Source of the DNA: Candidatus Mycolicibacterium alkanivorans
GTDB lineage: Bacteria > Actinomycetota > Actinomycetes > Mycobacteriales > Mycobacteriaceae
Direction: 5' to 3'
Length of the DNA: 64,000 bases
NCBI RefSeq assembly: GCF_022760805.1
Contig: NZ_JAIVFL010000001.1
Location: 1,550,001 to 1,614,000 of the forward strand
The position numbers and the translations under genes were made by a program. The stretch's first letter is position 1. Each line of letters opens with the position of its first letter. Shown here piece after piece: positions 1 through 64,000 of this stretch. Below the pieces are notes generated by a model. It was not told the origin of the DNA and searched no databases. It saw only the letters and a list, made by a program, of their open reading frames with translations.

Positions 1-657
1 TGGGCGTCGGGTTGTTCGGGTCCATCTCGTCGTTCACCGAGGCGAAGGTCTTGTTCAGCAGGCTCATGGTGCCCTTGATCACCACGCCGTTGAGGATCGC
101 GATGGTCGGTCCCAGCACGATCGCGACCACCACGACGAACGAAACCAGCGGTGGCGCAACGCGATTGAGCTGACGAACCAGCAACCGGATCAGCCTGCCG
201 ACCAACTGGCCGATCTCGACGAACACGAACAGCATGATCACCGAGATGACCCCGACCTGCGGGTAGTTGTACCACTTGAGCCGTGGCACACCCATCAGGT
301 CGCGGAGCTCGTCCTGCCAGACGTGGAAGTAGTAGATCGAGAAGATCAGGCCGACGATGCCGGCGATCACCAGCACCGGCCACGCCGCGCGCGGGGCGGG
401 CGGGCTCGACGGGCGCGACAACATGAACCGCACCAGCCAGATGGCGAACACACCCAGCGCGTAGCCGATGGCGCCGGCGGCACCGCTGACCAGACCCTGG
501 AACAGCGGTCCGCGGGGCAGTAGCGACGGGGTGAGCGACAGCCACAGGAACACCAGGCCGACCGCTGTGCCGGTGAACGTGTAGCGACGCTGCCACCAGT
601 CCGGCTTGCGCTCCGCGGGGGCGGGGGCGGGGCCGTTTCCAGCTCGACGTCGCTCAC
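1..657 (-). CDS. Alpha/beta-hydrolase family membrane protein (N-terminal membrane region only; partial and frameshifted)
   Basis: This is the N-terminal part of a membrane protein whose 3' end lies outside the window. The readable frame starts P-D-W-W-Q-R-R-Y and contains several hydrophobic segments ending near an LLNKTF stretch, as in the Abhydrolase_9 N-terminal membrane domain of the Rv1069c family. The natural GTG start (657) with residues SDVELETAP is in a different frame. The switch falls in three C runs of 4, 5 and 5 at about 618-640 (read on the minus strand), and one extra C in the first run would restore a continuous protein. It lies directly downstream of echA8 and probably shares its transcript. 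Family assignment rests on the membrane part and synteny, because the hydrolase domain is not visible. Confidence 0.6.
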
Positions 658-666
658 CGGACGAAC

Positions 667-1440
667 CTAACGGTGCGTGAAGTTGGCAGGGCGCTTCTCG
701 GTGAAGGCGGCCATGCCCTCGGTCTGGTCATCGGTGGCGAAGGCGGAATGGAACAGCCGGCGTTCGTAGAGCAGGCCCTCGGCGAGGGTGGACTCGAAGG
801 CGCGGTTGACCGCCTCCTTGGCCATCCGGGCCGCCGGACGCGACATCTGCGAGATCGTCGTCGCCACCGCCTTGGCTTCGGTGAGCAGGTCGTCGGCCGG
901 GACCACTCGCGACACCAGCCCGCTGCGCTCGGCCTCGGCGGCGTCGATGTTGCGGCCGGTGAGGATGAGGTCCATGGCCTTGGCCTTGCCGATGGCGCGG
1001 GTCAGCCGCTGCGAGCCGCCCATGCCCGGGAGCACGCCGAGCTTGATCTCGGGCTGGCCGAATTTCGCGGTGTCGGCGGCAATCAGGATGTCGCACATCA
1101 TCGCCAGCTCGCAGCCGCCGCCCAGCGCGTAGCCGGCCACCGCGGCGATGGTGGGGGTGCGCACCGCGGCGAGTTTGCCCCACGCAGCGAAGAAGTCGGC
1201 CTCGAAGACCTCCGAGAACGAGAGCGCGGCCATCTCCTTGATGTCGGCGCCTGCGGCGAACGCCTTGGCGTTGCCGGTGACGATGATGGCGCCGATGCCG
1301 GGGTCGGCATCGAATTCGGCTGCGGCCGTGGTGACTTCGGCCATGACCTGACTGTTGAGCGCGTTGAGGGCTTGTGGGCGGTTCAGCGTGATGATACCCA
1401 CGCGGTCCTCGCGCTCGACCAGGATGGTCTCGTAGCTCAC
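667..1440 (-). CDS. echA8: Enoyl-CoA hydratase EchA8
   Basis: A 257-residue crotonase-fold protein, the same length as mycobacterial EchA8. It hydrates trans-2-enoyl-CoA to 3-hydroxyacyl-CoA in beta-oxidation, in the cytosol. The oxyanion-hole region AAGADI is near residues 62-67. The two catalytic glutamates are visible with the usual 20-residue spacing: E111 in [11 protein letters not shown] and E131 in [10 protein letters not shown]. The start ATG at 1440 overlaps the end of the upstream crotonase echA9 by 4 bases, so the two are almost certainly translationally coupled. Confidence 0.93.
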
Positions 1441-2486
1441 TTGTCCTCCTCGAACGTCAGGTCCGGGTCTGCCGGGGTGAAGTAGTCCTCAACATCCTGC
1501 TCGGTCACCGCGGCCAGCGACGCCGGGGACCACATCGGGTTGCGATCCTTGTCGACGACCTGCGCGCGGATTCCCTCGACCAGGTCGTGCGAGCGCAGCG
1601 ATGCGCACGACGTCCGGTACTCCTGCGCCAGCACGTCTTCGAGGGTGTCCAGCTTCTTGGCGCGACGCAGCGCTTCCAGGGTCACCGACAGCGATACCGG
1701 GGAGCGCGTCATGATCAGGTTTGCCGCGTCGTTGGCCGGGCCCTCGGCGTGGCCGCGCAGGGCGGCGACGATGTCGGCAACTGTCTCACCCGCGTAGCAC
1801 TCGTCGATCCAAGCGCGTTGTGCCGCAAGCTGACTCGCTGGCGGCTCTTGTTCGTAGGCTCGCACGGCGGCTTCCACGCCCTCGCCGACGACGGCGGCGG
1901 TGAACGCCTCCATTGCCTCGTGTGGAACGTAGTGGTCGGCGAGGCCCATGGCGATCGCGTCGCCCGGGCCGAACGGCGCGCCGGTCAGCGCGGCGTGATG
2001 GCCGAGCAGGCCGGGGGCGCGCGAGAGGAGGTAGGTGCCGCCGACGTCGGGGATGAACCCGATGCCGACCTCCGGCATCGCCATCTTGGTGGTGTCGGTG
2101 ACCACGCGGACGTTGCCGTGTGCGCTGACCCCGACGCCCCCGCCCATCACGATGCCGTCCATCAGCGAGACGTAGGGCTTGGGATAGCGCGCGATGTAGG
2201 CGTTGAGCAGGTATTCGTCGAACCAGAACGTTCGCGCGTCGGCGCCCCCGGCGCGCGCGCTCTCGTAGATCGCGACGATGTCGCCGCCGGCGCACAGGCC
2301 GCGCTCGCCGGCGCCGTTGAGCACGACCGTGGTGAGGTGCGGGTCGTCCGCCCACTCGCGGAGCACCCGGTTGAGGATCGTGACCATGTTGTGGGTCAGG
2401 GAGTTGATGGCCTTCGGCCGGTTGAGCGTCACCAGACCGACGCTGCCGTCGACCCGGGCCAGGACTTCGTCGGTATCAGCCGTCAC
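1437..2486 (-). CDS. echA9: 3-hydroxyisobutyryl-CoA hydrolase / enoyl-CoA hydratase family EchA9
   Basis: A 349-residue crotonase-superfamily protein. The motifs AGGDI (66-70), MGGGVGVS (114-121) and [14 protein letters not shown] (137-150), with E139 and D147, are those of 3-hydroxyisobutyryl-CoA hydrolases of valine breakdown, and the length fits that subgroup better than a plain hydratase. The first 30 residues carry the usual [16 protein letters not shown] crotonase opening. It overlaps echA8 by 4 bases on the same strand and is first in that operon. It could also accept other beta-hydroxyacyl-CoAs; the annotation as EchA9 rests on synteny with Rv1071c. Confidence 0.88.
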
Positions 2487-2696
2487 AGAGGTCGTCCTTA
2501 CGTCGAATGGTTGGACATCCTAGTTTTACCATCACGAGGGTGACCTAGATCGGCACCCACTCGACGTCGCGCACAGGTAGGGTCGACTTTCGTACGGCCC
2601 GGACAATTTCGGCGAAGTTTGTGAACTTCCTGGGAACCCGGTCCGCTTGCCGTTCGTTGACGGTGTGTTCACGCGACTTCCAGGAGAGGATCGACG

Positions 2697-3539
2697 GTGC
2701 GGGAGACCAGCAATCCGGTATTTCGTTCGCTGCCCAAGCAGCGAGGGGGATACGCACAGTTCGGCTCCGGTGTAGCCGGCGCCCAGCAGGTGGCCTACCA
2801 GGCCGACCCCTACACCACGCAGTACCCGTCGCAGACCGGTGTCTCGCGGCCGATGACCATCGATGACGTCGTCACCAAGACCGGCATCACCCTCGGTGTG
2901 CTCTCCGTCGTGGCGGTCATCTCCTACTTCATGGTGTCGGCCAACCTCGCGCTGGCGATGCCGTTCACCCTCGTTGGTGCGCTCGGCGGCCTGGCACTGG
3001 TGCTCGTGGCGACCTTCGGCCGCAAGCAGGACAACCCGGCGATCGTGCTGAGCTACGCCGCCCTCGAGGGCCTGTTCCTCGGTGCGATCTCGTTCGTGAT
3101 GGCCAACATCGTGGTGTCCGGCGCGAATGCCGGCTCGCTGATCGGCCAGGCTGTGCTGGGCACCATCGGTGTGTTCGCCGGCATGCTCGTGGTCTACAAG
3201 ACCGGCGCCATCCGCGTCACCCCGAAGTTCACCCGCATGTTGGTGGCCAGCATGGTCGGCGTTCTGGTGCTGATGCTCGGAAACTTCGTCCTGTCCATGT
3301 TCGGCACGCACGACGGCGGCCCGCTGCGCAACGGCGGCACGATGTCGATCATCTTCTCGCTGGTGGTCATCGCGATCGCGGCGTTCAGCTTCCTGCTGGA
3401 CTTCGACGCTGCCGACCAGATGATCCGCGCCGGTGCGCCGGAGAAGGCCGCGTGGGGCGTCGCCCTCGGCCTGACCGTCACCCTGGTGTGGCTGTACCTG
3501 GAGATCCTGCGTCTGCTGAGTTACTTCCAGCAGCGCTAG
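2697..3539 (+). CDS. Bax inhibitor-1/YccA family membrane protein
   Basis: A 280-residue integral membrane protein with about seven hydrophobic segments spread from residue 65 to the C terminus, preceded by a polar, Gln/Tyr-rich N-terminal tail. The pattern and length fit the Bax inhibitor-1/YccA family (Rv1072 homolog); the physiological role in mycobacteria is not established. GTG at 2697 is chosen as start because an AGGAGAGG ribosome-binding site lies at 2682-2689. It is divergent from echA9 and followed by a hairpin terminator, so it is probably transcribed alone. Confidence 0.85.
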   Translation: MRETSNPVFRSLPKQRGGYAQFGSGVAGAQQVAYQADPYTTQYPSQTGVSRPMTIDDVVTKTGITLGVLSVVAVISYFMVSANLALAMPFTLVGALGGLALVLVATFGRKQDNPAIVLSYAALEGLFLGAISFVMANIVVSGANAGSLIGQAVLGTIGVFAGMLVVYKTGAIRVTPKFTRMLVASMVGVLVLMLGNFVLSMFGTHDGGPLRNGGTMSIIFSLVVIAIAAFSFLLDFDAADQMIRAGAPEKAAWGVALGLTVTLVWLYLEILRLLSYFQQR

Positions 3540-3552
3540 CAATTCCCGCACA

Positions 3553-3580
3553 AAGCCCCGGTCTTCCGGCCGGGGCCTTG
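3553..3580 (+). terminator. Hairpin terminator after the YccA-family gene
   Basis: AAGCCCCGG and CCGGGGCCTT pair around a short TCTTCCGG-containing loop just 14 bases after the stop codon, followed by TTGTTG. A single bulged base interrupts the stem. Confidence 0.6.
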
Positions 3581-3586
3581 TTGTGC

Positions 3587-3646
3587 GTTGAGTGCGCGTC
3601 CAGGGCGAGATTTCGAGCGATTCGTCGCCATACACGCACACTCAAC
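3587..3646 (+). repeat. 60-bp palindromic repeat, copy 1 (degenerate)
   Basis: This element starts GTTGAGTGCGCGTCCAGGGCG and ends ACGCACACTCAAC. It is the same element as the copy at 4531-4590, in the same orientation. Its right arm has diverged (CGCCATACAC instead of CGCCCTGGAC), so the stem is imperfect. It sits 45 bases upstream of the DUF559 gene start. Confidence 0.8.
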
Positions 3647-3691
3647 AGGGGTGAAGTGCCTCAAGGGTGAGGTTGGAGGGAGCCTTCCGGC

Positions 3692-4615
3692 GTGCGCTCG
3701 CCGTCGGCCCCGTTCATCGGCTCGGAGGCTCTGCGTAGTGGTGAGGTCAATCGGCATCAATTGCGCACCAGGTACCGGGCGATATTCCCGGGGATCTATG
3801 TCGCAACCGATACCCAACCTTCCCTGTGCGAACGCAGCTTTGCGGCGTGGCTGTGGTCGGGACGCGTTGGCGTGCTCGCCGGTTTGGCGGCATCGGCTCT
3901 CCACGGCGCGAAGTGGATCAACGCCGACATCCCCATCGACCTCATCTGCGACAAGCCCAGGGCGCCGGTAGGTGTGAGTACACGTCGGGACCGATTGTCC
4001 GACAGGGAAATTCAGCGTGTACGGGGCCTACCGGTCACCACCCCTGCGAGGACGGCGTTCGACCTAGGCCGGCGCGCCCCGGTCGGTATCGCGGTCGCTC
4101 GCCTCGACGCACTGATGAGCGCGACCGGCGTGACAGTCGAGGCAATCCAGGATGTTGCACGCAGCCATCCGCGCCGCCGGGGTCTGCGACGACTCGAGGC
4201 TGTTCTCGACCTCGTCGACCCAGGAGCGCAATCACCCAAAGAGACTTGGCTGCGATTGCTGCTCATCGAGGCCGGCCTGCCGCGACCGCGTACGCAGATT
4301 CCGGTCCGGGCGCCGGACGGATCCACCTATTACCTCGACATGGGCTGGGAGGACGTCAAGGTCGCGGTCGAGTACGACGGCGATCACCACCGAACCGATC
4401 GCGTGCAATACGCCAGAGACATTCGTCGCATCGAAGCGCTGACTGCGCTCGGGTGGCTGGTGGTGCGAGTGGTCGCAGGCGACACACCCGCAGACATTGT
4501 GCGACGGGTCCGCGCTGCGATCGATCAGAGGTTGAGTGTGCGTCCAGGGCGAGATTCCGAGTGGATTCCCGCCCTGGACGCACACTCAACGCAAATCAGG
4601 AGAGCCGTTCGATGA
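3692..4615 (+). CDS. DUF559 (Vsr-like, PD-(D/E)XK fold) endonuclease-domain protein with AbiEi-like N-terminal region
   Basis: A 307-residue protein. The first ~150 residues resemble the AbiEi/type IV antitoxin-like region often fused to DUF559 in actinobacteria (GSEALRSGEV, FPGIYVATDT, LAGLAASALHGA, TTPARTAFDLGRR). The C-terminal part is the restriction-endonuclease-like DUF559 domain, with YYLDMGWEDVKVAVEYDGDHH followed by a basic helix and GWLVVRVVAGD. GGAGGGAG at 3675-3682 supports GTG 3692. Its last ~27 codons are encoded by the second 60-bp palindrome and a short tail, so the natural C terminus ends inside a repeat. The gene is convergent with fadA3, which it overlaps by 20 bases. Function is unknown; nuclease or mobility roles are inference. 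Confidence 0.72.
   Translation: MRSPSAPFIGSEALRSGEVNRHQLRTRYRAIFPGIYVATDTQPSLCERSFAAWLWSGRVGVLAGLAASALHGAKWINADIPIDLICDKPRAPVGVSTRRDRLSDREIQRVRGLPVTTPARTAFDLGRRAPVGIAVARLDALMSATGVTVEAIQDVARSHPRRRGLRRLEAVLDLVDPGAQSPKETWLRLLLIEAGLPRPRTQIPVRAPDGSTYYLDMGWEDVKVAVEYDGDHHRTDRVQYARDIRRIEALTALGWLVVRVVAGDTPADIVRRVRAAIDQRLSVRPGRDSEWIPALDAHSTQIRRAVR
4531..4590 (+). repeat. 60-bp palindromic repeat, copy 2 (near-perfect palindrome)
   Basis: The 21-bp arms are perfectly complementary: GTTGAGTGTGCGTCCAGGG plus CG on the left and its reverse complement on the right, separated by 18 bases. It lies inside the 3' end of the DUF559 reading frame and just before the convergent fadA3 stop, so it could also act as a bidirectional terminator. 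Copy 1 lies at 3587-3646. Confidence 0.85.
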
Positions 4616-5813
4616 CCATGGCCATGCCCTGGCCGCCGCCGACGCACATCGTCTCGATACCGAACGTCTTGTCGTAGGTCTGCAGGTTGTTGAGCAGCGT
4701 GGCAGTGATCCGCGCGCCCGTCATGCCGAACGGATGCCCCAGCGCGATCGCCCCGCCGGAGACGTTGAGCTTGTCCTCGTCCATCCCCAACTCCCGCGCC
4801 GAGCCGAGCACCTGCACCGCGAACGCCTCGTTGATCTCGTACAGGTCGATGTCCGAGATCGACATCTTCGCGTTCGCCAGCGCCTTCTTGACCGCCTCGA
4901 TCGGTCCCAGGCCCATGATCTCCGGCGACAACCCCGACACCCCCGTGGCCACGACGCGCGCCAGCGGCGTCAGACCGAGTTCCTTGGCCTTGGCGTCGGA
5001 GACGATCACCAGCGCCGCCGCGCCGTCGTTCAACGGACAGGCATTACCCGCTGTGACCGTGCCATTGGGGCGGAACACCGGCTTGAGCTGGCTCAGCGCC
5101 TCATACGTGGTGCCGGCCCGCGGGCCGTCGTCCTTGCTGACGACCGTGCCGTCGGGCAGCGTCACCGGGACGATCTCGCGCTCGAAGAAGCCGCTCTTGA
5201 TCGCCTCCTCGGCACGGTTCTGCGACCGCACACCCCAGCGGTCCTGGTCTTCCCGGCTGATGCCGGTGTAGCACGCCACGTTCTCCGCGGTCTGCCCCAT
5301 CGCGATGTACACGTCGGGCAGCAGGCCGTCCTCGCGGGGATCGTGCCACTCCTCGGCGCCGGCCGCGGCCGCCGCCGTGCGCTCGCCGGCCGCGTTGTAC
5401 ACCGGGTTCTTGGTGTCCGGCCACGCGTCGGCGTTGCCCTTGGTGAACCGCGACACGGTATCCACGCCCGCCGAGATGAACGCGTCGCCCTCGCCGGCCT
5501 TGATCGCGTGGAACGCCATCCGGGTGGTCTGCAACGACGACGAGCAGTACCGGTTCACCGTGGTACCCGGCAGGAAGTCGTAGCCCAGTTGCACGGCGAC
5601 GGTGCGGCCGATATTGAAGCCCGACTCGCCGGCGGGCTGGCCGCAGCCCATGATCAGGTCGTCGATCTGGGTGGGATCCAGCGCGGGCACCTTGTCCAGC
5701 GCGGCGCGCACCATCTGCGCGGCCAGGTCGTCGGGTCGTATGTCGACCAGCGAGCCCTTCATCGCGCGGCCGATCGGCGAGCGGGCAGTGGCAACGATGA
5801 CGGCTTCGGGCAT
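4596..5813 (-). CDS. fadA3: Acetyl-CoA acetyltransferase (thiolase) FadA3
   Basis: A 405-residue thiolase. The nucleophilic cysteine is C90 in NRYCSSSLQT; the C-terminal GHPFGMTGARI carries the catalytic histidine and CVGGGQGMAMVIE the second cysteine. It cleaves 3-ketoacyl-CoA to acetyl-CoA plus a shortened acyl-CoA (or the reverse condensation) in the cytosol. The length matches Rv1074c exactly. It is the third beta-oxidation gene of this segment with echA8 and echA9, although not in their operon. The SGNH hydrolase gene lies just upstream on the same strand. Confidence 0.92.
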   Translation of the reverse strand: MPEAVIVATARSPIGRAMKGSLVDIRPDDLAAQMVRAALDKVPALDPTQIDDLIMGCGQPAGESGFNIGRTVAVQLGYDFLPGTTVNRYCSSSLQTTRMAFHAIKAGEGDAFISAGVDTVSRFTKGNADAWPDTKNPVYNAAGERTAAAAAGAEEWHDPREDGLLPDVYIAMGQTAENVACYTGISREDQDRWGVRSQNRAEEAIKSGFFEREIVPVTLPDGTVVSKDDGPRAGTTYEALSQLKPVFRPNGTVTAGNACPLNDGAAALVIVSDAKAKELGLTPLARVVATGVSGLSPEIMGLGPIEAVKKALANAKMSISDIDLYEINEAFAVQVLGSARELGMDEDKLNVSGGAIALGHPFGMTGARITATLLNNLQTYDKTFGIETMCVGGGQGMAMVIERLS

Positions 5814-5848
5814 GAGAGACGGCTCCTAGGTCGGCGGTAACCCAGAAT

Positions 5849-6811
5849 CTAGCTCGCGGTCACCACGATCGGTGCGGGCACCCCGGTTGCGCGGCGGCGC
5901 AACAGCCGGCCCAGCGGGCCGAGCCGCGCGCTCAGCGGCCGGTCGGTCCGCGCCGCCCACGGCAGATCGGGCACGGTGGCTCCGGTCCATTCACCGAGTC
6001 CATGGCACAGCGCGGGCAGCAGCTGGCTGGCGGCCAACGCATAACCGGCCGCCGACGGGTGGTACTTGTCCTCGGAGAACATCAGCTCCGGGGTCGAGAT
6101 GAAGTTCGGCGACAGCAGGTCCGCGAGCGGCACCGGCACACCGCCTGCGGCACGCACCGCCGAGGCCTGCGCGCGCGCCAGCCGCAAGCCGCGCGATCGG
6201 GCCGCGAAGCGCAGCGGCTGGGGGATCGCGGTGATGACGCCGAAATCCGGGCACGTCCCCACGACCACCACCGCTCCGCTGGCGCGCAGTCGCTGTACGG
6301 CAGCGCCCAGACGCCGCGCCGACGGAACGATGCCGTTGAGCGCGGTGATATCGTTGGCCCCGATCATGATGATGGCCGCATCGGGCGGGGGACCGGCGAC
6401 GAACATGGCGTCCACCTGACCCGAGAGCCCCCTGGACGTCGCACCCACGATCGCCTTGGTCGATAGCCGAATCAGCTTGCCGGACTCCTCGGCGAGCCCG
6501 CGGGCGACCACCACGCCGGGCACCTCGTCTGCGTCGCGACAGCCGTAGCCGGTGGCCGTCGAGTCACCGAACACCATCAGGTGCAGGTCGTAGGGGACGC
6601 CCCGTTCCCAGCGGCGCACCGGCCCGCCACCCGGCGCATACACGCCGTCGGCGCGCGGCGGAACATCCCAGGACTTGGGGATCACGGTGCGGGCCTGCGC
6701 AGCCTGGCCGTTGAGTAGGTTGCGGGCACCGAGCACGGCGCCACCGGTGGAAGCGAGAACTCCCGCCACCCCCAGCACAACCGTCGACCTGCGCGGAGCG
6801 CGTCTGTCCAC
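5849..6811 (-). CDS. SGNH/GDSL-type esterase
   Basis: A 320-residue hydrolase with a hydrophobic N-terminal segment (residues ~10-30), suggesting export or membrane anchoring. Block I is FGDSTATGYG with nucleophile S84; a GAND block follows (residues ~150-155) and the C-terminal EDKYHPSAAGY supplies the Asp/His pair. This is the Rv1075c-type GDSL esterase. It shares strand and a 35-base gap with fadA3 downstream. The natural substrate is unknown; short-chain esterase activity is expected of the family. Confidence 0.85.
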   Translation of the reverse strand: MDRRAPRRSTVVLGVAGVLASTGGAVLGARNLLNGQAAQARTVIPKSWDVPPRADGVYAPGGGPVRRWERGVPYDLHLMVFGDSTATGYGCRDADEVPGVVVARGLAEESGKLIRLSTKAIVGATSRGLSGQVDAMFVAGPPPDAAIIMIGANDITALNGIVPSARRLGAAVQRLRASGAVVVVGTCPDFGVITAIPQPLRFAARSRGLRLARAQASAVRAAGGVPVPLADLLSPNFISTPELMFSEDKYHPSAAGYALAASQLLPALCHGLGEWTGATVPDLPWAARTDRPLSARLGPLGRLLRRRATGVPAPIVVTAS

Positions 6812-6896
6812 ATCGCCAGTTTAGGTGGCTCGTCACGGGGAATTCGGTCGCGACAGTGGCCCCGGGATTACGGACAGGTATCACTTGCGGTAAGAA

Positions 6897-6914
6897 AACA
6901 ACTTGCTAGTTGTT
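6897..6914. promoter_or_regulatory. Perfect inverted repeat upstream of lipU (operator candidate)
   Basis: AACAACT-TGCT-AGTTGTT is a perfect 7-bp dyad with a 4-base centre, in the 190-base divergent gap between the GDSL esterase and lipU. It is A/T-rich compared with its surroundings, as many TetR-type operators are. No bound protein can be named. Confidence 0.4.
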
Positions 6915-7002
6915 GTATGTATTGCAGGTGACAAGCTGAGTTACCGAGGTTCGCTGGCGAGTCTCGGGACACGCATCTACAAAGGCGTAGGGAGTGTTGA
7001 CG

Positions 7003-8043
7003 ATGACCGCACCCAATATGGTCCGGGCCTCCGCCCCACATCGAACTCGTGCCCGCCCGCGCCGGTATCCGGTCAGCGACGGCGCCCCGGTCGAGGTCGT
7101 CGAGGACGGCCCCAGCATCGCCGCGCGACTTGTCTCCCTGGGCACCAGGGTGACCATGTGGCCCTCCCTGGCCGTCCTGAGTCACGTGCCGCACTGGCCG
7201 TGGCCCTTCGGACTGGTCGACCTCGTCGCCCGTGCCATCATGCCCACCCCCGGCACCGTGCGCGCCACCGTCGGTCTGACCAACGCCTCGGCCCAACTGG
7301 TCCGCGCGCCCGGCGTGCTCCCCGCCGACGGCAACCGCCGCGTGGTGCTCTACATGCACGGCGGCGCGTTCCTGACGTGCGGGGTCAATTCCCACAGCCG
7401 GATTTCAATCGCCCTGTCGAAGTACGCCGATTCACCGGTGCTGGTCGTGGACTACCGGCTGATCCCCAAGCACAGCATCGGCAACGCCATCGACGACTGT
7501 TACGACGCCTACCGGTGGCTGCGCCTGCGCGGCTACGAGCCCGACCAGATCGTGCTCGCCGGCGACTCGGCCGGCGGCTACCTCTCGGTGGCATTGGCTC
7601 AGCGGCTGCAGGCCGAAGGCGAAGAGCCCGCCGCGCTGGTCGCCATCTCGCCGCTGTTGCAACTCAACCACGGCCCGAAGCTGACGCACCCGAACATCCA
7701 CACCGACGCGATGTTCCCGCCCAAGGCTTTTGACGCACTCGTGGCACTGGTCGCGCGGGCGGCCGCCAAGAACGTCGTCGACGGCGAGCCCGAAGGCGTC
7801 TACGAACCGCTCGACCACATCGAGCCGGGACTGCCCCGAACGCTCATCCACGTCTCCGGCTCGGAGGTGCTGCTGCACGACGCGCGGCTCGCGGCGCGCC
7901 GGCTGGCCGCTGCCGGTGTGCCCACCGAGGTGCGGGTGTGGCCGGGCCAGATCCACGACTTCCAGCTGGCCGCCTCGCTGGTGCCCGAGGCGACGCGCTC
8001 GCTGCGCCAGATCGGTGAGTACATTCGCGAAGCCACTGGCTGA
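7003..8043 (+). CDS. lipU: Alpha/beta-hydrolase, hormone-sensitive-lipase family esterase LipU
   Basis: About 346 residues. The oxyanion motif is HGGAF in VLYMHGGAFLTC, the nucleophile elbow is GDSAGG, and the late PGQIHDFQL carries the catalytic His, as in class IV/HSL esterases (Rv1076 LipU). It is expected to hydrolyse short- to medium-chain esters. ATG 7003 is preferred because AGGCGTAGGGAG ends about nine bases upstream; GTG 6994 and TTG 6997 are in-frame alternatives. It runs in the same direction as cbs downstream with a 30-base gap. A dyad at 6897-6914 may regulate it. Confidence 0.87.
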   Translation: MTAPNMVRASAPHRTRARPRRYPVSDGAPVEVVEDGPSIAARLVSLGTRVTMWPSLAVLSHVPHWPWPFGLVDLVARAIMPTPGTVRATVGLTNASAQLVRAPGVLPADGNRRVVLYMHGGAFLTCGVNSHSRISIALSKYADSPVLVVDYRLIPKHSIGNAIDDCYDAYRWLRLRGYEPDQIVLAGDSAGGYLSVALAQRLQAEGEEPAALVAISPLLQLNHGPKLTHPNIHTDAMFPPKAFDALVALVARAAAKNVVDGEPEGVYEPLDHIEPGLPRTLIHVSGSEVLLHDARLAARRLAAAGVPTEVRVWPGQIHDFQLAASLVPEATRSLRQIGEYIREATG

Positions 8044-8073
8044 TGGCGCGCGGGCGCCTGACACCATGTAGGC

Positions 8074-9468
<1,395 letters not shown>

Positions 9469-9561
9469 AGCTCGGATTGCGCTTTGCCCGGCTGCGCTGC
9501 CACTTCTCGGGTACATTTATGCCGCTTTACCTCAGCTAATACGTCGGCAGTGGAAGGCGTC

Positions 9562-9893
9562 ATGACCGAACAGCCACCAGGGCCGCCGCCGGGGAACTAT
9601 CCGCCGCCGCCCCCGCCTCCGGGCGGATTCCCGCCACCGCCCGGTGGCTGCTGTGGAACTACGGCTACCGCCAGGGCACCACGGGTTCGAGCATCGGCAA
9701 GTCGATCTTGAAGTTCAAGGTGGTCAGCGAAAATACCGGTCAGCCGATCGGGCTCGGGTTGTCGATCGTGCGCCAGCTGGCGCACATCGTCGATGGCATC
9801 ATCTGCTACATCGGCTACCTGTTCCCGTTGTGGGATTCCAAGCGCCAGACGCTGGCCGACAAGATAATGACCACAGTCTGCCTACCGCTCTAG
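9562..9893 (+). pseudogene. Broken copy of the proline-rich antigen (Pra/RDD family)
   Basis: ATG 9562 opens a proline/glycine-rich N terminus (MTEQPPGPPPGNYPP) like that of the intact gene next door. At about 9650 the sequence jumps to the equivalent of WNYGYRQGTTGSSIG in a different frame and continues to a stop at 9891. Relative to the downstream copy, roughly 100 codons including the first RDD membrane segment are deleted and the frame is lost. The last 61 codons are nearly identical to the intact copy. A fragment starting at ATG 9708 could still be translated, but it lacks most of the domain. Confidence 0.8.
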
Positions 9894-9910
9894 AAGAAGG
9901 GCTTTGACGA

Positions 9911-10579
9911 ATGACTCAGCCACCTCCCGGTGACTACCCGCCTCCGCCCGGACCCCCGCCGGGCAACTATCCGCCGCCAGGGAACTACCCGCCGCCCGGC
10001 AACTATCCGCCGCCAGGGAACTACCCGCCGCCCGGCAACTATCCGCCGCCCCCGCCGGGGAACTATCCGCCTCCGCCGCCGGGCGTCGGCCCGCTGAGGG
10101 TACTGCCCAAAGAGGCCTACACCCCGTGGGTCAAGCGGGTCGGCGCATGGATCATCGACAGCCTGCCGGTAGCGATCCTGTCCGGCGTCGGCCAAGGGAT
10201 CATGTACGCCACCGGTGAGAACAACTGCGTCTCGACCAGCGGTGACAACGGCTACGGCGTGGCCTGCACGTCGCAGCCGTCGGCGCTGGGCCTGATCCTG
10301 TCGTTCGTGTTCGGACTGGCCGCGTTCGCATTCGCGATCTGGAACTACGGCTACCGCCAGGGCACCACGGGCTCGAGCATCGGCAAGTCCGTGCTCAAGT
10401 TCAAGGTGGTCGGCGAGAAGACCGGTCAGCCGATCGGGTTCGGGTTGTCGATCGTGCGTCAGCTGGCGCACATCGTCGACGCGATCATCTGCTACATCGG
10501 CTACCTGTTCCCGTTGTGGGATGCCAAGCGGCAGACGTTGGCCGACAAGATCATGACGACGGTCTGCTTGCCCATCTGA
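9911..10579 (+). CDS. pra: Proline-rich antigen homolog, RDD family membrane protein
   Basis: 222 residues. The first ~60 residues are a repetitive Pro/Gly/Asn/Tyr tail built of PPGNYPP units; the rest is an RDD domain (PWVKRVGAWIIDSLPVAIL with its conserved Arg/Asp, then LILSFVFGLAAFAFAIW and a late hydrophobic VDAIICYIGYLFPLW), giving about three membrane segments. It matches the Rv1078 (Pra, 36-kDa antigen-like) position between cbs and metB. The ATG is at 9911, just after the broken copy. The biochemical role is unknown. A strong hairpin terminator follows. Confidence 0.85.
   Translation: MTQPPPGDYPPPPGPPPGNYPPPGNYPPPGNYPPPGNYPPPGNYPPPPPGNYPPPPPGVGPLRVLPKEAYTPWVKRVGAWIIDSLPVAILSGVGQGIMYATGENNCVSTSGDNGYGVACTSQPSALGLILSFVFGLAAFAFAIWNYGYRQGTTGSSIGKSVLKFKVVGEKTGQPIGFGLSIVRQLAHIVDAIICYIGYLFPLWDAKRQTLADKIMTTVCLPI
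9962..10050 (+). repeat. Tandem 36-bp coding repeat in pra
   Basis: About 2.5 copies of a 36-base unit (GGCAACTATCCGCCGCC + AGGGAACTACCCGCCGCCC) encode alternating GNYPPPGNYPPP. Such a tract is prone to slippage and length change. Confidence 0.8.
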
Positions 10580-10591
10580 GATCTGGACGGG

Positions 10592-10624
10592 AAAGGCGCT
10601 CACTCCGAGGGTGAGCGCCTTTTC
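10592..10624 (+). terminator. Intrinsic terminator after pra
   Basis: AAGGCGCTCAC and GTGAGCGCCTT form a perfect 11-bp stem with an 8-base loop, followed by TTCTC. It separates the pra unit from metB. Confidence 0.85.
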
Positions 10625-10647
10625 TCGTCCAGATAGGCTCGACGGCG

Positions 10648-11820
10648 ATGAGTGAGCAGCGAAGTGCCGCAGACCGGCATCGGGTGCACGGGTTCGCGAC
10701 CAAGGCCATCCACGCCGGTTACCGGCCCGACCCCGCTACCGGGGCGGTCAACGCCCCGATCTACGCCAGCAGCACGTTCGCCCAGGACGGAGTGGGTGGC
10801 CTGCGCGGGGGATTCGAATACGCCCGCACCGGCAACCCGACCCGCGCCGCCCTCGAGGCGGTGCTGGCCGCGGTCGAGGAGGGCAACTTCGGGCGTGCGT
10901 TCAGTTCCGGCATGGCCGCCGCCGACTGCGCGTTGCGCGCGGTGCTGCGCCCCGGCGATCACCTGGTGATCCCCGACGACGCCTACGGCGGCACCTTCCG
11001 GCTCATCGACAAGGTGTTCAGCCAGTGGGGCGTCGAGCACACGCCGGTGCCGCTGTCCGACCTCGACGCGGTGCGCGCGGCGATCACCAGCCGAACCCGG
11101 CTGATCTGGATGGAGACGCCCACCAACCCGCTGCTGACCATCGCCGACATCGCCGCGATCGTCCAGATCGGCTCGGCTTCTGACGCAAAGGTGTTGGTGG
11201 ACAACACTTTTGCCTCTCCGGCCCTTCAGCAGCCGTTGACGTTGGGCGCCGACATCGTGCTGCACTCGACGACGAAGTACATCGGCGGACACTCCGACGT
11301 GGTCGGCGGTGCGCTGGTGACCAACGACGAGGAACTCGACGCCAAGTTCGCGTTCCTGCAGAACGGCGCCGGCGCCGTGCCGGGCCCGTTCGACGCCTAC
11401 CTGACGATGCGTGGGCTCAAGACGCTGGAACTGCGGATGGCCCGGCACAGCTCGAACGCGGCCAAGGTCGCCGAGTTCCTCGCCGGTCATCCCGCGGTGG
11501 AGCGGGTGCTCTATCCCGGCCTGCCCGATCATCCCGGTCACGACGTCGCCGCCCGCCAGATGCGCGGGTTCGGCGGCATGGTGTCGGTCCGGATGCGCGG
11601 TGGCGCGCAGGCCGCCCACCGATTGTGCTCGCGCACAGAGGTTTTCATTCTCGCCGAATCGCTGGGCGGGGTGGAATCGCTGATCGAGCATCCCGGTGCG
11701 ATGACGCATGCCTCGACTGCGGGCTCGCAGTTGGAGGTGCCTGACGACCTGGTCCGGCTGTCGGTCGGTATCGAGGACCCGGCCGATCTTCTCGGCGACC
11801 TCGAGCAGGCGTTAGCGTAA
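10648..11820 (+). CDS. metB: Cystathionine gamma-synthase
   Basis: A 390-residue fold-type-I PLP enzyme of the Cys/Met metabolism family. FEYARTGNPTRAALE binds PLP phosphate from the neighbouring subunit, and the PLP lysine lies in HSTTKYIGGHSD. C-terminal AESLGGVESLIEHPGAMTH is typical of the family. It joins O-succinyl- (or acetyl-) homoserine with cysteine to give cystathionine, opposite in direction to the upstream cbs. The length is close to Rv1079 (388). Its last 9 bases overlap the convergent GPP34 gene. Confidence 0.93.
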   Translation: MSEQRSAADRHRVHGFATKAIHAGYRPDPATGAVNAPIYASSTFAQDGVGGLRGGFEYARTGNPTRAALEAVLAAVEEGNFGRAFSSGMAAADCALRAVLRPGDHLVIPDDAYGGTFRLIDKVFSQWGVEHTPVPLSDLDAVRAAITSRTRLIWMETPTNPLLTIADIAAIVQIGSASDAKVLVDNTFASPALQQPLTLGADIVLHSTTKYIGGHSDVVGGALVTNDEELDAKFAFLQNGAGAVPGPFDAYLTMRGLKTLELRMARHSSNAAKVAEFLAGHPAVERVLYPGLPDHPGHDVAARQMRGFGGMVSVRMRGGAQAAHRLCSRTEVFILAESLGGVESLIEHPGAMTHASTAGSQLEVPDDLVRLSVGIEDPADLLGDLEQALA

Positions 11821-12471
11821 CGCCGTCCGGACCGCGGCAGTCGTCACCGCGAGGTTGACGTCGCTCATCCTGCTGTCGTCAACCCATGTGCCGCTGGCGA
11901 TTTCGCCAGCGCGGGCCTGCACCCAGTGCCAGCCGCGTTCGTTGAGGCTGAGCAGCGTGCCCAGTCCGTCCACGGCGTGCAGCAGCGAGACGATCGCAGC
12001 CGTCTGGGGGTCTGGACGCTGCCCGTCGAACAGTGCGGCCACGACGGCCGACCGCGCGCGGTCCACCCGCGCCCGGTTGGCCATCGGCCACGCATAAGTG
12101 TTGCGGCGCAACCGGTGTGCGGACAACTGCACCTGATGCAGCTGCCCGGTACGCAGCAACTGGTCGAGCACGTCGTCCTCGGCGCGTTTGCGCAGCTTGC
12201 CGATCGCGGCCGCCGGCGTGATCGGCGCCTGCAACAGCAACGCCAACGCGGGACGCAGCACCGGGTCGATCGGCGGCCGGCCGGCCAGCGCGACCAGCCG
12301 ATCCGGCGGCACCGGCTCGTGAGCCAGTGCGGGCCGGACCCGGCATTCGTAGGCCAGATCGAGCAGTACCGCCGCGGCGATGAGTCGCTGTAACCTGGCC
12401 CGCTCGACTGCGGGCTGGGCCGCGGCGTTGTCGAGCAGCAGGAGAAGCAGGTCTTCGGCGATGCGCGCCAC
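11812..12471 (-). CDS. GPP34 (GOLPH3-like) family phosphoprotein
   Basis: 219 residues opening with MARIAEDLLLLLLDN, followed by LVALAGRPPIDPVL, then AIVSLLHAVDGLGTLLSL and GWHWVQARAGEIASGTWV. This is the order of motifs in the GPP34/Golgi phosphoprotein 3 domain, which binds phosphatidylinositol phosphate in eukaryotes; in actinobacteria the family is common but its role is unknown. It lies 11 bases downstream of greA on the same strand, so probably cotranscribed, and overlaps metB tail-to-tail by 9 bases. Confidence 0.75.
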   Translation of the reverse strand: MARIAEDLLLLLLDNAAAQPAVERARLQRLIAAAVLLDLAYECRVRPALAHEPVPPDRLVALAGRPPIDPVLRPALALLLQAPITPAAAIGKLRKRAEDDVLDQLLRTGQLHQVQLSAHRLRRNTYAWPMANRARVDRARSAVVAALFDGQRPDPQTAAIVSLLHAVDGLGTLLSLNERGWHWVQARAGEIASGTWVDDSRMSDVNLAVTTAAVRTALR

Positions 12472-12482
12472 GCGTCAGGAGG

Positions 12483-12974
12483 TTACCCCTGGTAGGGCTC
12501 GGCGCTGACCAGCGTGACCTTCACGGTCTTGCCGCTGGGCACGGTGTACTCGCGCGTCTCGCCCTGCTTGGCGTTGAGCAGCGCACCGCCCAGCGGGGAG
12601 TTGGGGGAGTAGACCTCGAGCTTGTCGTGGTCGATGCCCTCCTGGCGGGTGGCGATCAGGAAGGTCTCGGTGTCGGACTTGTCGCCGTCGTAGTAGACGG
12701 TCACCACCGAACCCGGCAGTGCCACACCCGACACCTTGGGCGCCTCGCCAACCTTGGCGGTGTTCAGCAGCTCCTGCAGCTGGCGGATCCGGGCCTCTTC
12801 CTGGCCCTGCTGCTCGCGTGCGGCGTGGTAGCCCCCGTTCTCGCGCAGGTCGCCTTCCTCGCGCCGGTCGTTGATCTCGGCAGCGATGACCGGACGATTG
12901 GCGATCAGCTGGTCGAGCTCGCCCTTGAGCCGGTCATATGACTCCTGCGTCAGCCAGGTCACGGTGTCGGTCAT
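12483..12974 (-). CDS. greA: Transcription elongation factor GreA
   Basis: 163 residues from ATG 12974, chosen because GAGGAG lies eight bases upstream; an in-frame ATG at 12989 would sit on top of that site. An N-terminal coiled coil carries the acidic tip [15 protein letters not shown] (residues ~40-55), and the C-terminal FKBP-like domain includes [11 protein letters not shown]. It rescues backtracked RNA polymerase by stimulating transcript cleavage. Length and sequence are close to Rv1080c. Its long upstream region carries inverted repeats (13100-13132). Confidence 0.94.
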
Positions 12975-13099
12975 CGTCGTACTCCTCATTCATGTGGTTC
13001 CGCGGCGCCCGCGGTGCAGTCTTTTGTCGCTGCCGGGAACATGCGGATAATTCCGCGTGTATTGCCTCCGCAGAGCAGCGTGCAAACGCGCTAATGAAG

Positions 13100-13132
13100 C
13101 AATACACGGCTCCCAGCAGGAACCGTGTATTG
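13100..13132. promoter_or_regulatory. Inverted repeat in the greA upstream gap
   Basis: CAATACACGG and CCGTGTATTG form a perfect 10-bp dyad with a 13-base spacer; a third half-site CGTGTATTGC lies at 13056-13065. They fill the 231-base gap between greA and the DUF4307 gene, which otherwise holds no ORF. It could be an operator array or an RNA hairpin in the greA leader. Confidence 0.45.
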
Positions 13133-13205
13133 ACCAAGTCTACCACCGGTGAGACGGCGGGTTTTCAGATTTTCGCAGTTCTCTGTTAGCCGGGCGGCAA
13201 CCGGA

Positions 13206-13640
13206 TCAGGGGTTCACCAGGTAGGACGGCACGTCGGTGCCGCAACCGTAGATGTCGCCGACGAACGGTGGTTTGTACGACTCCACGGCGGCCGTGACCT
13301 GCACCGTCTTCTGATCCGACGGCCCGACCAGCACCTCGCGTCTGCCGGTCTCGGCGCCGTCGTGCGACCGGACCCGGACGATGCAGTGCACCGGTCGCGA
13401 CGGGTCCTTTCGGGTCACGCTGATCGTGACCGACACCGTCTGATCGTCGACCACCTGATAAGCGGCGATGCTGCCTTCGACGTCATTGCCCTCGAAGCGC
13501 TGGTAGCCGACCACGGCGACCAGGATGCCGAACGCCAGGACCAGCACACCCAGGGCAATCGCCACCCGGCGCCGCGTGGCCGGGGCCATCCGCTGTCGCC
13601 CGTACCGCGACTCGGGCAGCTGCGGGGGGCTCTCGGTCAT
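13206..13640 (-). CDS. DUF4307 membrane protein
   Basis: 144 residues from ATG 13640 ([14 protein letters not shown]). One membrane helix at residues ~25-45 ([19 protein letters not shown]) is followed by an extracytoplasmic beta-rich domain with two cysteines ([15 protein letters not shown]). This is the Rv1081c position, divergent from mca. An in-frame GTG at 13688 would add 16 residues but has no better ribosome site. No function is known. Confidence 0.75.
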
Positions 13641-13787
13641 GGTGTGGAGTGCATCTCTCGTCAGCAGGTGGGGATTACGGGTACGCATGGCGCGGATGAA
13701 ACTATTAGGACAGGAACTATAGGACGTGCTGCCAGTGTTTCAGCAGTACGCAGGGTGCAGCAAAAACCAAAGCGGGTAGAGGGAGAA

Positions 13788-14660
13788 GTGACCGAACTGC
13801 GGTTGATGGCCGTCCACGCCCATCCGGACGACGAGTCCAGCAAGGGCGCGGCCACCTTGGCGCGGTACGCCGCCGAAGGTCACCGGGTGCTGGTTGTCAC
13901 GCTGACGGGTGGCGAGCGCGGCGACATCCTCAACCCGGCGATGGACCTTCCCGAGGTACGCGGGCGCATCGCCGACGTGCGCCGCGACGAGATGGCCAAG
14001 GCGGCCGAGATCCTCGGCGTCGAACACCGGTGGCTGGGGTTCGAAGACTCCGGGTTGCCCGAGGGCGACCCGCTACCGCCGCTGCCCGACGGCTGTTTCG
14101 CGCTGGTTCCGCTCGAGGAGCCGGTCGCCGAGCTGGTCAAGGTGATCCGCGAGTTCCGGCCACACGTGATGACCACCTACGACGAGAACGGCGGCTACCC
14201 GCACCCTGATCACATTCGCTGCCATCAGGTGTCGGTCGCCGCCTATGAGGCCGCCGTCGACCACCGGCTGCACCCGGAGTCCGGCGACCCGTGGAACATC
14301 AGCAAGCTCTACTACAACCACGGCTTCCTGCGTCAGCGTCTGCAGCTGCTGCAGGACGAGTTCGCCAAGAACGGTCAGGAGGGTCCGTTCGCCAAGTGGT
14401 TGGAGAACTGGGACCCGGAGATCGACGTCCACGCCGGGCGGGTGACAACCAGGGTGCCGTGCGCGGACTACTTCCGCGTGCGCGACGAAGCGCTCAAGGC
14501 GCACGCCACCCAGATCGACCCCAGCGGATTCTTCTTCGCAACCCCCATAGAGTGGCAGCAGCGGCTGTGGCCCACCGAGGAGTTCGAACTTGCTCGCTCG
14601 CGGGTGCCCGCTGACCTACCTGAAGACGACCTGTTCGCCGGAATCGAGATCTTCGAGTGA
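13788..14660 (+). CDS. mca: Mycothiol S-conjugate amidase
   Basis: 290 residues from GTG 13788 (GGGAGAA just upstream). The zinc motif AHPDDE lies at residues ~10-15 and the metal-binding His in PHPDHIRCH further on, as in the MshB/Mca LmbE-like family; [12 protein letters not shown] follows strand two. It hydrolyses mycothiol S-conjugates of electrophiles, releasing mercapturic acids for export, in detoxification. It overlaps the next small membrane protein by 4 bases, so the three genes mca, 14657 and 14904 form an operon. Confidence 0.93.
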
Positions 14661-14903
14661 TAGACCTGTTGACGACAACCGTGTCGGTGCTGGCCGAACC
14701 GCCCAAGAACAGCGGGCCGGACTTCGGCAAGGCCAGCCCGCTGGGGCTGCTGGTCGTGGTGCTCCTGCTGATCGGCGTGTTCATTCTGGTGTGGTCGATG
14801 AACCGGCAGCTCAAGAAGCTGCCGAAGAGCTTCGACGACGAACCAGCCGAAGAGGTGGCCGAGCAGAGCGGGGGCGCCGAAGCCGGCAGCGGGAGGTCTC
14901 CGA

Positions 14904-14920
<17 letters not shown>
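14657..14920 (+). CDS. Small single-pass membrane protein (Rv1083-like)
   Basis: 87 residues: a short N terminus, one membrane helix ([18 protein letters not shown], ~residues 29-46), then a basic and acidic cytosolic tail ending in a Gly/Ser/Glu-rich stretch. It starts inside the mca stop (ATGA-type overlap) and overlaps the following gene by 17 bases, so translation of all three is coupled. No domain is recognised. Confidence 0.8.
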
Positions 14921-16904
<1,984 letters not shown>

Positions 16905-16914
16905 CTTTCCGGCC

Positions 16915-17033
16915 ATGCCAAGTGCCGAGCAGATCACCCAGACCGCCTGTCAGTATCTCGACGCCGTGGCCAAGGATGCCAAGATCGCGTCGATGAAGGC
17001 CTTCCGGGGCCCGGAGAACGTCAGCACCGTTAG
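16915..17033 (+). pseudogene. Possible N-terminal remnant of a SnoaL/ketosteroid-isomerase-like gene
   Basis: ATG 16915 begins MPSAEQITQTACQYLDAVAK, which resembles the opening helix of small SnoaL-like proteins. The similarity stops after about 20 codons, and the frame then runs into the 3' end of the convergent TrhA gene as a Arg-rich shadow. Too short to be sure; it may be chance. Confidence 0.25.
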
Positions 17034-17773
17034 AAGACGGCGAACCACATGGCGATGTAGTGGCAGATCGCCGCGACCGCGGTACAGGCGTGAAAGAACT
17101 CGTGGTGACCGAACGTCGTCGGCCATGGGTTGGGCCACTTCAGCGCATAGAGCACCCCACCGATGCTGTACAGCGCGCCGCCGACGATCAGCAGCACCAT
17201 CGCCGCGATGCCCGCGCCGTTCGTGATCGGCACGATGAACCACACCGCCACCCAGCCGAGCAGCAGGTAGAGCGGAACGCCCACCCACCGTGGCGCAGAC
17301 GGCCAGCACATCTTGAGCGCGACGCCGGCGGCGGCGCCGCCCCAGGCGATCCAGAACAGGATCCAGCCGCTGCGCTCAGGAAGTGCGAGCAGGGCAAATG
17401 GCGTGTAGCTACCGGCGATGAAGATGAAGATCATCGAGTGGTCGAGCCGCTTCATCCACTTGCGGGCGGTCGGTGAGGTCCAGTTCACCCGGTGATAGGT
17501 GCCGCTGACGGTGAACATGGCCACGATCGTCAGTGTGTAGATCAGCGTGGCGACGCCGGCCCGCGTCGACTCCACCGACCACGACACCGACACCAGGGCC
17601 GCGCCGGCGATCGCTGCGACGACGGCGGCATAGACGTGGATCCAGCCACGTAGGCGGGGCTTTCCGAGGAACTCGACGGCGGCGTCGACGACGGCTTCGG
17701 GGAAGTCTTCGGCGTCGCGGTTGTCGGAAGACTTCGATCGGCGGGGGTCGGGGGTGTCGACGCTCGTGGTCAT
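17030..17773 (-). CDS. Hemolysin III / PAQR-type membrane protein TrhA
   Basis: 247 residues with seven hydrophobic segments. The conserved motifs are [20 protein letters not shown] and [17 protein letters not shown] near the second and third helices, and [18 protein letters not shown] at the C terminus, which supply the histidines and Ser/Asp of the CREST/PAQR metal site. Bacterial members affect membrane energetics; hemolytic activity is historical. GGAGGTGAC precedes ATG 17773. Rv1085c homolog, divergent from the prenyl synthase. Confidence 0.88.
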
Positions 17774-17819
17774 GTCACCTCCATCGCGCGCACGAGGGCC
17801 TGATCGCTGTTCCTAACAG

Positions 17820-17825
17820 TAGTCT
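17820..17825 (+). promoter_or_regulatory. -10 box for a probable leaderless transcript of the Z-FPP synthase gene
   Basis: TAGTCT ends eight bases before GTG 17834 and no Shine-Dalgarno sequence is present, consistent with transcription starting at the start codon. Confidence 0.4.
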
Positions 17826-17833
17826 GGTTTGTC

Positions 17834-18628
17834 GTGGAGATCATTCCGCCTCGCCTCAAAGAACCGGCTTACCGGCTCTACGAGATGCGGCTGCGCCAGG
17901 AGCTGGCGCGCTCCAAATCCCAGCTACCGCGGCATATCGCCGTGCTGTGCGACGGCAACCGGCGCTGGGCTCGTGACGCTGGTCACGACGACGTCAGTTA
18001 CGGCTACCGGATGGGCGCGGCCAAGATCGCCGAGATGCTCCGCTGGTGTGCCGATGCCGGCATCGAGATGGCCACCGTGTACCTGCTCTCCACGGAGAAC
18101 CTGCAGCGTGACCCGGGTGAGCTGTCCTGCCTGATCGAGATCATCACCGACGTCGTCGAGGAGATCTGCGCGCCGACGAATCGGTGGAGCGTGCGAACCG
18201 TCGGCGATCTGGAGCTGCTCGGCGAGGAGCCCGCCCGCCGCCTGCGTGACGCGGTGGACTCCACCGCCGGCCTGCCGCCGGCGTCGTTTCACGTCAACTT
18301 GGCAGTCGGCTATGGCGGGCGGCAGGAGATCGTCGACGCCGTGCGCGCGCTGCTGAGCAAGGAACTGGCCAACGGCGCCACCGCCGAGCAGCTGATCGAG
18401 ACCGTCACCATCGACGGCATCTCGGAGAATCTCTACACCTCGGGGCAGCCCGATCCGGATTTGGTGATCCGGACATCGGGGGAGCAGCGACTCTCCGGAT
18501 TCCTGCTGTGGCAGAGCGCATATTCGGAGATGTGGTTCACCGACGCGCACTGGCCGGCGTTCCGGCGGGTGGACTTCCTGCGCGCGTTGCGCGACTACAG
18601 CAGCCGGCACCGGCGGTTCGGGCAGTAG
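17834..18628 (+). CDS. uppS: (2Z,6E)-farnesyl diphosphate synthase (short-chain cis-prenyltransferase)
   Basis: 264 residues. AVLCDGNRRWARDAG (residues ~36-50) contains the catalytic Asp of the cis-prenyltransferase P-loop; HVNLAVGYGGRQEIVDA and DLVIRTSGEQRLSGFLLWQ plus YSEMWFTDAHWPAF are conserved regions III-V. The close match to Rv1086 points to the C15 product omega,E,Z-farnesyl diphosphate, precursor of decaprenyl phosphate for arabinogalactan and lipoarabinomannan synthesis. Chain length is inferred from orthology, not visible directly. Confidence 0.88.
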   Translation: MEIIPPRLKEPAYRLYEMRLRQELARSKSQLPRHIAVLCDGNRRWARDAGHDDVSYGYRMGAAKIAEMLRWCADAGIEMATVYLLSTENLQRDPGELSCLIEIITDVVEEICAPTNRWSVRTVGDLELLGEEPARRLRDAVDSTAGLPPASFHVNLAVGYGGRQEIVDAVRALLSKELANGATAEQLIETVTIDGISENLYTSGQPDPDLVIRTSGEQRLSGFLLWQSAYSEMWFTDAHWPAFRRVDFLRALRDYSSRHRRFGQ

Positions 18629-18712
18629 CCGTGGCGGCGCTGTCGGCGGTCGTCTTCGCGCTGAGCTGCCGGTGCAGCGGCTCAACCCGCTCACCGGGCC
18701 GCCGCCGATCAA

Positions 18713-19651
18713 CTAGAGCTTGCGCAGCCGCAGCCGGTTGATGGAGTGATCGGCGTCCTTGCGCAACACCAGCGTCGCGCGGGGCCGGGTCGGCAGGATG
18801 TTCTCGATCAGGTTGGGCCGGTTGATCGAACTCCAGATGTCACGCGCGGCGGCGACGGCCTCGGTGTCGGTCAGGCTCGCATAGTGGTGGAAGTGCGAGG
18901 CCGGGTCGGCGAACGCGCCACTGCGCAGCGCCAGGAACCGCTCGATGTACCACTGCTCGATATCCTCGACGCGGGCGTCGACATAGACGGAGAAGTCGAA
19001 CAGGTCAGAGACCATCAGCGTCGGCCCGGTCTGAAGGACGTTGAGCCCCTCCAGGATCAGGATGTCTGGATGGGTGACGACGTGCTTCTCGCCGGGCACG
19101 ATGTCGTAGATCAGATGTGAGTACACCGGCGCGGATACCTGGTCTGCGCCCGACTTCACCGACGTCACGAACCGCATCAGCGAGCGACGGTCGTAGCTCT
19201 CCGGAAAGCCCTTGCGGTGCATCAGATTTCGACGCGTCAGTTCCGAGTTGGAGTAGAGGAACCCGTCGGTGGTGACCAGGTCGACGCGGGCGTGGTCCTC
19301 CCAGCGGGCCAGCAGCGCCTGCAGCACGCGCGCGGTGGTCGACTTGCCCACCGCCACACTGCCGGCCACGCCGATGACGAACGGCACCGGCCGGTCCGGG
19401 TTCTGCTGCGGCTCGCCGAGGAACTCCGCGGTGGCGGCGAACAGTCGCTGCCGGGCCGCCACCTGCAGATGGATCAATCGGGCCAGTGGCAGGTAAACCT
19501 CTTCAACCTCGAGCAGGTCGATCTGCTCGCCCATGCCGCGCAGTCCGGTCAGCTCCTCCTCGGTGAGCTTCAACGGGGTCGACGAACGCAGACCGCGCCA
19601 TTGACGCCGGTCGAATTCCACGTAGGGGCTGGGTTCGCTCAGCCGCGCCAT
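18713..19651 (-). CDS. coaA: Type I pantothenate kinase
   Basis: 312 residues from ATG 19651 ([18 protein letters not shown]), the same length as Rv1092c. The P-loop [17 protein letters not shown] is at residues ~93-109; [10 protein letters not shown] and [12 protein letters not shown] follow, and [13 protein letters not shown] carries the substrate loop. It phosphorylates pantothenate, the first step of CoA synthesis, and is feedback-inhibited by CoA in the family. It is divergent from the DUF885 gene with a 30-base gap. Confidence 0.94.
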
Positions 19652-19681
19652 CGGCACAGTCTTGCAGCTAGCGTGGTCGGC

Positions 19682-20899
19682 ATGCAGCCCGGCGCCCTCA
19701 TCCGCGACTACCTCATGCTCGGCTTGCGCTTCGACCGCATCGAGGAGGGCTACGTCGACTCCTTCACCGGCGATCCGGCATTGCGCCGCGCCGTGGCCGA
19801 CGAGCCCGCCCCCGAGCCGGCCGAGCTGGCCCGTCAGGCCGACCGCCTGCTGGCCGCTCTGCCGCAGGTTCCGCGCGCCGACGGCTTCACCGACCAGCGC
19901 GCCGACTTCATCGGCGCCCACCTCAAAGCCCTGGCCTGTGCGGCCCGCAAGTTCGCCGGTGAGCCCGTCGGCTTCATCGACGAAGTGCAGGCCTACTTCG
20001 ACGTGCGGATCAGCCGCGGCGACGAGGACCGCTACCGCGCCGCGCACGCTCGCATCGACGAGGTGCTCGGCGGCAGCGGTCCGCTGGCCGAGCGGATGGC
20101 CGCCCACCGCAGCGCCGACGAGATCCCGCCGCAGCGGCTCGAGGAATGCATCCACGCCTTCTCCAGCGCCCTGCGCGACAAGGTCCGCGCGACGTACCCG
20201 CTGCCGGATGCCGAGACCATCGTCTACAAGGTGGTTACCGACAAGCCGTGGTCGGGCTTCAACTACTACGAAGGCAACTACCGCTCGACGGTCGCGATCA
20301 ACGCCGACCTCAAGCAGCAGATGGCCAACCTGCCGCGGCTGGTCGCCCACGAGACCTACCCCGGCCATCACACCGAACACTGCCGCAAGGAGGCCGGTCT
20401 GGTCGAGGGCCAGGATCAGCAGGAGCAGACCATCTTCCTGGTCAACACCCCGCAGTGCCTGATGGCCGAGGGCCTGGCCGACCTGGCGCTGTACGCGGCG
20501 GTCGGACCTGGCTGGGGGAGTTGGGCTGCGGAGATCTACGCCGACCTCGGCCTGCGGTTCGACGGCAAACTCGCCGAGGAGCTTTCGGAGGCCTCCGCGG
20601 CGCTGGCCGACGTGCGCCAGGACGCTGCGCTGATGCTGCACGACGAACACCGCGACGTCGACGACGTCGTCGCGTTCCTGCAGCGCTGGCTGCTGATCGA
20701 CCACACCCGCGCGCGGCAGTCGCTGCGGTTCCTGTCCTCGCCGCTGTGGCGGGCTTACACCAGCACCTACGTCGAGGGATACCGGCTGCTGCGCTCGTGG
20801 CTCGACGAACGCCCGGCCGGGGTGGGCCTGACCGAACGGTTCGGCCGGCTGCTCGACGAGCCGCTGATCCCCACGGCGCTGCGGGTCGACGCGGCCTGA
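19682..20899 (+). CDS. DUF885 family protein (putative metallo-carboxypeptidase-like)
   Basis: 405 residues. The [11 protein letters not shown] motif (near residue 225) is the characteristic HE-x-x-x-GH metal-type motif of DUF885, preceded by [19 protein letters not shown]. The family is thought to contain zinc peptidases; no substrate is known. ATG 19682 is used, 30 bases from the divergent coaA. This gene is not between coaA and glyA in M. tuberculosis as I remember it, so it is an accessory insertion relative to that genome. Confidence 0.78.
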
Positions 20900-20922
20900 A
20901 CAGCGGCGGATAGGCTTGGGCC

Positions 20923-22389
20923 ATGACTGCAGACTCGACGCTTTCCAGCCCGGCTGCCACCCCAGGCACCGACTATGCCGCCACCGCCAGCGAGGCCTAC
21001 CGCGCGGCATTACAGGTCATCGAGTCAGTCGAACCCCGCATCGCCGCCGCGACGCGCAAAGAGCTCGCCGACCAACGGGATTCGCTCAAGCTGATCGCCA
21101 GCGAGAACTACGCTTCGCCCGCGGTGCTGCTGACCATGGGCAGCTGGCTGTCGGACAAGTACGCCGAGGGCACCGTCGGCCACCGCTTCTACGCGGGCTG
21201 CCAGAACGTCGACGAGGTCGAGAGCATCGCCGCCGAGCACGCCCGTGAGCTGTTCGGCGCCCCCTACGCCTATGTCCAGCCGCACTCCGGGATCGACGCC
21301 AACCTGGTGGCGTTCTGGGCGATCCTCGCCACCAAGATCGAGGCCCCCGCCCTGCACGACGCCGGGGTGAAGAACGTCAACGACCTGTCGGAGGCGGAGT
21401 GGGAGCGGCTGCGCGCCAGGCTGGGCAGCCAGCGGCTGATGGGCATGTCGCTGGACGCAGGCGGCCACCTCACCCACGGCTTCCGGCCCAACATTTCCGG
21501 CAAGATGTTTCACCAGCGCAGCTACGGCACCGACCCGGCGACGGGTCTGCTCGACTACGACGCCGTGCGCGCCGCCGCCCGTGAGTTCAAGCCGCTGATC
21601 CTGGTGGCCGGCTACTCCGCCTATCCGAGGCGGGTCAACTTCGCCACGATGCGTGAGATCGCCGACGAGGTCGGCGCCACCCTGATGGTGGACATGGCCC
21701 ACTTCGCCGGCCTGGTCGCCGGCAAGGTGCTCACCGGCGACGAGGACCCGGTGCCGCACGCGCACGTCGTCACCAGCACCACGCACAAGTCGCTGCGCGG
21801 CCCCCGCGGCGGTCTGGTGCTGGCCACCGCCGAGTACTCCGACGCCGTCGACAAGGGCTGCCCGATGGTGCTCGGCGGACCGCTGTCGCACGTGATGGCC
21901 GCCAAGGCCGTGGCCTTCGCCGAGGCGCGCCAGCCGTCGTTCCGGGCCTACGCCCAGCGGGTGGCCGACAACGCCAAGGCCTTCGCCGAGGGGCTGCTGC
22001 GCCGCGGGGCCACGCTGGTCACCGGCGGCACCGACAACCACATCGTGCTGCTCGACGTTCAGTCGTTCGGGCTCACCGGCCGGCAGGCCGAGTCGGCGCT
22101 GCTGGACTCGGGCATCGTCACCAACCGCAACTCCATCCCGTCGGACCCCAACGGCGCCTGGTACACCTCGGGGATCCGGTTCGGCACGCCGGCGCTGACC
22201 ACCCGCGGGTTCGGTCCCATCGAGTTCGACCGGGTCGCCGAGCTGGTGGTGCACGTGCTGTCGAACACGCAGGCTGATGGCACGTCGAAGGCGAAGTACA
22301 CGCTGGCCGACAACACCGCCGACTTCGTGCGCGCGGCCTCCGCCGAACTGCTCGACGCCAACCCGCTGTACCCCGGTCTGACCCTCTGA
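20923..22389 (+). CDS. glyA: Serine hydroxymethyltransferase (long form)
   Basis: 488 residues. [37 protein letters not shown] and [13 protein letters not shown] mark the family; PLP lysine is K289. It converts serine plus tetrahydrofolate to glycine plus methylene-THF. Compared with the ~426-residue GlyA1 expected at this locus, it has an N-terminal extension and an insertion of about 30 residues (~139-172) before [15 protein letters not shown], so it belongs to the longer actinobacterial subfamily. It starts 23 bases after the DUF885 gene and is followed by desA2. Confidence 0.92.
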
Positions 22390-22440
22390 CGAGCGAAACG
22401 CCGGGCGCGGACCGATTTTTTGCCAGACGTGTCTTTGAGT

Positions 22441-22446
22441 TACAGT
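22441..22446 (+). promoter_or_regulatory. -10 box for a probable leaderless desA2 transcript
   Basis: TACAGT ends six bases before ATG 22453, and no ribosome-binding site is visible between them. Confidence 0.4.
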
Positions 22447-22452
22447 TACCGT

Positions 22453-23283
22453 ATGACACAGAAACCTGTCGCGAATGCGCTGACCCTGGAACTTGAGCCG
22501 GTTGTCGCCGACAATCTGGCTCGTTTCCTGGAGACGGCCGACGAGTGGTATGCCCACGATTACGTCCCGTTCGACCAGGGCGAGAACTTCGCCTTCCTGG
22601 GCGGCAAGGACTGGGATCCCTCGCAGGCCACCCTGCCGCAGGACATCGTGGACGCCGTGGAGATCATGCTGATCACCAAGGACAACCTGTCCGGCTACCA
22701 CCGCGAACTCGTCGAGCACTTCATTCTCGAGGACAAGTGGGGCCGCTGGTTGGGCCGGTGGACCGCCGAGGAGACACTGCACGCCATCGCGCTGCGTGAG
22801 TATCTGGTGGTCACCCGTAACGTCGACCCGGCCGCCGACGAGCAGGTCCGCGTCGCGCACGTGATGCGCGGCTACCGTGGCGACAAGCTCACCCAGATCG
22901 AGACCCTGGTCTTGATGGCCTTCCTGGAGACCGCCTACGCGGTGTACATGCGCAACCTCGAGTCCAAGATCGCCGAGCCGGTCCTCAAGAGCCTGGTCGG
23001 GCGAATCGCCAAGGACGAGGAGCGTCACGAGGACTTCTTCCGCAACCTGGTGAACTATTGCCTCGAGGAGTACAACCGCGACTCGACGATCAGCTCGATC
23101 GCGCGTCGCGCGGGTGCGTTCGGCGTCATCGGCGGCGACATCCAGGAGTTCCAGGACAAGTTGCAGAATGTCGCCAAGGCCGGTGTCTTCGACTTCGACA
23201 CGGCCCGCAAGGTGGTCTCCGACAGCATCAAGCACTGGGGCCTGGCCGACGAGCCGGTGCTCAAGAAATTCGTCCTCGCGTAA
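22453..23283 (+). CDS. desA2: Acyl-ACP desaturase DesA2
   Basis: 276 residues of the ferritin-like di-iron acyl-ACP desaturase family; length is like Rv1094. WTAEETLHAIALREYL and AKDEERHEDFFRNLV are the E/D-E-x-x-H iron ligands on two helices. The early DYVPFDQGENFAFLGG fits the family. It is linked in mycobacteria to fatty acid and mycolic acid unsaturation; in the tuberculosis protein the di-iron site is debated, but here both E-x-x-H motifs are present. Confidence 0.9.
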   Translation: MTQKPVANALTLELEPVVADNLARFLETADEWYAHDYVPFDQGENFAFLGGKDWDPSQATLPQDIVDAVEIMLITKDNLSGYHRELVEHFILEDKWGRWLGRWTAEETLHAIALREYLVVTRNVDPAADEQVRVAHVMRGYRGDKLTQIETLVLMAFLETAYAVYMRNLESKIAEPVLKSLVGRIAKDEERHEDFFRNLVNYCLEEYNRDSTISSIARRAGAFGVIGGDIQEFQDKLQNVAKAGVFDFDTARKVVSDSIKHWGLADEPVLKKFVLA

Positions 23284-23346
23284 CAGCCATACGGCGCGGC
23301 GCGCCGGTGCGGCGCGCCGACTCCGACTGGAGTAGCGTCGCTGGTG

Positions 23347-23493
23347 ATGGCTAGCGACATGCTCTGCTGTCCGGGCGGTACCGATCGTTTCTTCTACGAG
23401 AGGACCGGTCCCGGTCCTGGTGCCGCCCCGTCCGCCGGAAGGTTCGTGCGGGGCCGCGCGGGCCAGCTGCTTGCTCGAAGGAGCGCCCCGTGA
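23347..23493 (+). CDS. PhoAT-like small protein overlapping phoH2 (putative antitoxin)
   Basis: 48 codons from ATG 23347 (an adjacent in-frame GTG is at 23344): [20 protein letters not shown], then a Pro/Gly/Ala stretch, ending ARRSAP. The stop TGA overlaps phoH2 start GTG 23490 in a GTGA arrangement, and the phoH2 ribosome site GAAGGAG lies within its end. PhoH2 in mycobacteria is known to be paired with an upstream small gene, phoAT, that tempers its toxicity; position and overlap fit. The identity is inferred from context, not from a recognised domain. It is shorter than most gene finders accept. Confidence 0.6.
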
Positions 23494-24812
23494 CCCAATC
23501 GCTGTCGCCCGAACGTCGGACTTATGTGCTCGACACCTCTGTCTTGCTGTCTGACCCGTGGGCGTGCAACCGGTTCGCCGAACACGAAGTGGTGGTACCG
23601 CTCGTGGTGATCAGCGAACTGGAAGCCAAGCGCCACCACCATGAGCTGGGCTGGTTCGCCCGGCAGGCGCTGAGGCTCTTCGACGACCTTCGCCTCGAGC
23701 ACGGCCGTCTGGATCAGCCGATTCCGGTCGGGACACAAGGCGGTACGGTCCAGGTCGAACTGAACCACTCCGACCCGACGGTGCTGCCATTGGGTTTCCG
23801 GACCGACACCAACGACGCGCGCATTCTGACCTGCGCGGCTAACCTCGCGGCTGAGGGCAAGCGAGTGACCTTGGTGTCCAAGGACATCCCGCTGCGAGTC
23901 AAGGCCGGCGCGGTGGGTCTGCCCGCCGATGAGTACCACGCCCAAGACGTGATCACTTCGGGCTGGACGGGTATGTCGGAGCTCGACGTGGCTGCAGACG
24001 ACATCGACACGCTCTTCGCCGAAGGTGAGATCGACCTTGTAGACGCGCGAAACCTGCCCTGCCACACCGGTGTTCGGCTGCTGGGCGGAAGCTCGCACGC
24101 TCTGGGCCGGGTGAACGCAGACAAGAAGGTTCAGCTGGTGCGCGGTGATCGCGAAGTGTTCGGCCTCCGGGGAAGGTCAGCCGAACAACGCGTAGCCCTC
24201 GACCTGTTGCTCGATGAGTCGGTCGGCATCGTCTCGCTGGGTGGCAAGGCCGGCACCGGCAAGTCAGCCCTGGCGCTGTGCGCCGGCCTCGAGGCCGTGC
24301 TGGAGCGGCGCACCCAGCGCAAGGTCGTGGTGTTCCGTCCGCTGTACGCCGTCGGCGGCCAGGAGCTCGGCTACCTGCCGGGCAGCGAGAGCGATAAGAT
24401 GGGCCCGTGGGCGCAGGCCGTGTTCGACACTTTGGAGGGCCTGGCCTCTCCGGCGGTGCTCGAGGAGGTGCTCTCCCGCGGGATGCTCGAGGTGCTGCCG
24501 CTGACACATATCCGCGGCCGCTCGCTGCACGACTCGTTCGTGATCGTCGACGAGGCGCAGTCCCTGGAGCGCAACGTGCTGTTGACCGTGCTGTCGCGGC
24601 TGGGCGCGGGTTCCCGGGTGGTGCTCACCCACGACGTGGCCCAGCGTGACAACCTGCGCGTCGGACGCCACGACGGGGTGGCCGCCGTCATCGAGAAGCT
24701 GAAGGGCCATCCGCTGTTCGCACACATCACGCTGATGCGCAGCGAGCGCTCGCCGATCGCGGCCCTGGTCACCGAGATGCTGGAGGAGATCAGCCCCGGC
24801 GCCCTGCCGTGA
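23490..24812 (+). CDS. phoH2: PhoH2: PIN-domain ribonuclease fused to PhoH ATPase/RNA helicase
   Basis: 440 residues. The N-terminal PIN domain (1-~140) starts [15 protein letters not shown] with further acidic residues in [12 protein letters not shown] and [10 protein letters not shown]. The PhoH domain (from ~230) has Walker [11 protein letters not shown] and Walker [14 protein letters not shown], then [17 protein letters not shown]. The family couples ATP-driven RNA unwinding with RNase cleavage and behaves as the toxin of a toxin-antitoxin-like pair. GTG 23490 overlaps the phoAT-like ORF by 4 bases. Confidence 0.92.
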
Positions 24813-24849
24813 CAGGGATCGGTCAGGTCGGACCGGTAAACTTTCGTGG

Positions 24850-25731
24850 GTGCGACACCCTCCCGACAGCCTGTCCTGGTCCTATCTGCGGACCGTGATC
24901 GGCGTATGCGCGGGAGTCGCCGTCGTCATCGTCGGCGGATTCACCGGACACGTCCGGGTCGCCAGGGCCGAGGCGGTGGACTGTGCGGTGGTCAAGTGCG
25001 TCGCCCTGACCTTCGACGACGGGCCCACGCCGTACACCGACCGGCTGCTGGGCATCCTCAACGACGCCGACGCCAAGGCCACGTTCTTCATGATCGGCAA
25101 CAAGGTGGCGGCCAACCCGGCCGGCGCCAAGCGGGTCGCAGACGCCGGGATGGAGATCGGCAACCACACCTGGGAACACCCCAACATGACGACGATCCCC
25201 GCAGAGGACGTCCCGGCTCAGTTCAGCAAGGCCAATGACGCCATCAAGGCGGCCACCGGCCAGACCCCGTCGCTGTGGCGTCCGGCAGGCGGGCTGACCA
25301 ACGACGCGGTCAACAAGGTCGCCGCCCAGTACGGTCTGGCCGCCATTTTGTGGGACGTCATCCCGTTCGACTGGATCAACGACTCCAACACCGCCGCCAC
25401 GCGCTACATGCTGATGACCCAGATCAAGCCGGGCTCGGTGGTGTTGTTCCACGACACGTACTCGTCCACCGTCGATCTGGTTTATCAGTTCATCCCCGTC
25501 CTCAAGGCCAACGGCTATCACCTGGTGACCGTGAGTCAGATGCTCGGCCCGCGTCCACCCGGCAGCGTCTACGGCTCGCGGGACAACGGCCCGCCGGCCA
25601 ACGCGCTGCAGGACATCCCGGCCGCGGACATCCCGACGCTGCCGGCCACACCGTCACCCAAGCCGATGGCGAACATCCCGATCACCGACATCACCGGGGC
25701 CAACTCCGGCGGGGCCAACAACGGCGCCTAG
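24850..25731 (+). CDS. Secreted polysaccharide deacetylase (CE4 family)
   Basis: 293 residues. A signal peptide or anchor (VIGVCAGVAVVIVGGF) precedes the CE4 NodB domain: motif 1 is TFDDGP (residues ~56-61), motif 2 is GNHTWEHPN with the metal histidines, motif 3 is SLWRPAGGLT, and motif 4 is DVIPFDW. LFHDT carries the last catalytic His. A Pro/Ala-rich low-complexity tail ends the protein. It probably N- or O-deacetylates peptidoglycan or another wall glycan (Rv1096 homolog). GTG 24850 is the first in-frame start; it is convergent with fum. Confidence 0.88.
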   Translation: MRHPPDSLSWSYLRTVIGVCAGVAVVIVGGFTGHVRVARAEAVDCAVVKCVALTFDDGPTPYTDRLLGILNDADAKATFFMIGNKVAANPAGAKRVADAGMEIGNHTWEHPNMTTIPAEDVPAQFSKANDAIKAATGQTPSLWRPAGGLTNDAVNKVAAQYGLAAILWDVIPFDWINDSNTAATRYMLMTQIKPGSVVLFHDTYSSTVDLVYQFIPVLKANGYHLVTVSQMLGPRPPGSVYGSRDNGPPANALQDIPAADIPTLPATPSPKPMANIPITDITGANSGGANNGA

Positions 25732-25753
25732 CCGCACACTCGGCGAACGAAAG

Positions 25754-27166
25754 TTACTCGCCGTCTTTCACCTTCGCCATGGCCAACACGTCGAGGCGCT
25801 TGTCGAGCTCCTCCTCGGACAGCTTGTCGCCGATGAGCCCGCGGTCGATGACCGTCTGGCGGATGGTCTTCTTCTCCTTGAGCGCCTGCTTGGCGACCTT
25901 GGCGGCCTCCTCGTAGCCGATCGCCGAGTTCAGCGGCGTGACGATCGACGGGGACGACTCGGCGAGCTCGCACAGGTGCTCTTCGTTGGCGATGAGGCCG
26001 TCAATGCACTTGGCGGCGAACAATTTCGACACGTTGGCCAGCAGCGTGAAGGACTCCAGCAGGTTACGCGCCATCATCGGGATGTAGACGTTGAGCTCGA
26101 ACGCACCGGACAGCCCGCCGACGGTGACGGCGGCGTCGTTGCCGATGACCTGGGCGGCCACCTGCGTGACGGCCTCGGGGATCACCGGGTTGACCTTGCC
26201 CGGCATGATCGAGCTGCCGGGCTGCAGGTCGGGCAGCTGCAGTTCGCCCAGACCGGTCAGCGGGCCCGAGCCCATCCAGCGGATGTCATTGGCGATCTTG
26301 GTCAGCGACGCCGCGATGGTCTTGAGCGCACCGGACGCTTCGACCAGACCGTCGCGGGCGGCCTGAGCCTCGAAAGAGTCCTTGGCCGTGCGCAATTCGG
26401 CCAGACCGGTCTGCGCCACCAGCACGTCGACGACCTTGGCGCCGAAGCCCTCGGGTGCGTTGAGGCCGGTGCCGACGGCGGTGCCGCCGATGGCGAGCTC
26501 ACCGAGCCGGGGCAGGGTGGCCTTGACCCGCTCGACGCCGGCCTCGACCTGGCGGGCGTAACCGCCGAACTCCTGACCGAGGGTCACCGGGACTGCGTCC
26601 ATCAGATGGGTGCGGCCGCTCTTGACGACGGTGCGCCACTGCCGGGCCTTGGCGGCCAGCGACTCGTGCAGCACCTCGAGCGCCGGAATCAGCTGGCGCA
26701 CAGCAGCTTCGGTGGCCGCGATGTGGGTGGCGGTGGGGAACGTGTCGTTGGAGCTCTGCGACATGTTGACGTCGTCGTTGGGGTGCACCGTGACGCCGTT
26801 GCGCTCGCAGATCGAGGCGATCACCTCGTTGGCGTTCATGTTGGAGCTGGTGCCCGAACCGGTCTGGAACACGTCGATGGGGAACTGGTCGTCGTGCAGA
26901 CCGTCGGCGATCTCACCGGCCGCGGCGATGATGGCGTCGGCCTTCTCCGCCGACAGCTTGCCCAGGTCCTTGTTCACCTGAGCGCAGGCCGCCTTCAGCA
27001 GGCCCAGTGCCCGGATCTGGATCCGCTCCAGGCCGCGGAAGGAGATCGGGAAGTTCTCGACGGCCCGCTGAGTCTGCGCGCGCCACAAGGCTTTTGCCGG
27101 AACCCGGACCTCGCCCATGGTGTCGTGCTCGATGCGGTACTCGCCCTCGACGCCGTTGTCGCTCAT
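25754..27166 (-). CDS. fum: Class II fumarate hydratase
   Basis: 470 residues from ATG 27166 ([20 protein letters not shown]), with AAAGG-type ribosome site upstream; a TTG at 27169 is a weaker alternative. The signature [15 protein letters not shown] holds the catalytic Ser loop, with [21 protein letters not shown] and [15 protein letters not shown] upstream. It interconverts fumarate and malate in the TCA cycle. It lies 12 bases after glpX on the same strand, so the two are cotranscribed. Confidence 0.95.
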
Positions 27167-27178
27167 CAATTGCCTTTC

Positions 27179-28210
27179 TTAGGGAAGCGGGTGGGTCGCG
27201 GACTTGTCCCCGGTGAAGTCCACCGCGGAGTATTCGTTGAGTTTGGAAAGCCGGTGGTAGGCGTCGATCATCCGGACGGTGCCGGACTTCGAGCGCATCA
27301 CGATCGACTGGGTGGTGCACCCGCCGCCGAAGTAGCGGACACCCTTGAGCAGGTCGCCGTCGGTGACGCCGGTGGCACAGAAGAAGACATTATCCCCGGC
27401 GACCAGATCCTTGGTGGTCAGCACCCGATCCAGGTCGTGGCCGCGGTCGATGGCCTTCTGGCGTTCCTCGTCGCCGGTCGGAGCGAGCTGAGCCTGGATC
27501 TCGCCACCCATGCAGCGGATGGCTGCCGCGGTGATGATGCCCTCTGGTGTGCCGCCGATGCCGGCCAGCATGTCGGTGCCCGACTCGGGCCGGCAGGCCG
27601 AGATCGCGCCGGCGACGTCACCGTCGGAGATCAGCCGGATTCTGGCGCCGGCCTCCCGGACCTCGGCCATCAGCTTGGTGTGCCGGGGCCGGTCCAGGAT
27701 GCACACGGTGATGTCGGAGACCGACGCCCTGCGGACCTTCGCGATGCGCTGGATGTTCGCCGCGATCGGCGAGGTGATGTCGATGAAGTCGGCGACGTCG
27801 GGCCCGGCGGCGATCTTGTTCATGTAGAACACCGCCGACGGGTCGAACATCGCGCCGCGCTCAGCCACCGCCAGCACGGAGATCGCGTTGGGCATGCCCT
27901 TGCTCATCAGCGTGGTGCCGTCGACCGGGTCGACGGCGAAGTCGCAGTCCGGCCCGTCGCCGTTGCCCACCACTTCGCCGTTGTAGAGCATCGGGGCGTT
28001 GTCCTTCTCACCCTCGCCGATCACCACGACGCCGCGCATCGACACCGAGTTGACCAGCTCCCGCATGGCGTCGACGGCCGCGCCGTCGCCGCCTTCCTTG
28101 TCGCCGCGCCCGACCCACCGGCCCGCGGCCATGGCTCCCGCTTCGGTGACCCGGACGAGCTCCAGGGCAAGGTTTCGATCGGGTGCTTCGCGGCGACGGG
28201 CGTCAGGCAT
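27179..28210 (-). CDS. glpX: Class II fructose-1,6-bisphosphatase GlpX
   Basis: 343 residues from ATG 28210. [18 protein letters not shown] and [16 protein letters not shown] hold the metal- and phosphate-binding residues, and [21 protein letters not shown] the glycine-rich substrate loop. It performs the committed gluconeogenic step, essential in mycobacteria growing on fatty acids. It is first in the glpX-fum operon and divergent from the DUF4245 gene, with only 55 bases between starts. Confidence 0.94.
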
Positions 28211-28252
28211 GGCTGAGATTGTCCCAGAAGCCGGTGGGTGCTTCGGACCTGG

Positions 28253-28258
28253 GATACT
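28253..28258 (+). promoter_or_regulatory. -10 box for a leaderless DUF4245 transcript
   Basis: GATACT ends seven bases before GTG 28266 in the glpX divergent gap; no ribosome-binding site is present. Confidence 0.45.
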
Positions 28259-28265
28259 GGCGGGC

Positions 28266-28925
28266 GTGACGCGAAAGCCAAATGTCGCCGGCCTGGCGGC
28301 TCCGGCGCCGAAGGAAGCCAAGCCGCGCCTGCTTCAGGACGGCCGCGACATGTTCTGGTCGCTGGCTCCGCTGGTCGTGGCCTGCGTCGTGCTGGCCGGT
28401 CTGGTCGGCATGTGCTCGTTTCGGCCCAGCGGTCCCTCCGACGGCGCAGTCCCGTCCTACGACGCGGCGGCCGCGCTGAAGGCCGACGCCGACGCCCTGG
28501 GCATTCCGATCCGGCCGCCCAGGCTGCCTGACGGCTGGCACGCGAACTCCGGTGCCCGCGGCGGCATCGACGCCGGCCGCTCCGACCCGAAGACCGGACA
28601 ACGCGAGAAAGCCGTCACCTCGAAGGTCGGCTACATCGCCCCGTCGAAGATGTTCGTCAGCCTTACTCAGAGCAACGCCGACGAGGACGCTCTGGTCAGC
28701 TCCATCCACCACTCGATGGTCCCGACCGGCGCCCAGGACGTCGACGGCGTCAAGTGGGTGGTCTACGAGGGCGGGGAAGACGCCGAACCGGTGTGGACGA
28801 CGCGGCTGGACAGCTCGCGCGGCCCGGCGCAGCTGGCCATCACCGGAGCCGGCAGCAACGAGGACTTCCGTACGCTCGCCGGAGCGACGCAAACCCAACA
28901 GCCCATCGTGCCCGGCCGACAATAG
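28266..28925 (+). CDS. DUF4245 membrane-anchored protein
   Basis: 219 residues from GTG 28266. A basic cytosolic tail ([17 protein letters not shown]) leads into one membrane helix ([17 protein letters not shown]) and an extracytoplasmic domain with [10 protein letters not shown] and VKWVVYEGG. This is the Rv1100 position. An in-frame ATG at 28209 would add 19 residues but would overlap glpX's start; the -10 box at 28253 favours GTG. Function unknown. Confidence 0.78.
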
Positions 28926-29126
28926 GAGACGCCCAAGCCCGGACCGGAACCCGATCTGACCGGGTGGACCCGCGAGCCGTTCACCGCCGCAGGCTTCGCC
29001 TCCGCCGACGCCTGAGCCCGATGCCCATGGAGCCGCCGATCGGTGGCGGCATGTCGGATGTGCCGGGAATGCCCGGGCATATCTAGCGGCAAATATCTGT
29101 CACACACCGGTGGCATACTCGAACAC

Positions 29127-29553
29127 ATGTTTGAAAGCGAGGCCAGGACCGCCGCCAGACGCGTCGCGGGCGATCAGCGAACTGGTCCGCCGCCGCTGCG
29201 GCGATGACGACAAGGCGTACTGGGCGTGCGATCCCTGGGATGCCACGGCCGCCGAGATCGGCGCTGCCCTCGGGATCAGCCGCGGGGCGCGTCCGGCGAG
29301 ATGCATCCGGGACTGTCTCCGCGCTATCGGCTGCCGCGGGTTGCCGAGCTGTTCATGGAGGGGTACCTGAGCTATCGGGTGTGCTCGGCGATCGCCGCAC
29401 ACCATCCCGTGGCCACTAGGGCCGACACATCCGTCCAAACATCAAGTGCTACTGCCGACATCACCATCTTCTCAAGAACGTTTGGTGCTGGCTGACCGGC
29501 AACTGCCCGATGGCACGGTGATACGGACAGCACCACGGGGAAACCTCAACTGA
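29127..29553 (+). pseudogene. Remnant of a DUF222/HNH endonuclease gene (13E12 repeat family)
   Basis: The normal protein order can be read by switching frames: [10 protein letters not shown], then [20 protein letters not shown] and [17 protein letters not shown], then [19 protein letters not shown]. The middle is deleted, and the C-terminal HNH end follows: [12 protein letters not shown] then [14 protein letters not shown] to a stop at 29551. At least three frame changes and a deletion of several hundred codons leave about 430 of the usual ~1,300+ bases. Members of this family are multi-copy in mycobacteria and serve as attachment sites for some prophages. It cannot encode a working nuclease. 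Confidence 0.8.
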
Positions 29554-29555
29554 CG

Positions 29556-29837
29556 TCAGGAACAGGGAATGCCGTGTGGACCACCCTTCCAGTGACCGGG
29601 CGGGTTCCAGGGGCACCATGCATTCTTGATCTGGCCGGGCGAATCCCAATTGACGCCCGGATTCCAGTCGACCCATCCTGGCCCGTCGACGCATGCGGAT
29701 GTATATCCCCAAGGGCCGCTGACGCAGATACCGGGATCTGCTGCGGCCTGCCCCGCTCCGGCAACCGCGAACATCGCTGGCACCGTCAGCGCGCCCAATC
29801 CCGCCGCGGTCTTTCCGAGGATTCCTGACCAGGTCAT
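29556..29837 (-). CDS. Small secreted Trp/Gly/Pro-rich protein
   Basis: 93 residues with a clear signal peptide (TAAGLGALTVPAMFAVAGAG, cleavage near AAA-DP). The mature ~57-residue part is rich in Trp, Gly and Pro and has four cysteines (GICVSG, SACVDG, AWCPWN, IPCS), which could form two disulfides. GGAGG lies just before ATG 29837. Similar small exported proteins are frequent in mycobacteria but none has a known function. It ends three bases from the DUF222 remnant. Confidence 0.75.
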   Translation of the reverse strand: MTWSGILGKTAAGLGALTVPAMFAVAGAGQAAADPGICVSGPWGYTSACVDGPGWVDWNPGVNWDSPGQIKNAWCPWNPPGHWKGGPHGIPCS

Positions 29838-30145
29838 AACGGTGCCTCCAATCCTTTACATCTACGAGCCTAGCCCTGTTTGGGGCCTGGCGTGAGCGCT
29901 TCACTGGTCTAGCGATCGAGGGCAAACGCGTTGCCCTGCAACCTGTGCGGGCGTTGCGGCAACCGATCGCTGCTGACGTAGCGCAGGCCCATCAGATCTC
30001 GGGCCGGCTCTTGCGTCACCGAGGGAACCGCGACCGACGCACCGTTCTAGATCTTGGGATCGGTAACCGGGGCCGCGGGCACCGCCCAGGCCCTGACCCG
30101 CCGCCGGAGGGCCCCGAAATCCGGAAGTGCCCGCCCATCCCGTTC
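29838..30145. other. 308-base stretch without a recognisable gene
   Basis: Only short GC-rich shadow frames are present. An inverted repeat AGCGATCG / CGATCGCT flanks 29910-29972. No domain remnant is recognised. Confidence 0.4.
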
Positions 30146-31306
30146 CTAGTCGACTGAGGGGCCACCGTCGGCAGCGGCCGCCACCTCGGCCCTGATCCGG
30201 CGCCGAAACAGGCGGCGGCGCTTCTCCGGTGGCTCGTCGACCGTCATCTCGACACCCTTGTACACGGCCAGGTACACCGAGATGGTGGTGACGATGATGA
30301 TCATCAGCACTGGACCCAGCACGATGCCCCAGATCCCGAACATCGCAATCCCAGAGAACACCGCCAGCAGCATGAGTGCCGAGTCCAGTCGCGCCTCGCG
30401 TGGCACCAGGATGGGCCGCAGAAAGTTGTCGATGTTGGTGGTGCCGAGGATGTGGAACAGCACTACGAACAGGCCGCCGACGATGTTGCCGAACAGGATC
30501 ATCCCGATGCCGACCGGGATGGTGACGATGCCGCTGCCCAACGGGATCACCGACAGCGCGGTGAGGAAGATCGCGAAGATGAAGAATCCGTTGTGGAAGC
30601 CGGCGATGTAGATCGACACCGCTCCGAGGACGCCCTGAACGGAGGCAATGATGAACTGCCCCTTCACAGTTCCCTTCACCATCGCACCCATTTTCGCGAG
30701 GTAGAGGTCGGTGACCTCGTCGCCTAGTGGGTTGAGCCGGCGTACCAGGGTCAGCAGGGCCTGCTGGTTGGTCAGCAGGGATATCAGCACGTAGAGGAAG
30801 ATGATCGCCGACGTGACCCCGTCGATTACCCCGCCGACTGCACCCGTCAGGGAGTGCAGCAACCATTGGCCCACGTTCTGCGAGACGCTGACCATCGTCT
30901 CGCGCAGCGACTCGGTGGTCACGCTGAAGTGGCCGAACGGCAGCTTGGCCAGCAGGTTGTTGACGAACTCGATGGCCTGGGTGCCCAGCGTCGACAGATC
31001 AGCAGTCTGCACCCAGTCCGCGACGTGCACCACCATCTGTGAAGCCTGAAGCACCGCAACCGTTATCAGCGCACCAACCGGCGCGATCACTGTTGCCAGC
31101 GCGGCCAGTACCGTCAACGTGGCCGATAAACCGGTGTTGAACCGCCCCCGGCAGCGGTTGTAGAGCGGGGTGAACAGATAGGCGACGATCGCGGCGATCA
31201 CCACCAGCATGAAGTAGTGCCGCAGGAAGTAGGCACCGAAGAGCAGTGCGATAACGGTGACCGCCGCCAGCGCGCGCTTCTGGGTGAGGGTGAATTCTGT
31301 GTTCAA
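30146..31306 (-). CDS. AI-2E family transporter (permease)
   Basis: 386 residues with about eight membrane segments, paired at the N terminus (residues ~12-50), then TLTVLAALATVIAPVGALI, a long amphipathic region, and a C-terminal bundle with the family motif PLGSGIVTIPVGIGMILFG. The charged C-terminal tail is cytosolic. It matches Rv1101c in length. The family name comes from E. coli TqsA; other members are Na+/H+ antiporters or efflux proteins, so the substrate cannot be stated. Confidence 0.85.
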   Translation of the reverse strand: MNTEFTLTQKRALAAVTVIALLFGAYFLRHYFMLVVIAAIVAYLFTPLYNRCRGRFNTGLSATLTVLAALATVIAPVGALITVAVLQASQMVVHVADWVQTADLSTLGTQAIEFVNNLLAKLPFGHFSVTTESLRETMVSVSQNVGQWLLHSLTGAVGGVIDGVTSAIIFLYVLISLLTNQQALLTLVRRLNPLGDEVTDLYLAKMGAMVKGTVKGQFIIASVQGVLGAVSIYIAGFHNGFFIFAIFLTALSVIPLGSGIVTIPVGIGMILFGNIVGGLFVVLFHILGTTNIDNFLRPILVPREARLDSALMLLAVFSGIAMFGIWGIVLGPVLMIIIVTTISVYLAVYKGVEMTVDEPPEKRRRLFRRRIRAEVAAAADGGPSVD

Positions 31307-31308
31307 TG

Positions 31309-31698
31309 CTACTGATTCATCAGGCGGGTCAAGTGTTGGTTGATGTTCGGGTACCGCTTCAGGTGCGCCCCGCCGTTGAGGTCCAGAATCTCACCGGTCA
31401 TCCATGACGACTGTGGCGAGCACAGCCAGACCCCCGCCTCGGCGATTTCCTCCGGGGTACCCGGCCGGCCCAGCGCGGTGTTCTCGACGTACCCGGTGAC
31501 CTCCGCCGCCGCCGAGCTGTGCGGCGCGCCCAGCTCGGCTGCCCGCGGTGACGCCAGGTCGGTGTTGCGGTCGGCGATCGTCACCCGCCAGCCCTCGCCG
31601 GCCAGCTCCTGCGCCGTCCCCCAGCCGATGCCCGACGCGCCGGCGTCGTCGTCCGGATTTCCCTTGCGGCCCTCGGCCACTGCTCCGACAAGTCCCAT
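31309..31698 (-). pseudogene. Internally deleted short-chain dehydrogenase/reductase
   Basis: 129 residues. The first ~50 look like the Rossmann start of an SDR (ASGIGWGTAQELAGEGW, VTIADRN), and the last ~65 are the SDR C terminus (LGRPGTPEEIAEAGVWLCSP, SSWMTGEILDLNGGAHLK). The central half, which should contain NNAG, the catalytic Ser and YxxxK, is missing through an in-frame deletion of about 120 codons. It cannot be an active dehydrogenase. It runs head-to-tail into the epimerase remnant upstream. Confidence 0.75.
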
Positions 31699-31729
31699 CG
31701 CCGCGGTGGCCCCACCTCGCCCTGGGTAA

Positions 31730-32009
31730 GACGGTGGCTGTCGTCACCGCCGATTCGCAGGATCACCCAGTCCTGCGCCGAGCCGCGCACGATGTGTTCT
31801 GCCTCCACCTTGTGCCCGCCGCAGATGTCGCAGGGCCGCATCGGCGTGTCATTGACCGTCACACCGCGTGGCAACGCCGCGGCGGCCTCGCGGTTGGCGG
31901 CCGTGTCCAGATCGGTCGCCACCACGTGGCGCCCTGCTGCCGCCAGATGCTCGACCGTTGCGGTACCCACCAATCCGAATGCGCCGGTGACCGGCACAGC
32001 ATCGGACAT
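31730..32009 (-). pseudogene. Remnant of an NAD-dependent epimerase/dehydratase-family gene
   Basis: From ATG 32009 the frame reads MSDAVPVTGAFGLVGTATVE, a typical extended-SDR Rossmann start (TGAxGxxG), then HVVATDLDTAANREAAAALP. It then jumps to a later part, HKVEAEHIVRGSAQDWVILR, so the middle is deleted. After ~31735 the similarity ends and the frame runs antisense-like through the SDR remnant. No active-site Tyr-Lys pair remains. Confidence 0.7.
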
Positions 32010-32076
32010 CGACATCCCTCCCTAAGAGCAGGTTCCAGTGGACGGTACCCTCCGAACCCACAACTACGCTCAGTAC

Positions 32077-32499
32077 ATGCGGGGCGGAAGAACCTGCGGA
32101 CTGGCCATGGCCGCACTCGTGCTGTCGGCGACCCTCGCGGGTTGTGGCAGCCGGGACGGCGGCGACAAGGCCCCGGCCGCCGGGCACCGACCCGCCATAC
32201 TCAACGACGTCTCCACCGCTGACGTCCTCGACGCCATCACCAAGGCCAAGTTACCCGCGGTCAACGCCCGTGACGCGACAGCCGCCACCTGCCCGGAGGC
32301 GGGGTGTGCGGAAGCTCGCGCCACCGACACCGTGATGATCCTGAAGTTCGCGAGCACCGGCCGCGCCGAATTGTATGCCAGCGCGATGCCCGCCATGATG
32401 CAGGTCGAGGACATCGTGCTGGTCTTCGACAAGACCGTGAACGACGCTCAGAAGGCCGCCTACGGTCGGGTGGTCATGAACGCCATCGCCGGGCGCTGA
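32077..32499 (+). CDS. Small lipoprotein, unknown function
   Basis: 140 residues from ATG 32077 (MRGGRTCGLAMAALVLSATL). A lipoprotein signal with lipobox LAGC and modified cysteine at about residue 23 is followed by a ~115-residue exported domain containing a CPEAGC pair and an alternating beta pattern (VMILKFASTGRAELYA, EDIVLVFDK). It is divergent from the epimerase remnant. An upstream in-frame ATG at 32038 lies before the signal and is less likely. No domain is recognised. Confidence 0.7.
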   Translation: MRGGRTCGLAMAALVLSATLAGCGSRDGGDKAPAAGHRPAILNDVSTADVLDAITKAKLPAVNARDATAATCPEAGCAEARATDTVMILKFASTGRAELYASAMPAMMQVEDIVLVFDKTVNDAQKAAYGRVVMNAIAGR

Positions 32500-32820
32500 C
32501 CAGCTACGGTGACCGTCTGCTTTCCGGCGCCATTGATCTGCGCGCACAGATCGGTGCCGTACGGCAGGCAGTGCTGCAACGCCTCTTCGGTGGTGTCCAG
32601 CGGCTGGTAGCCGAGTCACGGCGCGCCGTGTCGATGGAGAAGTAGTTGTCGAGGTAAAACCGTTCCACCCCAAGGGGTGCTAGCGGCGGCCCGGGGCAGG
32701 CCGAACCGGAAGTGCAGCCACTCCGCCGGCGATGCGCTGGCCACCCATCACCACGCTGTCAGATGCGGTGCAGACGAACCGCTGACCCCGGCCCGCCTGC
32801 GCGGCGTGCACCAGGGCGAC
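32500..32820 (-). pseudogene. Decayed 3-beta-hydroxysteroid (cholesterol) dehydrogenase gene
   Basis: Reading the minus strand in three frames recovers pieces of the Rv1106c-type protein in order: ALVHAAQAGRGQRFVCTASD followed by SVVMGGQRIAGG (the catalytic Ser region), then after a large deletion EWLHFRFGLP, then ERFYLDNYFSIDTARRD, then after a one-base slip GYQPLDTTEEALQHCLPYG. The YxxxK region and the Rossmann start are gone. It lies directly upstream of xseB, exactly where the intact gene sits in M. tuberculosis, which confirms the identity. Confidence 0.82.
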
Positions 32821-32826
32821 GTCGGA

Positions 32827-33054
32827 TCAGCCGTCCGTCACCTCGCGGGCACCCAGGGCGTCCTCGATGCGCTTGCGGGCTCCGGCCAAGTGCCCTTCAC
32901 AGCGTCTAGCCAGTTCCTCGCCACGTTCCCACAGCTTCAGCGACGCGTCCAGGTCGAGGCCGCCCTGTTCGAGGACGCGCACCACCTCGATCAGCTCGTC
33001 GCGGCATTCCTCGTACCCGAGTGAACTAACGGGCTTCGTCGTCTCGTCGCTCAT
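32827..33054 (-). CDS. xseB: Exodeoxyribonuclease VII small subunit
   Basis: 75 residues, almost wholly helical: [20 protein letters not shown], then [22 protein letters not shown], the family signature. It binds XseA to form the single-strand exonuclease VII. The 4-base overlap with the end of xseA shows translational coupling. Confidence 0.93.
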
Positions 33055-34286
33055 GCGGCTCCATCCGTCGGGCCGGTACTGGTGGCGCCCAGCGCGCCGT
33101 CGGAAACCCGGATCCGTAATCGGGCCCCTGCCGGTGCCTCGGCGGTCGTACGCAGGATCGCGCCGCGGTCGACGGTCTGCACCACCGCGTAGCCGCGCGC
33201 CAGGGTGGCCGCCGGTCCCAAGGTGGCCAGCCGCGCGGCCAGATGACCGACCCGATCGGATTCCGCCGCCACCAGCCGGTTGACGTCGCGACGGACCGCG
33301 GCGCGGGCTCGCGCCACCTCCTCACCGCGCTGGGTGATCGCGCGCAGCGGGTCGGCGAGTACCGGACGGCTGCGCAGCTGCGCCAGGGTGCGGTGCTCAC
33401 GGGCGACCCAGTTGCGCAGCGCCTGCGCACTGCGCTGGCGCAGCTCGCCGACCAGCGCCAGCTCGGCGACGGTGTCGGGAACCACCCTCTTGGCCGCATC
33501 GGTCGGGGTGGCCGCCCGCAGGTCGGCGACCAGGTCACACAGCGGGTTGTCGGGCTCGTGTCCCACCGCGCTGACCACCGGCGTGGTGCACGCTGAGATC
33601 GCCCGGCACAGCGTCTCGTCGGAGAACGGCAGCAGGTCCTCCACGCTGCCGCCGCCGCGGGCGATCACGATGACGTCGACCTCAGGATCGCCGTCCAGCT
33701 CACGGAGTGCCTCGACGATCTGCGCCACCGCATTGGCGCCCTGCACCGCGGTGTTGCGGATCGCGAACCGCACCGCGGGCCAGCGCTGGGCGGCCACCGT
33801 CGTCACGTCGTGCTCGGCCGCGCTGGCCCGTCCGGTGATCAGTCCGATGGTCGACGGCAGGAAGGGCAGCGGCCGCTTGAGTCTCGGGTCGAACAGGCCC
33901 TCGGCGTCGAGCAGGCGGCGCAGCCGCTCGATGCGGGCCAACAGCTCGCCGACGCCGACGGCGCGAATCTCGCTGAGCCGCAATGAGAACGAGCCACGGC
34001 CGGTGTAGAAAGTGGGCTTGCCGCACACCACCACCTGGGTACCCTCGGTGAGCTTCACCGGCGCCGAGAGCACCAGGTCACGCGGGCAGGTGACGGTCAG
34101 CGACATGTCGGCGGCCGGGTCGCGCAGCACCATGAACACCGTCTTGGAGTCGTTGCGAGGGTTGATCTGGGTGAGCTGGCCCTCCACCCACACCGTGCCG
34201 AGCTTGTCGATCCAGCCCGCGACCCGGATGGCGACGGCGCGAACCGGGAACGGGTTCTCTGCAGAGCCGCCCAGCGCGCTGGTCAC
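33051..34286 (-). CDS. xseA: Exodeoxyribonuclease VII large subunit
   Basis: 411 residues. An N-terminal OB fold (~12-105, with [24 protein letters not shown]) is followed by the catalytic domain: [39 protein letters not shown] with the conserved Gly-rich/acidic motif, and [21 protein letters not shown] long coiled-coil region precedes the short C terminus. GTG 34286 overlaps the upstream gene stop in a GTGA arrangement. Together with XseB it degrades single-stranded DNA in repair. Confidence 0.94.
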
Positions 34287-34852
34287 TTGGCGGTCGCGCG
34301 GGTGATCCTGTTGGCCAGCAGCGTCTGGAACGGCGCGCGGGACTTGGAGGCCTCCTCGTAGGCCAGCAGTGCCTCGAGGTCGGCCACGCTCAGCGACTGC
34401 GACCGCGCCCGCAGCTGCGCCAGAGTCAGCGACCCGTAGTCGAGTTCCTCGGCGATCGGCGGCGCCGTCACGGTGGCGCTCTTGCGGTCGGATTTGGTGA
34501 CCGTTTCCTGACTGCGCGTCTCCACTCCGTCAGCCACCGAATACAGCGCGAAGCGGCCCTCGGTGAGGCGCTCACCGTCACCGGCCGGCGCTTCGGTGTC
34601 CTGCGGGAGGTCCTCGTCGAAGGTCGCCCACACCGGCTGCTCGTCCTTGGGCGGGAAGATGCTCTCCAGCGCCGAGTCGCCCTTGGTCACCAGGTCCGCG
34701 AGGTCCTGCTGCACTTTCATCACGATGTGCGCGACAGTGCTGGCCACTGTCATCGGGTACATCAGGATGGTCTGGGGCAGCTTGCGGGTCTCCTCGATCG
34801 CGGTGACGGCGGCGCCGACCAGCAGGCGAACCCCATATGGTGCTGTTGCCAT
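34283..34852 (-). CDS. Lipid droplet-associated protein (Rv1109c family)
   Basis: 189 residues from ATG 34852 ([20 protein letters not shown]). The amphipathic, weakly hydrophobic N-terminal ~60 residues could bind lipid droplets; the C terminus is acidic then helical ([25 protein letters not shown]). The family name comes from lipid-droplet proteomics in mycobacteria and has no known enzymatic role. It is first in the operon with xseA-xseB and divergent from ispH with 53 bases between. Confidence 0.8.
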
Positions 34853-34893
34853 GGGCCCCAGCCTACGGCTGGCCCGGCCGCGTTGCGGGAACG

Positions 34894-34899
34894 TACCCT
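34894..34899 (+). promoter_or_regulatory. -10 box for a leaderless ispH transcript
   Basis: TACCCT ends six bases before ATG 34906 with no ribosome-binding site in between. Confidence 0.45.
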
Positions 34900-34905
34900 G
34901 AAACC

Positions 34906-35907
34906 ATGCCGCCAACCGTCAACGTGGGGATTCCCGGTGCGTCGAGCACGGCCGCCGACCGCGCGAGCGGAAAGCGCGTCCTGCTGGCCGAGCCCCGCGG
35001 CTACTGCGCCGGCGTGGACCGCGCGGTGGAGACCGTCGAGCGGGCCCTGGAGAAGCACGGCGCCCCGGTCTACGTCCGCCACGAGATCGTGCACAACAAG
35101 CACGTAGTGGACACGCTGGCCAAGGCCGGCGCCGTCTTCGTCAAGGAGACCGACGAGGTGCCCGAGGGCGCCATCGTGGTGTTCTCCGCGCACGGCGTCG
35201 CCCCGACCGTCCACGAAACCGCCGCCGCCCGCAGCCTGCAGGTCATCGACGCCACCTGCCCGTTGGTGACCAAGGTGCACAACGAGGCCAAGCGGTTCGC
35301 CCGCGACGACTACGACATCCTGCTGATCGGCCACGAGGGCCACGAGGAGGTCGTCGGCACCGCCGGTGAGGCGCCCGATCACGTCCAGGTCGTCGACAAC
35401 CCGGACGCGGTGGACAAGGTCACCATGCGGGACCCGAACAAGGTCATCTGGTTGTCGCAGACCACGCTGAGCGTCGACGAGACGATGGAGACCGTCGCCC
35501 GGCTCCGCGAGAAGTTCCCGACACTGCAGGACCCGCCGAGTGATGACATCTGCTACGCCACCCAGAACCGGCAAGGCGCGGTCAAAGCCATGGCCCCGGA
35601 GTGCGACCTGGTGATCGTGGTGGGCTCGCGCAACTCGTCGAACTCGGTGCGGCTGGTCGAGGTGGCGCTGGGCGCCGGTGCCAAGGACTCACATCTGGTG
35701 GACTATGCCGAAGACATCGACCCGGCATGGCTGGGTGGTGTCACGACCGTCGGCGTTACCTCGGGTGCGTCGGTTCCCGAGGTGCTGGTGCGCGGCGTGT
35801 TGGAGCGGCTGGCCGAGTTCGGTTACGACACCGTGCAATCGGTGACCACGGCCAACGAGACGCTGGTATTCGCGCTGCCCCGCGAGATCCGCCCGGCCCG
35901 CTCGTAG
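34906..35907 (+). CDS. ispH: 4-hydroxy-3-methylbut-2-enyl diphosphate reductase
   Basis: 333 residues. The three cysteines that hold the Fe-S cluster are C34 ([10 protein letters not shown]), C118 (DATCPLVTK) and C216 ([11 protein letters not shown]); histidines in RHEIVHNK and FSAHGV line the substrate pocket. It reduces HMBPP to IPP and DMAPP, the last step of the MEP pathway. It corresponds to LytB2 (Rv1110). An in-frame start at 34837 exists but would run into the divergent gene; the -10 box at 34894 supports ATG 34906. Confidence 0.95.
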
Positions 35908-35910
35908 CGC

Positions 35911-36969
35911 TCAGCGCTCGTAGCGAGGACGGCCGCGGTTCTCGTCGTCCTCGGACCCCCGATACCGCACCCGGGACACCGGGTGATGCGTGGTGTCCCC
36001 GCTAGGCGGGACCGGTGGTGGGCGACGCCCCGCCGGCGGCGGCTCGTACGGCGGGCACGACGAGGGGTAGGGGTCGTGGGCCCGCCAGGGCTCGTAGGCC
36101 GGGTACTCGCGCCGCGGCGCAGGAATGTACGGGTCGCGGGGCTCACGTGGCTCGCGGCGGCGCGGCGGCGGCGTGCGGGGGTCACCGTCACGCGGTGGAC
36201 GCGGGCGGCGACGCGGCGGCTCTTCTGCCGGGTCGAACTCCGGCGCCCGGCGCCTGGTGGTCTGGCGGCGCGGCCGTTCGTCTCCCGCCTCGGTGATGTC
36301 CTCCAGCGGGGGACGGGCGTGCCGGGACCGTGTCGCTGCGGGCCGTTTGGCGGGGCGCCCGGAACGGGGGCGTTTCTCCGCGGTAGCCGGGCGGTCGATG
36401 CTGTGCTTGCGCGTGGGTTTCGGTTCGGCGAGCTCTTCGGCGTCCTCGCGGTTGAACAGCGCGCTGAACTTGGCCGCCAGCTCGGCGAGCTTGCTCGGCG
36501 CAGCCGTCGCGTCGGCGGCCGATGCCGCCGAGTGTCCGGCCATGGCGAAGTACCAGCGGGCCATCCCGACCAGCAGCACTCCGGCCGTGGTGAACAGCAT
36601 CAGCGGGAAGCGTTCGATCAGCGGGTAGCCGCAGTTGATCAGGGTGTCCTTGATCCCGGTGAAACTCGCACCGTGAAACAGGAAGTAGGCACCCGGCACG
36701 GCCACGAACAGGATCAGCGGCGGCTGAATCACGGCGGTGAAAATTCCGGACTGGCGCACAGCCAGCACGGCGGCCACACACCCGAGGGCATACATCGCGG
36801 AGAACACCCCGCCGAGTTGCTTGTTGCTCGAACCCGCGTCGATGGCGAAGCCGATAGTGGTGGCGATCACAGCGATGAGGACAGCTGCCCACCACGGCAC
36901 CCCGGGCAGATTCGGGTGCGGGGAGCGACTTTCGGCCGCCACCGACGACCTTGTCCGCTGAGCTGACAC
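35911..36969 (-). CDS. DUF6542 membrane protein with long Arg/Pro-rich C-terminal tail
   Basis: 352 residues from GTG 36969 (VSAQRTRSSVAAES). Four hydrophobic segments lie in residues ~28-150 (WWAAVLIAVIATTIGFAI, MYALGCVAAVLAV, PLILFVAVPGAYFLFHGA, FPLMLFTTAGVLLVGMARWY). The remaining ~190 residues are disordered, rich in Arg and Pro (RRRPRPPRDGD type), and probably cytosolic. Rv1111c homolog, ending three bases from the ispH stop, convergent. Function is not known. Confidence 0.78.
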   Translation of the reverse strand: MSAQRTRSSVAAESRSPHPNLPGVPWWAAVLIAVIATTIGFAIDAGSSNKQLGGVFSAMYALGCVAAVLAVRQSGIFTAVIQPPLILFVAVPGAYFLFHGASFTGIKDTLINCGYPLIERFPLMLFTTAGVLLVGMARWYFAMAGHSAASAADATAAPSKLAELAAKFSALFNREDAEELAEPKPTRKHSIDRPATAEKRPRSGRPAKRPAATRSRHARPPLEDITEAGDERPRRQTTRRRAPEFDPAEEPPRRRPRPPRDGDPRTPPPRRREPREPRDPYIPAPRREYPAYEPWRAHDPYPSSCPPYEPPPAGRRPPPVPPSGDTTHHPVSRVRYRGSEDDENRGRPRYER

Positions 36970-37036
36970 AAGTAGACCGTACCGGGTTCGGATGGATGTG
37001 AGCTGCCGGCGCCGCCCGGTCGCGTCGTGCCTCTCG

Positions 37037-37042
37037 TAGACT
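37037..37042 (+). promoter_or_regulatory. -10 box upstream of ychF
   Basis: TAGACT ends nine bases before GTG 37052; no ribosome-binding site is evident, suggesting a leaderless or near-leaderless message. Confidence 0.4.
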
Positions 37043-37051
37043 GTGGTCCCT

Positions 37052-38131
37052 GTGAGCCTGAGCCTGGGAATAGTCGGTCTGCCCAATGTGGGGAAATCCA
37101 CCTTGTTCAATGCGCTGACCCGCAACAACGTGCTGGCCGCGAACTACCCGTTCGCAACCATCGAGCCGAACGAGGGCGTGGTTCCGCTGCCTGACCCCAG
37201 GCTGGCCAAGCTGGCGGAGATCTTCGGCTCCGAGCGCATCCTGCCGGCGCCGGTGACGTTCGTCGACATCGCCGGAATCGTCAGGGGCGCCTCCGAGGGC
37301 GCGGGCCTGGGCAACAAGTTCCTGGCCAACATCCGTGAGTGCGATGCCATCTGCCAGGTGGTGCGGGTCTTCGCCGATGACGACGTGGTGCACGTCGACG
37401 GCAAGGTAGACCCCAAGTCCGACATCGAGGTCATCGAAACCGAGCTGATCCTGGCCGACCTGCAGACCCTCGAGAAGGCAGTGCCGCGGCTGGAGAAGGA
37501 AGCCCGCAACAACAAGGAACGCAAGCCGGTGCACGAGGCTGCGGTGGTGGCCCAGGAACTGCTCAATTCCGGGACGACGTTGTTCGCCGCCGGCTCAAAG
37601 GTGGACTCGGAGCTCCTGCGCGAGCTGAACCTGTTGACCACCAAGCCTTTTCTGTACGTGTTCAACTGCGACGAGTCGGTGCTGACCGACGCCGAGAAGA
37701 TTACCGAGCTGCGGGCGATGGTGGCGCCGGCCGACGCGGTATTCCTCGACGCCAAGATCGAGTCGGAGCTCCAGGAGCTCGACGACGACTCGGCCGCCGA
37801 ACTGCTGGAGTCGATTGGCCAGACCGAGCGCGGCCTGGATGCGTTGGCGCGGGCCGGCTTTCACACACTCAACCTGCAGACGTACCTGACTGCGGGGCCA
37901 AAAGAGGCGCGCGCGTGGACGATTCATCGCGGTGACACCGCGCCGAAGGCGGCCGGGGTGATCCACTCCGACTTCGAGAAGGGTTTCATCAAAGCCGAGA
38001 TCGTGTCCTTCGACGACCTGTTCGAGGCCGGATCGATGGCAGCGGCCAAGGCCGCGGGCAAGGTCCGCATGGAGGGTAAGGACTACGTGATGGCCGACGG
38101 CGACGTGGTGGAGTTCCGCTTCAACGTCTAG
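37052..38131 (+). CDS. ychF: Redox-regulated/ribosome-associated P-loop NTPase YchF
   Basis: 359 residues. G1 is GLPNVGKST (9-17); FVDIAGIVRGASEGAGLGNKF is G3 with switch II; the G4-like FNCDES follows (YchF prefers ATP). A coiled-coil insert spans ~125-200, and the last ~85 residues are a TGS domain (TYLTAGPKEARAWTIHRG, YVMADGDVVEFRFNV). It is an Obg-family translation factor. GTG 37052 is used (MSLSLGIVGLPN). Confidence 0.94.
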   Translation: MSLSLGIVGLPNVGKSTLFNALTRNNVLAANYPFATIEPNEGVVPLPDPRLAKLAEIFGSERILPAPVTFVDIAGIVRGASEGAGLGNKFLANIRECDAICQVVRVFADDDVVHVDGKVDPKSDIEVIETELILADLQTLEKAVPRLEKEARNNKERKPVHEAAVVAQELLNSGTTLFAAGSKVDSELLRELNLLTTKPFLYVFNCDESVLTDAEKITELRAMVAPADAVFLDAKIESELQELDDDSAAELLESIGQTERGLDALARAGFHTLNLQTYLTAGPKEARAWTIHRGDTAPKAAGVIHSDFEKGFIKAEIVSFDDLFEAGSMAAAKAAGKVRMEGKDYVMADGDVVEFRFNV

Positions 38132-38244
38132 CGGGTGGCCACGCGTACCGAGCCGTCGCCGTGAGTTTGCGCTGAGGCCAGCGCGACGCCGCCCGCCACG
38201 AGTCCTCCGACGATGGCCTTCCGCATGTTGCAGGCGGCGTTCAC
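38128..38244 (-). CDS. Small exported peptide (38 residues)
   Basis: GTG 38244 is preceded by a perfect AAGGAGG ribosome site nine bases upstream (38254-38260). The product reads MNAACNMRKAIVGGLVAGGV followed by ALASAQ and a short polar tail, that is, a signal-peptide-like hydrophobic core with a plausible cleavage near SAQ. The stop overlaps the convergent ychF stop by four bases. No homolog is recognised, but the ribosome site argues for real translation. Confidence 0.45.
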   Translation of the reverse strand: MNAACNMRKAIVGGLVAGGVALASAQTHGDGSVRVATR

Positions 38245-38365
38245 GATGTGCGGCCTCCTTGCGTCGAGATTCCGCATGTGGTCGCGTCGCCGTTGCGACA
38301 AGTAGAAGGCGTCGTGGTGGCTACCGATCCCAAAGGTCGTCCGCGGCTTCGGCTGTCTGCGCGGT

Positions 38366-38461
38366 CTAGCCGCGGTGGTGATTGGGTGGTGGCCGGTAGA
38401 AACGTCCGTACTTGCGGTCCAGCCACCACTTCCGCACTTTCGATACCCACTTGGACTTCAT
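38366..38461 (-). CDS. Possible basic micro-protein (31 residues)
   Basis: ATG 38461 opens MKSKWVSKVRKWWLDRKYGR and ends with PPPNHHRG. It is unusually rich in Lys, Arg, Trp and Tyr. A weak GAGG lies eight bases upstream. It lies between the 38128 peptide and the divergent methyltransferase. Its composition differs from nearby shadow frames, but the evidence is thin. Confidence 0.28.
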   Translation of the reverse strand: MKSKWVSKVRKWWLDRKYGRFYRPPPNHHRG

Positions 38462-38524
38462 CAACTGAGCCTCGTCTTGTCGAGGGCAGACTGCACCCCG
38501 TGTCTGCGACGGTAGCATGCGTGA

Positions 38525-39271
38525 GTGAGTTTTGCCGTCGCGCCAGAGCGCTACGCGCGATTCATGGGCCGCTACGCCGAACCGCTCGCGGCGGCTTTCG
38601 CGGGATTCGTCGGTGTGGGGGCAGGCGCCAATGTGCTTGATGTCGGCTGCGGGCCGGGTGCTCTTACGGCGCATCTGTTGTCGGTCGGAGCCCAGGTGGC
38701 GGCGATCGATCCTTCGCCGCCGTTCATCGACGCAATCCGTGCGCGTTTCCCAGACATTGACGTGCGTCGGGGGACGGCGGAGGAACTGCCTTTCGACGCC
38801 GACGTCTTCGACGCCGCTCTTGCGCAGTTGGTGGTGCACTTCATGACGGATCCGGTGGCCGGCATCAGGCAGATGGCCCGCGTGACTCGGAGTGGCGGCC
38901 TCATCGGAGCATGCGTGTGGGACGGGCCGACCGGCGCCCTGGCGCCGTTCTGGGACGCGGTCCACACGATCGAGCCGGAAGCCCAGGACGAAGCACTGTT
39001 CTCCGGGGCCCGTAGGGGGCACCTGAGAGAGTTGTTCGAAGCTGCCGGCCTGCGCGACGTGGAAGAGAAGTCCATTGCGGTCGACGTTGTGCACCCGACC
39101 TTCGAGGAGTGGTGGGAGCCTTACACATTCGGTGTCGGCCCGGCCGGTGATTACGTGCAGCGACTCGATGAGGACGGTCGAGCACGTCTGCAGTCAGTGG
39201 CGCTCGAACTTATGGGCAGTGGGCCGTTCACCGTCACTGCTACAGCCTGGGCAGCCCGCGCTGCGGTGTGA
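38525..39271 (+). CDS. Class I SAM-dependent methyltransferase
   Basis: 248 residues. Motif I is VLDVGCGPGALT (~38-49), motif II is AIDPSPPFIDA, motif IV region is FDAALAQLVVHFM; a late LRDVEEKSIAVDVVHPTFEEWW is typical of ubiquinone/tocopherol-like methyltransferases (UbiE-like fold). GTG 38525 starts six bases after a TAGCAT -10 box (38513-38518), so it may be leaderless. The substrate is unknown. Confidence 0.8.
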   Translation: MSFAVAPERYARFMGRYAEPLAAAFAGFVGVGAGANVLDVGCGPGALTAHLLSVGAQVAAIDPSPPFIDAIRARFPDIDVRRGTAEELPFDADVFDAALAQLVVHFMTDPVAGIRQMARVTRSGGLIGACVWDGPTGALAPFWDAVHTIEPEAQDEALFSGARRGHLRELFEAAGLRDVEEKSIAVDVVHPTFEEWWEPYTFGVGPAGDYVQRLDEDGRARLQSVALELMGSGPFTVTATAWAARAAV

Positions 39272-39353
39272 CCGCGCGATGAGTCAACGATTGCGGCCGA
39301 CGTTGAGTGAGGAAGCTCGCCCAGGGTTGCTCGCACTTCGTCTACGAGATTCC

Positions 39354-39671
39354 TCAGTCAACGGAGCTGACTCGCGTCGCAGATCGGTAGGTCGACGGGA
39401 AGCGTTCGCGGCTGGGATCCGTTTGGCGGGGCGACCACCAGCGTTCCATAGCGTGGGCAGGCGGTTCCCGTCTTGGGGCCACGGCGTAGGACTGGACGTC
39501 GGCGATGGCTTTGTCCCCGGGCGTCAGCCTAAGGCGGTGGGCGGCGTTCGCGGGGCGCCGGGCGACGTTGATCAGCACGCCCCCGGCCGGGGTCACCAGG
39601 TCGGCACCTGGATATCCGACGATGCACTCCTGTGACGCGGTGTTCTTGAATGTCGCGACCACGCGCCGCAC
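39354..39671 (-). pseudogene. Remnant of a DUF4232 secreted protein gene
   Basis: The frame reads VVATFKNTASQECIVGYPGA then LTPGDKAIADVQSYAV, which fits the DUF4232 core (TNTG-C-L-GYPG-L ... LTPG). The segment before its stop, YRSATRVSSVD, fits the usual domain end, but the part between is in a wrong frame (AMERWWSPRQ). The signal peptide, lipobox and first third are missing: an in-frame TGA lies just upstream. The rest of 39272-39898 shows no other gene. Confidence 0.6.
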
Positions 39672-39898
39672 GGTGTCCGCAGACTCCAGGGGGCGTTGGT
39701 CACGTCAAGCTGACCGTCGGGGCTTTCGTGCTGCTGCGCACCCCGCACGGTTCGTGTGTCAGGGCCCGATGGACGCGGTCAATCGACGTGCGCGGGATAC
39801 GCTGAAGGCGACTCTCATTTGCCGATACATAGGAATGAGCGAAATGGCCTCTCCCTTGAGGGTGGGTTTCGCCTGATTTCTCCGAGGATTGGACGGAC

Positions 39899-40759
39899 AT
39901 GGCCGCTTTGAAGCCGAAGTACGAGGAACTGCAGTCGATATACGACATCTCCAACGAGTTCTTCGAGCTGTTCCTGGGCCCGACGATGGGCTACACCTGC
40001 GGGTACTTCGAACGCGACGACATGACCACCGACGAGGCGCAGAACGCGAAGTTCGACTTGGCGCTGGGCAAGCTGAACCTCGAGCCGGGGATGACGCTGC
40101 TCGACGTCGGGTGCGGCTGGGGTGGCTGCATGCAGCGCGCGCTGGAGAACTACGACGTCAACGTCATCGGGCTGACCCTCAGCGAACGCCAGCAGGAGTA
40201 CGCCGTCGCCAAGCTGGCGAAGGTGGCCACCGATCGCAACGTCGAGGTGCGGCTGCAGGGGTGGGAGGAGTTCGACGGCACGGCCGACCGGATCGTGTCC
40301 ATCGGCGCATTCGAGCACTTCGGGCACGACCGGTACGACGCCTTCTTCAACATGGCCTACGACGCGCTGCCGGCGGACGGGTCGATGCTGCTGCACACCA
40401 TCACCGGCGTGAACCTCGCCGACGGGCAGGAACTCGGGCTGCCGATGACGTTCGAACTGGCCCGGTTCGCCAAGTTCATCATGACCGAGATCTTCCCCGG
40501 CGGCCGGTTGCCGTCGGTGCCGATGATCGAGGAGAAGGCCGCCAACGCCGGCTTCACGGTGGCCCGCGTCCACATGTTCGGCCCGCACTACGTGAAAACG
40601 CTTCAACTGTGGGCCCAGGCGCTGCAGGACCATCGGGAGGAAGCCATCGCGGCTCAGTCCCAAGAGGTCTTCGACCGCTACGACAAGTACCTCAACGGTT
40701 GCGTGCGCCTGTTCCGCGAGGGCTACACCAACCTCGGCCAGTTCACGCTCCAGAAGTAG
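39899..40759 (+). CDS. Cyclopropane/mycolic acid synthase family methyltransferase
   Basis: 286 residues, the usual length. YDISNEFFELFLGPTMGYTCGYFE (near the start) closes the active site; LDVGCGWGGCM is the SAM motif I; GLTLSERQQEYA, SIGAFEHFGHDRYDAFF and IFPGGRLPSV are family hallmarks, with the bicarbonate-binding Glu in the EHFGH region. It uses SAM to cyclopropanate or methyl-branch mycolic acids. The precise member (CmaA, MmaA, PcaA) cannot be told by eye. It stands alone, upstream of a secreted-protein fragment. Confidence 0.88.
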   Translation: MAALKPKYEELQSIYDISNEFFELFLGPTMGYTCGYFERDDMTTDEAQNAKFDLALGKLNLEPGMTLLDVGCGWGGCMQRALENYDVNVIGLTLSERQQEYAVAKLAKVATDRNVEVRLQGWEEFDGTADRIVSIGAFEHFGHDRYDAFFNMAYDALPADGSMLLHTITGVNLADGQELGLPMTFELARFAKFIMTEIFPGGRLPSVPMIEEKAANAGFTVARVHMFGPHYVKTLQLWAQALQDHREEAIAAQSQEVFDRYDKYLNGCVRLFREGYTNLGQFTLQK

Positions 40760-40781
40760 CTTGACTGGCTAAGATTCGCTC

Positions 40782-40991
40782 ATGCGGGGTGCGAAGCAGG
40801 TCGGCGGCGTGGCCATCGCCCCGGCCGTGGGCGCGGTCAAGCCCGGTATCAACTCCGGTCAGCTGCCCCAGGGGCAGAAGATCGACGGACACGTCGCCTA
40901 CGACGTGCCGGCCGGCGCGACGATCACGGCCATCGGGTTGCGCGACCCCAAGGGCAAGATGCTGGCGATCTGGGCGAGCGGTGGCCATTAA
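40782..40991 (+). pseudogene. C-terminal fragment of an MPT63-like (DUF1942) secreted protein
   Basis: 69 codons. INSGQLPQGQKIDGHVAYDV and ITAIGLRDPKGKMLAIW resemble the last strands of the MPT63/DUF1942 immunoglobulin-like fold. The signal peptide and first half are missing, yet a TAAGAT -10-like box lies six bases before ATG 40782, so a leaderless fragment may still be made. The family call is tentative. Confidence 0.45.
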
Positions 40992-41103
40992 CAACCCGAC
41001 AGTTCCGGCGGCGACTTGACTTCAGTCACCACCGTCGACGTCGACTTGTCGTGCCCGCGCGGACAGGCGCCCTTCGGCATCGGCGCAGGCAACCGCGTCT
41101 GAA

Positions 41104-41799
41104 TCAGCCGGAGATGACCTCGATTTCGCCGCCCAGTCGGTAGCCGTCGATCAGCGGTAGAGTGTCACCGCTCCAGAACCTGCCGGGGTCGAACCAGTTC
41201 TCGTTCTTCTCGGTTCGCAGCAGGCCCATCTCCTCGTAGGTGAGGGCCACCGTCTCGGCGCAGTACGCGGTCTCCAGGCCGGCCTCCCGCTTGACCGCCT
41301 TGCGGCGTTCGGCTGACTGGCGAACCTTCTTGTGCAGGAACGGAATTCCACGGGTCCAGTCACTGACCGTCGGCAGCTGGCCGCGGATCCATCGGCCGGT
41401 GAGCCGCGCCGTCGACGGGAACGGGGTGCCGTTCATGCGGGCGATCACCTTGAGCAACCGGTCTTCTTGTTCGCGGTCGGCGTGCGGCGTGAGCTGGCGC
41501 AGCCAGCACCGCTGTTTGTAGTGGAACATCCACTGTTCGACGGCCTCACGTGCGTCGTTGAGCTGCACGCCGCGGTGGTTGGTGCCGGTCCACAGGTCGG
41601 TCAGCTTGTGGCCCAGCTCGGCATGCCATATCAGCGGCGGCAGGTCGTCGATCGCGACCGTCATGCCGACGTGATTGACCGGCGCGTTGGTCAGCGCCCG
41701 GATCGCGCGGTCAGGCCCGGACGCGCCGCGGAACAGCCACACATCCCCGGTGCGGGTCTCGCTCAACGCCTGCGTCAGCGACACGGTCTGTTCGGCCAC
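41104..41799 (-). CDS. Putative permuted papain-like (YaeF/YiiX, NlpC/P60-related) amidase
   Basis: 231 residues. GDVWLFRGASGPDRAIRALT opens it, then H43 in APVNHVGMTVAI and E61 in IWHAELGH, with C180 in ETAYCAETVALTYE near the C terminus. This order, His before Cys, is that of circularly permuted NlpC/P60 hydrolases of the YaeF/YiiX type. No signal peptide is seen, so it would act in the cytosol. Assignment rests on motif pattern only. It is divergent from the next small membrane protein. Confidence 0.55.
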   Translation of the reverse strand: MAEQTVSLTQALSETRTGDVWLFRGASGPDRAIRALTNAPVNHVGMTVAIDDLPPLIWHAELGHKLTDLWTGTNHRGVQLNDAREAVEQWMFHYKQRCWLRQLTPHADREQEDRLLKVIARMNGTPFPSTARLTGRWIRGQLPTVSDWTRGIPFLHKKVRQSAERRKAVKREAGLETAYCAETVALTYEEMGLLRTEKNENWFDPGRFWSGDTLPLIDGYRLGGEIEVISG

Positions 41800-41821
41800 C
41801 AGGGCAGCTTAATGTGGTCGC

Positions 41822-42025
41822 ATGCGCAACATCTGGAAGTGGATCGGGCTGGCCGGTGCGGCGGGCGTGGTCGCCGGCGGCGTGCTGGTCGCACGTGACC
41901 AGCGCTGTCGCGAGGCCTACACCCCCGACGAGATCCGTGCCCGGCTGCACCAGCGCCTCGCCGATCCCGACGCCGAGGCGAAGGGAAGCGTTGAGTCAGA
42001 ACCTGCGCCGAAGAAGTCCGAGTAA
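41822..42025 (+). CDS. Small membrane-anchored protein
   Basis: 67 residues: MRNIWKWIGLAGAAGVVAGG forms one N-terminal membrane segment, followed by a charged tail (YTPDEIRARLHQRLADPDAE). No known domain. It lies 22 bases from the divergent amidase-like gene. Codon use and the clean hydrophobic/charged division suggest a real gene. Confidence 0.65.
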   Translation: MRNIWKWIGLAGAAGVVAGGVLVARDQRCREAYTPDEIRARLHQRLADPDAEAKGSVESEPAPKKSE

Positions 42026-42190
42026 CTCCCTGCGTGGCTTCTGAGTCAACGGCAGAGGCTCAAGCCAACCACGGCGTCGCGCACGGCATCCTTCCGCTGA
42101 GCCTGGCTTGCACGTTACCCAAGTGTGGGGCCGATGACTTTCACCGCCCCTGGCGGTCTGACTACTCGAACCCCGGAAGGAGAGACAGCA

Positions 42191-42664
42191 ATGCCGAACA
42201 TCACGCCGTCGCTGTGGTTCGACGATAACCTCGAGGAGGCGATGACGTTCTATACGTCGGTCTTCCCCAACTCGTCGATCGAATTCGTCAACCGCTACAC
42301 CGAGGCGGGCCCGGGTACGCCGGGCGAGGTGGTCTCCGCGGGCTTCGTGCTCGACAGCACCCGGTTCATCGGGATCAACGGCGGACCGGTGTTCTCGTTC
42401 AACGAGGCGGTGTCGTTCACGATTCAGTGCCGAGACCAGGACGAGGTGGACTACTACTGGGACGCGCTGGTCGACGGCGGCCAGGAGTCCCAGTGCGGAT
42501 GGCTCAAAGACCGGTTCGGCCTGAGCTGGCAGGTAGTTCCCACCCGGCTGCTCGAGCTGACGAGTGATCCCGACGAGTCCCGCGCGATCGCCGCCACCCG
42601 GGCGATGCTGGGCATGCGCAAGATCGTGATCGCCGATCTGGAGGCCGCGGCGGCCGACCGCTGA
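42191..42664 (+). CDS. VOC family protein (PhnB/3-demethylubiquinone methyltransferase-like glyoxalase fold)
   Basis: 157 residues. PSLWFDDNLEEAMTFYTSVF and DRFGLSWQVVPTRL are hallmarks of the PhnB-like VOC subfamily, with GGQESQCGWLKDRFG in the second half. It is a beta-alpha-beta-beta-beta fold of unknown activity, cytosolic. AAGGAGAG lies ten bases before ATG 42191. Confidence 0.85.
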   Translation: MPNITPSLWFDDNLEEAMTFYTSVFPNSSIEFVNRYTEAGPGTPGEVVSAGFVLDSTRFIGINGGPVFSFNEAVSFTIQCRDQDEVDYYWDALVDGGQESQCGWLKDRFGLSWQVVPTRLLELTSDPDESRAIAATRAMLGMRKIVIADLEAAAADR

Positions 42665-42740
42665 CGCTGCTCCCAGGCACTGCCGGTACCCTTTCGCCCG
42701 AGTGTGGGCAAACGACCCCAGTGTCGACAGAGGAGCGAGA

Positions 42741-43343
42741 GTGGCCGACGAGCCGGACGTCCCCGAGGGCGACGTCGCAGTCACCGACGCAAAGACGGAG
42801 ACCGAAACCGACGCTGAGGCGGTCGAGGAGGCGGCGGCGGCGGGCCCCGAACAGCCCAGGTCGCACGTCCGACTCGCGATGGTCGTCGGGCTGGCGGTCG
42901 TGGTGGCGCTGGGTGGGTTGACGGGCTGGCTGGGCTATCGTGCCTACCAGGTCCGGCAGGCCGAGCAGCTGCGCGAATTGGTGGTCAGCGTCGGCCGCCA
43001 GGGTGCGATCAATCTGACTACCATCGACTTCGAGCATGCCGACGCCGATGTCCAGCGCATCCTCGACTCGTCGACCGACGCGTTCTACGACGACTTCGCC
43101 AAGCGGTCCCAGCCGTTCGTCGACGTCGTCAAGCAGGCCAAGTCCAAGTCCGTCGGCACGATCAACGAGGCTGGCCTGGAGCGGGTGAGCGGCAACGAAG
43201 GTCAGGTCCTGGTGGCCGTCACCGTCAAGACGGAAAACGCGGGCGCGCAGAACCAGCCGCCGCGCAACTGGCGGATGCGGCTCACGGTCAAGAAGACCGC
43301 CGCCGAGGAAGCAAAGGTCTCGAAAGTGGAGTTCGTACCGTGA
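42741..43343 (+). CDS. Mce-associated membrane protein (orphan)
   Basis: 200 residues from GTG 42741 (GAGGAGCGAGA upstream). An acidic cytosolic N terminus (~45 residues), one membrane helix (AMVVGLAVVVALGGLTGWLGY) and an extracytoplasmic NTF2-like domain (DVQRILDSSTDAFYDDFAKR, VLVAVTVKTENAG). This is the layout of Mas/Omam proteins, which stabilise Mce lipid transporters. No mce operon is near, so it is an orphan. It overlaps the next gene by four bases. Confidence 0.82.
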   Translation: MADEPDVPEGDVAVTDAKTETETDAEAVEEAAAAGPEQPRSHVRLAMVVGLAVVVALGGLTGWLGYRAYQVRQAEQLRELVVSVGRQGAINLTTIDFEHADADVQRILDSSTDAFYDDFAKRSQPFVDVVKQAKSKSVGTINEAGLERVSGNEGQVLVAVTVKTENAGAQNQPPRNWRMRLTVKKTAAEEAKVSKVEFVP

Positions 43344-43924
43344 CGACATCCGATGGCAAGCCCGGTACACCCGAGGTGACGGACGAGGGCGCCGTCGAGG
43401 TGACCGAGAGCGATGAGCTCGAGGCCGCGCCCGAGAAGAAGTTCAGCTGGTCACGGCTGGTTGCCTTCGTGATCCTGCCTCTGGTCGCACTGCTGCTCGG
43501 TGCGGCGGCGGGTTTCCTCAGGTGGGAGGACTCGTCGCGGCGCGACGCCGACACCGCACGAATCGATGCCGTGGCCACGGCCAGGGACGCCACCGTCGCG
43601 CTGCTGAGCTACCAGCCCGACACCGTCGAGAAGGACCTCAACGCGGCCCGCGACCGGCTGACCGGAGACTTCCTCGACGCCTATACCCAGCTGGTCAACA
43701 CCGTCGTCATCCCCGGCGCCAAGGAGAAGAAGATCTCGGCGCTGGCCACCGTACCCGCGGCGGCCTCGGTGTCGGCCAAACCCGACCACGCCGTCGTCCT
43801 GCTGTTCGTCGACCAGACCGTCACGGTGGGCACCGACGCGCCGACCAACACCACCTCCAGCGTGCGGGTCACCCTCGACAAGATCAGTGGCCACTGGCTG
43901 ATTGCCGGCTTCGACCCGATCTAG
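43340..43924 (+). CDS. Mce-associated membrane protein (orphan, second of pair)
   Basis: 194 residues with the same plan: acidic N terminus, one helix (LVAFVILPLVALLLGAAAGF), then RDATVALLSYQPDTVEKDLN and DRLTGDFLDAYTQLVNTVVI, LFVDQTVTVG and ISGHWLIAGFDPI, all typical of Mce-associated proteins. It is translationally coupled to the first member. Paired orphan Omam genes (compare Rv1362c/Rv1363c) are known in mycobacteria. Confidence 0.83.
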   Translation: MTTSDGKPGTPEVTDEGAVEVTESDELEAAPEKKFSWSRLVAFVILPLVALLLGAAAGFLRWEDSSRRDADTARIDAVATARDATVALLSYQPDTVEKDLNAARDRLTGDFLDAYTQLVNTVVIPGAKEKKISALATVPAAASVSAKPDHAVVLLFVDQTVTVGTDAPTNTTSSVRVTLDKISGHWLIAGFDPI

Positions 43925-44626
43925 CCGGCGATGCCACAACCGCGCTGGATCGACCTCGCCGCCCCCTCTGTGTAGCTGCGGGCGCTGACCCCGGGGTCCG
44001 GAAGACGTCGATGCACGTGGCAACACGGCCCCCATCGTCCAGATCTCGCACGCGTTGGGCGACGGCGCGCGCACGGCCGCTGCCGAGCATCAACGCCGCG
44101 CCGAGCGGCGCACCGGTGCTGCGGACGGTCGTGGTCCGTCGCGATCGATTGCCCGGCCCGACGGTGACCGTCGGCGCGCTGACAGCAATTGCCGGGCCTT
44201 CGGTGGCTACCTAGCCGCCCGCGGGGAGGATCCGTCGGAATTGGGCGCCGAGGTGCCGATGACAAAAGCCGGATTTGCCCACGCGCACAACAACTTCCGC
44301 AGCATTGGGGTCAGGCTGCATGTCGCGGCCGATCGCCCCGAGCGGGCCCCGGCTGATCGCCGAGGAGCTGGCCGAGCACCGCCGCCGCGATGAACACCCG
44401 GCGATGCGCACCGCGTCAGCGGCGTTGGACGCGACTCCGGCGGCGTTGTTGCGCTGGGGGATAGGCAGATTCAATCCCTCGGCCAGGGCCGGTGCGATGA
44501 CCGGCAACACGGTGGTGACCAGATCCACGAGGTGGTGCAGAGATCGGCTCGCTGATGAAATTCGGAGGACGCCAGGGAAGGTCCCCTGGCGTTCGCCGAG
44601 AAGTGCAAGCCGGTCTGGAAAGCGCG
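43925..44626. other. 702-base stretch with degraded coding sequence, no intact gene
   Basis: No convincing full gene. On the minus strand at about 44225-44315 a fragment reads AAEVVVRVGKSGFCHRHLGA, which recalls the N-terminal zinc-ligand region of medium-chain alcohol dehydrogenases; the frame breaks on both sides. A second minus-strand fragment at 44430-44530 (VIAPALAEGLNLPIPQRNNA) belongs to an unidentified protein. The stretch is probably a remnant of one or two lost genes. Confidence 0.4.
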
Positions 44627-45421
44627 CTAGGCGTTCGGCGCCTTGGTGGTGGTCGGCGCGGCCGACGTGGTGGCCGGAGCCGCCGGGGCCCCGGTGGAGG
44701 TGCTCGGCGCCGACGGCGTCGTCTCGGCGCTCGAGGTGCTCGACGTGCTGGAGGTCGACGGCGTGCCGCCCTCACCCGGGGTCAGCACGGTGTCGATCAT
44801 GTAGATGTACGCACCCTTGGCGGCGTAGCTGCAGACCACCTTGGCGCTGTCGTTGATCTTGATGTCACCGCCCTTGCCTTCGACGCTGACCAGCCGGCCG
44901 TCCTGGGTGGGCATCTTGCCCGCCACGTTTTCCGGGCCGAGGTAGCCGAGCACCATGTGGTAGAAGAGCGTCGGCAGCAGCACGGTCGGATCGCTCTTCA
45001 GCTTGGCCAGTGCGGCCTCGTCGAGCTTGGCGAACGCGTCGTTGGTCGGGGCGAAGACCACATAGGGCCCGCCGTCGAGGACGCTGACGATGTTCACCGC
45101 CGGATTCAGCTTGCCGGAGATGGCCGAGCTGAACGTGCTCAGATCCGGGTTGGCCGCGATGGCCGCCGACGCGACCTCGCTGCCCATGCCGGTGAACGAA
45201 CCCGCTCCGGTGGGCACCGCGTTCTTGTAGGCGTCACAGGCGGGCCCCTGCGGATCGGGCAGCTGGGTGACGCTGGGAACCGGGATCGCCGAGGTGCTCG
45301 GCGCCGCGGTGACGGTCGGCGTGGGGGCCGGTTCGGCGTAGGCCTGGACGGCCGTCGGGATTGCGACGGCGATCGCGGCAAAAGCTGCGGCCACGCCGAG
45401 GGTCTTGGTACGAGTGCTCAC
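44627..45421 (-). CDS. Fasciclin (FAS1)-domain secreted protein
   Basis: 264 residues from GTG 45421 (AAGGAGCC upstream). The signal peptide is followed by a Pro/Thr/Ser linker, then a FAS1 domain (~60-215) related to MPT70/MPT83: GPYVVFAPTNDAFAKLDEAA, LFYHMVLGYLG and YIYMIDTVLTP are the H1/H2 boxes. A low-complexity Ser/Thr/Ala/Pro tail of ~45 residues ends it, which MPT70 lacks. There is no lipobox, so it is soluble or wall-held; an adhesion role is only inferred from the family. Confidence 0.87.
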   Translation of the reverse strand: MSTRTKTLGVAAAFAAIAVAIPTAVQAYAEPAPTPTVTAAPSTSAIPVPSVTQLPDPQGPACDAYKNAVPTGAGSFTGMGSEVASAAIAANPDLSTFSSAISGKLNPAVNIVSVLDGGPYVVFAPTNDAFAKLDEAALAKLKSDPTVLLPTLFYHMVLGYLGPENVAGKMPTQDGRLVSVEGKGGDIKINDSAKVVCSYAAKGAYIYMIDTVLTPGEGGTPSTSSTSSTSSAETTPSAPSTSTGAPAAPATTSAAPTTTKAPNA

Positions 45422-45574
45422 ATCGGCTCCTTGGGTTCCATCCGGAGTCGGCGAGTCGCGGCTACCGCCACGGCACTCCGGTGGTGCCGGCGCGGTGTCC
45501 CCAGGGTGCCGCGACGCCTGAGGCATCGTACTGGCCACCGCGCCGCACGCCCAAAACGAGCGACACAGGCCCTG

Positions 45575-45753
45575 GTCAGCGGACCGCGGGGTGCAATCAC
45601 CTGCAGCGCCATCACGACGGTCTACACGCCTTCGGCGAACAGCGAGATCGACATCGCCGCGATGAGCAGGCGGAACTCGCGGAACCTGAAGAGCCGGAGC
45701 ACGCGCCAGCCGCCGGGTGTCTTCACCGGCTGAAGGTCGCAGGGCGTGCTCAT
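45575..45753 (-). pseudogene. N-terminal remnant of an MFS transporter gene
   Basis: ATG 45753 opens into VLRLFRFREFRLLIAAMSIS followed by LFAEGV, then an in-frame TAG at 45622 where homologs have Trp, then TVVMALQVIA. This is the first transmembrane helix of an MFS exporter. After ~60 codons the similarity ends, so the gene is both nonsense-mutated and truncated. Confidence 0.65.
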
Positions 45754-45927
45754 GGAACCGATGGTGGCTGACTGAAGGGGGTCTGGTCCAGCGATATTCG
45801 GCTCAGACGAGGTCGTCTAGAGTGGGAAGGCGCCGGCCGGTGAGCTCGTAGGCCACCCACTGGTCATCGACACGGCTTGCTCGGTGGCCTCGGTTGGTCC
45901 TCCGGAGAGCCCAAGCCCGAGAAGTCC

Positions 45928-46674
45928 CTAGTCGTCGGTGAACGTCGGCTTGCGATGCTCCTGGAAAGCTTCGGTGCCCTCGACGAAGTCGGGCGCGGCC
46001 AGAAGAACCTTCTGCCCCTCGACCTCCCGGCCGATCGCGTCCTCGAGTTCGGTCAGTGTGGCGGCGTTGACCGCCTGCTTGGTCTTGCGCAGCGACACTG
46101 CCGGACCTGAAACCAGCGTGTCGATCACCTTGGCCACTGCCGCGTCGAGCTCGTCTGCCGGATGCACCGAACTCACCAGACCGAACTCGAAAGCCTCTGC
46201 GGCAAAGATACGTTCGGCCAGCAGGGCCATCCGCATCGCGCGGATCCGGCCGATCGCCGCAGCCACCAGCGCCGTGGCGCCACCGTCCGGCATCAGCCCG
46301 ATCCTGGTGAATGCCAACAGGAAAAAGGCCTTCTCCGAAGCCAATATGACATCGCAGGCCAGCGCCAGCGACACCCCGACACCCGCCGCCGGGCCGTGAA
46401 CCACGGCGACCGCCGGCTTGGGCAGCGCCACGAGCGCACGCACCACGCGGTTCGTCGCCTCGAGAACCTCGCCCGGGGTCATCCCGGAGCGGTTGGCCTG
46501 ATCCTCGGCGCTGATGCCCGCACCGGAGCAGAACCCGCGCCCGGCTCCGCCGAGACGCACGACCTTCACCCAGGGGTCCTCGGCGGCGGCCTCCAGGCTC
46601 TCGGCGAGCGTATCGAGCATCGGCGCGTTGAGCGCGTTGAGGCTTTCTGGCCGGTTGAGCGTCAGCGACAGCAC
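45928..46674 (-). CDS. echA10: Enoyl-CoA hydratase/isomerase family protein EchA10
   Basis: 248 residues from GTG 46674 ([20 protein letters not shown]). [10 protein letters not shown] is the oxyanion-hole region, [19 protein letters not shown] and RIGLMPDGG the substrate site; the usual first catalytic Glu is replaced ([10 protein letters not shown]), so it may be an isomerase or a divergent hydratase. Coding similarity extends upstream ([13 protein letters not shown]) with no standard start before an in-frame stop, so the N terminus may be ~20 residues longer or the true start lost. Divergent from mcr, as Rv1142c is from Rv1143. Confidence 0.8.
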
Positions 46675-46842
46675 GCCGTCATCCAGCGATACGGTCAGCT
46701 GCGCGTGGCCGGCGTAGGTGTGGGGCGAGTCGATCGTGGTGATGGCGGCATCCTAACGTCGCAGGGTGAGAGCCCGAGCGGCGGTTCGGGCTGGTTATTC
46801 AGGTACGTTATCCGGGCGGTCTACCAACTGAAAGGTAGGGCA

Positions 46843-47952
46843 ATGGCGGGACCACTTCAGGGTTTGCGAGTCGTCGAACTGGCGGGCATCGGTCCCGGCC
46901 CGCACGCCGCGATGATCCTCGGCGACCTGGGCGCCGATGTGGTCCGCGTCGAACGGCCCGGCAAGAACCCCGGCATCCCGGTGAAGGGCAGCGACTACCT
47001 ACTGCGCAACCGCCGTTCGGTGGCCGCCAACCTCAAGAGCGAGGAGGACCGCGACCTGGTCCTCAGACTCGTCGCCAAGGCCGACGTGCTCATCGAGGGC
47101 TACCGGCCGGGTGTCACCGAGCGCCTCGGGCTGGGCCCCGAAGACTGCGCCAAGGTCAACGACCGGCTGATCTACGCCCGCATGACCGGCTGGGGCCAAA
47201 CCGGTCCGCGCAGCCAGCAAGCCGGCCACGACATCAACTACATCTCACTCAACGGTGTGCTGCACGCTGTCGGCCGGGTCAACGAACGCCCGGTCCCGCC
47301 GATCAACCTCGTCGGTGACTTCGGAGGCGGGTCGATGTTCCTGCTCGTCGGCATCCTGGCCGCGCTGTGGGAGCGCGAGCGTTCCGGCAAGGGTCAGGTG
47401 GTCGACGCCGCGATGGTCGACGGCTCCAGCGTGCTGGCCACCATGATGTGGGCCCTCCGGCACATCGGCATGTGGAGCGACACCCGCGGCACCAATATGC
47501 TCGACACCGGAGCGCCGTACTACGACACCTACGAATGCACCGACGGCCGCCATGTCGCGGTCGGCTCGATCGAGCCGCAGTTCTACGCTGAACTGCTCGA
47601 CAAGCTGGGCCTGGATCCCAAGGACCTGCCCGACCAGAACGACGTCGCCCGCTGGCCGGAGCTGCGCGCGATCCTCACCGACAAGTTCGCCTCGGAGGAT
47701 CGCGATCACTGGGCGAAGGTGTTCGCCGGCAGCGACGCGTGCGTCACCCCGGTGCTGTCCTTCGGCGAGGTCGAGACCGAGGCGCACAACACCGAGCGCG
47801 ACACCTTCTACAGCGAGAACGGCTCGCTGTTCCCCGCTCCGGCACCGCGGTTCTCGCGCACGGTGCCCGACAAACCCCGCGAGCCGGGCGCACCCGGAGC
47901 CGACACCGAGGCCGTCCTGCACGATTGGGTACGGTCACCAACCGACCAGTAG
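46843..47952 (+). CDS. mcr: Alpha-methylacyl-CoA racemase (CaiB/BaiF CoA-transferase family)
   Basis: 369 residues. [48 protein letters not shown] and [13 protein letters not shown] carry the catalytic His and Asp of the racemase (Rv1143 Mcr); [19 protein letters not shown] supplies the second set. It epimerises 2-methylacyl-CoA between R and S forms so that branched-chain and sterol side-chain acids can enter beta-oxidation. It is followed by an SDR after 26 bases, so cotranscribed. Confidence 0.93.
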
Positions 47953-47978
47953 GTCGACATAGTGAAAGGAGCACATCT

Positions 47979-48740
47979 GTGCTGATCAAGGACGCGGTGG
48001 CGGTGGTTACCGGAGGCGCCTCCGGTCTGGGCCTGGCCACCACCAAGGCCCTGCTCGACGAGGGCGCCAAGGTCGTCATCCTGGACCTGCCGACCTCCAA
48101 GGGTGAAGAGGTCGCCAAGGAACTCGGCGATCGGGTGAAGTTCGCTCCCGGCGACGTCACCGACGAGGAGACCGTCACCAAGGCGCTGGACGTCGCCGAA
48201 TCCCTTGGCCCGCTGCGCATCGTGGTCAACTGCGCGGGAACCGGTGACGCCATCCGCGTGCTGTCCAAGAAGGGCGTCTACCCGCTGAACCTGTTCTCCC
48301 GCGTGGTGAACATCAATCTGGTCGGCACCTTTAACGTGCTGCGCCTGGGTGCCGAGCGCATCGCCAAGACCGACCTGGTCGGTGAGGAGCGCGGCGTCAT
48401 CATCAACACCGCCTCGGTGGCCGCATTCGACGGCCAGATCGGTCAGGCCGCCTACTCGGCGTCCAAGGGCGGCGTGGTCGGCATGACCTTACCGATCGCA
48501 CGTGACCTGGCGGACAAGCAGATTCGCGTGGTGACCATCGCTCCCGGCCTGTTCGACACCCCGCTGCTGGCGGGTCTGCCCGAGCCGGCCCGGCAGTCGC
48601 TGGGTCAGCAGGTGCCGCATCCCGCCCGGCTGGGCAAGCCCGAGGAGTACGGCGCTCTGGCGGTGCACATCGTCGAGAACCCGATGCTCAACGGCGAGGT
48701 CATCCGCCTCGATGGCGCGATCCGCATGGCTCCGCGGTAG
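47979..48740 (+). CDS. SDR family 3-hydroxyacyl-CoA dehydrogenase (17-beta-HSD type 10-like)
   Basis: 253 residues from GTG 47979. [11 protein letters not shown] binds NAD, NCAGTG is the NNAG equivalent, catalytic S in [11 protein letters not shown], and YSASKGG holds Tyr and Lys; [15 protein letters not shown] follows. This motif set is typical of HSD17B10-like enzymes acting on 2-methyl-3-hydroxyacyl-CoA. Adjacent to mcr (Rv1143-Rv1144 order), it fits the same branched-chain oxidation pathway. Confidence 0.9.
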
Positions 48741-48762
48741 TAGCGGGCGCCTGATTGAGTGA

Positions 48763-48996
<234 letters not shown>

Positions 48997-49062
48997 TCTC
49001 AGGCAGGCACGGGCTTGCTACGCGCGCAGAATTTGCCGGTCGTCCCGGTCAACGTCTCAACT

Positions 49063-49106
49063 CCGATCGGCGCCTCGCCGCATGCGTGCGGTGACGCGCC
49101 GATCGG
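49063..49106. repeat. 44-bp palindrome
   Basis: The 20-base arms CCGATCGGCGCCTCGCCGCA and TGCGGTGACGCGCCGATCGG match at 18 of 20 positions around a TGCG centre. It sits downstream of the nitronate monooxygenase remnant, where a transcription terminator or a mobile palindromic unit would fit. No U tract follows. Confidence 0.7.
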
Positions 49107-49113
49107 CGCCGAG

Positions 49114-49245
49114 TCAGCTGGCGGTAGCGAGCGGGGGGCGTTCCTCGAACTGCTCCGAGGTGTCGCCCTCCACCAAGACATCGCCATGGTAGAGCGCGTC
49201 GAAGTCGACTTTGATGACATCGGCACTGGTGTCGTCGATCCACAT
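49114..49245 (-). CDS. Possible small acidic protein (43 residues)
   Basis: ATG 49245 opens MWIDDTSADVIKVDFDALYH and ends LATAS; the composition is acidic and protein-like (alternating V/I with D/E), unlike Arg-rich shadow frames nearby. No ribosome site or homolog is recognised. It could be a genuine orphan or a fragment of a lost gene. Confidence 0.35.
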   Translation of the reverse strand: MWIDDTSADVIKVDFDALYHGDVLVEGDTSEQFEERPPLATAS

Positions 49246-49310
49246 GGGACTGAGCGTATGGGTCACCATTAAGGAATCTTTGAGTCACGATTCGGAAAAT
49301 GGTGGCAATT

Positions 49311-49353
49311 CTTACTCCGGAGTCAGGTCGCTCCTTACTCCTGAGTTAGGTCA
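49311..49353. promoter_or_regulatory. Two tandem operator-like palindromes
   Basis: CTTACTCCGGAGTCAGGTCG (49311-49330) is repeated as CTTACTCCTGAGTTAGGTCA (49334-49353), 23 bases apart. Each has a dyad core (ACTCCGGAGT perfect; ACTCCTGAGT nearly so). Spacing of about two helical turns suits cooperative binding by a dimeric regulator. Nearest genes are the small ORF at 49245 (minus) and the methyltransferase at 49540 (plus). Confidence 0.5.
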
Positions 49354-49539
49354 TTCCGGCGGATAAGTCTCCGTTGCGTCATCGCTAACCGGCATTTCCC
49401 CCCGGTAACCAGCAGCAATGATGGGGTGGTGCTGGCGAAACCTCGCGCACCTCGCTCTGCGCGCACCCCGGGCGGATCACCGCGATCCTCGGCTTCTCGG
49501 TTGCCAAGAGCCTGTCCGCCGGCGGTTAACGTTGAAGGT

Positions 49540-50175
49540 GTGAGCACACAGACCTTCGACCACCCCTTCTTCGCACGGTTCTGGACGGTGCTGTCCGCCC
49601 ACGAATCCGGTGCGATGAAGAAGATGCGCAAGGAGAACCTCGCGGGTCTGACCGGCCGGGTGCTCGAGGTCGGCGCGGGCACCGGGACCAACTTCGCGTT
49701 CTATCCCGACACCGTGACCGAGGTCGTCGCGCTCGAACCCGAGACCCGGCTGGCACCGCATGCCGCGCAGGCCACGGCGTCCGCACCGGTCCCGGTGACG
49801 GTGATCGAGTCCACCATCGAGACCATGCCGGCCGTCGAACCGTTCGACGCCGTGGTGTGCTCACTGGTGTTGTGTTCGGTCGCCGACCCGGATGGCGTTC
49901 TGCGCCAACTCAATTCAGTGCTCATGCCCGGTGGTGAACTGCGCTACTTCGAGCACATCGCGCAGCCGGGCTGGCGCGGCCAACTGCAGAAGGTGGCCGA
50001 CGCGACGATCTGGCCGCGACTGGCCGGCAACTGCCACACCCACCGCGAGACCGAGCGGGCGATCGCCGGTGCCGGCTTCTCCATCCAGACCGCGCGTCAC
50101 GAGGCGACCTTCCCGGCCTGGGTGCCGCTTCCGGTTCAGGAAGTCGCGCTGGGGCGGGCGCTGAAAGGCGCTTAG
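49540..50175 (+). CDS. Class I SAM-dependent methyltransferase (Rv1147-like)
   Basis: 211 residues from GTG 49540. [17 protein letters not shown] (motif I), [14 protein letters not shown] (motif II), [16 protein letters not shown] (motif IV) and [17 protein letters not shown] (motif V/VI) are the UbiE/Coq5-like set. Late [19 protein letters not shown] resembles methyltransferase-like 7 proteins that act on thiols or lipids. Convergent with cobB, whose stop it overlaps by four bases. Confidence 0.82.
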
Positions 50176-50888
50176 TTTTCCAGCAGCGCGGGCAGCTGCA
50201 ACAGCAGGGTAGGCAGTGCCGTGGTTGCGGACTCCCGGATGGTGAGCGTCGCGTTCTCCGATAACGGGGTGGGCTGCGGGTTGACCTCCACCACGATCGT
50301 TCCGCGCGCCAGCGCCACTTCGGGCAGCCCGGCCGCCGGATAGACGATTCCCGAGGTGCCCACCACCACCAGGACGTCGGCGGTGGCGACTGCCTCGACC
50401 GCGGCCCGCCACGGCCCGTCGGGAAGCTGTTCGCCGAACCAGACGATGCCGGGGCGGATCAGTCCGCCGCACTCACAGCTCGGCGGCATTTTCTCCAGCT
50501 CGGGTTCGGGCATGTCGGGCAGCGGCGCATGATAGCGGGCCCCGCAGGTGTCGCACCAGAACTCCGAGAGGCTGCCGTGCAGGTGATGCACCGGCTTGCT
50601 GCCGGCCCGCTCGTGCAGGTCGTCGACGTTCTGGGTGATGACGGCGACGTCGGCGTAGTCCTGCCAGGCCGCGACTGCGCGGTGGCCGTTGTTGGGTTCC
50701 ACCGTGGCGACCAGGTGGTGGCGCCACAGATACCAGGCCCAGACCCGCTCCGGATGCGTTTGCCAGCCGTCGGTGCTGGAGAGTTCGTAGGGATCGTATT
50801 TGGCCCACAATCCGGTCGCGTCGTCCCGAAACGTCGGTACACCGCTTTCGGCGGAGATCCCCGCCCCGCTGAGCACCGTTATGCGCAC
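50172..50888 (-). CDS. cobB: NAD-dependent protein deacylase (sirtuin, class III SIRT5-like)
   Basis: 238 residues from GTG 50888 ([20 protein letters not shown]), chosen by alignment to Rv1151c; TTG 50897 and GTG 50894 are in-frame alternatives. GAGISAESG binds [14 protein letters not shown] holds the catalytic region with HLHGS, and WCDTC plus CECGG bind zinc. Y53 and R56 in WYLWRHHL are the Tyr-x-x-Arg pair of sirtuins that remove succinyl/malonyl groups as well as acetyl. Divergent from the GntR regulator. Confidence 0.92.
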
Positions 50889-50913
50889 ATCCACCAAAAT
50901 AGCCGGTCTCAGC

Positions 50914-50919
50914 GATACT
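50914..50919 (+). promoter_or_regulatory. -10 box for a leaderless GntR transcript
   Basis: GATACT ends six bases before GTG 50926; no ribosome-binding site is seen. Confidence 0.45.
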
Positions 50920-50925
50920 GAGCAT

Positions 50926-51291
50926 GTGTCGGAGTTGGGCGTTTGGTTGCGCGTGGACGCAGTCGCAGCGCGCCCACTGTTTGAACAGTTGAGAACTCAG
51001 ATCATCGACGGTGTGCGGGACGGGCGGTTGCCGCCGGGCACGCGGCTGCCCACGGTGCGCGAGCTGGCCGGCCAGCTGGGTCTGGCGGTGAACACGGTGG
51101 CTCGTGCTTACCGGGAGCTTGAGGCGGCCGGCATCGTCGAGACCCGAGGACGCTTCGGCACTTTCGTAGCCAGGGCCGACCCGGCCGACGCGGCGATGGC
51201 CGCGGCGGCCATCGCCTACGCCGAGACCGCGCGGGCGCTGGGTCTGGGCAAACCGGAGGCGCTGCGGTATCTCGACGCGGCCTTCGGGTGA
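50926..51291 (+). CDS. GntR family transcriptional regulator (YtrA-like, short form)
   Basis: 121 residues, exactly the length of Rv1152. The winged helix spans ~12-80: [40 protein letters not shown] and [25 protein letters not shown]. Only ~35 helical residues follow, too few for an FadR/UTRA effector domain, so it belongs to the small YtrA-type group. Divergent from the sirtuin, which it may regulate along with itself. Confidence 0.87.
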
Positions 51292-51299
51292 GATCTCAG

Positions 51300-51557
51300 C
51301 GTGGGGCAGATCTTCTCGAAGAACAGCCCGCGGCCCTTCGGCATCGGGATGTCGTGGAACGCAACAGTTGACACCCCCGGGCATGGTGTCGACCAGTCCG
51401 GCCAGCCGACGTCGAGCGCGGACTGTGCGAGGTTGGTGATGCGCGGGGAGATGGCAGCAGCCGCTGCCGAAGTCCGATCACCGGCGGCAGGTCCACCGAC
51501 ACCCAGGTGAACGGGGGGTCGGGCAGTGCCTCCTCGAGACGCCAGAAGCTGGTCTAG
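51300..51557 (-). pseudogene. 3' part of a decayed class I SAM O-methyltransferase gene (omt)
   Basis: Starting at the insertion point, the minus strand reads TSFWRLEEALPDPPFTWVSV then DLPPVIGLRQRLLP, then after a frame slip SPRITNLAQSALDVGW, and finally HDIPMPKGRGLFFEK. These belong in order to the leucine-carboxymethyltransferase-like family (Rv1153c omt), with the central ~60 residues partly deleted. The 5' part lies across the IS element at 53540-53760. Confidence 0.75.
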
Positions 51558-53539
51558 GAGGGCACTGAACAACGGGTGGGTCGGATCTTGGCCGGCGTGG
51601 CGGCGGTGGTCCGGGATTTCCCGAAATGCGTTGGTGGGAACTGGGGCCGACGTCACGGTGACTTGGTGGCTGGTGGTGAACTGGGTCGGTCCGGAGGCGC
51701 TGGCGGTCAGGTCAGGGCCCAGGCCCCGTCGCGGTGGGTGAGGCCGGCGTTGACCAGGGTGCGCAGGTTGATCGCGGCGGCCCGGTTGCGCAGCCAGGCG
51801 TGGTTCTTGGTGACACCGAGGTAGCGCAGCTTGACCCGGCGCCCACGCTGGGTGGCGACCCAGGCGATGATGCGTTCCACGCTGGACCGGGTCGGGTAGT
51901 CCCGTTCGAACTCAGGGGTGCGGGCCTGCGCGCGGGCCGCGCGCAGCAGGGCCTGGTGCTCGTGGATGCTCATCGACCGGCCGTCGGCGGCGGTGGTGCA
52001 TTGGTCGCGCAGCGGGCAACCGGCACACAGCTTGCCGAAGGTGACGCTGCGTTTAGGGCTCATGACCCGGGTGTGCCCGCCCGGGCAGGTGACGGTGCGC
52101 GCCTGCTCGTCGATGGTGAAGTCGTCGAGGGTGAACCCGCCGGGCACGGCCGGGCACAGCGGCTTCGGTTTGATCACCGTGTCGTGCCCGCCGTCGCGGT
52201 ACTTCGCGCGGGCTTCGCCGGTGCCGTACGCGGAGTCGCCGTACACCTCGAGCCCCGACCGGCGCCCGTTCTCGGCGGTCCCGGCGGCCACCCCATCGAC
52301 AACCGCACCAACCCAGGAGGATGAGGAGGAGTCCTCGCCCGTGTGCCGGCTTCGGGCCGGATCCGGTTGCGTCGCACCGTCATCGGTGCCGCCCGGTGTG
52401 TCGGCGATGGGCGGGGCCGCGTCCGGGCCCGCGTCGTCGGCGCCGGTGCCGTGGTAGCTGTCGCGGGCGATCATCTGCTCTCCGACCACAGCGTCGCTGC
52501 CCTCCTCGCCGGCGGCCCTGGTCAGCTCGGTGTCGGTGATCAACCCGGTCTCCGGTTCGGTCGCGACGTGCCCGCGGAATCCGTCCTTACGGTTTGACTT
52601 CGACTTGCGGGTGTGCCGGGCCTCGGTGTCCACCGTCGAGATCACCCGGTCGTGGGCGACTTTGCGGGCGATACGCCACCGCCCGTCGGTGCCGTCGGAG
52701 CCGTCGGCGGGTTCCACGTCCTGCCCGGCGACCAACGCCAACAAACCCAACGCGTCCGCCGCGGTCGCCTCCCGCTGCGGCGCGTCCGGTCCGGTCAGCT
52801 CGGCCAGCACCGCCAACGCGTCACACACCAGCACCGACACCAGCTCCTGTTTGGCAGCAGGGTCGTCCCAATCGATGTCCGGCTTGCCGGGTTTCGCGTA
52901 GTCCAGCTTCGCGACCCGCGCTATCACCGCGGCCGCGCCGGGCACCAGCCGCGCCGCCTTCCGCATCGCCGCCACCAGCTGGGTCACCGTGTCCTGGGTG
53001 GCGACCGCGTCGTCGAACACCGTCGAATCCACGCACCGCTTACGCCGCCCGGTCAGTACCCCGGTGTCGGCGATCACCCGCGCGACCGCGTCGAACACCC
53101 GGTCCGGGCGATCCGACCTTGCGATCCGCTTGCGCCAGTACACCAGCGTCGACGGATCGAACGAGGTCTGGCTCAACGACCGTCCACACGCCACCTTCCA
53201 CCGGATGTCGAACCGCAACGCCTCCGCGGTCTGCGGATCGGATAGGTCGTAGAGCTCCTTGAGCACCAGCACCGACCCGACCAGATCCGCCGGCAGCGAC
53301 GGCCGCCCCGTCGCCGAGGGGAACAGGTCGGCGATGAACTCATCCGGAAACAACTCCGCCCGGTGCTCAGCCAGAAACGCGAACACGCTCCCCTCCGGCA
53401 CCAGCTCCCCGACCAGCGCCTGCGCGTCCAACAACTCCCGCTCCGACCGCGTAATCCCTTGCACCACAACATCATCACACGACACACCACCCACGGCCGT
53501 CAGACACGCCACCCACCGGAGGGGTTATTCAGTGCCCTC
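51558..53539 (-). mobile_element. IS1182-type insertion sequence
   Basis: 1,982 bp bounded by terminal inverted repeats GAGGGCACTGAACAAC and its complement GTTATTCAGTGCCCTC (15 of 16 match), flanked on both sides by CTAG (51554-51557 and 53540-53543), a probable 4-bp target duplication. It holds one long transposase gene on the minus strand and has no passenger gene. It has split the decayed omt gene. Intact ends and an intact transposase suggest recent arrival. Confidence 0.88.
51707..53512 (-). CDS. IS1182 family transposase
   Basis: 601 residues, full length. The N terminus (ELYDLSDPQTAEALRFDIRW) is the IS1182/DUF772 helical domain. The DDE core includes CVDSTVFDD (first Asp), VYGDSAYGTGEA (second Asp), and the C-terminal RSSVERIIAWVATQRGRR with the Glu. 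A Cys cluster CAGCPLRDQC lies before it. A ~60-residue Asp/Gly/Ser-rich insertion sits mid-protein. The first start at 53512 is used; GTG codons shortly downstream are possible. Confidence 0.92.
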   Translation of the reverse strand: MACLTAVGGVSCDDVVVQGITRSERELLDAQALVGELVPEGSVFAFLAEHRAELFPDEFIADLFPSATGRPSLPADLVGSVLVLKELYDLSDPQTAEALRFDIRWKVACGRSLSQTSFDPSTLVYWRKRIARSDRPDRVFDAVARVIADTGVLTGRRKRCVDSTVFDDAVATQDTVTQLVAAMRKAARLVPGAAAVIARVAKLDYAKPGKPDIDWDDPAAKQELVSVLVCDALAVLAELTGPDAPQREATAADALGLLALVAGQDVEPADGSDGTDGRWRIARKVAHDRVISTVDTEARHTRKSKSNRKDGFRGHVATEPETGLITDTELTRAAGEEGSDAVVGEQMIARDSYHGTGADDAGPDAAPPIADTPGGTDDGATQPDPARSRHTGEDSSSSSWVGAVVDGVAAGTAENGRRSGLEVYGDSAYGTGEARAKYRDGGHDTVIKPKPLCPAVPGGFTLDDFTIDEQARTVTCPGGHTRVMSPKRSVTFGKLCAGCPLRDQCTTAADGRSMSIHEHQALLRAARAQARTPEFERDYPTRSSVERIIAWVATQRGRRVKLRYLGVTKNHAWLRNRAAAINLRTLVNAGLTHRDGAWALT

Positions 53540-53760
53540 CTAGAACCCTTCGGCCAGCGCGACGACGGTGGCCTTCGGGTGCGTGCGCAGGTAGTTCAGG
53601 GCGCAGCGGTCGACGGGCAGCGAGCGCAGGGCCATCTCCTGGCGCTTGCGTCCGAACTTGCCGTAGTCGATCCGATGAAGTCGCGCAGTTGGATCGCCAT
53701 CGGGTCGTACAGAATCGCTCCGGGCAGCCCGGCCAGGAGTGCGCGGCCGTTGAGCTGGGC
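53540..53760 (-). pseudogene. 5' part of the decayed omt methyltransferase gene
   Basis: Two frames give GRALLAGLPGAILYDPMAIQ and then IDYGKFGRKRQEMALRSLPV, LRTHPKATVVALAEG, ending at the IS target. Joining it to 51557 across one CTAG restores EGF-stop-TSFWRLEEAL, so the TAG at the junction is already in frame in the target sequence. An earlier frameshift near 53680 also breaks it. The gene was therefore dead independently of the IS. Confidence 0.75.
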
Positions 53761-53806
53761 CCGGACCTCGCACGGAACGCACGCTTGGCGAGCGAGCGGC
53801 GTGGGT

Positions 53807-53991
53807 TCAGCGCAGGACTTTCCCCAGCGTGCGCAGGTTGCGGGTGGTGGTCGAGGACTTGTGTTGCCGCTGACGAGGATGGTGCGCACGTTGTCGAATC
53901 CCGCCTCGCGCAACCCCGTGGCCACGTCGGCCATCTTCAGGTTGACGCCACCGACGTTGACGCCGCGCAGGAAGGCCGCGTAGCGCGTCAT
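53807..53991 (-). pseudogene. Truncated DUF1697 gene
   Basis: ATG 53991 opens MTRYAAFLRGVNVGGVNLKM then VATGLREAGFDNVRTILVSGN, the typical DUF1697 N terminus. A small deletion then shifts the frame, and TTTRNLRTLGKVLR runs to a stop at 53807. The C-terminal two thirds of the domain are absent; the sequence continues into the omt remnant. Confidence 0.72.
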
Positions 53992-53997
53992 GCAGCT

Positions 53998-54467
<470 letters not shown>

Positions 54468-54485
54468 ACCGGTTAGGCTGCCAGC

Positions 54486-54662
54486 ATGGCCGACTCAGAG
54501 TCCGATCCGCAGGACGACACCAGGCGCAAGTTCCGTGAGGCGCTGGAGCGCAAGAAGGCGAAGGGTGCCGGCGGTGCCGGGCACGCCGACGGCGGCGCCA
54601 AGCAGCCCAGGGCGCACGGACCGGTGGAGAGCCGCCGGGAGTTCCGCCGCAAGAGCGGTTAG
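54486..54662 (+). CDS. DUF5302 small protein
   Basis: 58 residues: MADSESDPQDDTRRKFREAL opens it and PVESRREFRRKSG ends it, both hallmarks of the conserved actinobacterial DUF5302 family. It is highly charged and likely disordered. It lies 18 bases after the F420 protein on the same strand. Function unknown. Confidence 0.8.
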   Translation: MADSESDPQDDTRRKFREALERKKAKGAGGAGHADGGAKQPRAHGPVESRREFRRKSG

Positions 54663-54786
54663 TCGCTTTTCGTCGCGGAAAGCGTTGGCGCCGAACGCTG
54701 ATCACCAAACCCAGCGGCCTGTCGCCCTCGACGATCGGGCGGTCTGCGACAACCTCTTGACCCAACGAACTCCCGGCGGGGCCGCA

Positions 54787-56424
54787 CTAGTGGTGCGTGG
54801 CCTTCTCGGCGCCGACGCCGGTCAGGGAACGCACCTCCATCTCGGCGTTGAGTTCCGGGTCGCCGGTGTCCGAGGACGTCAGCGTGCCGATGACGCCGAG
54901 GATGAACGCCAACGGGATCGACACGATGCCCGGGTTGGCCAGCGGGAACCAGTCGAAGTGCGCGCCGGGGATCATCGACGTCTTCGTCCCGGACACCGCC
55001 GGCGAGAAGACGATCAGCACGATGCAGCTGATCAGCCCGCCGTACATGCTCCACAGCGCACCGCGGGTGTTGAACCGCTTCCAGTACAGCGAGTAGACGA
55101 TCGTCGGCAGGTTGGCCGAGGCCGCCACCGCGAATGCCAGCGCCACCAGGAATGCGACGTTTTGCCCGTTGGCCAGGATGCCGAGCCCGATCGCGGCGAT
55201 GCCCAGCACCACCGCGGTGATGCGCGAGACCCGAACCTGCTCGTCCTCGGTGACCTTGTGGTTCTTCATCACGCTGGCGTAGACGTCGTGGGCGAAGGAG
55301 GCCGACGCGGTGATCGTCAGGCCGGCCACCACCGCGAGGATCGTCGCGAAGGCCACCGCCGAGATGACGCCGAGCAGGATCGTGCCACCGAGTTGGAAGG
55401 CCAGCAGCGGTGCTGCGGAGTTCTGCCCGCCGGGCGCTTTGAGAATCTTGTCGGGGCCGACCAGTGCCGCAGCGCCATAGCCCAGGATCAGGGTGAACAG
55501 ATAGAACGCACCGATCAGGCCAATCGCCCACACCACTGAACGGCGCGCTTCCTTGGCGGTCGGCACCGTGTAGAAGCGCATCAGTACATGCGGCAGACCG
55601 GCGGTGCCCAAAACGAGAGCCAAACCCAGCGACAGCAGGTTGATCTTCGAGGTGGTCGAGCCGCCGTACTGGGCGCCCGGGGCCAGCACGTCGCGACTGG
55701 ACACGCCCTTGGTGGTGGCCTCGTGCACCATGCTCTGTGCGGAGCCCAGGATTTGGGAGAAATTCAGGCCGAACTTGGCCAGCACCAGGATCGTCATCAC
55801 CGCCGCCCCGGCTATGAGCAGCATGGCCTTGATGATCTGCACCCAGGTGGTGCCGGTCATGCCGCCGATCAGGACGTAGACGATCATCAGCACGCCGACG
55901 ATCGCGATCACGAACGACTGCGCGGTGCGGCCGTGGATGTCGAGCAGCAGTGCCACCAGGCCGCCGGCCCCGGCCATCTGGGCCAGCAGGTAGAACAGCG
56001 AAACCGTCAGGGTCGAGGTAGCCGCGGCCAGCCGGACCGGCTTCTGCTTGAGCCGGAAGCTCAACACGTCAGCCATCGTGTATTTGCCTGTGTTACGCAG
56101 CAATTCGGCCACCAGCAGCAGTGCCACCAGCCACGCGACCAGGAAGCCGACCGAGTACAGGAACCCGTCGTAGCCGTATACCGCGATCGCCCCGGCGATG
56201 CCCAGGAAGCTGGCCGCCGACAGGTAGTCGCCGGCGATCGCAATGCCATTCTGCGGACCGGAGAACGCGTGACCACCGGTGAAGAACTCCGCGGCGTTGG
56301 TGTTGCGGCGGCCGACGCGGATGACGATGGCAAGCGTGATGATGACGAAGGCGACGAAGATGCCGATGTTGACGGCCGGGTTGCCGATCTTGCTGCTCTC
56401 GGCGAGCACGCTCAGATGATTCAC
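54787..56424 (-). CDS. actP: Cation/acetate symporter (SSS family, ActP-like)
   Basis: 545 residues from GTG 56424, with ~13 membrane helices. The SSS core motifs are GDYLSAASFLGIAGAIAVYG, AGAGGLVALLLDIHG and GTAGLPHVLMRFYTVPTAKE; SAVAFATILAVVAGLTITASA follows. It should take up acetate or a related short carboxylate with Na+ (ActP/YjcG type). The start overlaps the DUF485 gene stop in a GTGA arrangement; YjcH-ActP pairs are the same in E. coli. Substrate is inferred. Confidence 0.88.
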   Translation of the reverse strand: MNHLSVLAESSKIGNPAVNIGIFVAFVIITLAIVIRVGRRNTNAAEFFTGGHAFSGPQNGIAIAGDYLSAASFLGIAGAIAVYGYDGFLYSVGFLVAWLVALLLVAELLRNTGKYTMADVLSFRLKQKPVRLAAATSTLTVSLFYLLAQMAGAGGLVALLLDIHGRTAQSFVIAIVGVLMIVYVLIGGMTGTTWVQIIKAMLLIAGAAVMTILVLAKFGLNFSQILGSAQSMVHEATTKGVSSRDVLAPGAQYGGSTTSKINLLSLGLALVLGTAGLPHVLMRFYTVPTAKEARRSVVWAIGLIGAFYLFTLILGYGAAALVGPDKILKAPGGQNSAAPLLAFQLGGTILLGVISAVAFATILAVVAGLTITASASFAHDVYASVMKNHKVTEDEQVRVSRITAVVLGIAAIGLGILANGQNVAFLVALAFAVAASANLPTIVYSLYWKRFNTRGALWSMYGGLISCIVLIVFSPAVSGTKTSMIPGAHFDWFPLANPGIVSIPLAFILGVIGTLTSSDTGDPELNAEMEVRSLTGVGAEKATHH

Positions 56425-56771
56425 TGCGCGCTCCAACGCATTTCGTTGCGGATCTTCTCCGCGCGCGGGTCGAGCTCACGGTTGGCGAACCGGACGTAGA
56501 GGCCGGTGATGAGGAAGGTGGTGACGAACTGGCCCAGGCCCAGCAGCAGGCCGACGTTGATGTTGCCCCACACCTTGATGGCCATGAAGTCGTGGGCGAA
56601 GGCGCCGAGCAGGACGTAGCTGGCGTACCAGATGAGGAAGAACGCCGTGGTGGGGAACACGAAGCGGCGCAAGGTGCGGCGCAGCTCCTGGAACTCCGGG
56701 CTGGCCTGTACGGCCAGGTATTGAGCGCCGCTGGGTTGGGTCTCCCGCGGCGGAATGTCAGTTGAGGGCAC
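56421..56771 (-). CDS. DUF485 membrane protein (YjcH-like partner of ActP)
   Basis: 116 residues. A polar N terminus is followed by FQELRRTLRRFVFPTTAFFL and two hydrophobic hairpin helices (FPTTAFFLIWYASYVLLGAF, NVGLLLGLGQFVTTFLITGLY), ending with a short basic tail; this is the DUF485 pattern. It is coupled to the symporter gene by a four-base overlap. Confidence 0.88.
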   Translation of the reverse strand: MPSTDIPPRETQPSGAQYLAVQASPEFQELRRTLRRFVFPTTAFFLIWYASYVLLGAFAHDFMAIKVWGNINVGLLLGLGQFVTTFLITGLYVRFANRELDPRAEKIRNEMRWSAQ

Positions 56772-56904
56772 CGCACGCTCCTATGGTTGTGAACTCGATG
56801 ATGTTCACAGGCTATTGAGAGGTGGGTCACAGTCCTAGGCTCATGAGATGAACTGTCGGAGCCTGCGCTGGACGGTTGTCCGGAGGCGACGAGCGGTAGG
56901 AGGG

Positions 56905-58635
56905 TCAACCGCGCGGGACGCGCTCCACGCCCATGCCCAGGCGTTCCGGGACGTGCATCCGGGCAAATACGCGGGCGACCTCGGCCGGGACTTCGGCGTG
57001 GGTGAGACGGCTGACGATCACCATCGTCGTGAAGGCCAGCGGCACCGTGATCGTGGCGGGATACCCGATCAGCGTGGCCGGCCAGCCGCGCAGCGCGTCG
57101 TGGTCGACCCAGCCGGTCACGGCCAACAGCGCTGCAAGCCCGGAGGACAACGCGCCGACGATCAGCCCGGCCGCCGCGCCTTTTGCGGTCAGTCCGCGCC
57201 ACCAGATGCCCAGCACGAGCAGCGGGCACAGGGTGGAGGCCGCGACGGCGAAGACCAGACCGACACCGCGCGACAGCTCCAGGGTCGAGGCGATGAGCGA
57301 CAGCGGAATCGGAATCAGTCCGCCGATCACGGCAGCCAGCCGGAAGTCGCGCACCCTGCCGCGCAGCACGTCGGTGGCCAGCGCGCCGGCGACGCTGACC
57401 AGCAGACCTGACGAGGTTGCCAGGAAGGCCGCGATGGCGCCCGCCGCGACCAGCGCCCCGATCAGCTCACCGGGCAGCCCGCCGATGGCGGCCGACGGCA
57501 GCAGCAGCACCGCCGCGTCGGACTTGCCGGTGATGAGCAACTGGGGAACGTAGAGCCGGGCGAACACCCCCAGCAGAGTGGGGAACAGATAGAACAGCGA
57601 CAGCAGCGCGATCACCGCTAGGGCCGTCCGCCGCGCCGCGCGGCCGTCGGGGTTGGTGTAGAAGCGCACCAGCACGTGCGGCAGGCCCATGGCGCCCAGG
57701 AACGTCGCGACGATGATCGAAAACACTTGGTACAGCGGGTGTTTGCCGCCCAGGCCACCGCCGCTGCCGATCCATTGCGCGCCCGTCGGGGGTACCCCGG
57801 CGATCACCGGGGTCTGCGCGCCGGCGGCCACGCTCAGGGTCGTCCCCTTCGGCAGCGTGTACTGGCCGGGCCCGGGCAGGTGGCCGTTGAGTGTCGGACC
57901 GCTCGCGGTGACGCCGGCCGGGTCGACGATCGTGACGACCACGTCGGCTTCGACGGTGACGGTGGTCTGCTGGTCGACCGTGGGCGGCAGCGGCCCGCCG
58001 AGCGGGGGGTGCTCGGTGCCGAAGTGAACGAGCAGGACCAGTGCGGGCACCGCGATCGCGGTCAGCTTCAGCCAGTACTGGAAGGCCTGGACGAACGTGA
58101 TCGAGCGCATCCCGCCGCCGACCACGTTGACGATCACGATCGCGCCGACCAGCAGCGGCCCTATCCAAACCGGTACGCCGAGAAGCGTTTTCAAGGTCAG
58201 CCCGGCACCCTGGTACTGCGGGACGAGGTAGAGCACGCACACCGTCACCACCACCAGCATCGCCACCTGGCGCAGCCGCGCGGAGCCCAGCCGGAACTCG
58301 GCGAAGTCGGGAACGGTGTAGGCACCGGAGCGGCGCAGCGGTGCGGAGACGAACAGCAGCAGCCCGAGGTAACCCGCGGTGAACCCGACCGGATACCACA
58401 GGGCGTCGGCGCCGTACTTGGCGATCAGCCCGGCGACGCCGAGAAACGAAGCCGCCGAGAGGTATTCGCCCGATATGGCGGCGGCGTTCCACCGGGCGCC
58501 GACAGTGCGGGAGGCGACCAGGAAGTCCGACGTGGTGCGGGCGAGCCGCACGCCGTAGGCGCCCACGGCCACCGTCGCCACCGCCGCGGCCAGCAGGCCG
58601 CCCGCCGTCAACGCCGTTGCCGCCGAGGAACTCAC
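56905..58635 (-). CDS. Second SSS-family cation/carboxylate symporter with enlarged extracytoplasmic loop
   Basis: 576 residues. ISGEYLSAASFLGVAGLIAKYG and GAMGLPHVLVRFYTNPDGRA match the motifs of the first symporter, with roughly 13 helices. Between residues ~210 and 300 a loop rich in Val, Thr, Gly and Pro (TVEADVVVTIVDPAG, TLNGHLPGPGQYTLPKGTTL) replaces a shorter loop of the paralog. It overlaps the next small membrane gene by four bases. Substrate unknown, probably a monocarboxylate. Confidence 0.85.
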   Translation of the reverse strand: MSSSAATALTAGGLLAAAVATVAVGAYGVRLARTTSDFLVASRTVGARWNAAAISGEYLSAASFLGVAGLIAKYGADALWYPVGFTAGYLGLLLFVSAPLRRSGAYTVPDFAEFRLGSARLRQVAMLVVVTVCVLYLVPQYQGAGLTLKTLLGVPVWIGPLLVGAIVIVNVVGGGMRSITFVQAFQYWLKLTAIAVPALVLLVHFGTEHPPLGGPLPPTVDQQTTVTVEADVVVTIVDPAGVTASGPTLNGHLPGPGQYTLPKGTTLSVAAGAQTPVIAGVPPTGAQWIGSGGGLGGKHPLYQVFSIIVATFLGAMGLPHVLVRFYTNPDGRAARRTALAVIALLSLFYLFPTLLGVFARLYVPQLLITGKSDAAVLLLPSAAIGGLPGELIGALVAAGAIAAFLATSSGLLVSVAGALATDVLRGRVRDFRLAAVIGGLIPIPLSLIASTLELSRGVGLVFAVAASTLCPLLVLGIWWRGLTAKGAAAGLIVGALSSGLAALLAVTGWVDHDALRGWPATLIGYPATITVPLAFTTMVIVSRLTHAEVPAEVARVFARMHVPERLGMGVERVPRG

Positions 58636-59015
58636 CGGTCGGGCCCGTCCTCGTCGACCACACCCATGAAGTCGCGCTCACCCTGCTCGGCGAGCCGGAT
58701 GAACAGCCGGCCCACCCCGTACATCGCCGGATAGGCGAGTACCGCCAGGATCAGCCAGTTCAGCCGCATCCCGAACACGGTGATCGCAGCCAGCTCGGGA
58801 GACGCGGCGTTGAGCAACGGAAGTGCGGCCATCCCGCCGGCCACCACGGCGGCCAGCCGCAGAGCCAGCCCCAACTGGGCGCGCACCAGGCCACGCACCA
58901 GCGCGTCGCCGACTTCGGTCTGCTCCTGCACCTCTACGCGGGTGTGCACCACGCGGGTGCCGCGGCGGTGGGCCAGCACGATGCGCTCGCGTTGGGGCCG
59001 ACCCGGTCTAGTCAT
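58632..59015 (-). CDS. Small membrane protein, probable partner of the second symporter
   Basis: 127 residues from ATG 59015. A basic N terminus (PQRERIVLAHRRGTRV) precedes two hydrophobic segments (GLALRLAAVVAGGMAALPLL and LNWLILAVLAYPAMYGVGRL). The two-helix plan and the position upstream of a symporter mirror the DUF485-actP pair, but it is not clearly DUF485. It overlaps the LytTR regulator gene by 8 bases and the symporter by 4. Confidence 0.78.
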   Translation of the reverse strand: MTRPGRPQRERIVLAHRRGTRVVHTRVEVQEQTEVGDALVRGLVRAQLGLALRLAAVVAGGMAALPLLNAASPELAAITVFGMRLNWLILAVLAYPAMYGVGRLFIRLAEQGERDFMGVVDEDGPDR

Positions 59016-59784
59016 TGCCGCCGGGCCGGAATGCGCGCATCGGGTCACGGATGAGACGGTCGCGAAGCTCGCGGGCCTGCCTGCGACTGACCGGCAACTC
59101 GGCGGCGGGGGAGGTGCCGTTGGCCCGCAACCGCACCATGGTGGACGCCCCGGAGGTGCGCAGCCCGGTGACCATGTTCAGCGCCACCAGATACGAGCGG
59201 TGCACGCGTTGGAAGCCGCGGTTGCGCCAGCGCTCCTCCAAGGTGCTCAACGGGATTCGCACCAGATGGGATCCCGACGCGGCGTGCAGCCGGGCGTAGT
59301 CGCCTTCGGCCTCCACCCAGCCGATGGTGTCGCAGCGGACCAGTTGGGTGACCCCGCCGAGTTCGACCGGGATGACCTCGTCGTTGACCGGCTCCTCGGG
59401 CTGCGGGACCGGTTCGGCGCTGCGGGCCGCGCAGACCCGGCGCACCGCATCGTCGAGGCGCTCCTTGCGGATCGGTTTGAGCAGATAGTCGAGTGCACCG
59501 ATCTCGAAGGCAGCGACGGCCTTGTCGTCGTGGGCGGTGACGAACACGACCGCGGGCGGATGGGCGAAGTTGCCGAGGACACTGGCCAATTCGAGGCCGG
59601 ACAGTCCGGGCATGTTGATGTCGAGGAAGATCGCGTCGACACCGCGCTCGTTGAGGATGCGCAGGGCCGAGGTCGCGTCCCCGACGCCGACCACCTCGCC
59701 GACCTCGGGGTGCTCGCCCAGCAGGTAGGCGAGCTCGTCGAGGGCGGGCGCCTCGTCTTCGACGGCCAGCACCGAAAGCTGCAC
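59008..59784 (-). CDS. LytTR-family response regulator
   Basis: 258 residues from GTG 59784 (GGGAGG upstream). The receiver domain has the acidic E9-D10-E11 cluster, phospho-acceptor D55 in FLDINMPG, T in FVTAHDD and K in YLLKPI. The LytTR DNA-binding domain covers the last ~110 residues (WVEAEGDYARLHAASGSHLV, FQRVHRSYLVALNMV). It is the partner of the adjacent histidine kinase, 16 bases upstream. LytTR regulators usually bind paired imperfect direct repeats. Confidence 0.93.
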   Translation of the reverse strand: MQLSVLAVEDEAPALDELAYLLGEHPEVGEVVGVGDATSALRILNERGVDAIFLDINMPGLSGLELASVLGNFAHPPAVVFVTAHDDKAVAAFEIGALDYLLKPIRKERLDDAVRRVCAARSAEPVPQPEEPVNDEVIPVELGGVTQLVRCDTIGWVEAEGDYARLHAASGSHLVRIPLSTLEERWRNRGFQRVHRSYLVALNMVTGLRTSGASTMVRLRANGTSPAAELPVSRRQARELRDRLIRDPMRAFRPGGND

Positions 59785-59800
59785 CCTACCTCCCGTCGCT

Positions 59801-60982
59801 CTAAGCCCGGACACCCGACCGGAACTTGGGCACCCGCATGATGACCTTGGTCCCGGCGCCCGGGGCTGTCTCGACCACCAGACCGTAATCGTTGCCGAAC
59901 GCCGCGCGCAGCCGATGGTCGACATTGGTCAATCCGACATGTGCGGCCTGTTCGCCATCGCCCAGAACGTCACCGTGCCCGGACCGCAAGATCTCCGGAT
60001 CCATGCCGACGCCGTCGTCCTCGACGCTGATCACGCAGTCGGATCCTTCGTTGCGCGCGACGATTTCGATCGACCCGCCCTGTCGCCCGGCCAGACCGTG
60101 GCGCACCGCGTTCTCGACGAGGGGCTGCAGCGCCAGGAAGGGCACCACGACGGTGAGCACCTCGGGGGCCACCTGCAGCGTGACCGACAGGGCCGTGCCG
60201 AAGCGGGCCCGCTCCAGCGTCAGGTACCGGTCGATGTTGCGCAGCTCGTCGGCCAGCGCCGTGTATGGCCCCGCCGAGCGGAACGAGTAGCGGGTGAAGT
60301 CGGCGAATTCCAGGATCAGGTCACGGGCGCGGGCGGGGTCGGTGCGGACGAACGAGGCGATGGTGTTCAGCGCGTTGTAGATGAAGTGCGGGCTGATCTG
60401 GGCGCGCAGGGCCAGCACCTCGGCGCGATCCAGGCGGGCGCGGGAGGCGGCGAGCTCGGCGAGCTCGAGCTGGCTGGCGGCGTAGCGGGCGACCTCGCCG
60501 ATGGCGCCGAGCATGCCGGGGGCCGGTTCGGCGGTGTTGACCGCGACCAGCACACCGATCACCACGCCGTCGTCGTCGAGCATCGGCTGGGCCACCACGG
60601 CGGGGGACTGTTCGCGGGCCAGCACCCGACGCTGGCCGGTGATCGCCTCACGTGCGGTTTGGTGACAGAGGTCCAGGGTGGACGGCGTCCACAACGGATC
60701 GCCCGGCGGGTCGAACGCCAGCAGCGCCGCGTCGCCGTCGTAGATGGCGACGCCATCGGAGCCGGTCAGGGCGCGCAAGTGCGGGGCGGCGCCGGCCGCG
60801 GAATCCACGTCCAGGCCCCTGCGCAGCGAGCGGGCCGCCAGCGAGGCGGTGTGCAGTGCGGCATGCACCGTGCGCTCGGCCGGCGTGCTGACCACGTTGC
60901 GGGTCAGGACGGCGATGGCGCCCACGATCAACGCCACCGCCGCGAGTGTGACCGCCAGCGCGAGCGCGACCGCACCCGACAT
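59801..60982 (-). CDS. LytS/YehU-type sensor histidine kinase
   Basis: 393 residues. One N-terminal membrane helix (5-27), then a GAF-like sensor region (~60-170, GVAIYDGDAALLAFDPPGD, VVIGVLVAVNT), then the His_kinase domain with phospho-acceptor H199 in QISPHFIYNALN and HATPase motifs LQPLVENAVRHGL and EDDGVGM. Lacking the usual multi-helix 5TM-LYT input, it more likely senses an intracellular ligand or redox state. First gene of the minus-strand symporter/regulator cluster. Confidence 0.92.
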   Translation of the reverse strand: MSGAVALALAVTLAAVALIVGAIAVLTRNVVSTPAERTVHAALHTASLAARSLRRGLDVDSAAGAAPHLRALTGSDGVAIYDGDAALLAFDPPGDPLWTPSTLDLCHQTAREAITGQRRVLAREQSPAVVAQPMLDDDGVVIGVLVAVNTAEPAPGMLGAIGEVARYAASQLELAELAASRARLDRAEVLALRAQISPHFIYNALNTIASFVRTDPARARDLILEFADFTRYSFRSAGPYTALADELRNIDRYLTLERARFGTALSVTLQVAPEVLTVVVPFLALQPLVENAVRHGLAGRQGGSIEIVARNEGSDCVISVEDDGVGMDPEILRSGHGDVLGDGEQAAHVGLTNVDHRLRAAFGNDYGLVVETAPGAGTKVIMRVPKFRSGVRA

Positions 60983-61071
60983 CTTCCTCTCCTGTCCTGC
61001 TGCGCGTGCCTGGACCTACGCGGCCGGTGGGCGAATCCGAGCTCGGGGCTTGCAGCGCGCGGTGGTCCCAC

Positions 61072-61368
61072 TTATTGAACGGGGCAGGCGTACTTTCGGG
61101 CCACGTCGAAAACTCGCTCCTGTGCACCGGGGCCGATAACTCCTTGAGCGGCCAGTTCCAGACCGATGTATCCCGGTATGCCGCCGATACACGCCTGATG
61201 GGCAACGCGCCATGCAGTGTCTGGATTCAGGTTGTAGCCATTGCGTTGCAGGCCCTGCATATAAAGGTCGAATTCCGGCGTGCCCTGGTCTGGTATCGCT
61301 TGAGCCGTGCCGGCCGAGGCAAGAGCGGTGATGACCGCCGCAACAATAGGTGCAATTACTCTTCTCAT
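61072..61368 (-). CDS. DUF732 secreted protein
   Basis: 98 residues. Signal peptide (VIAPIVAAVITALASAG-TAQA) then a mature ~75-residue helical domain with FDLYMQGLQRNGYNLNPDTA, two cysteines (HQACIGG, YACPVQ) likely paired, the DUF732 pattern. Such proteins are abundant in mycobacteria; function unknown. Confidence 0.85.
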   Translation of the reverse strand: MRRVIAPIVAAVITALASAGTAQAIPDQGTPEFDLYMQGLQRNGYNLNPDTAWRVAHQACIGGIPGYIGLELAAQGVIGPGAQERVFDVARKYACPVQ

Positions 61369-61504
61369 GACCGTCTCCTAGGGGGCGTATCCACCGGGAA
61401 TCGCCTCCACGATCGCACAATCGAGCGACACCGACCCCCGAACCGACCTGATCGTCCATGCCCGAGCGGCTCGAAGTGGCTGATCTTTCGGCACCGGGTC
61501 GTCC

Positions 61505-61510
61505 TAGACT
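61505..61510 (+). promoter_or_regulatory. -10 box for a leaderless HhH-GPD gene transcript
   Basis: TAGACT ends seven bases before ATG 61518 with no ribosome-binding site. Confidence 0.45.
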
Positions 61511-61517
61511 GTCGCCC

Positions 61518-62123
61518 ATGGCGAGACTGCAGCTCACCCAGGATCCCGCGTCCGACGACCTGTTGTCCGAGGATCCGTTCGCCTTGCTGACCGGGATGCT
61601 TCTCGACCAGCAGGTTCCGATGGAGACCGCGTTCACCGGCCCGCGCAAGATCGTCGAGCGCATCGGCGGCATCGACCCGCGGCTGATCGCCGACTACGAC
61701 CCGGCCGAGTTCGCCGAGGCGTTCGCGAAAACCCCTGCGGTGCATCGTTTTCCGAGTTCCATGGCCAAGCGTGTGCAGGACCTGGCCCGTGAGATCGTCG
61801 ACCGCTACGACGGCGAGGCGGCACGGCTGTGGCTCGACGGCAACCCCGACGGGGCCGAGGTGCTGCGCCGGCTCAAGGCTCTGCCCGGCTTCGGTGAGCA
61901 GAAGGCCAAGATCTTCCTGGCGCTGCTGGGTAAGCAGTACGGGGTGACCCCCAGCGGGTGGCGGTCGGCCGCCGGTGATTACGGCAGGGCCGGCACCCAC
62001 ATGTCGATCGCCGATGTGGTCGACAAGGGGTCGCTGGATCGGGGAGAGAGAGAGAAGAAGACGAAGGCTAAAGCGAAGGCTGAGGAGATTCTCAACGACG
62101 TCGCCAAGCCGCCGCGGCTGTAG
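61518..62123 (+). CDS. HhH-GPD base-excision repair family protein (Rv1156-like)
   Basis: 201 residues from ATG 61518. FALLTGMLLDQQVPMETAFT, then KALPGFGEQKAKIFLALLGK, a helix-hairpin-helix with its GPD-equivalent loop, but the catalytic Asp position is unusual (GYGRAGTHM region) and no Fe-S cluster follows. A Lys-rich tail (EKKTKAKAKAEE) could add DNA binding. It resembles DNA glycosylases; activity is unproven. Upstream in-frame starts overlap no promoter. Confidence 0.85.
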   Translation: MARLQLTQDPASDDLLSEDPFALLTGMLLDQQVPMETAFTGPRKIVERIGGIDPRLIADYDPAEFAEAFAKTPAVHRFPSSMAKRVQDLAREIVDRYDGEAARLWLDGNPDGAEVLRRLKALPGFGEQKAKIFLALLGKQYGVTPSGWRSAAGDYGRAGTHMSIADVVDKGSLDRGEREKKTKAKAKAEEILNDVAKPPRL

Positions 62124-62225
62124 TGGCGGGTTGGTAGGCGGCGTGGTCGCGGAGCATGGCCCACAGCACGGGCCGATCCATCGTCGGGCCGGGATTCCTC
62201 AAGCCTAGCGCGCGAATTCGCCGCC

Positions 62226-63273
62226 TCAGGGGACTACGGTCGAGCCGATCGTCGGCATGAAGGTGCACTGCTTTTCGACGGTGGTCACCTGGCCGAAGAT
62301 CGTCGACATGATGCTGCCCGAGCCGGTGTCGGCGATGGCGGTCAGCGTCGTGGGCCCCTGCGGGTTGATCGCCGGGTTGGGCTTGAGCGTCGCGCTACCG
62401 GACCGCCCGGTGGTGAGGTTGACCCACGTGACATTCAGCGGCAGCTTCTGCTCGGCGGCCGGCGCCGGCGTGCCCACAGCGGTGAACACGTAGGCGGTCT
62501 GGCCCCGGCCCGGCCCGGGGCTGGGGATCTTCGCGGGCCCAGCAACCGAGATCGCGGTCGCGATGACGTTGCCGCCGTCAGCCAGGCACCCGTTGCTGAT
62601 CGACGGGTACATGAAGTCCTGGGTCGGCGGGGCGGCCGGGTCGTAGTTCGGCGCGGGCGCGGGCGCCGGAGTCGGCCCGGGCGCTGTGATCGAGTTGCCG
62701 GTCGGCACCGCGGCAGGGGCAGCCGGGGTCACCGGCGTGACAGGCGTCGGCACCTCGGGCAACGCGTCGGGCGCCGGGCCGACCGCGTGCGTCGGATCGA
62801 TGCCCTCGGGAAGATGGGCCTCGGCACCGGGCAGGGCGCCGGGAGCCGGGATGTGCTCAGGCAGGGGGACGGGGCCGTTGCCGGGGCCGGGCGTCAACAG
62901 CGGCGCGGTGCCGTGCGCGACGCCACTCAGGGCCTGGGTGGCGGGGAGGCCGCCGCAGGCGCCGGGCCAGGAGGCCGGCGGCCCCGCCCTCCTGCACGAA
63001 CTTGGTGACCTGCTGCGCCAGCGCCGCCGAGCCGGCGGGTGTGGTGGCGTTGCCGGCCAACTGGGACGCAGCAGCCAGCAGAAGCTGCTGCGCCGACGAG
63101 GGAGTCGCCGCCGCCTGCTGGATCACCGGGCTGAGGTTCTGCACGGCCTCGAGGCCGGGCAGTTGCCCCGGATCCAGCGGGATGGTCGGGTCAGCGGACG
63201 CCACCGGACTCATGATCGCCGCGAGGACTGCGGCGGTGGTCAGGCTTGCGGCCAGCTTGGCGATCTGCGACAC
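62226..63273 (-). pseudogene. Ala/Pro-rich exported protein, frameshifted (Rv1157c-like)
   Basis: GTG 63273 (GAGGGAGC upstream) opens VSQIAKLAASLTTAAVLAAI, a signal peptide ending VASADP, then LPGLEAVQNLSPVIQQAAAT and AALAQQVTKFVQEGG. At about 62970-62990, in a G/C-rich tract, the frame is lost. The protein continues in another frame as SWPGACGGLPATQALSGVAH, then a Pro-rich linker and a C-terminal domain (NGCLADGGNVIATAISVAGP, TSIMSTIFGQVTTVEKQC-like) to 62226. Homologs read through without a break, so this is either a real mutation or a one-base sequencing error. Confidence 0.75.
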
Positions 63274-63302
63274 AGTGCGCTCCCTCATCGGGTCGGTGGC
63301 GG

Positions 63303-63890
63303 TCAGGGCAGGGCGGACAGCGGCAGCAGCTGGCCGAGCCCGGCCCCGGCCGGTGCGAGCGGCTGGCTGGCCGCGGGCGGCACCTGGCCCGGGGTGTTCA
63401 CCGGCGGGTTGCTGATGCCGGGGTTGTTGCCCACCGCGACCGGGAACGGCATCGCGTCCGGGGTGAGGTTGGCCAGGCTGGCCGGCACACCGAGCTGGTT
63501 GAGCAGCGGGATGATCGGCCCGGCCACGCCACCAGCGGCTGGAGCGGTCGGTGCGGCCGCCGGCGCGGCGGGTGCGGTGACCGGGGCGCCGGGCAGCGGT
63601 GCGGGGGCAGGTGCGCCCGCGATCGGCGAGACCGGCACGGTCTGCGCCGGTGCGCCGGCAATGGACGACGCGCCGGTGAGCGCGGTGGCCGCCGTCTGCA
63701 GCAGTGCCGCGGCGCTGGCCGGGTTGGTGGCGAACTGCTGCAGCACGTTGAGCGCAGGCAGGCCGGGCGTGACGGGCGGTGCAGCCGGGTCGGCGGCGGC
63801 GGACGCGCTGAGTGCGACCGCAGCCGAGCAGAGCCCGGCAGCTGCAATCGCGTTGGCGGCGAACAGTTTTCTGAAACGTGACATGGTCAT
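63303..63890 (-). CDS. Ala/Pro-rich exported protein (Rv1158c-like)
   Basis: 195 residues with a signal peptide (LFAANAIAAAGLCSAAVALS, cleavage near ASAAADP). LPALNVLQQFATNPASAAAL parallels the LPGLEAVQNLSPVIQQAAAT region of the downstream gene, so the two are paralogs. The rest is Ala/Pro low complexity with LLNQLGVPASLANLTPDAMP. GAGGG is six bases before ATG 63890. Function unknown; 30 bases from the next gene on the same strand. Confidence 0.82.
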   Translation of the reverse strand: MTMSRFRKLFAANAIAAAGLCSAAVALSASAAADPAAPPVTPGLPALNVLQQFATNPASAAALLQTAATALTGASSIAGAPAQTVPVSPIAGAPAPAPLPGAPVTAPAAPAAAPTAPAAGGVAGPIIPLLNQLGVPASLANLTPDAMPFPVAVGNNPGISNPPVNTPGQVPPAASQPLAPAGAGLGQLLPLSALP

Positions 63891-64000
63891 CCCAATCCCT
63901 CGAGTGCAGGTCTGAACCCGAAGGTAGTCCGATACTAGAGTTACTCAAGTGACACGTGTGGTGGTTATTCAACCGTTACGGACGTGATTGCCTTCGGTGA

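Follow-up and report, generated by a model that had tools for sequence, protein, structure and literature searches.

DUF559 nuclease genes of mycobacteria and some relatives lie mostly between two copies of their own private palindrome

In mycobacteria and in some of their relatives, the nuclease genes of a large family annotated as DUF559 lie mostly between two copies of their own private palindrome of about 60 letters. We observed bracketing by matching elements, covariation of each element with its cognate protein, conserved nuclease residues, presence and absence of the unit at fixed loci, gene-free copies of the elements, and related genes at different loci. The unit of element, gene, and element has the look of a novel type of selfish or formerly mobile DNA, and in our best reading it is REPtron-like but built on an unrelated nuclease. 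We consider it somewhat probable that these units are spread or maintained by cutting and repair at private cognate sites; the binding, cutting, and repair-driven movement are what we infer from sequence patterns and models. The pairing of nuclease and palindrome is apparently undescribed: a full-text literature search, with subscription papers and preprints mostly outside its coverage, returned no description of it, and its novelty is likely, not certain.

The locus described here lies in the window (the whole stretch of 64,000 nucleotides that was analyzed), which belongs to a genome of 4.05 Mb, probably mycobacterial to judge by its named relatives. Its features are as follows.

2697..3539, plus strand: left neighbor, a Bax inhibitor 1-like gene, which we take to be Rv1072-like
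3555..3577 (about), plus strand: terminator-like site 3' of the Bax-inhibitor-like gene, distinct from the element
3587..3646, plus strand: upstream palindromic element (copy 1), 45 nt 5' of the DUF559 gene start
3692..4615, plus strand: DUF559/MTES_1575 nuclease gene, 307 aa
3692..4219, plus strand: predicted AbiEi antitoxin-like module (residues 1 to 176), a probable DNA reader
4232..4537, plus strand: predicted nuclease domain (residues 181 to 282) of I-Bth0305I/Vsr fold, with conserved E184, D216, E227, and D243
4531..4590, plus strand: downstream palindromic element (copy 2), overlapping the last codons of the DUF559 gene
4596..5813, minus strand: right neighbor, a thiolase gene convergent with the DUF559 gene and presumably fadA3-like
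50165..50180, strand not applicable: second site, empty in the window, between convergent methyltransferase and SIR2-like genes

A preliminary description of this locus had reported a 60-bp palindrome in direct orientation 45 nt before the gene and again inside its last codons, with perfect 21-nt arms in copy 2. Both statements were borne out: the copies have the same orientation and share 82% identity over 60 nt, and the perfect arms lie at 4531-4551 and 4570-4590. Copy 1 is the weaker palindrome. The folding energy of copy 2 as single-stranded DNA is -31.0 kcal/mol (z = -11.9), that of copy 1 is -16.6 kcal/mol (z = -4.4), and in neither case was any of 200 shuffles as good. The arm pattern, allowing up to 3 mismatches, occurs four times in the window versus 0.03 expected. 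Copy 2 codes for approximately residues 280 to 300 of the protein. The C-terminal read-through into the repeat, to which the preliminary description had pointed, is not essential, since most of the homologues listed are about 278 to 298 aa long. Rfam gave three matches, each far below the gathering score.

Flanking by matching elements is a strong and specific property of DUF559 genes. Bracketing was called when the upstream and downstream elements matched with a score of at least 24, in a test that spans one gene plus 300-nt flanks. The first set consisted of 80 stretches of 20 kb from 14 related genomes and the window genome, which represent 80 of 132 DUF559 matches (the 60 highest-scoring and 20 lower ones, by our choice); these stretches and the window together yielded 74 DUF559 genes. 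Matching elements were found on both sides of 50 of the 74. Among the other genes of these stretches 7 of 590 gave such a match, as did 7 of 367 mismatched pairs made by combining the upstream flank of one gene with the downstream flank of another. By eye, six of the seven control matches were repeated coding sequence and one was a transposase-like gene with a short inverted repeat; tandem gene duplication was rejected on this inspection. Among the strongest false matches of control genes was a proline-rich membrane protein gene in the window (9911-10579, presumably RDD-type), whose 3' end is similar to its own upstream flank.

All five DUF559 genes of the window genome, four of which exceed the Pfam cut-off, are bracketed (score 39 for the window gene, 37 for L010, 30 for L011, 57 for L013, and 24 for L014). 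For the DUF559 gene at 4021883 (minus strand), the two palindromes are 56 bp long, identical to each other, and unlike the window element in sequence. A second set, from a separate collection of named species, comprised 63 previously unused genes after 16 duplicates and 1 short locus were dropped; 43 of the 63 were bracketed versus 27 of 307 permuted pairs, and at a score of 30 the counts were 38 of 63 and 5 of 307. We attribute the higher permuted control of this set, relative to that of the first, to the many genes that share a locus. The two sets bear out the earlier expectation that DUF559 genes are preferentially flanked. Over all loci fetched by then, 91 of 127 nonredundant DUF559 genes were bracketed, by 58 direct and 33 inverted pairs; one of the 91 (L215) owes its match to a 250-nt inverted repeat that is no element, and sets compiled afterward are limited to the 85 bracketed genes whose alignments are up to 130 nt long.

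The upstream element lies a median of 44 nt 5' of the start codon, and in 68 of 81 genes the downstream element sets in before the stop codon is complete. Palindrome scores of at least 8 were reached by 41 of 81 upstream copies and 51 of 81 downstream copies, versus 2.7% of shuffles. Convergent-gene sites hold 39 of 74 DUF559 genes, versus 139 of 579 control genes. Hairpins near gene ends, often at convergent sites, are what one would expect of ordinary terminators beside which DUF559 genes lie by chance, a reading to which we give almost no credence. A run of T follows only 5 of 340 element ends, and the one terminator-like site between 3400 and 4800 of the window is the separate one at 3555-3577, with none at the elements. 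Control genes lack matched palindrome pairs, and the element sequence follows the protein. Terminators as a full explanation are thus refuted by the bracketing controls and by the covariation of element and protein; the elements do not occur solely as terminators after unrelated genes, and DUF559 genes are enriched beside them.

The 85 compact bracketed genes fall into 32 element clusters, and similarity of elements depends on similarity of proteins. For pairs at different loci, defined as pairs with no detected shared flanking DNA, elements matched in 8 of 9 pairs with a protein identity of 75% or more, in 48% of 25 pairs with 65 to 75% identity, and in hardly any pair below 50% identity (approximately 0.00 in every bin; n = 2,271). 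Pairs at the same locus with proteins 45 to 55% identical had matching elements in approximately 7% of 174 cases. This comparison indicates that the element is tied to the protein and not to the position. Among the loci taken, an element was shared by two DUF559 genes of one genome in 0 of 241 element-by-locus comparisons and between genomes in 95 of 3,630. Element similarity tracks residues 11 to 40 and 71 to 110 best (rho = 0.34 to 0.46) and residues 181 to 280 more weakly (rho = 0.25).

Short sequence features of the elements were also compared. CGAG occurs close to the element end in 42 of 85 cases versus 12.9 expected, and the REP tag GTAG occurs at the element end in 2 of 85 versus 7.3 expected from shuffles. 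A common central core (ACTCGNAC or ACACGCC) was picked out by eye, but only 8 of 32 clusters contain it, versus 4.1% of shuffles, and we therefore do not put forward a universal cut site. In the AGATCGCG class (e.g., L200, L218, and L221), the upstream copies by eye share a center like ATTCATCCACAG and the downstream copies have a different one, as if the two ends were distinct subtypes.

The anatomy of repeat, gene, and repeat and the presence of related genes at different loci would also suit insertion-sequence remnants, in which the elements are the terminal repeats of an ordinary transposon, the transposase resides elsewhere, and the DUF559 gene is a passenger. We regard this as very improbable: each DUF559 specificity has its own repeat, the nuclease residues are kept in the bracketed genes, and the unit tested is one gene with 300-nt flanks, a design that leaves little room for another gene. 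With respect to the terminal inverted repeats of insertion sequences, the element pairs are mixed, 33 being inverted and 58 direct.

On the window protein itself, DUF559 scored above the Pfam cut-off, and MTES_1575 had a better E value yet fell below its cut-off. The predicted structure has a pLDDT of 92.7, with confidence dropping to 55 to 69 from residue 281 onward. In structure comparisons, modeled residues 181 to 282 match I-Bth0305I and Vsr, modeled residues 1 to 176 have an AbiEi antitoxin-like fold, and residues 42 to 176 additionally match the nucleotidyltransferase fold of MenT1. The predicted protein is, as modeled, an AbiEi antitoxin-like module fused to a homing-endonuclease domain of the I-Bth0305I/Vsr type. 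An EDxHD-type catalytic fold with its conserved acidic residues appears to be present in the protein and its relatives. S181, E184, D216, and W255 are invariant in 85 of 85 bracketed genes, E227 is kept in 81 of 85, and DUF559 genes are under strong purifying selection. At least 7,944 homologues of the window protein have an E value of ≤1e-30 among the 8,000 scored. They are named very-short-patch-repair endonuclease, DUF559, endonuclease domain, or type IV toxin-antitoxin protein, so that automatic annotation divides them among unrelated functions.

The main rival to a cut-and-repair unit is autoregulation through the upstream element. Here the AbiEi-like module would bind the upstream palindrome and repress its own gene, the downstream copy would allow DNA looping or block convergent transcription, the gene-free copies would be regulated sites or decay products, and the nuclease would have another target. 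AbiEi antitoxins bind inverted repeats in their own promoters, and the AbiEi-like fold, the AbiEi matches in PADLOC, the position of the upstream element, the conservation of the element with the protein, and the strong purifying selection all favor this reading. Autoregulation alone leaves unexplained why the 3' end has another full copy, why a single genome can have as many as 122 half-arms (see below), why related genes with related elements lie at different loci, and why inverted pairs occur besides direct ones (33 versus 58); the conservation of nuclease residues in bracketed genes also speaks against it. We therefore judge it unlikely, while taking it more seriously than any other rival.

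A defense, restriction-like, or toxin-like system is improbable in our estimation. In such a system the nuclease or the nucleotidyltransferase-like middle would act on foreign DNA or on the attacked cell, the flanking elements would be regulatory or protected copies, and their diversity would reflect an arms race. AbiEi relatives occur in abortive-infection systems, and the nuclease fold, the MenT1 match, and the large diversity of specificities fit this picture, as does a match of L013, a member of the second DUF559 subfamily, to the candidate defense model PDC-S37 (E = 5.5e-5). Against it, the window gene has no modification partner or toxin gene as a direct neighbor, self copies left uncut would have to be protected, and the best match of the window protein to a PADLOC nuclease model (mREase_II) has an E value of 0.008.

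Sites that lack the whole unit, which the preliminary description had anticipated, were found both at the window locus in other species and at a second locus in the window. For the former, 78 genomes were considered; the locus was fetched in 70, and after exclusions that included 3 loci without a flank, 65 species were used. The gap between the Bax-inhibitor-like and thiolase genes holds the gene in 34 species and the gene reversed in 2, is empty (<260 bp between genes) in 24, and has other content in 5, including what we take to be a purT-like gene and an IS110-like gene. In L232 an IS110-like transposase gene occupies the same convergent site that is used by DUF559 genes. Pairs with 90 to 96% identical flanks differ in occupancy. 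At the second site, which is flanked by convergent SIR2-like and methyltransferase genes, L031, L032, L042, and L080 each carry a bracketed DUF559 gene, and the window (50165..50180) has no gene.

A match to one or another DUF559-bracketing element is present in 17 of the 24 empty sites, versus none of 72 shuffles and none of 24 reversed sequences. The empty site L207, one of the 17, is matched best by an element whose DUF559 gene lies at another place in that genome. We considered that the unit inserts into, and is released from, a preexisting element by a central cut; the close occupied and empty pairs, whose elements belong to different families, do not support this. In a tree of 125 proteins built by a quick method, the locus label needs 10 changes, of which at least 8 are forced by supported branches; moves, or old duplicates followed by losses, would both explain these changes. 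By eye, the empty sites L198, L202, L217, and L230 contain nested palindromes of two related sequences in one intergenic region, which suggests elements inserted into elements.

Gene-free copies vary greatly in number among elements. The expectation that copies would be many and mostly gene-free held in part: at E ≤ 0.001 the window genome contains the window element at 6 places, of which 4 are away from DUF559 genes, and the element of a second DUF559 subfamily is far more abundant. Its half-arm GAGCAGACGCAAAA was found in 50 of 76 genomes and reached 122 exact copies in one genome, or approximately 60 palindromes if paired; a reversed control pattern had no occurrences in the 76 genomes. Two further elements have few copies each, so that three of the four element families counted are of low copy number; high-copy REP status for every element was rejected on the counts of these two.

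The second subfamily is bracketed at 28 of 30 loci and at 14 of 15 further intact loci, two of which had been counted earlier. The outer arm of its element is conserved, and the inner arm varies among species, mostly agreeing between the two copies. At least two half-arms were present in 32 of 43 genomes with an orthologous nuclease versus 7 of 30 without (Fisher P = 3e-5, with kinship ignored; orthologues were called at a 56% identity cut that we set, and three genomes with gene fragments only, having 7, 74, and 2 half-arms, were dropped). Those 7 of the 30 genomes without the orthologue carry 4 to 53 half-arms. Of eight full palindromes inspected, six had their center no more than 50 nt from the 3' end of a called gene, and two lay within a called open reading frame. 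The dropped genome with 74 half-arms (G060; L356 and L357) retains only fragments of the orthologous nuclease, as if the gene had decayed while the palindromes stayed. Genomes G046, G051, and G071 have 9 to 53 half-arms, and a nuclease match at E ≤ 1e-50 is absent from them, which may reflect loss of the gene or a draft gap.

In PMC3733652, RAYT genes are reported with either GTAG repeats or long inverted repeats on their flanks. REPtrons (RAYT/TnpA-REP with REP palindromes and REPINs) are alike in having a chromosomal nuclease gene flanked by cognate palindromes, in their cognate families of repeat and enzyme, and in having gene-free dispersed copies, which here are many in one of the four families counted. 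The resemblance to RAYT/REP drawn in the preliminary description thus holds for the architecture and fails for the enzyme and the repeat: RAYT is an HUH/tyrosine transposase, whereas our proteins, for which Pfam gave MTES_1575, DUF559, and AbiEi and no transposase model, are modeled as a Vsr/I-Bth0305I-fold nuclease with an AbiEi-like module, and our elements are about 60 bp long, lack the GTAG tag, and are of low copy number in all families counted except that of GAGCAGACGCAAAA.

Other near kinds differ as well. The EDxHD homing endonuclease I-Bth0305I is encoded in a phage group I intron. Its nuclease fold and conserved acidic residues are predicted to be shared, whereas the genes described here are free-standing, have the AbiEi-like fusion, and are bracketed by two whole elements, so that the homing-endonuclease feature of a gene interrupting its own target site fails. 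The type IV AbiE toxin-antitoxin systems share the predicted AbiEi fold, but an AbiEii toxin gene is absent directly beside the window gene, and the module is fused to a nuclease. The names Vsr mismatch endonuclease and DUF559 mention neither an AbiEi-like module nor palindromes. We set the unit apart from each of these kinds because it fails a defining feature of each, though it would work like a REPtron.

We postulate that the imperfect palindrome of about 60 bp is the cognate site of the protein encoded between its two copies. Two protomers would read the two arms, mostly through the AbiEi-like part, and the nuclease would cut in or near the middle of the element. Repair of the break from a copy that carries the unit, on a sister chromosome or on incoming DNA, could then spread or restore element, gene, and element elsewhere, with gaps between convergent genes favored as sites. 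Repair might occasionally leave or spread gene-free elements, and lone elements would be by-products or passengers. Drift of specificity would give each gene its private element. In PMC3943268, I-Bth0305I is reported to dimerize on a target of nearly 60 bp, the same length as these elements, which we count in favor of the cut-and-repair unit. The strong constraint on the genes, their long residence at one locus, the low copy number of several elements, the absence from phages, and the few partial plasmid matches are points against mobility.

More tentatively, these genes could constitute a new class of selfish DNA, in which thousands of AbiEi-homing-endonuclease fusions, each with its own palindromic site of about 60 bp, form cut-and-repair units that spread gene-free palindromes and have mutually exclusive specificities within genomes; we give this slightly less than even odds. 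If true, they would parallel RAYT/REP by convergence, with a non-HUH enzyme, and offer a natural library of long-site nucleases. Unrelated enzymes would have given rise to units of nuclease and palindrome on at least two occasions, and some of the palindromic repeats in mycobacterial genomes would have an explanation. The association gives a function-bearing context to a very common family of "unknown function," and each locus pairs a protein with a probable DNA site, which makes the site specificity of AbiEi/Vsr-type proteins testable in dozens of natural variants.

Carriage by phages or plasmids as a rule was rejected, with 0 matches in 50,697 phage records and only 7 partial matches in plasmids. 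Outside the genus, 8 of 16 DUF559 loci reach a score of 24, in a set that has no control, and by eye clean palindrome pairs are present only at L257, L259, L260, and L265. At one further locus from another genus (L271), the DUF559 gene has tandem arrays of a unit of approximately 21 bp on both sides in place of a palindrome.
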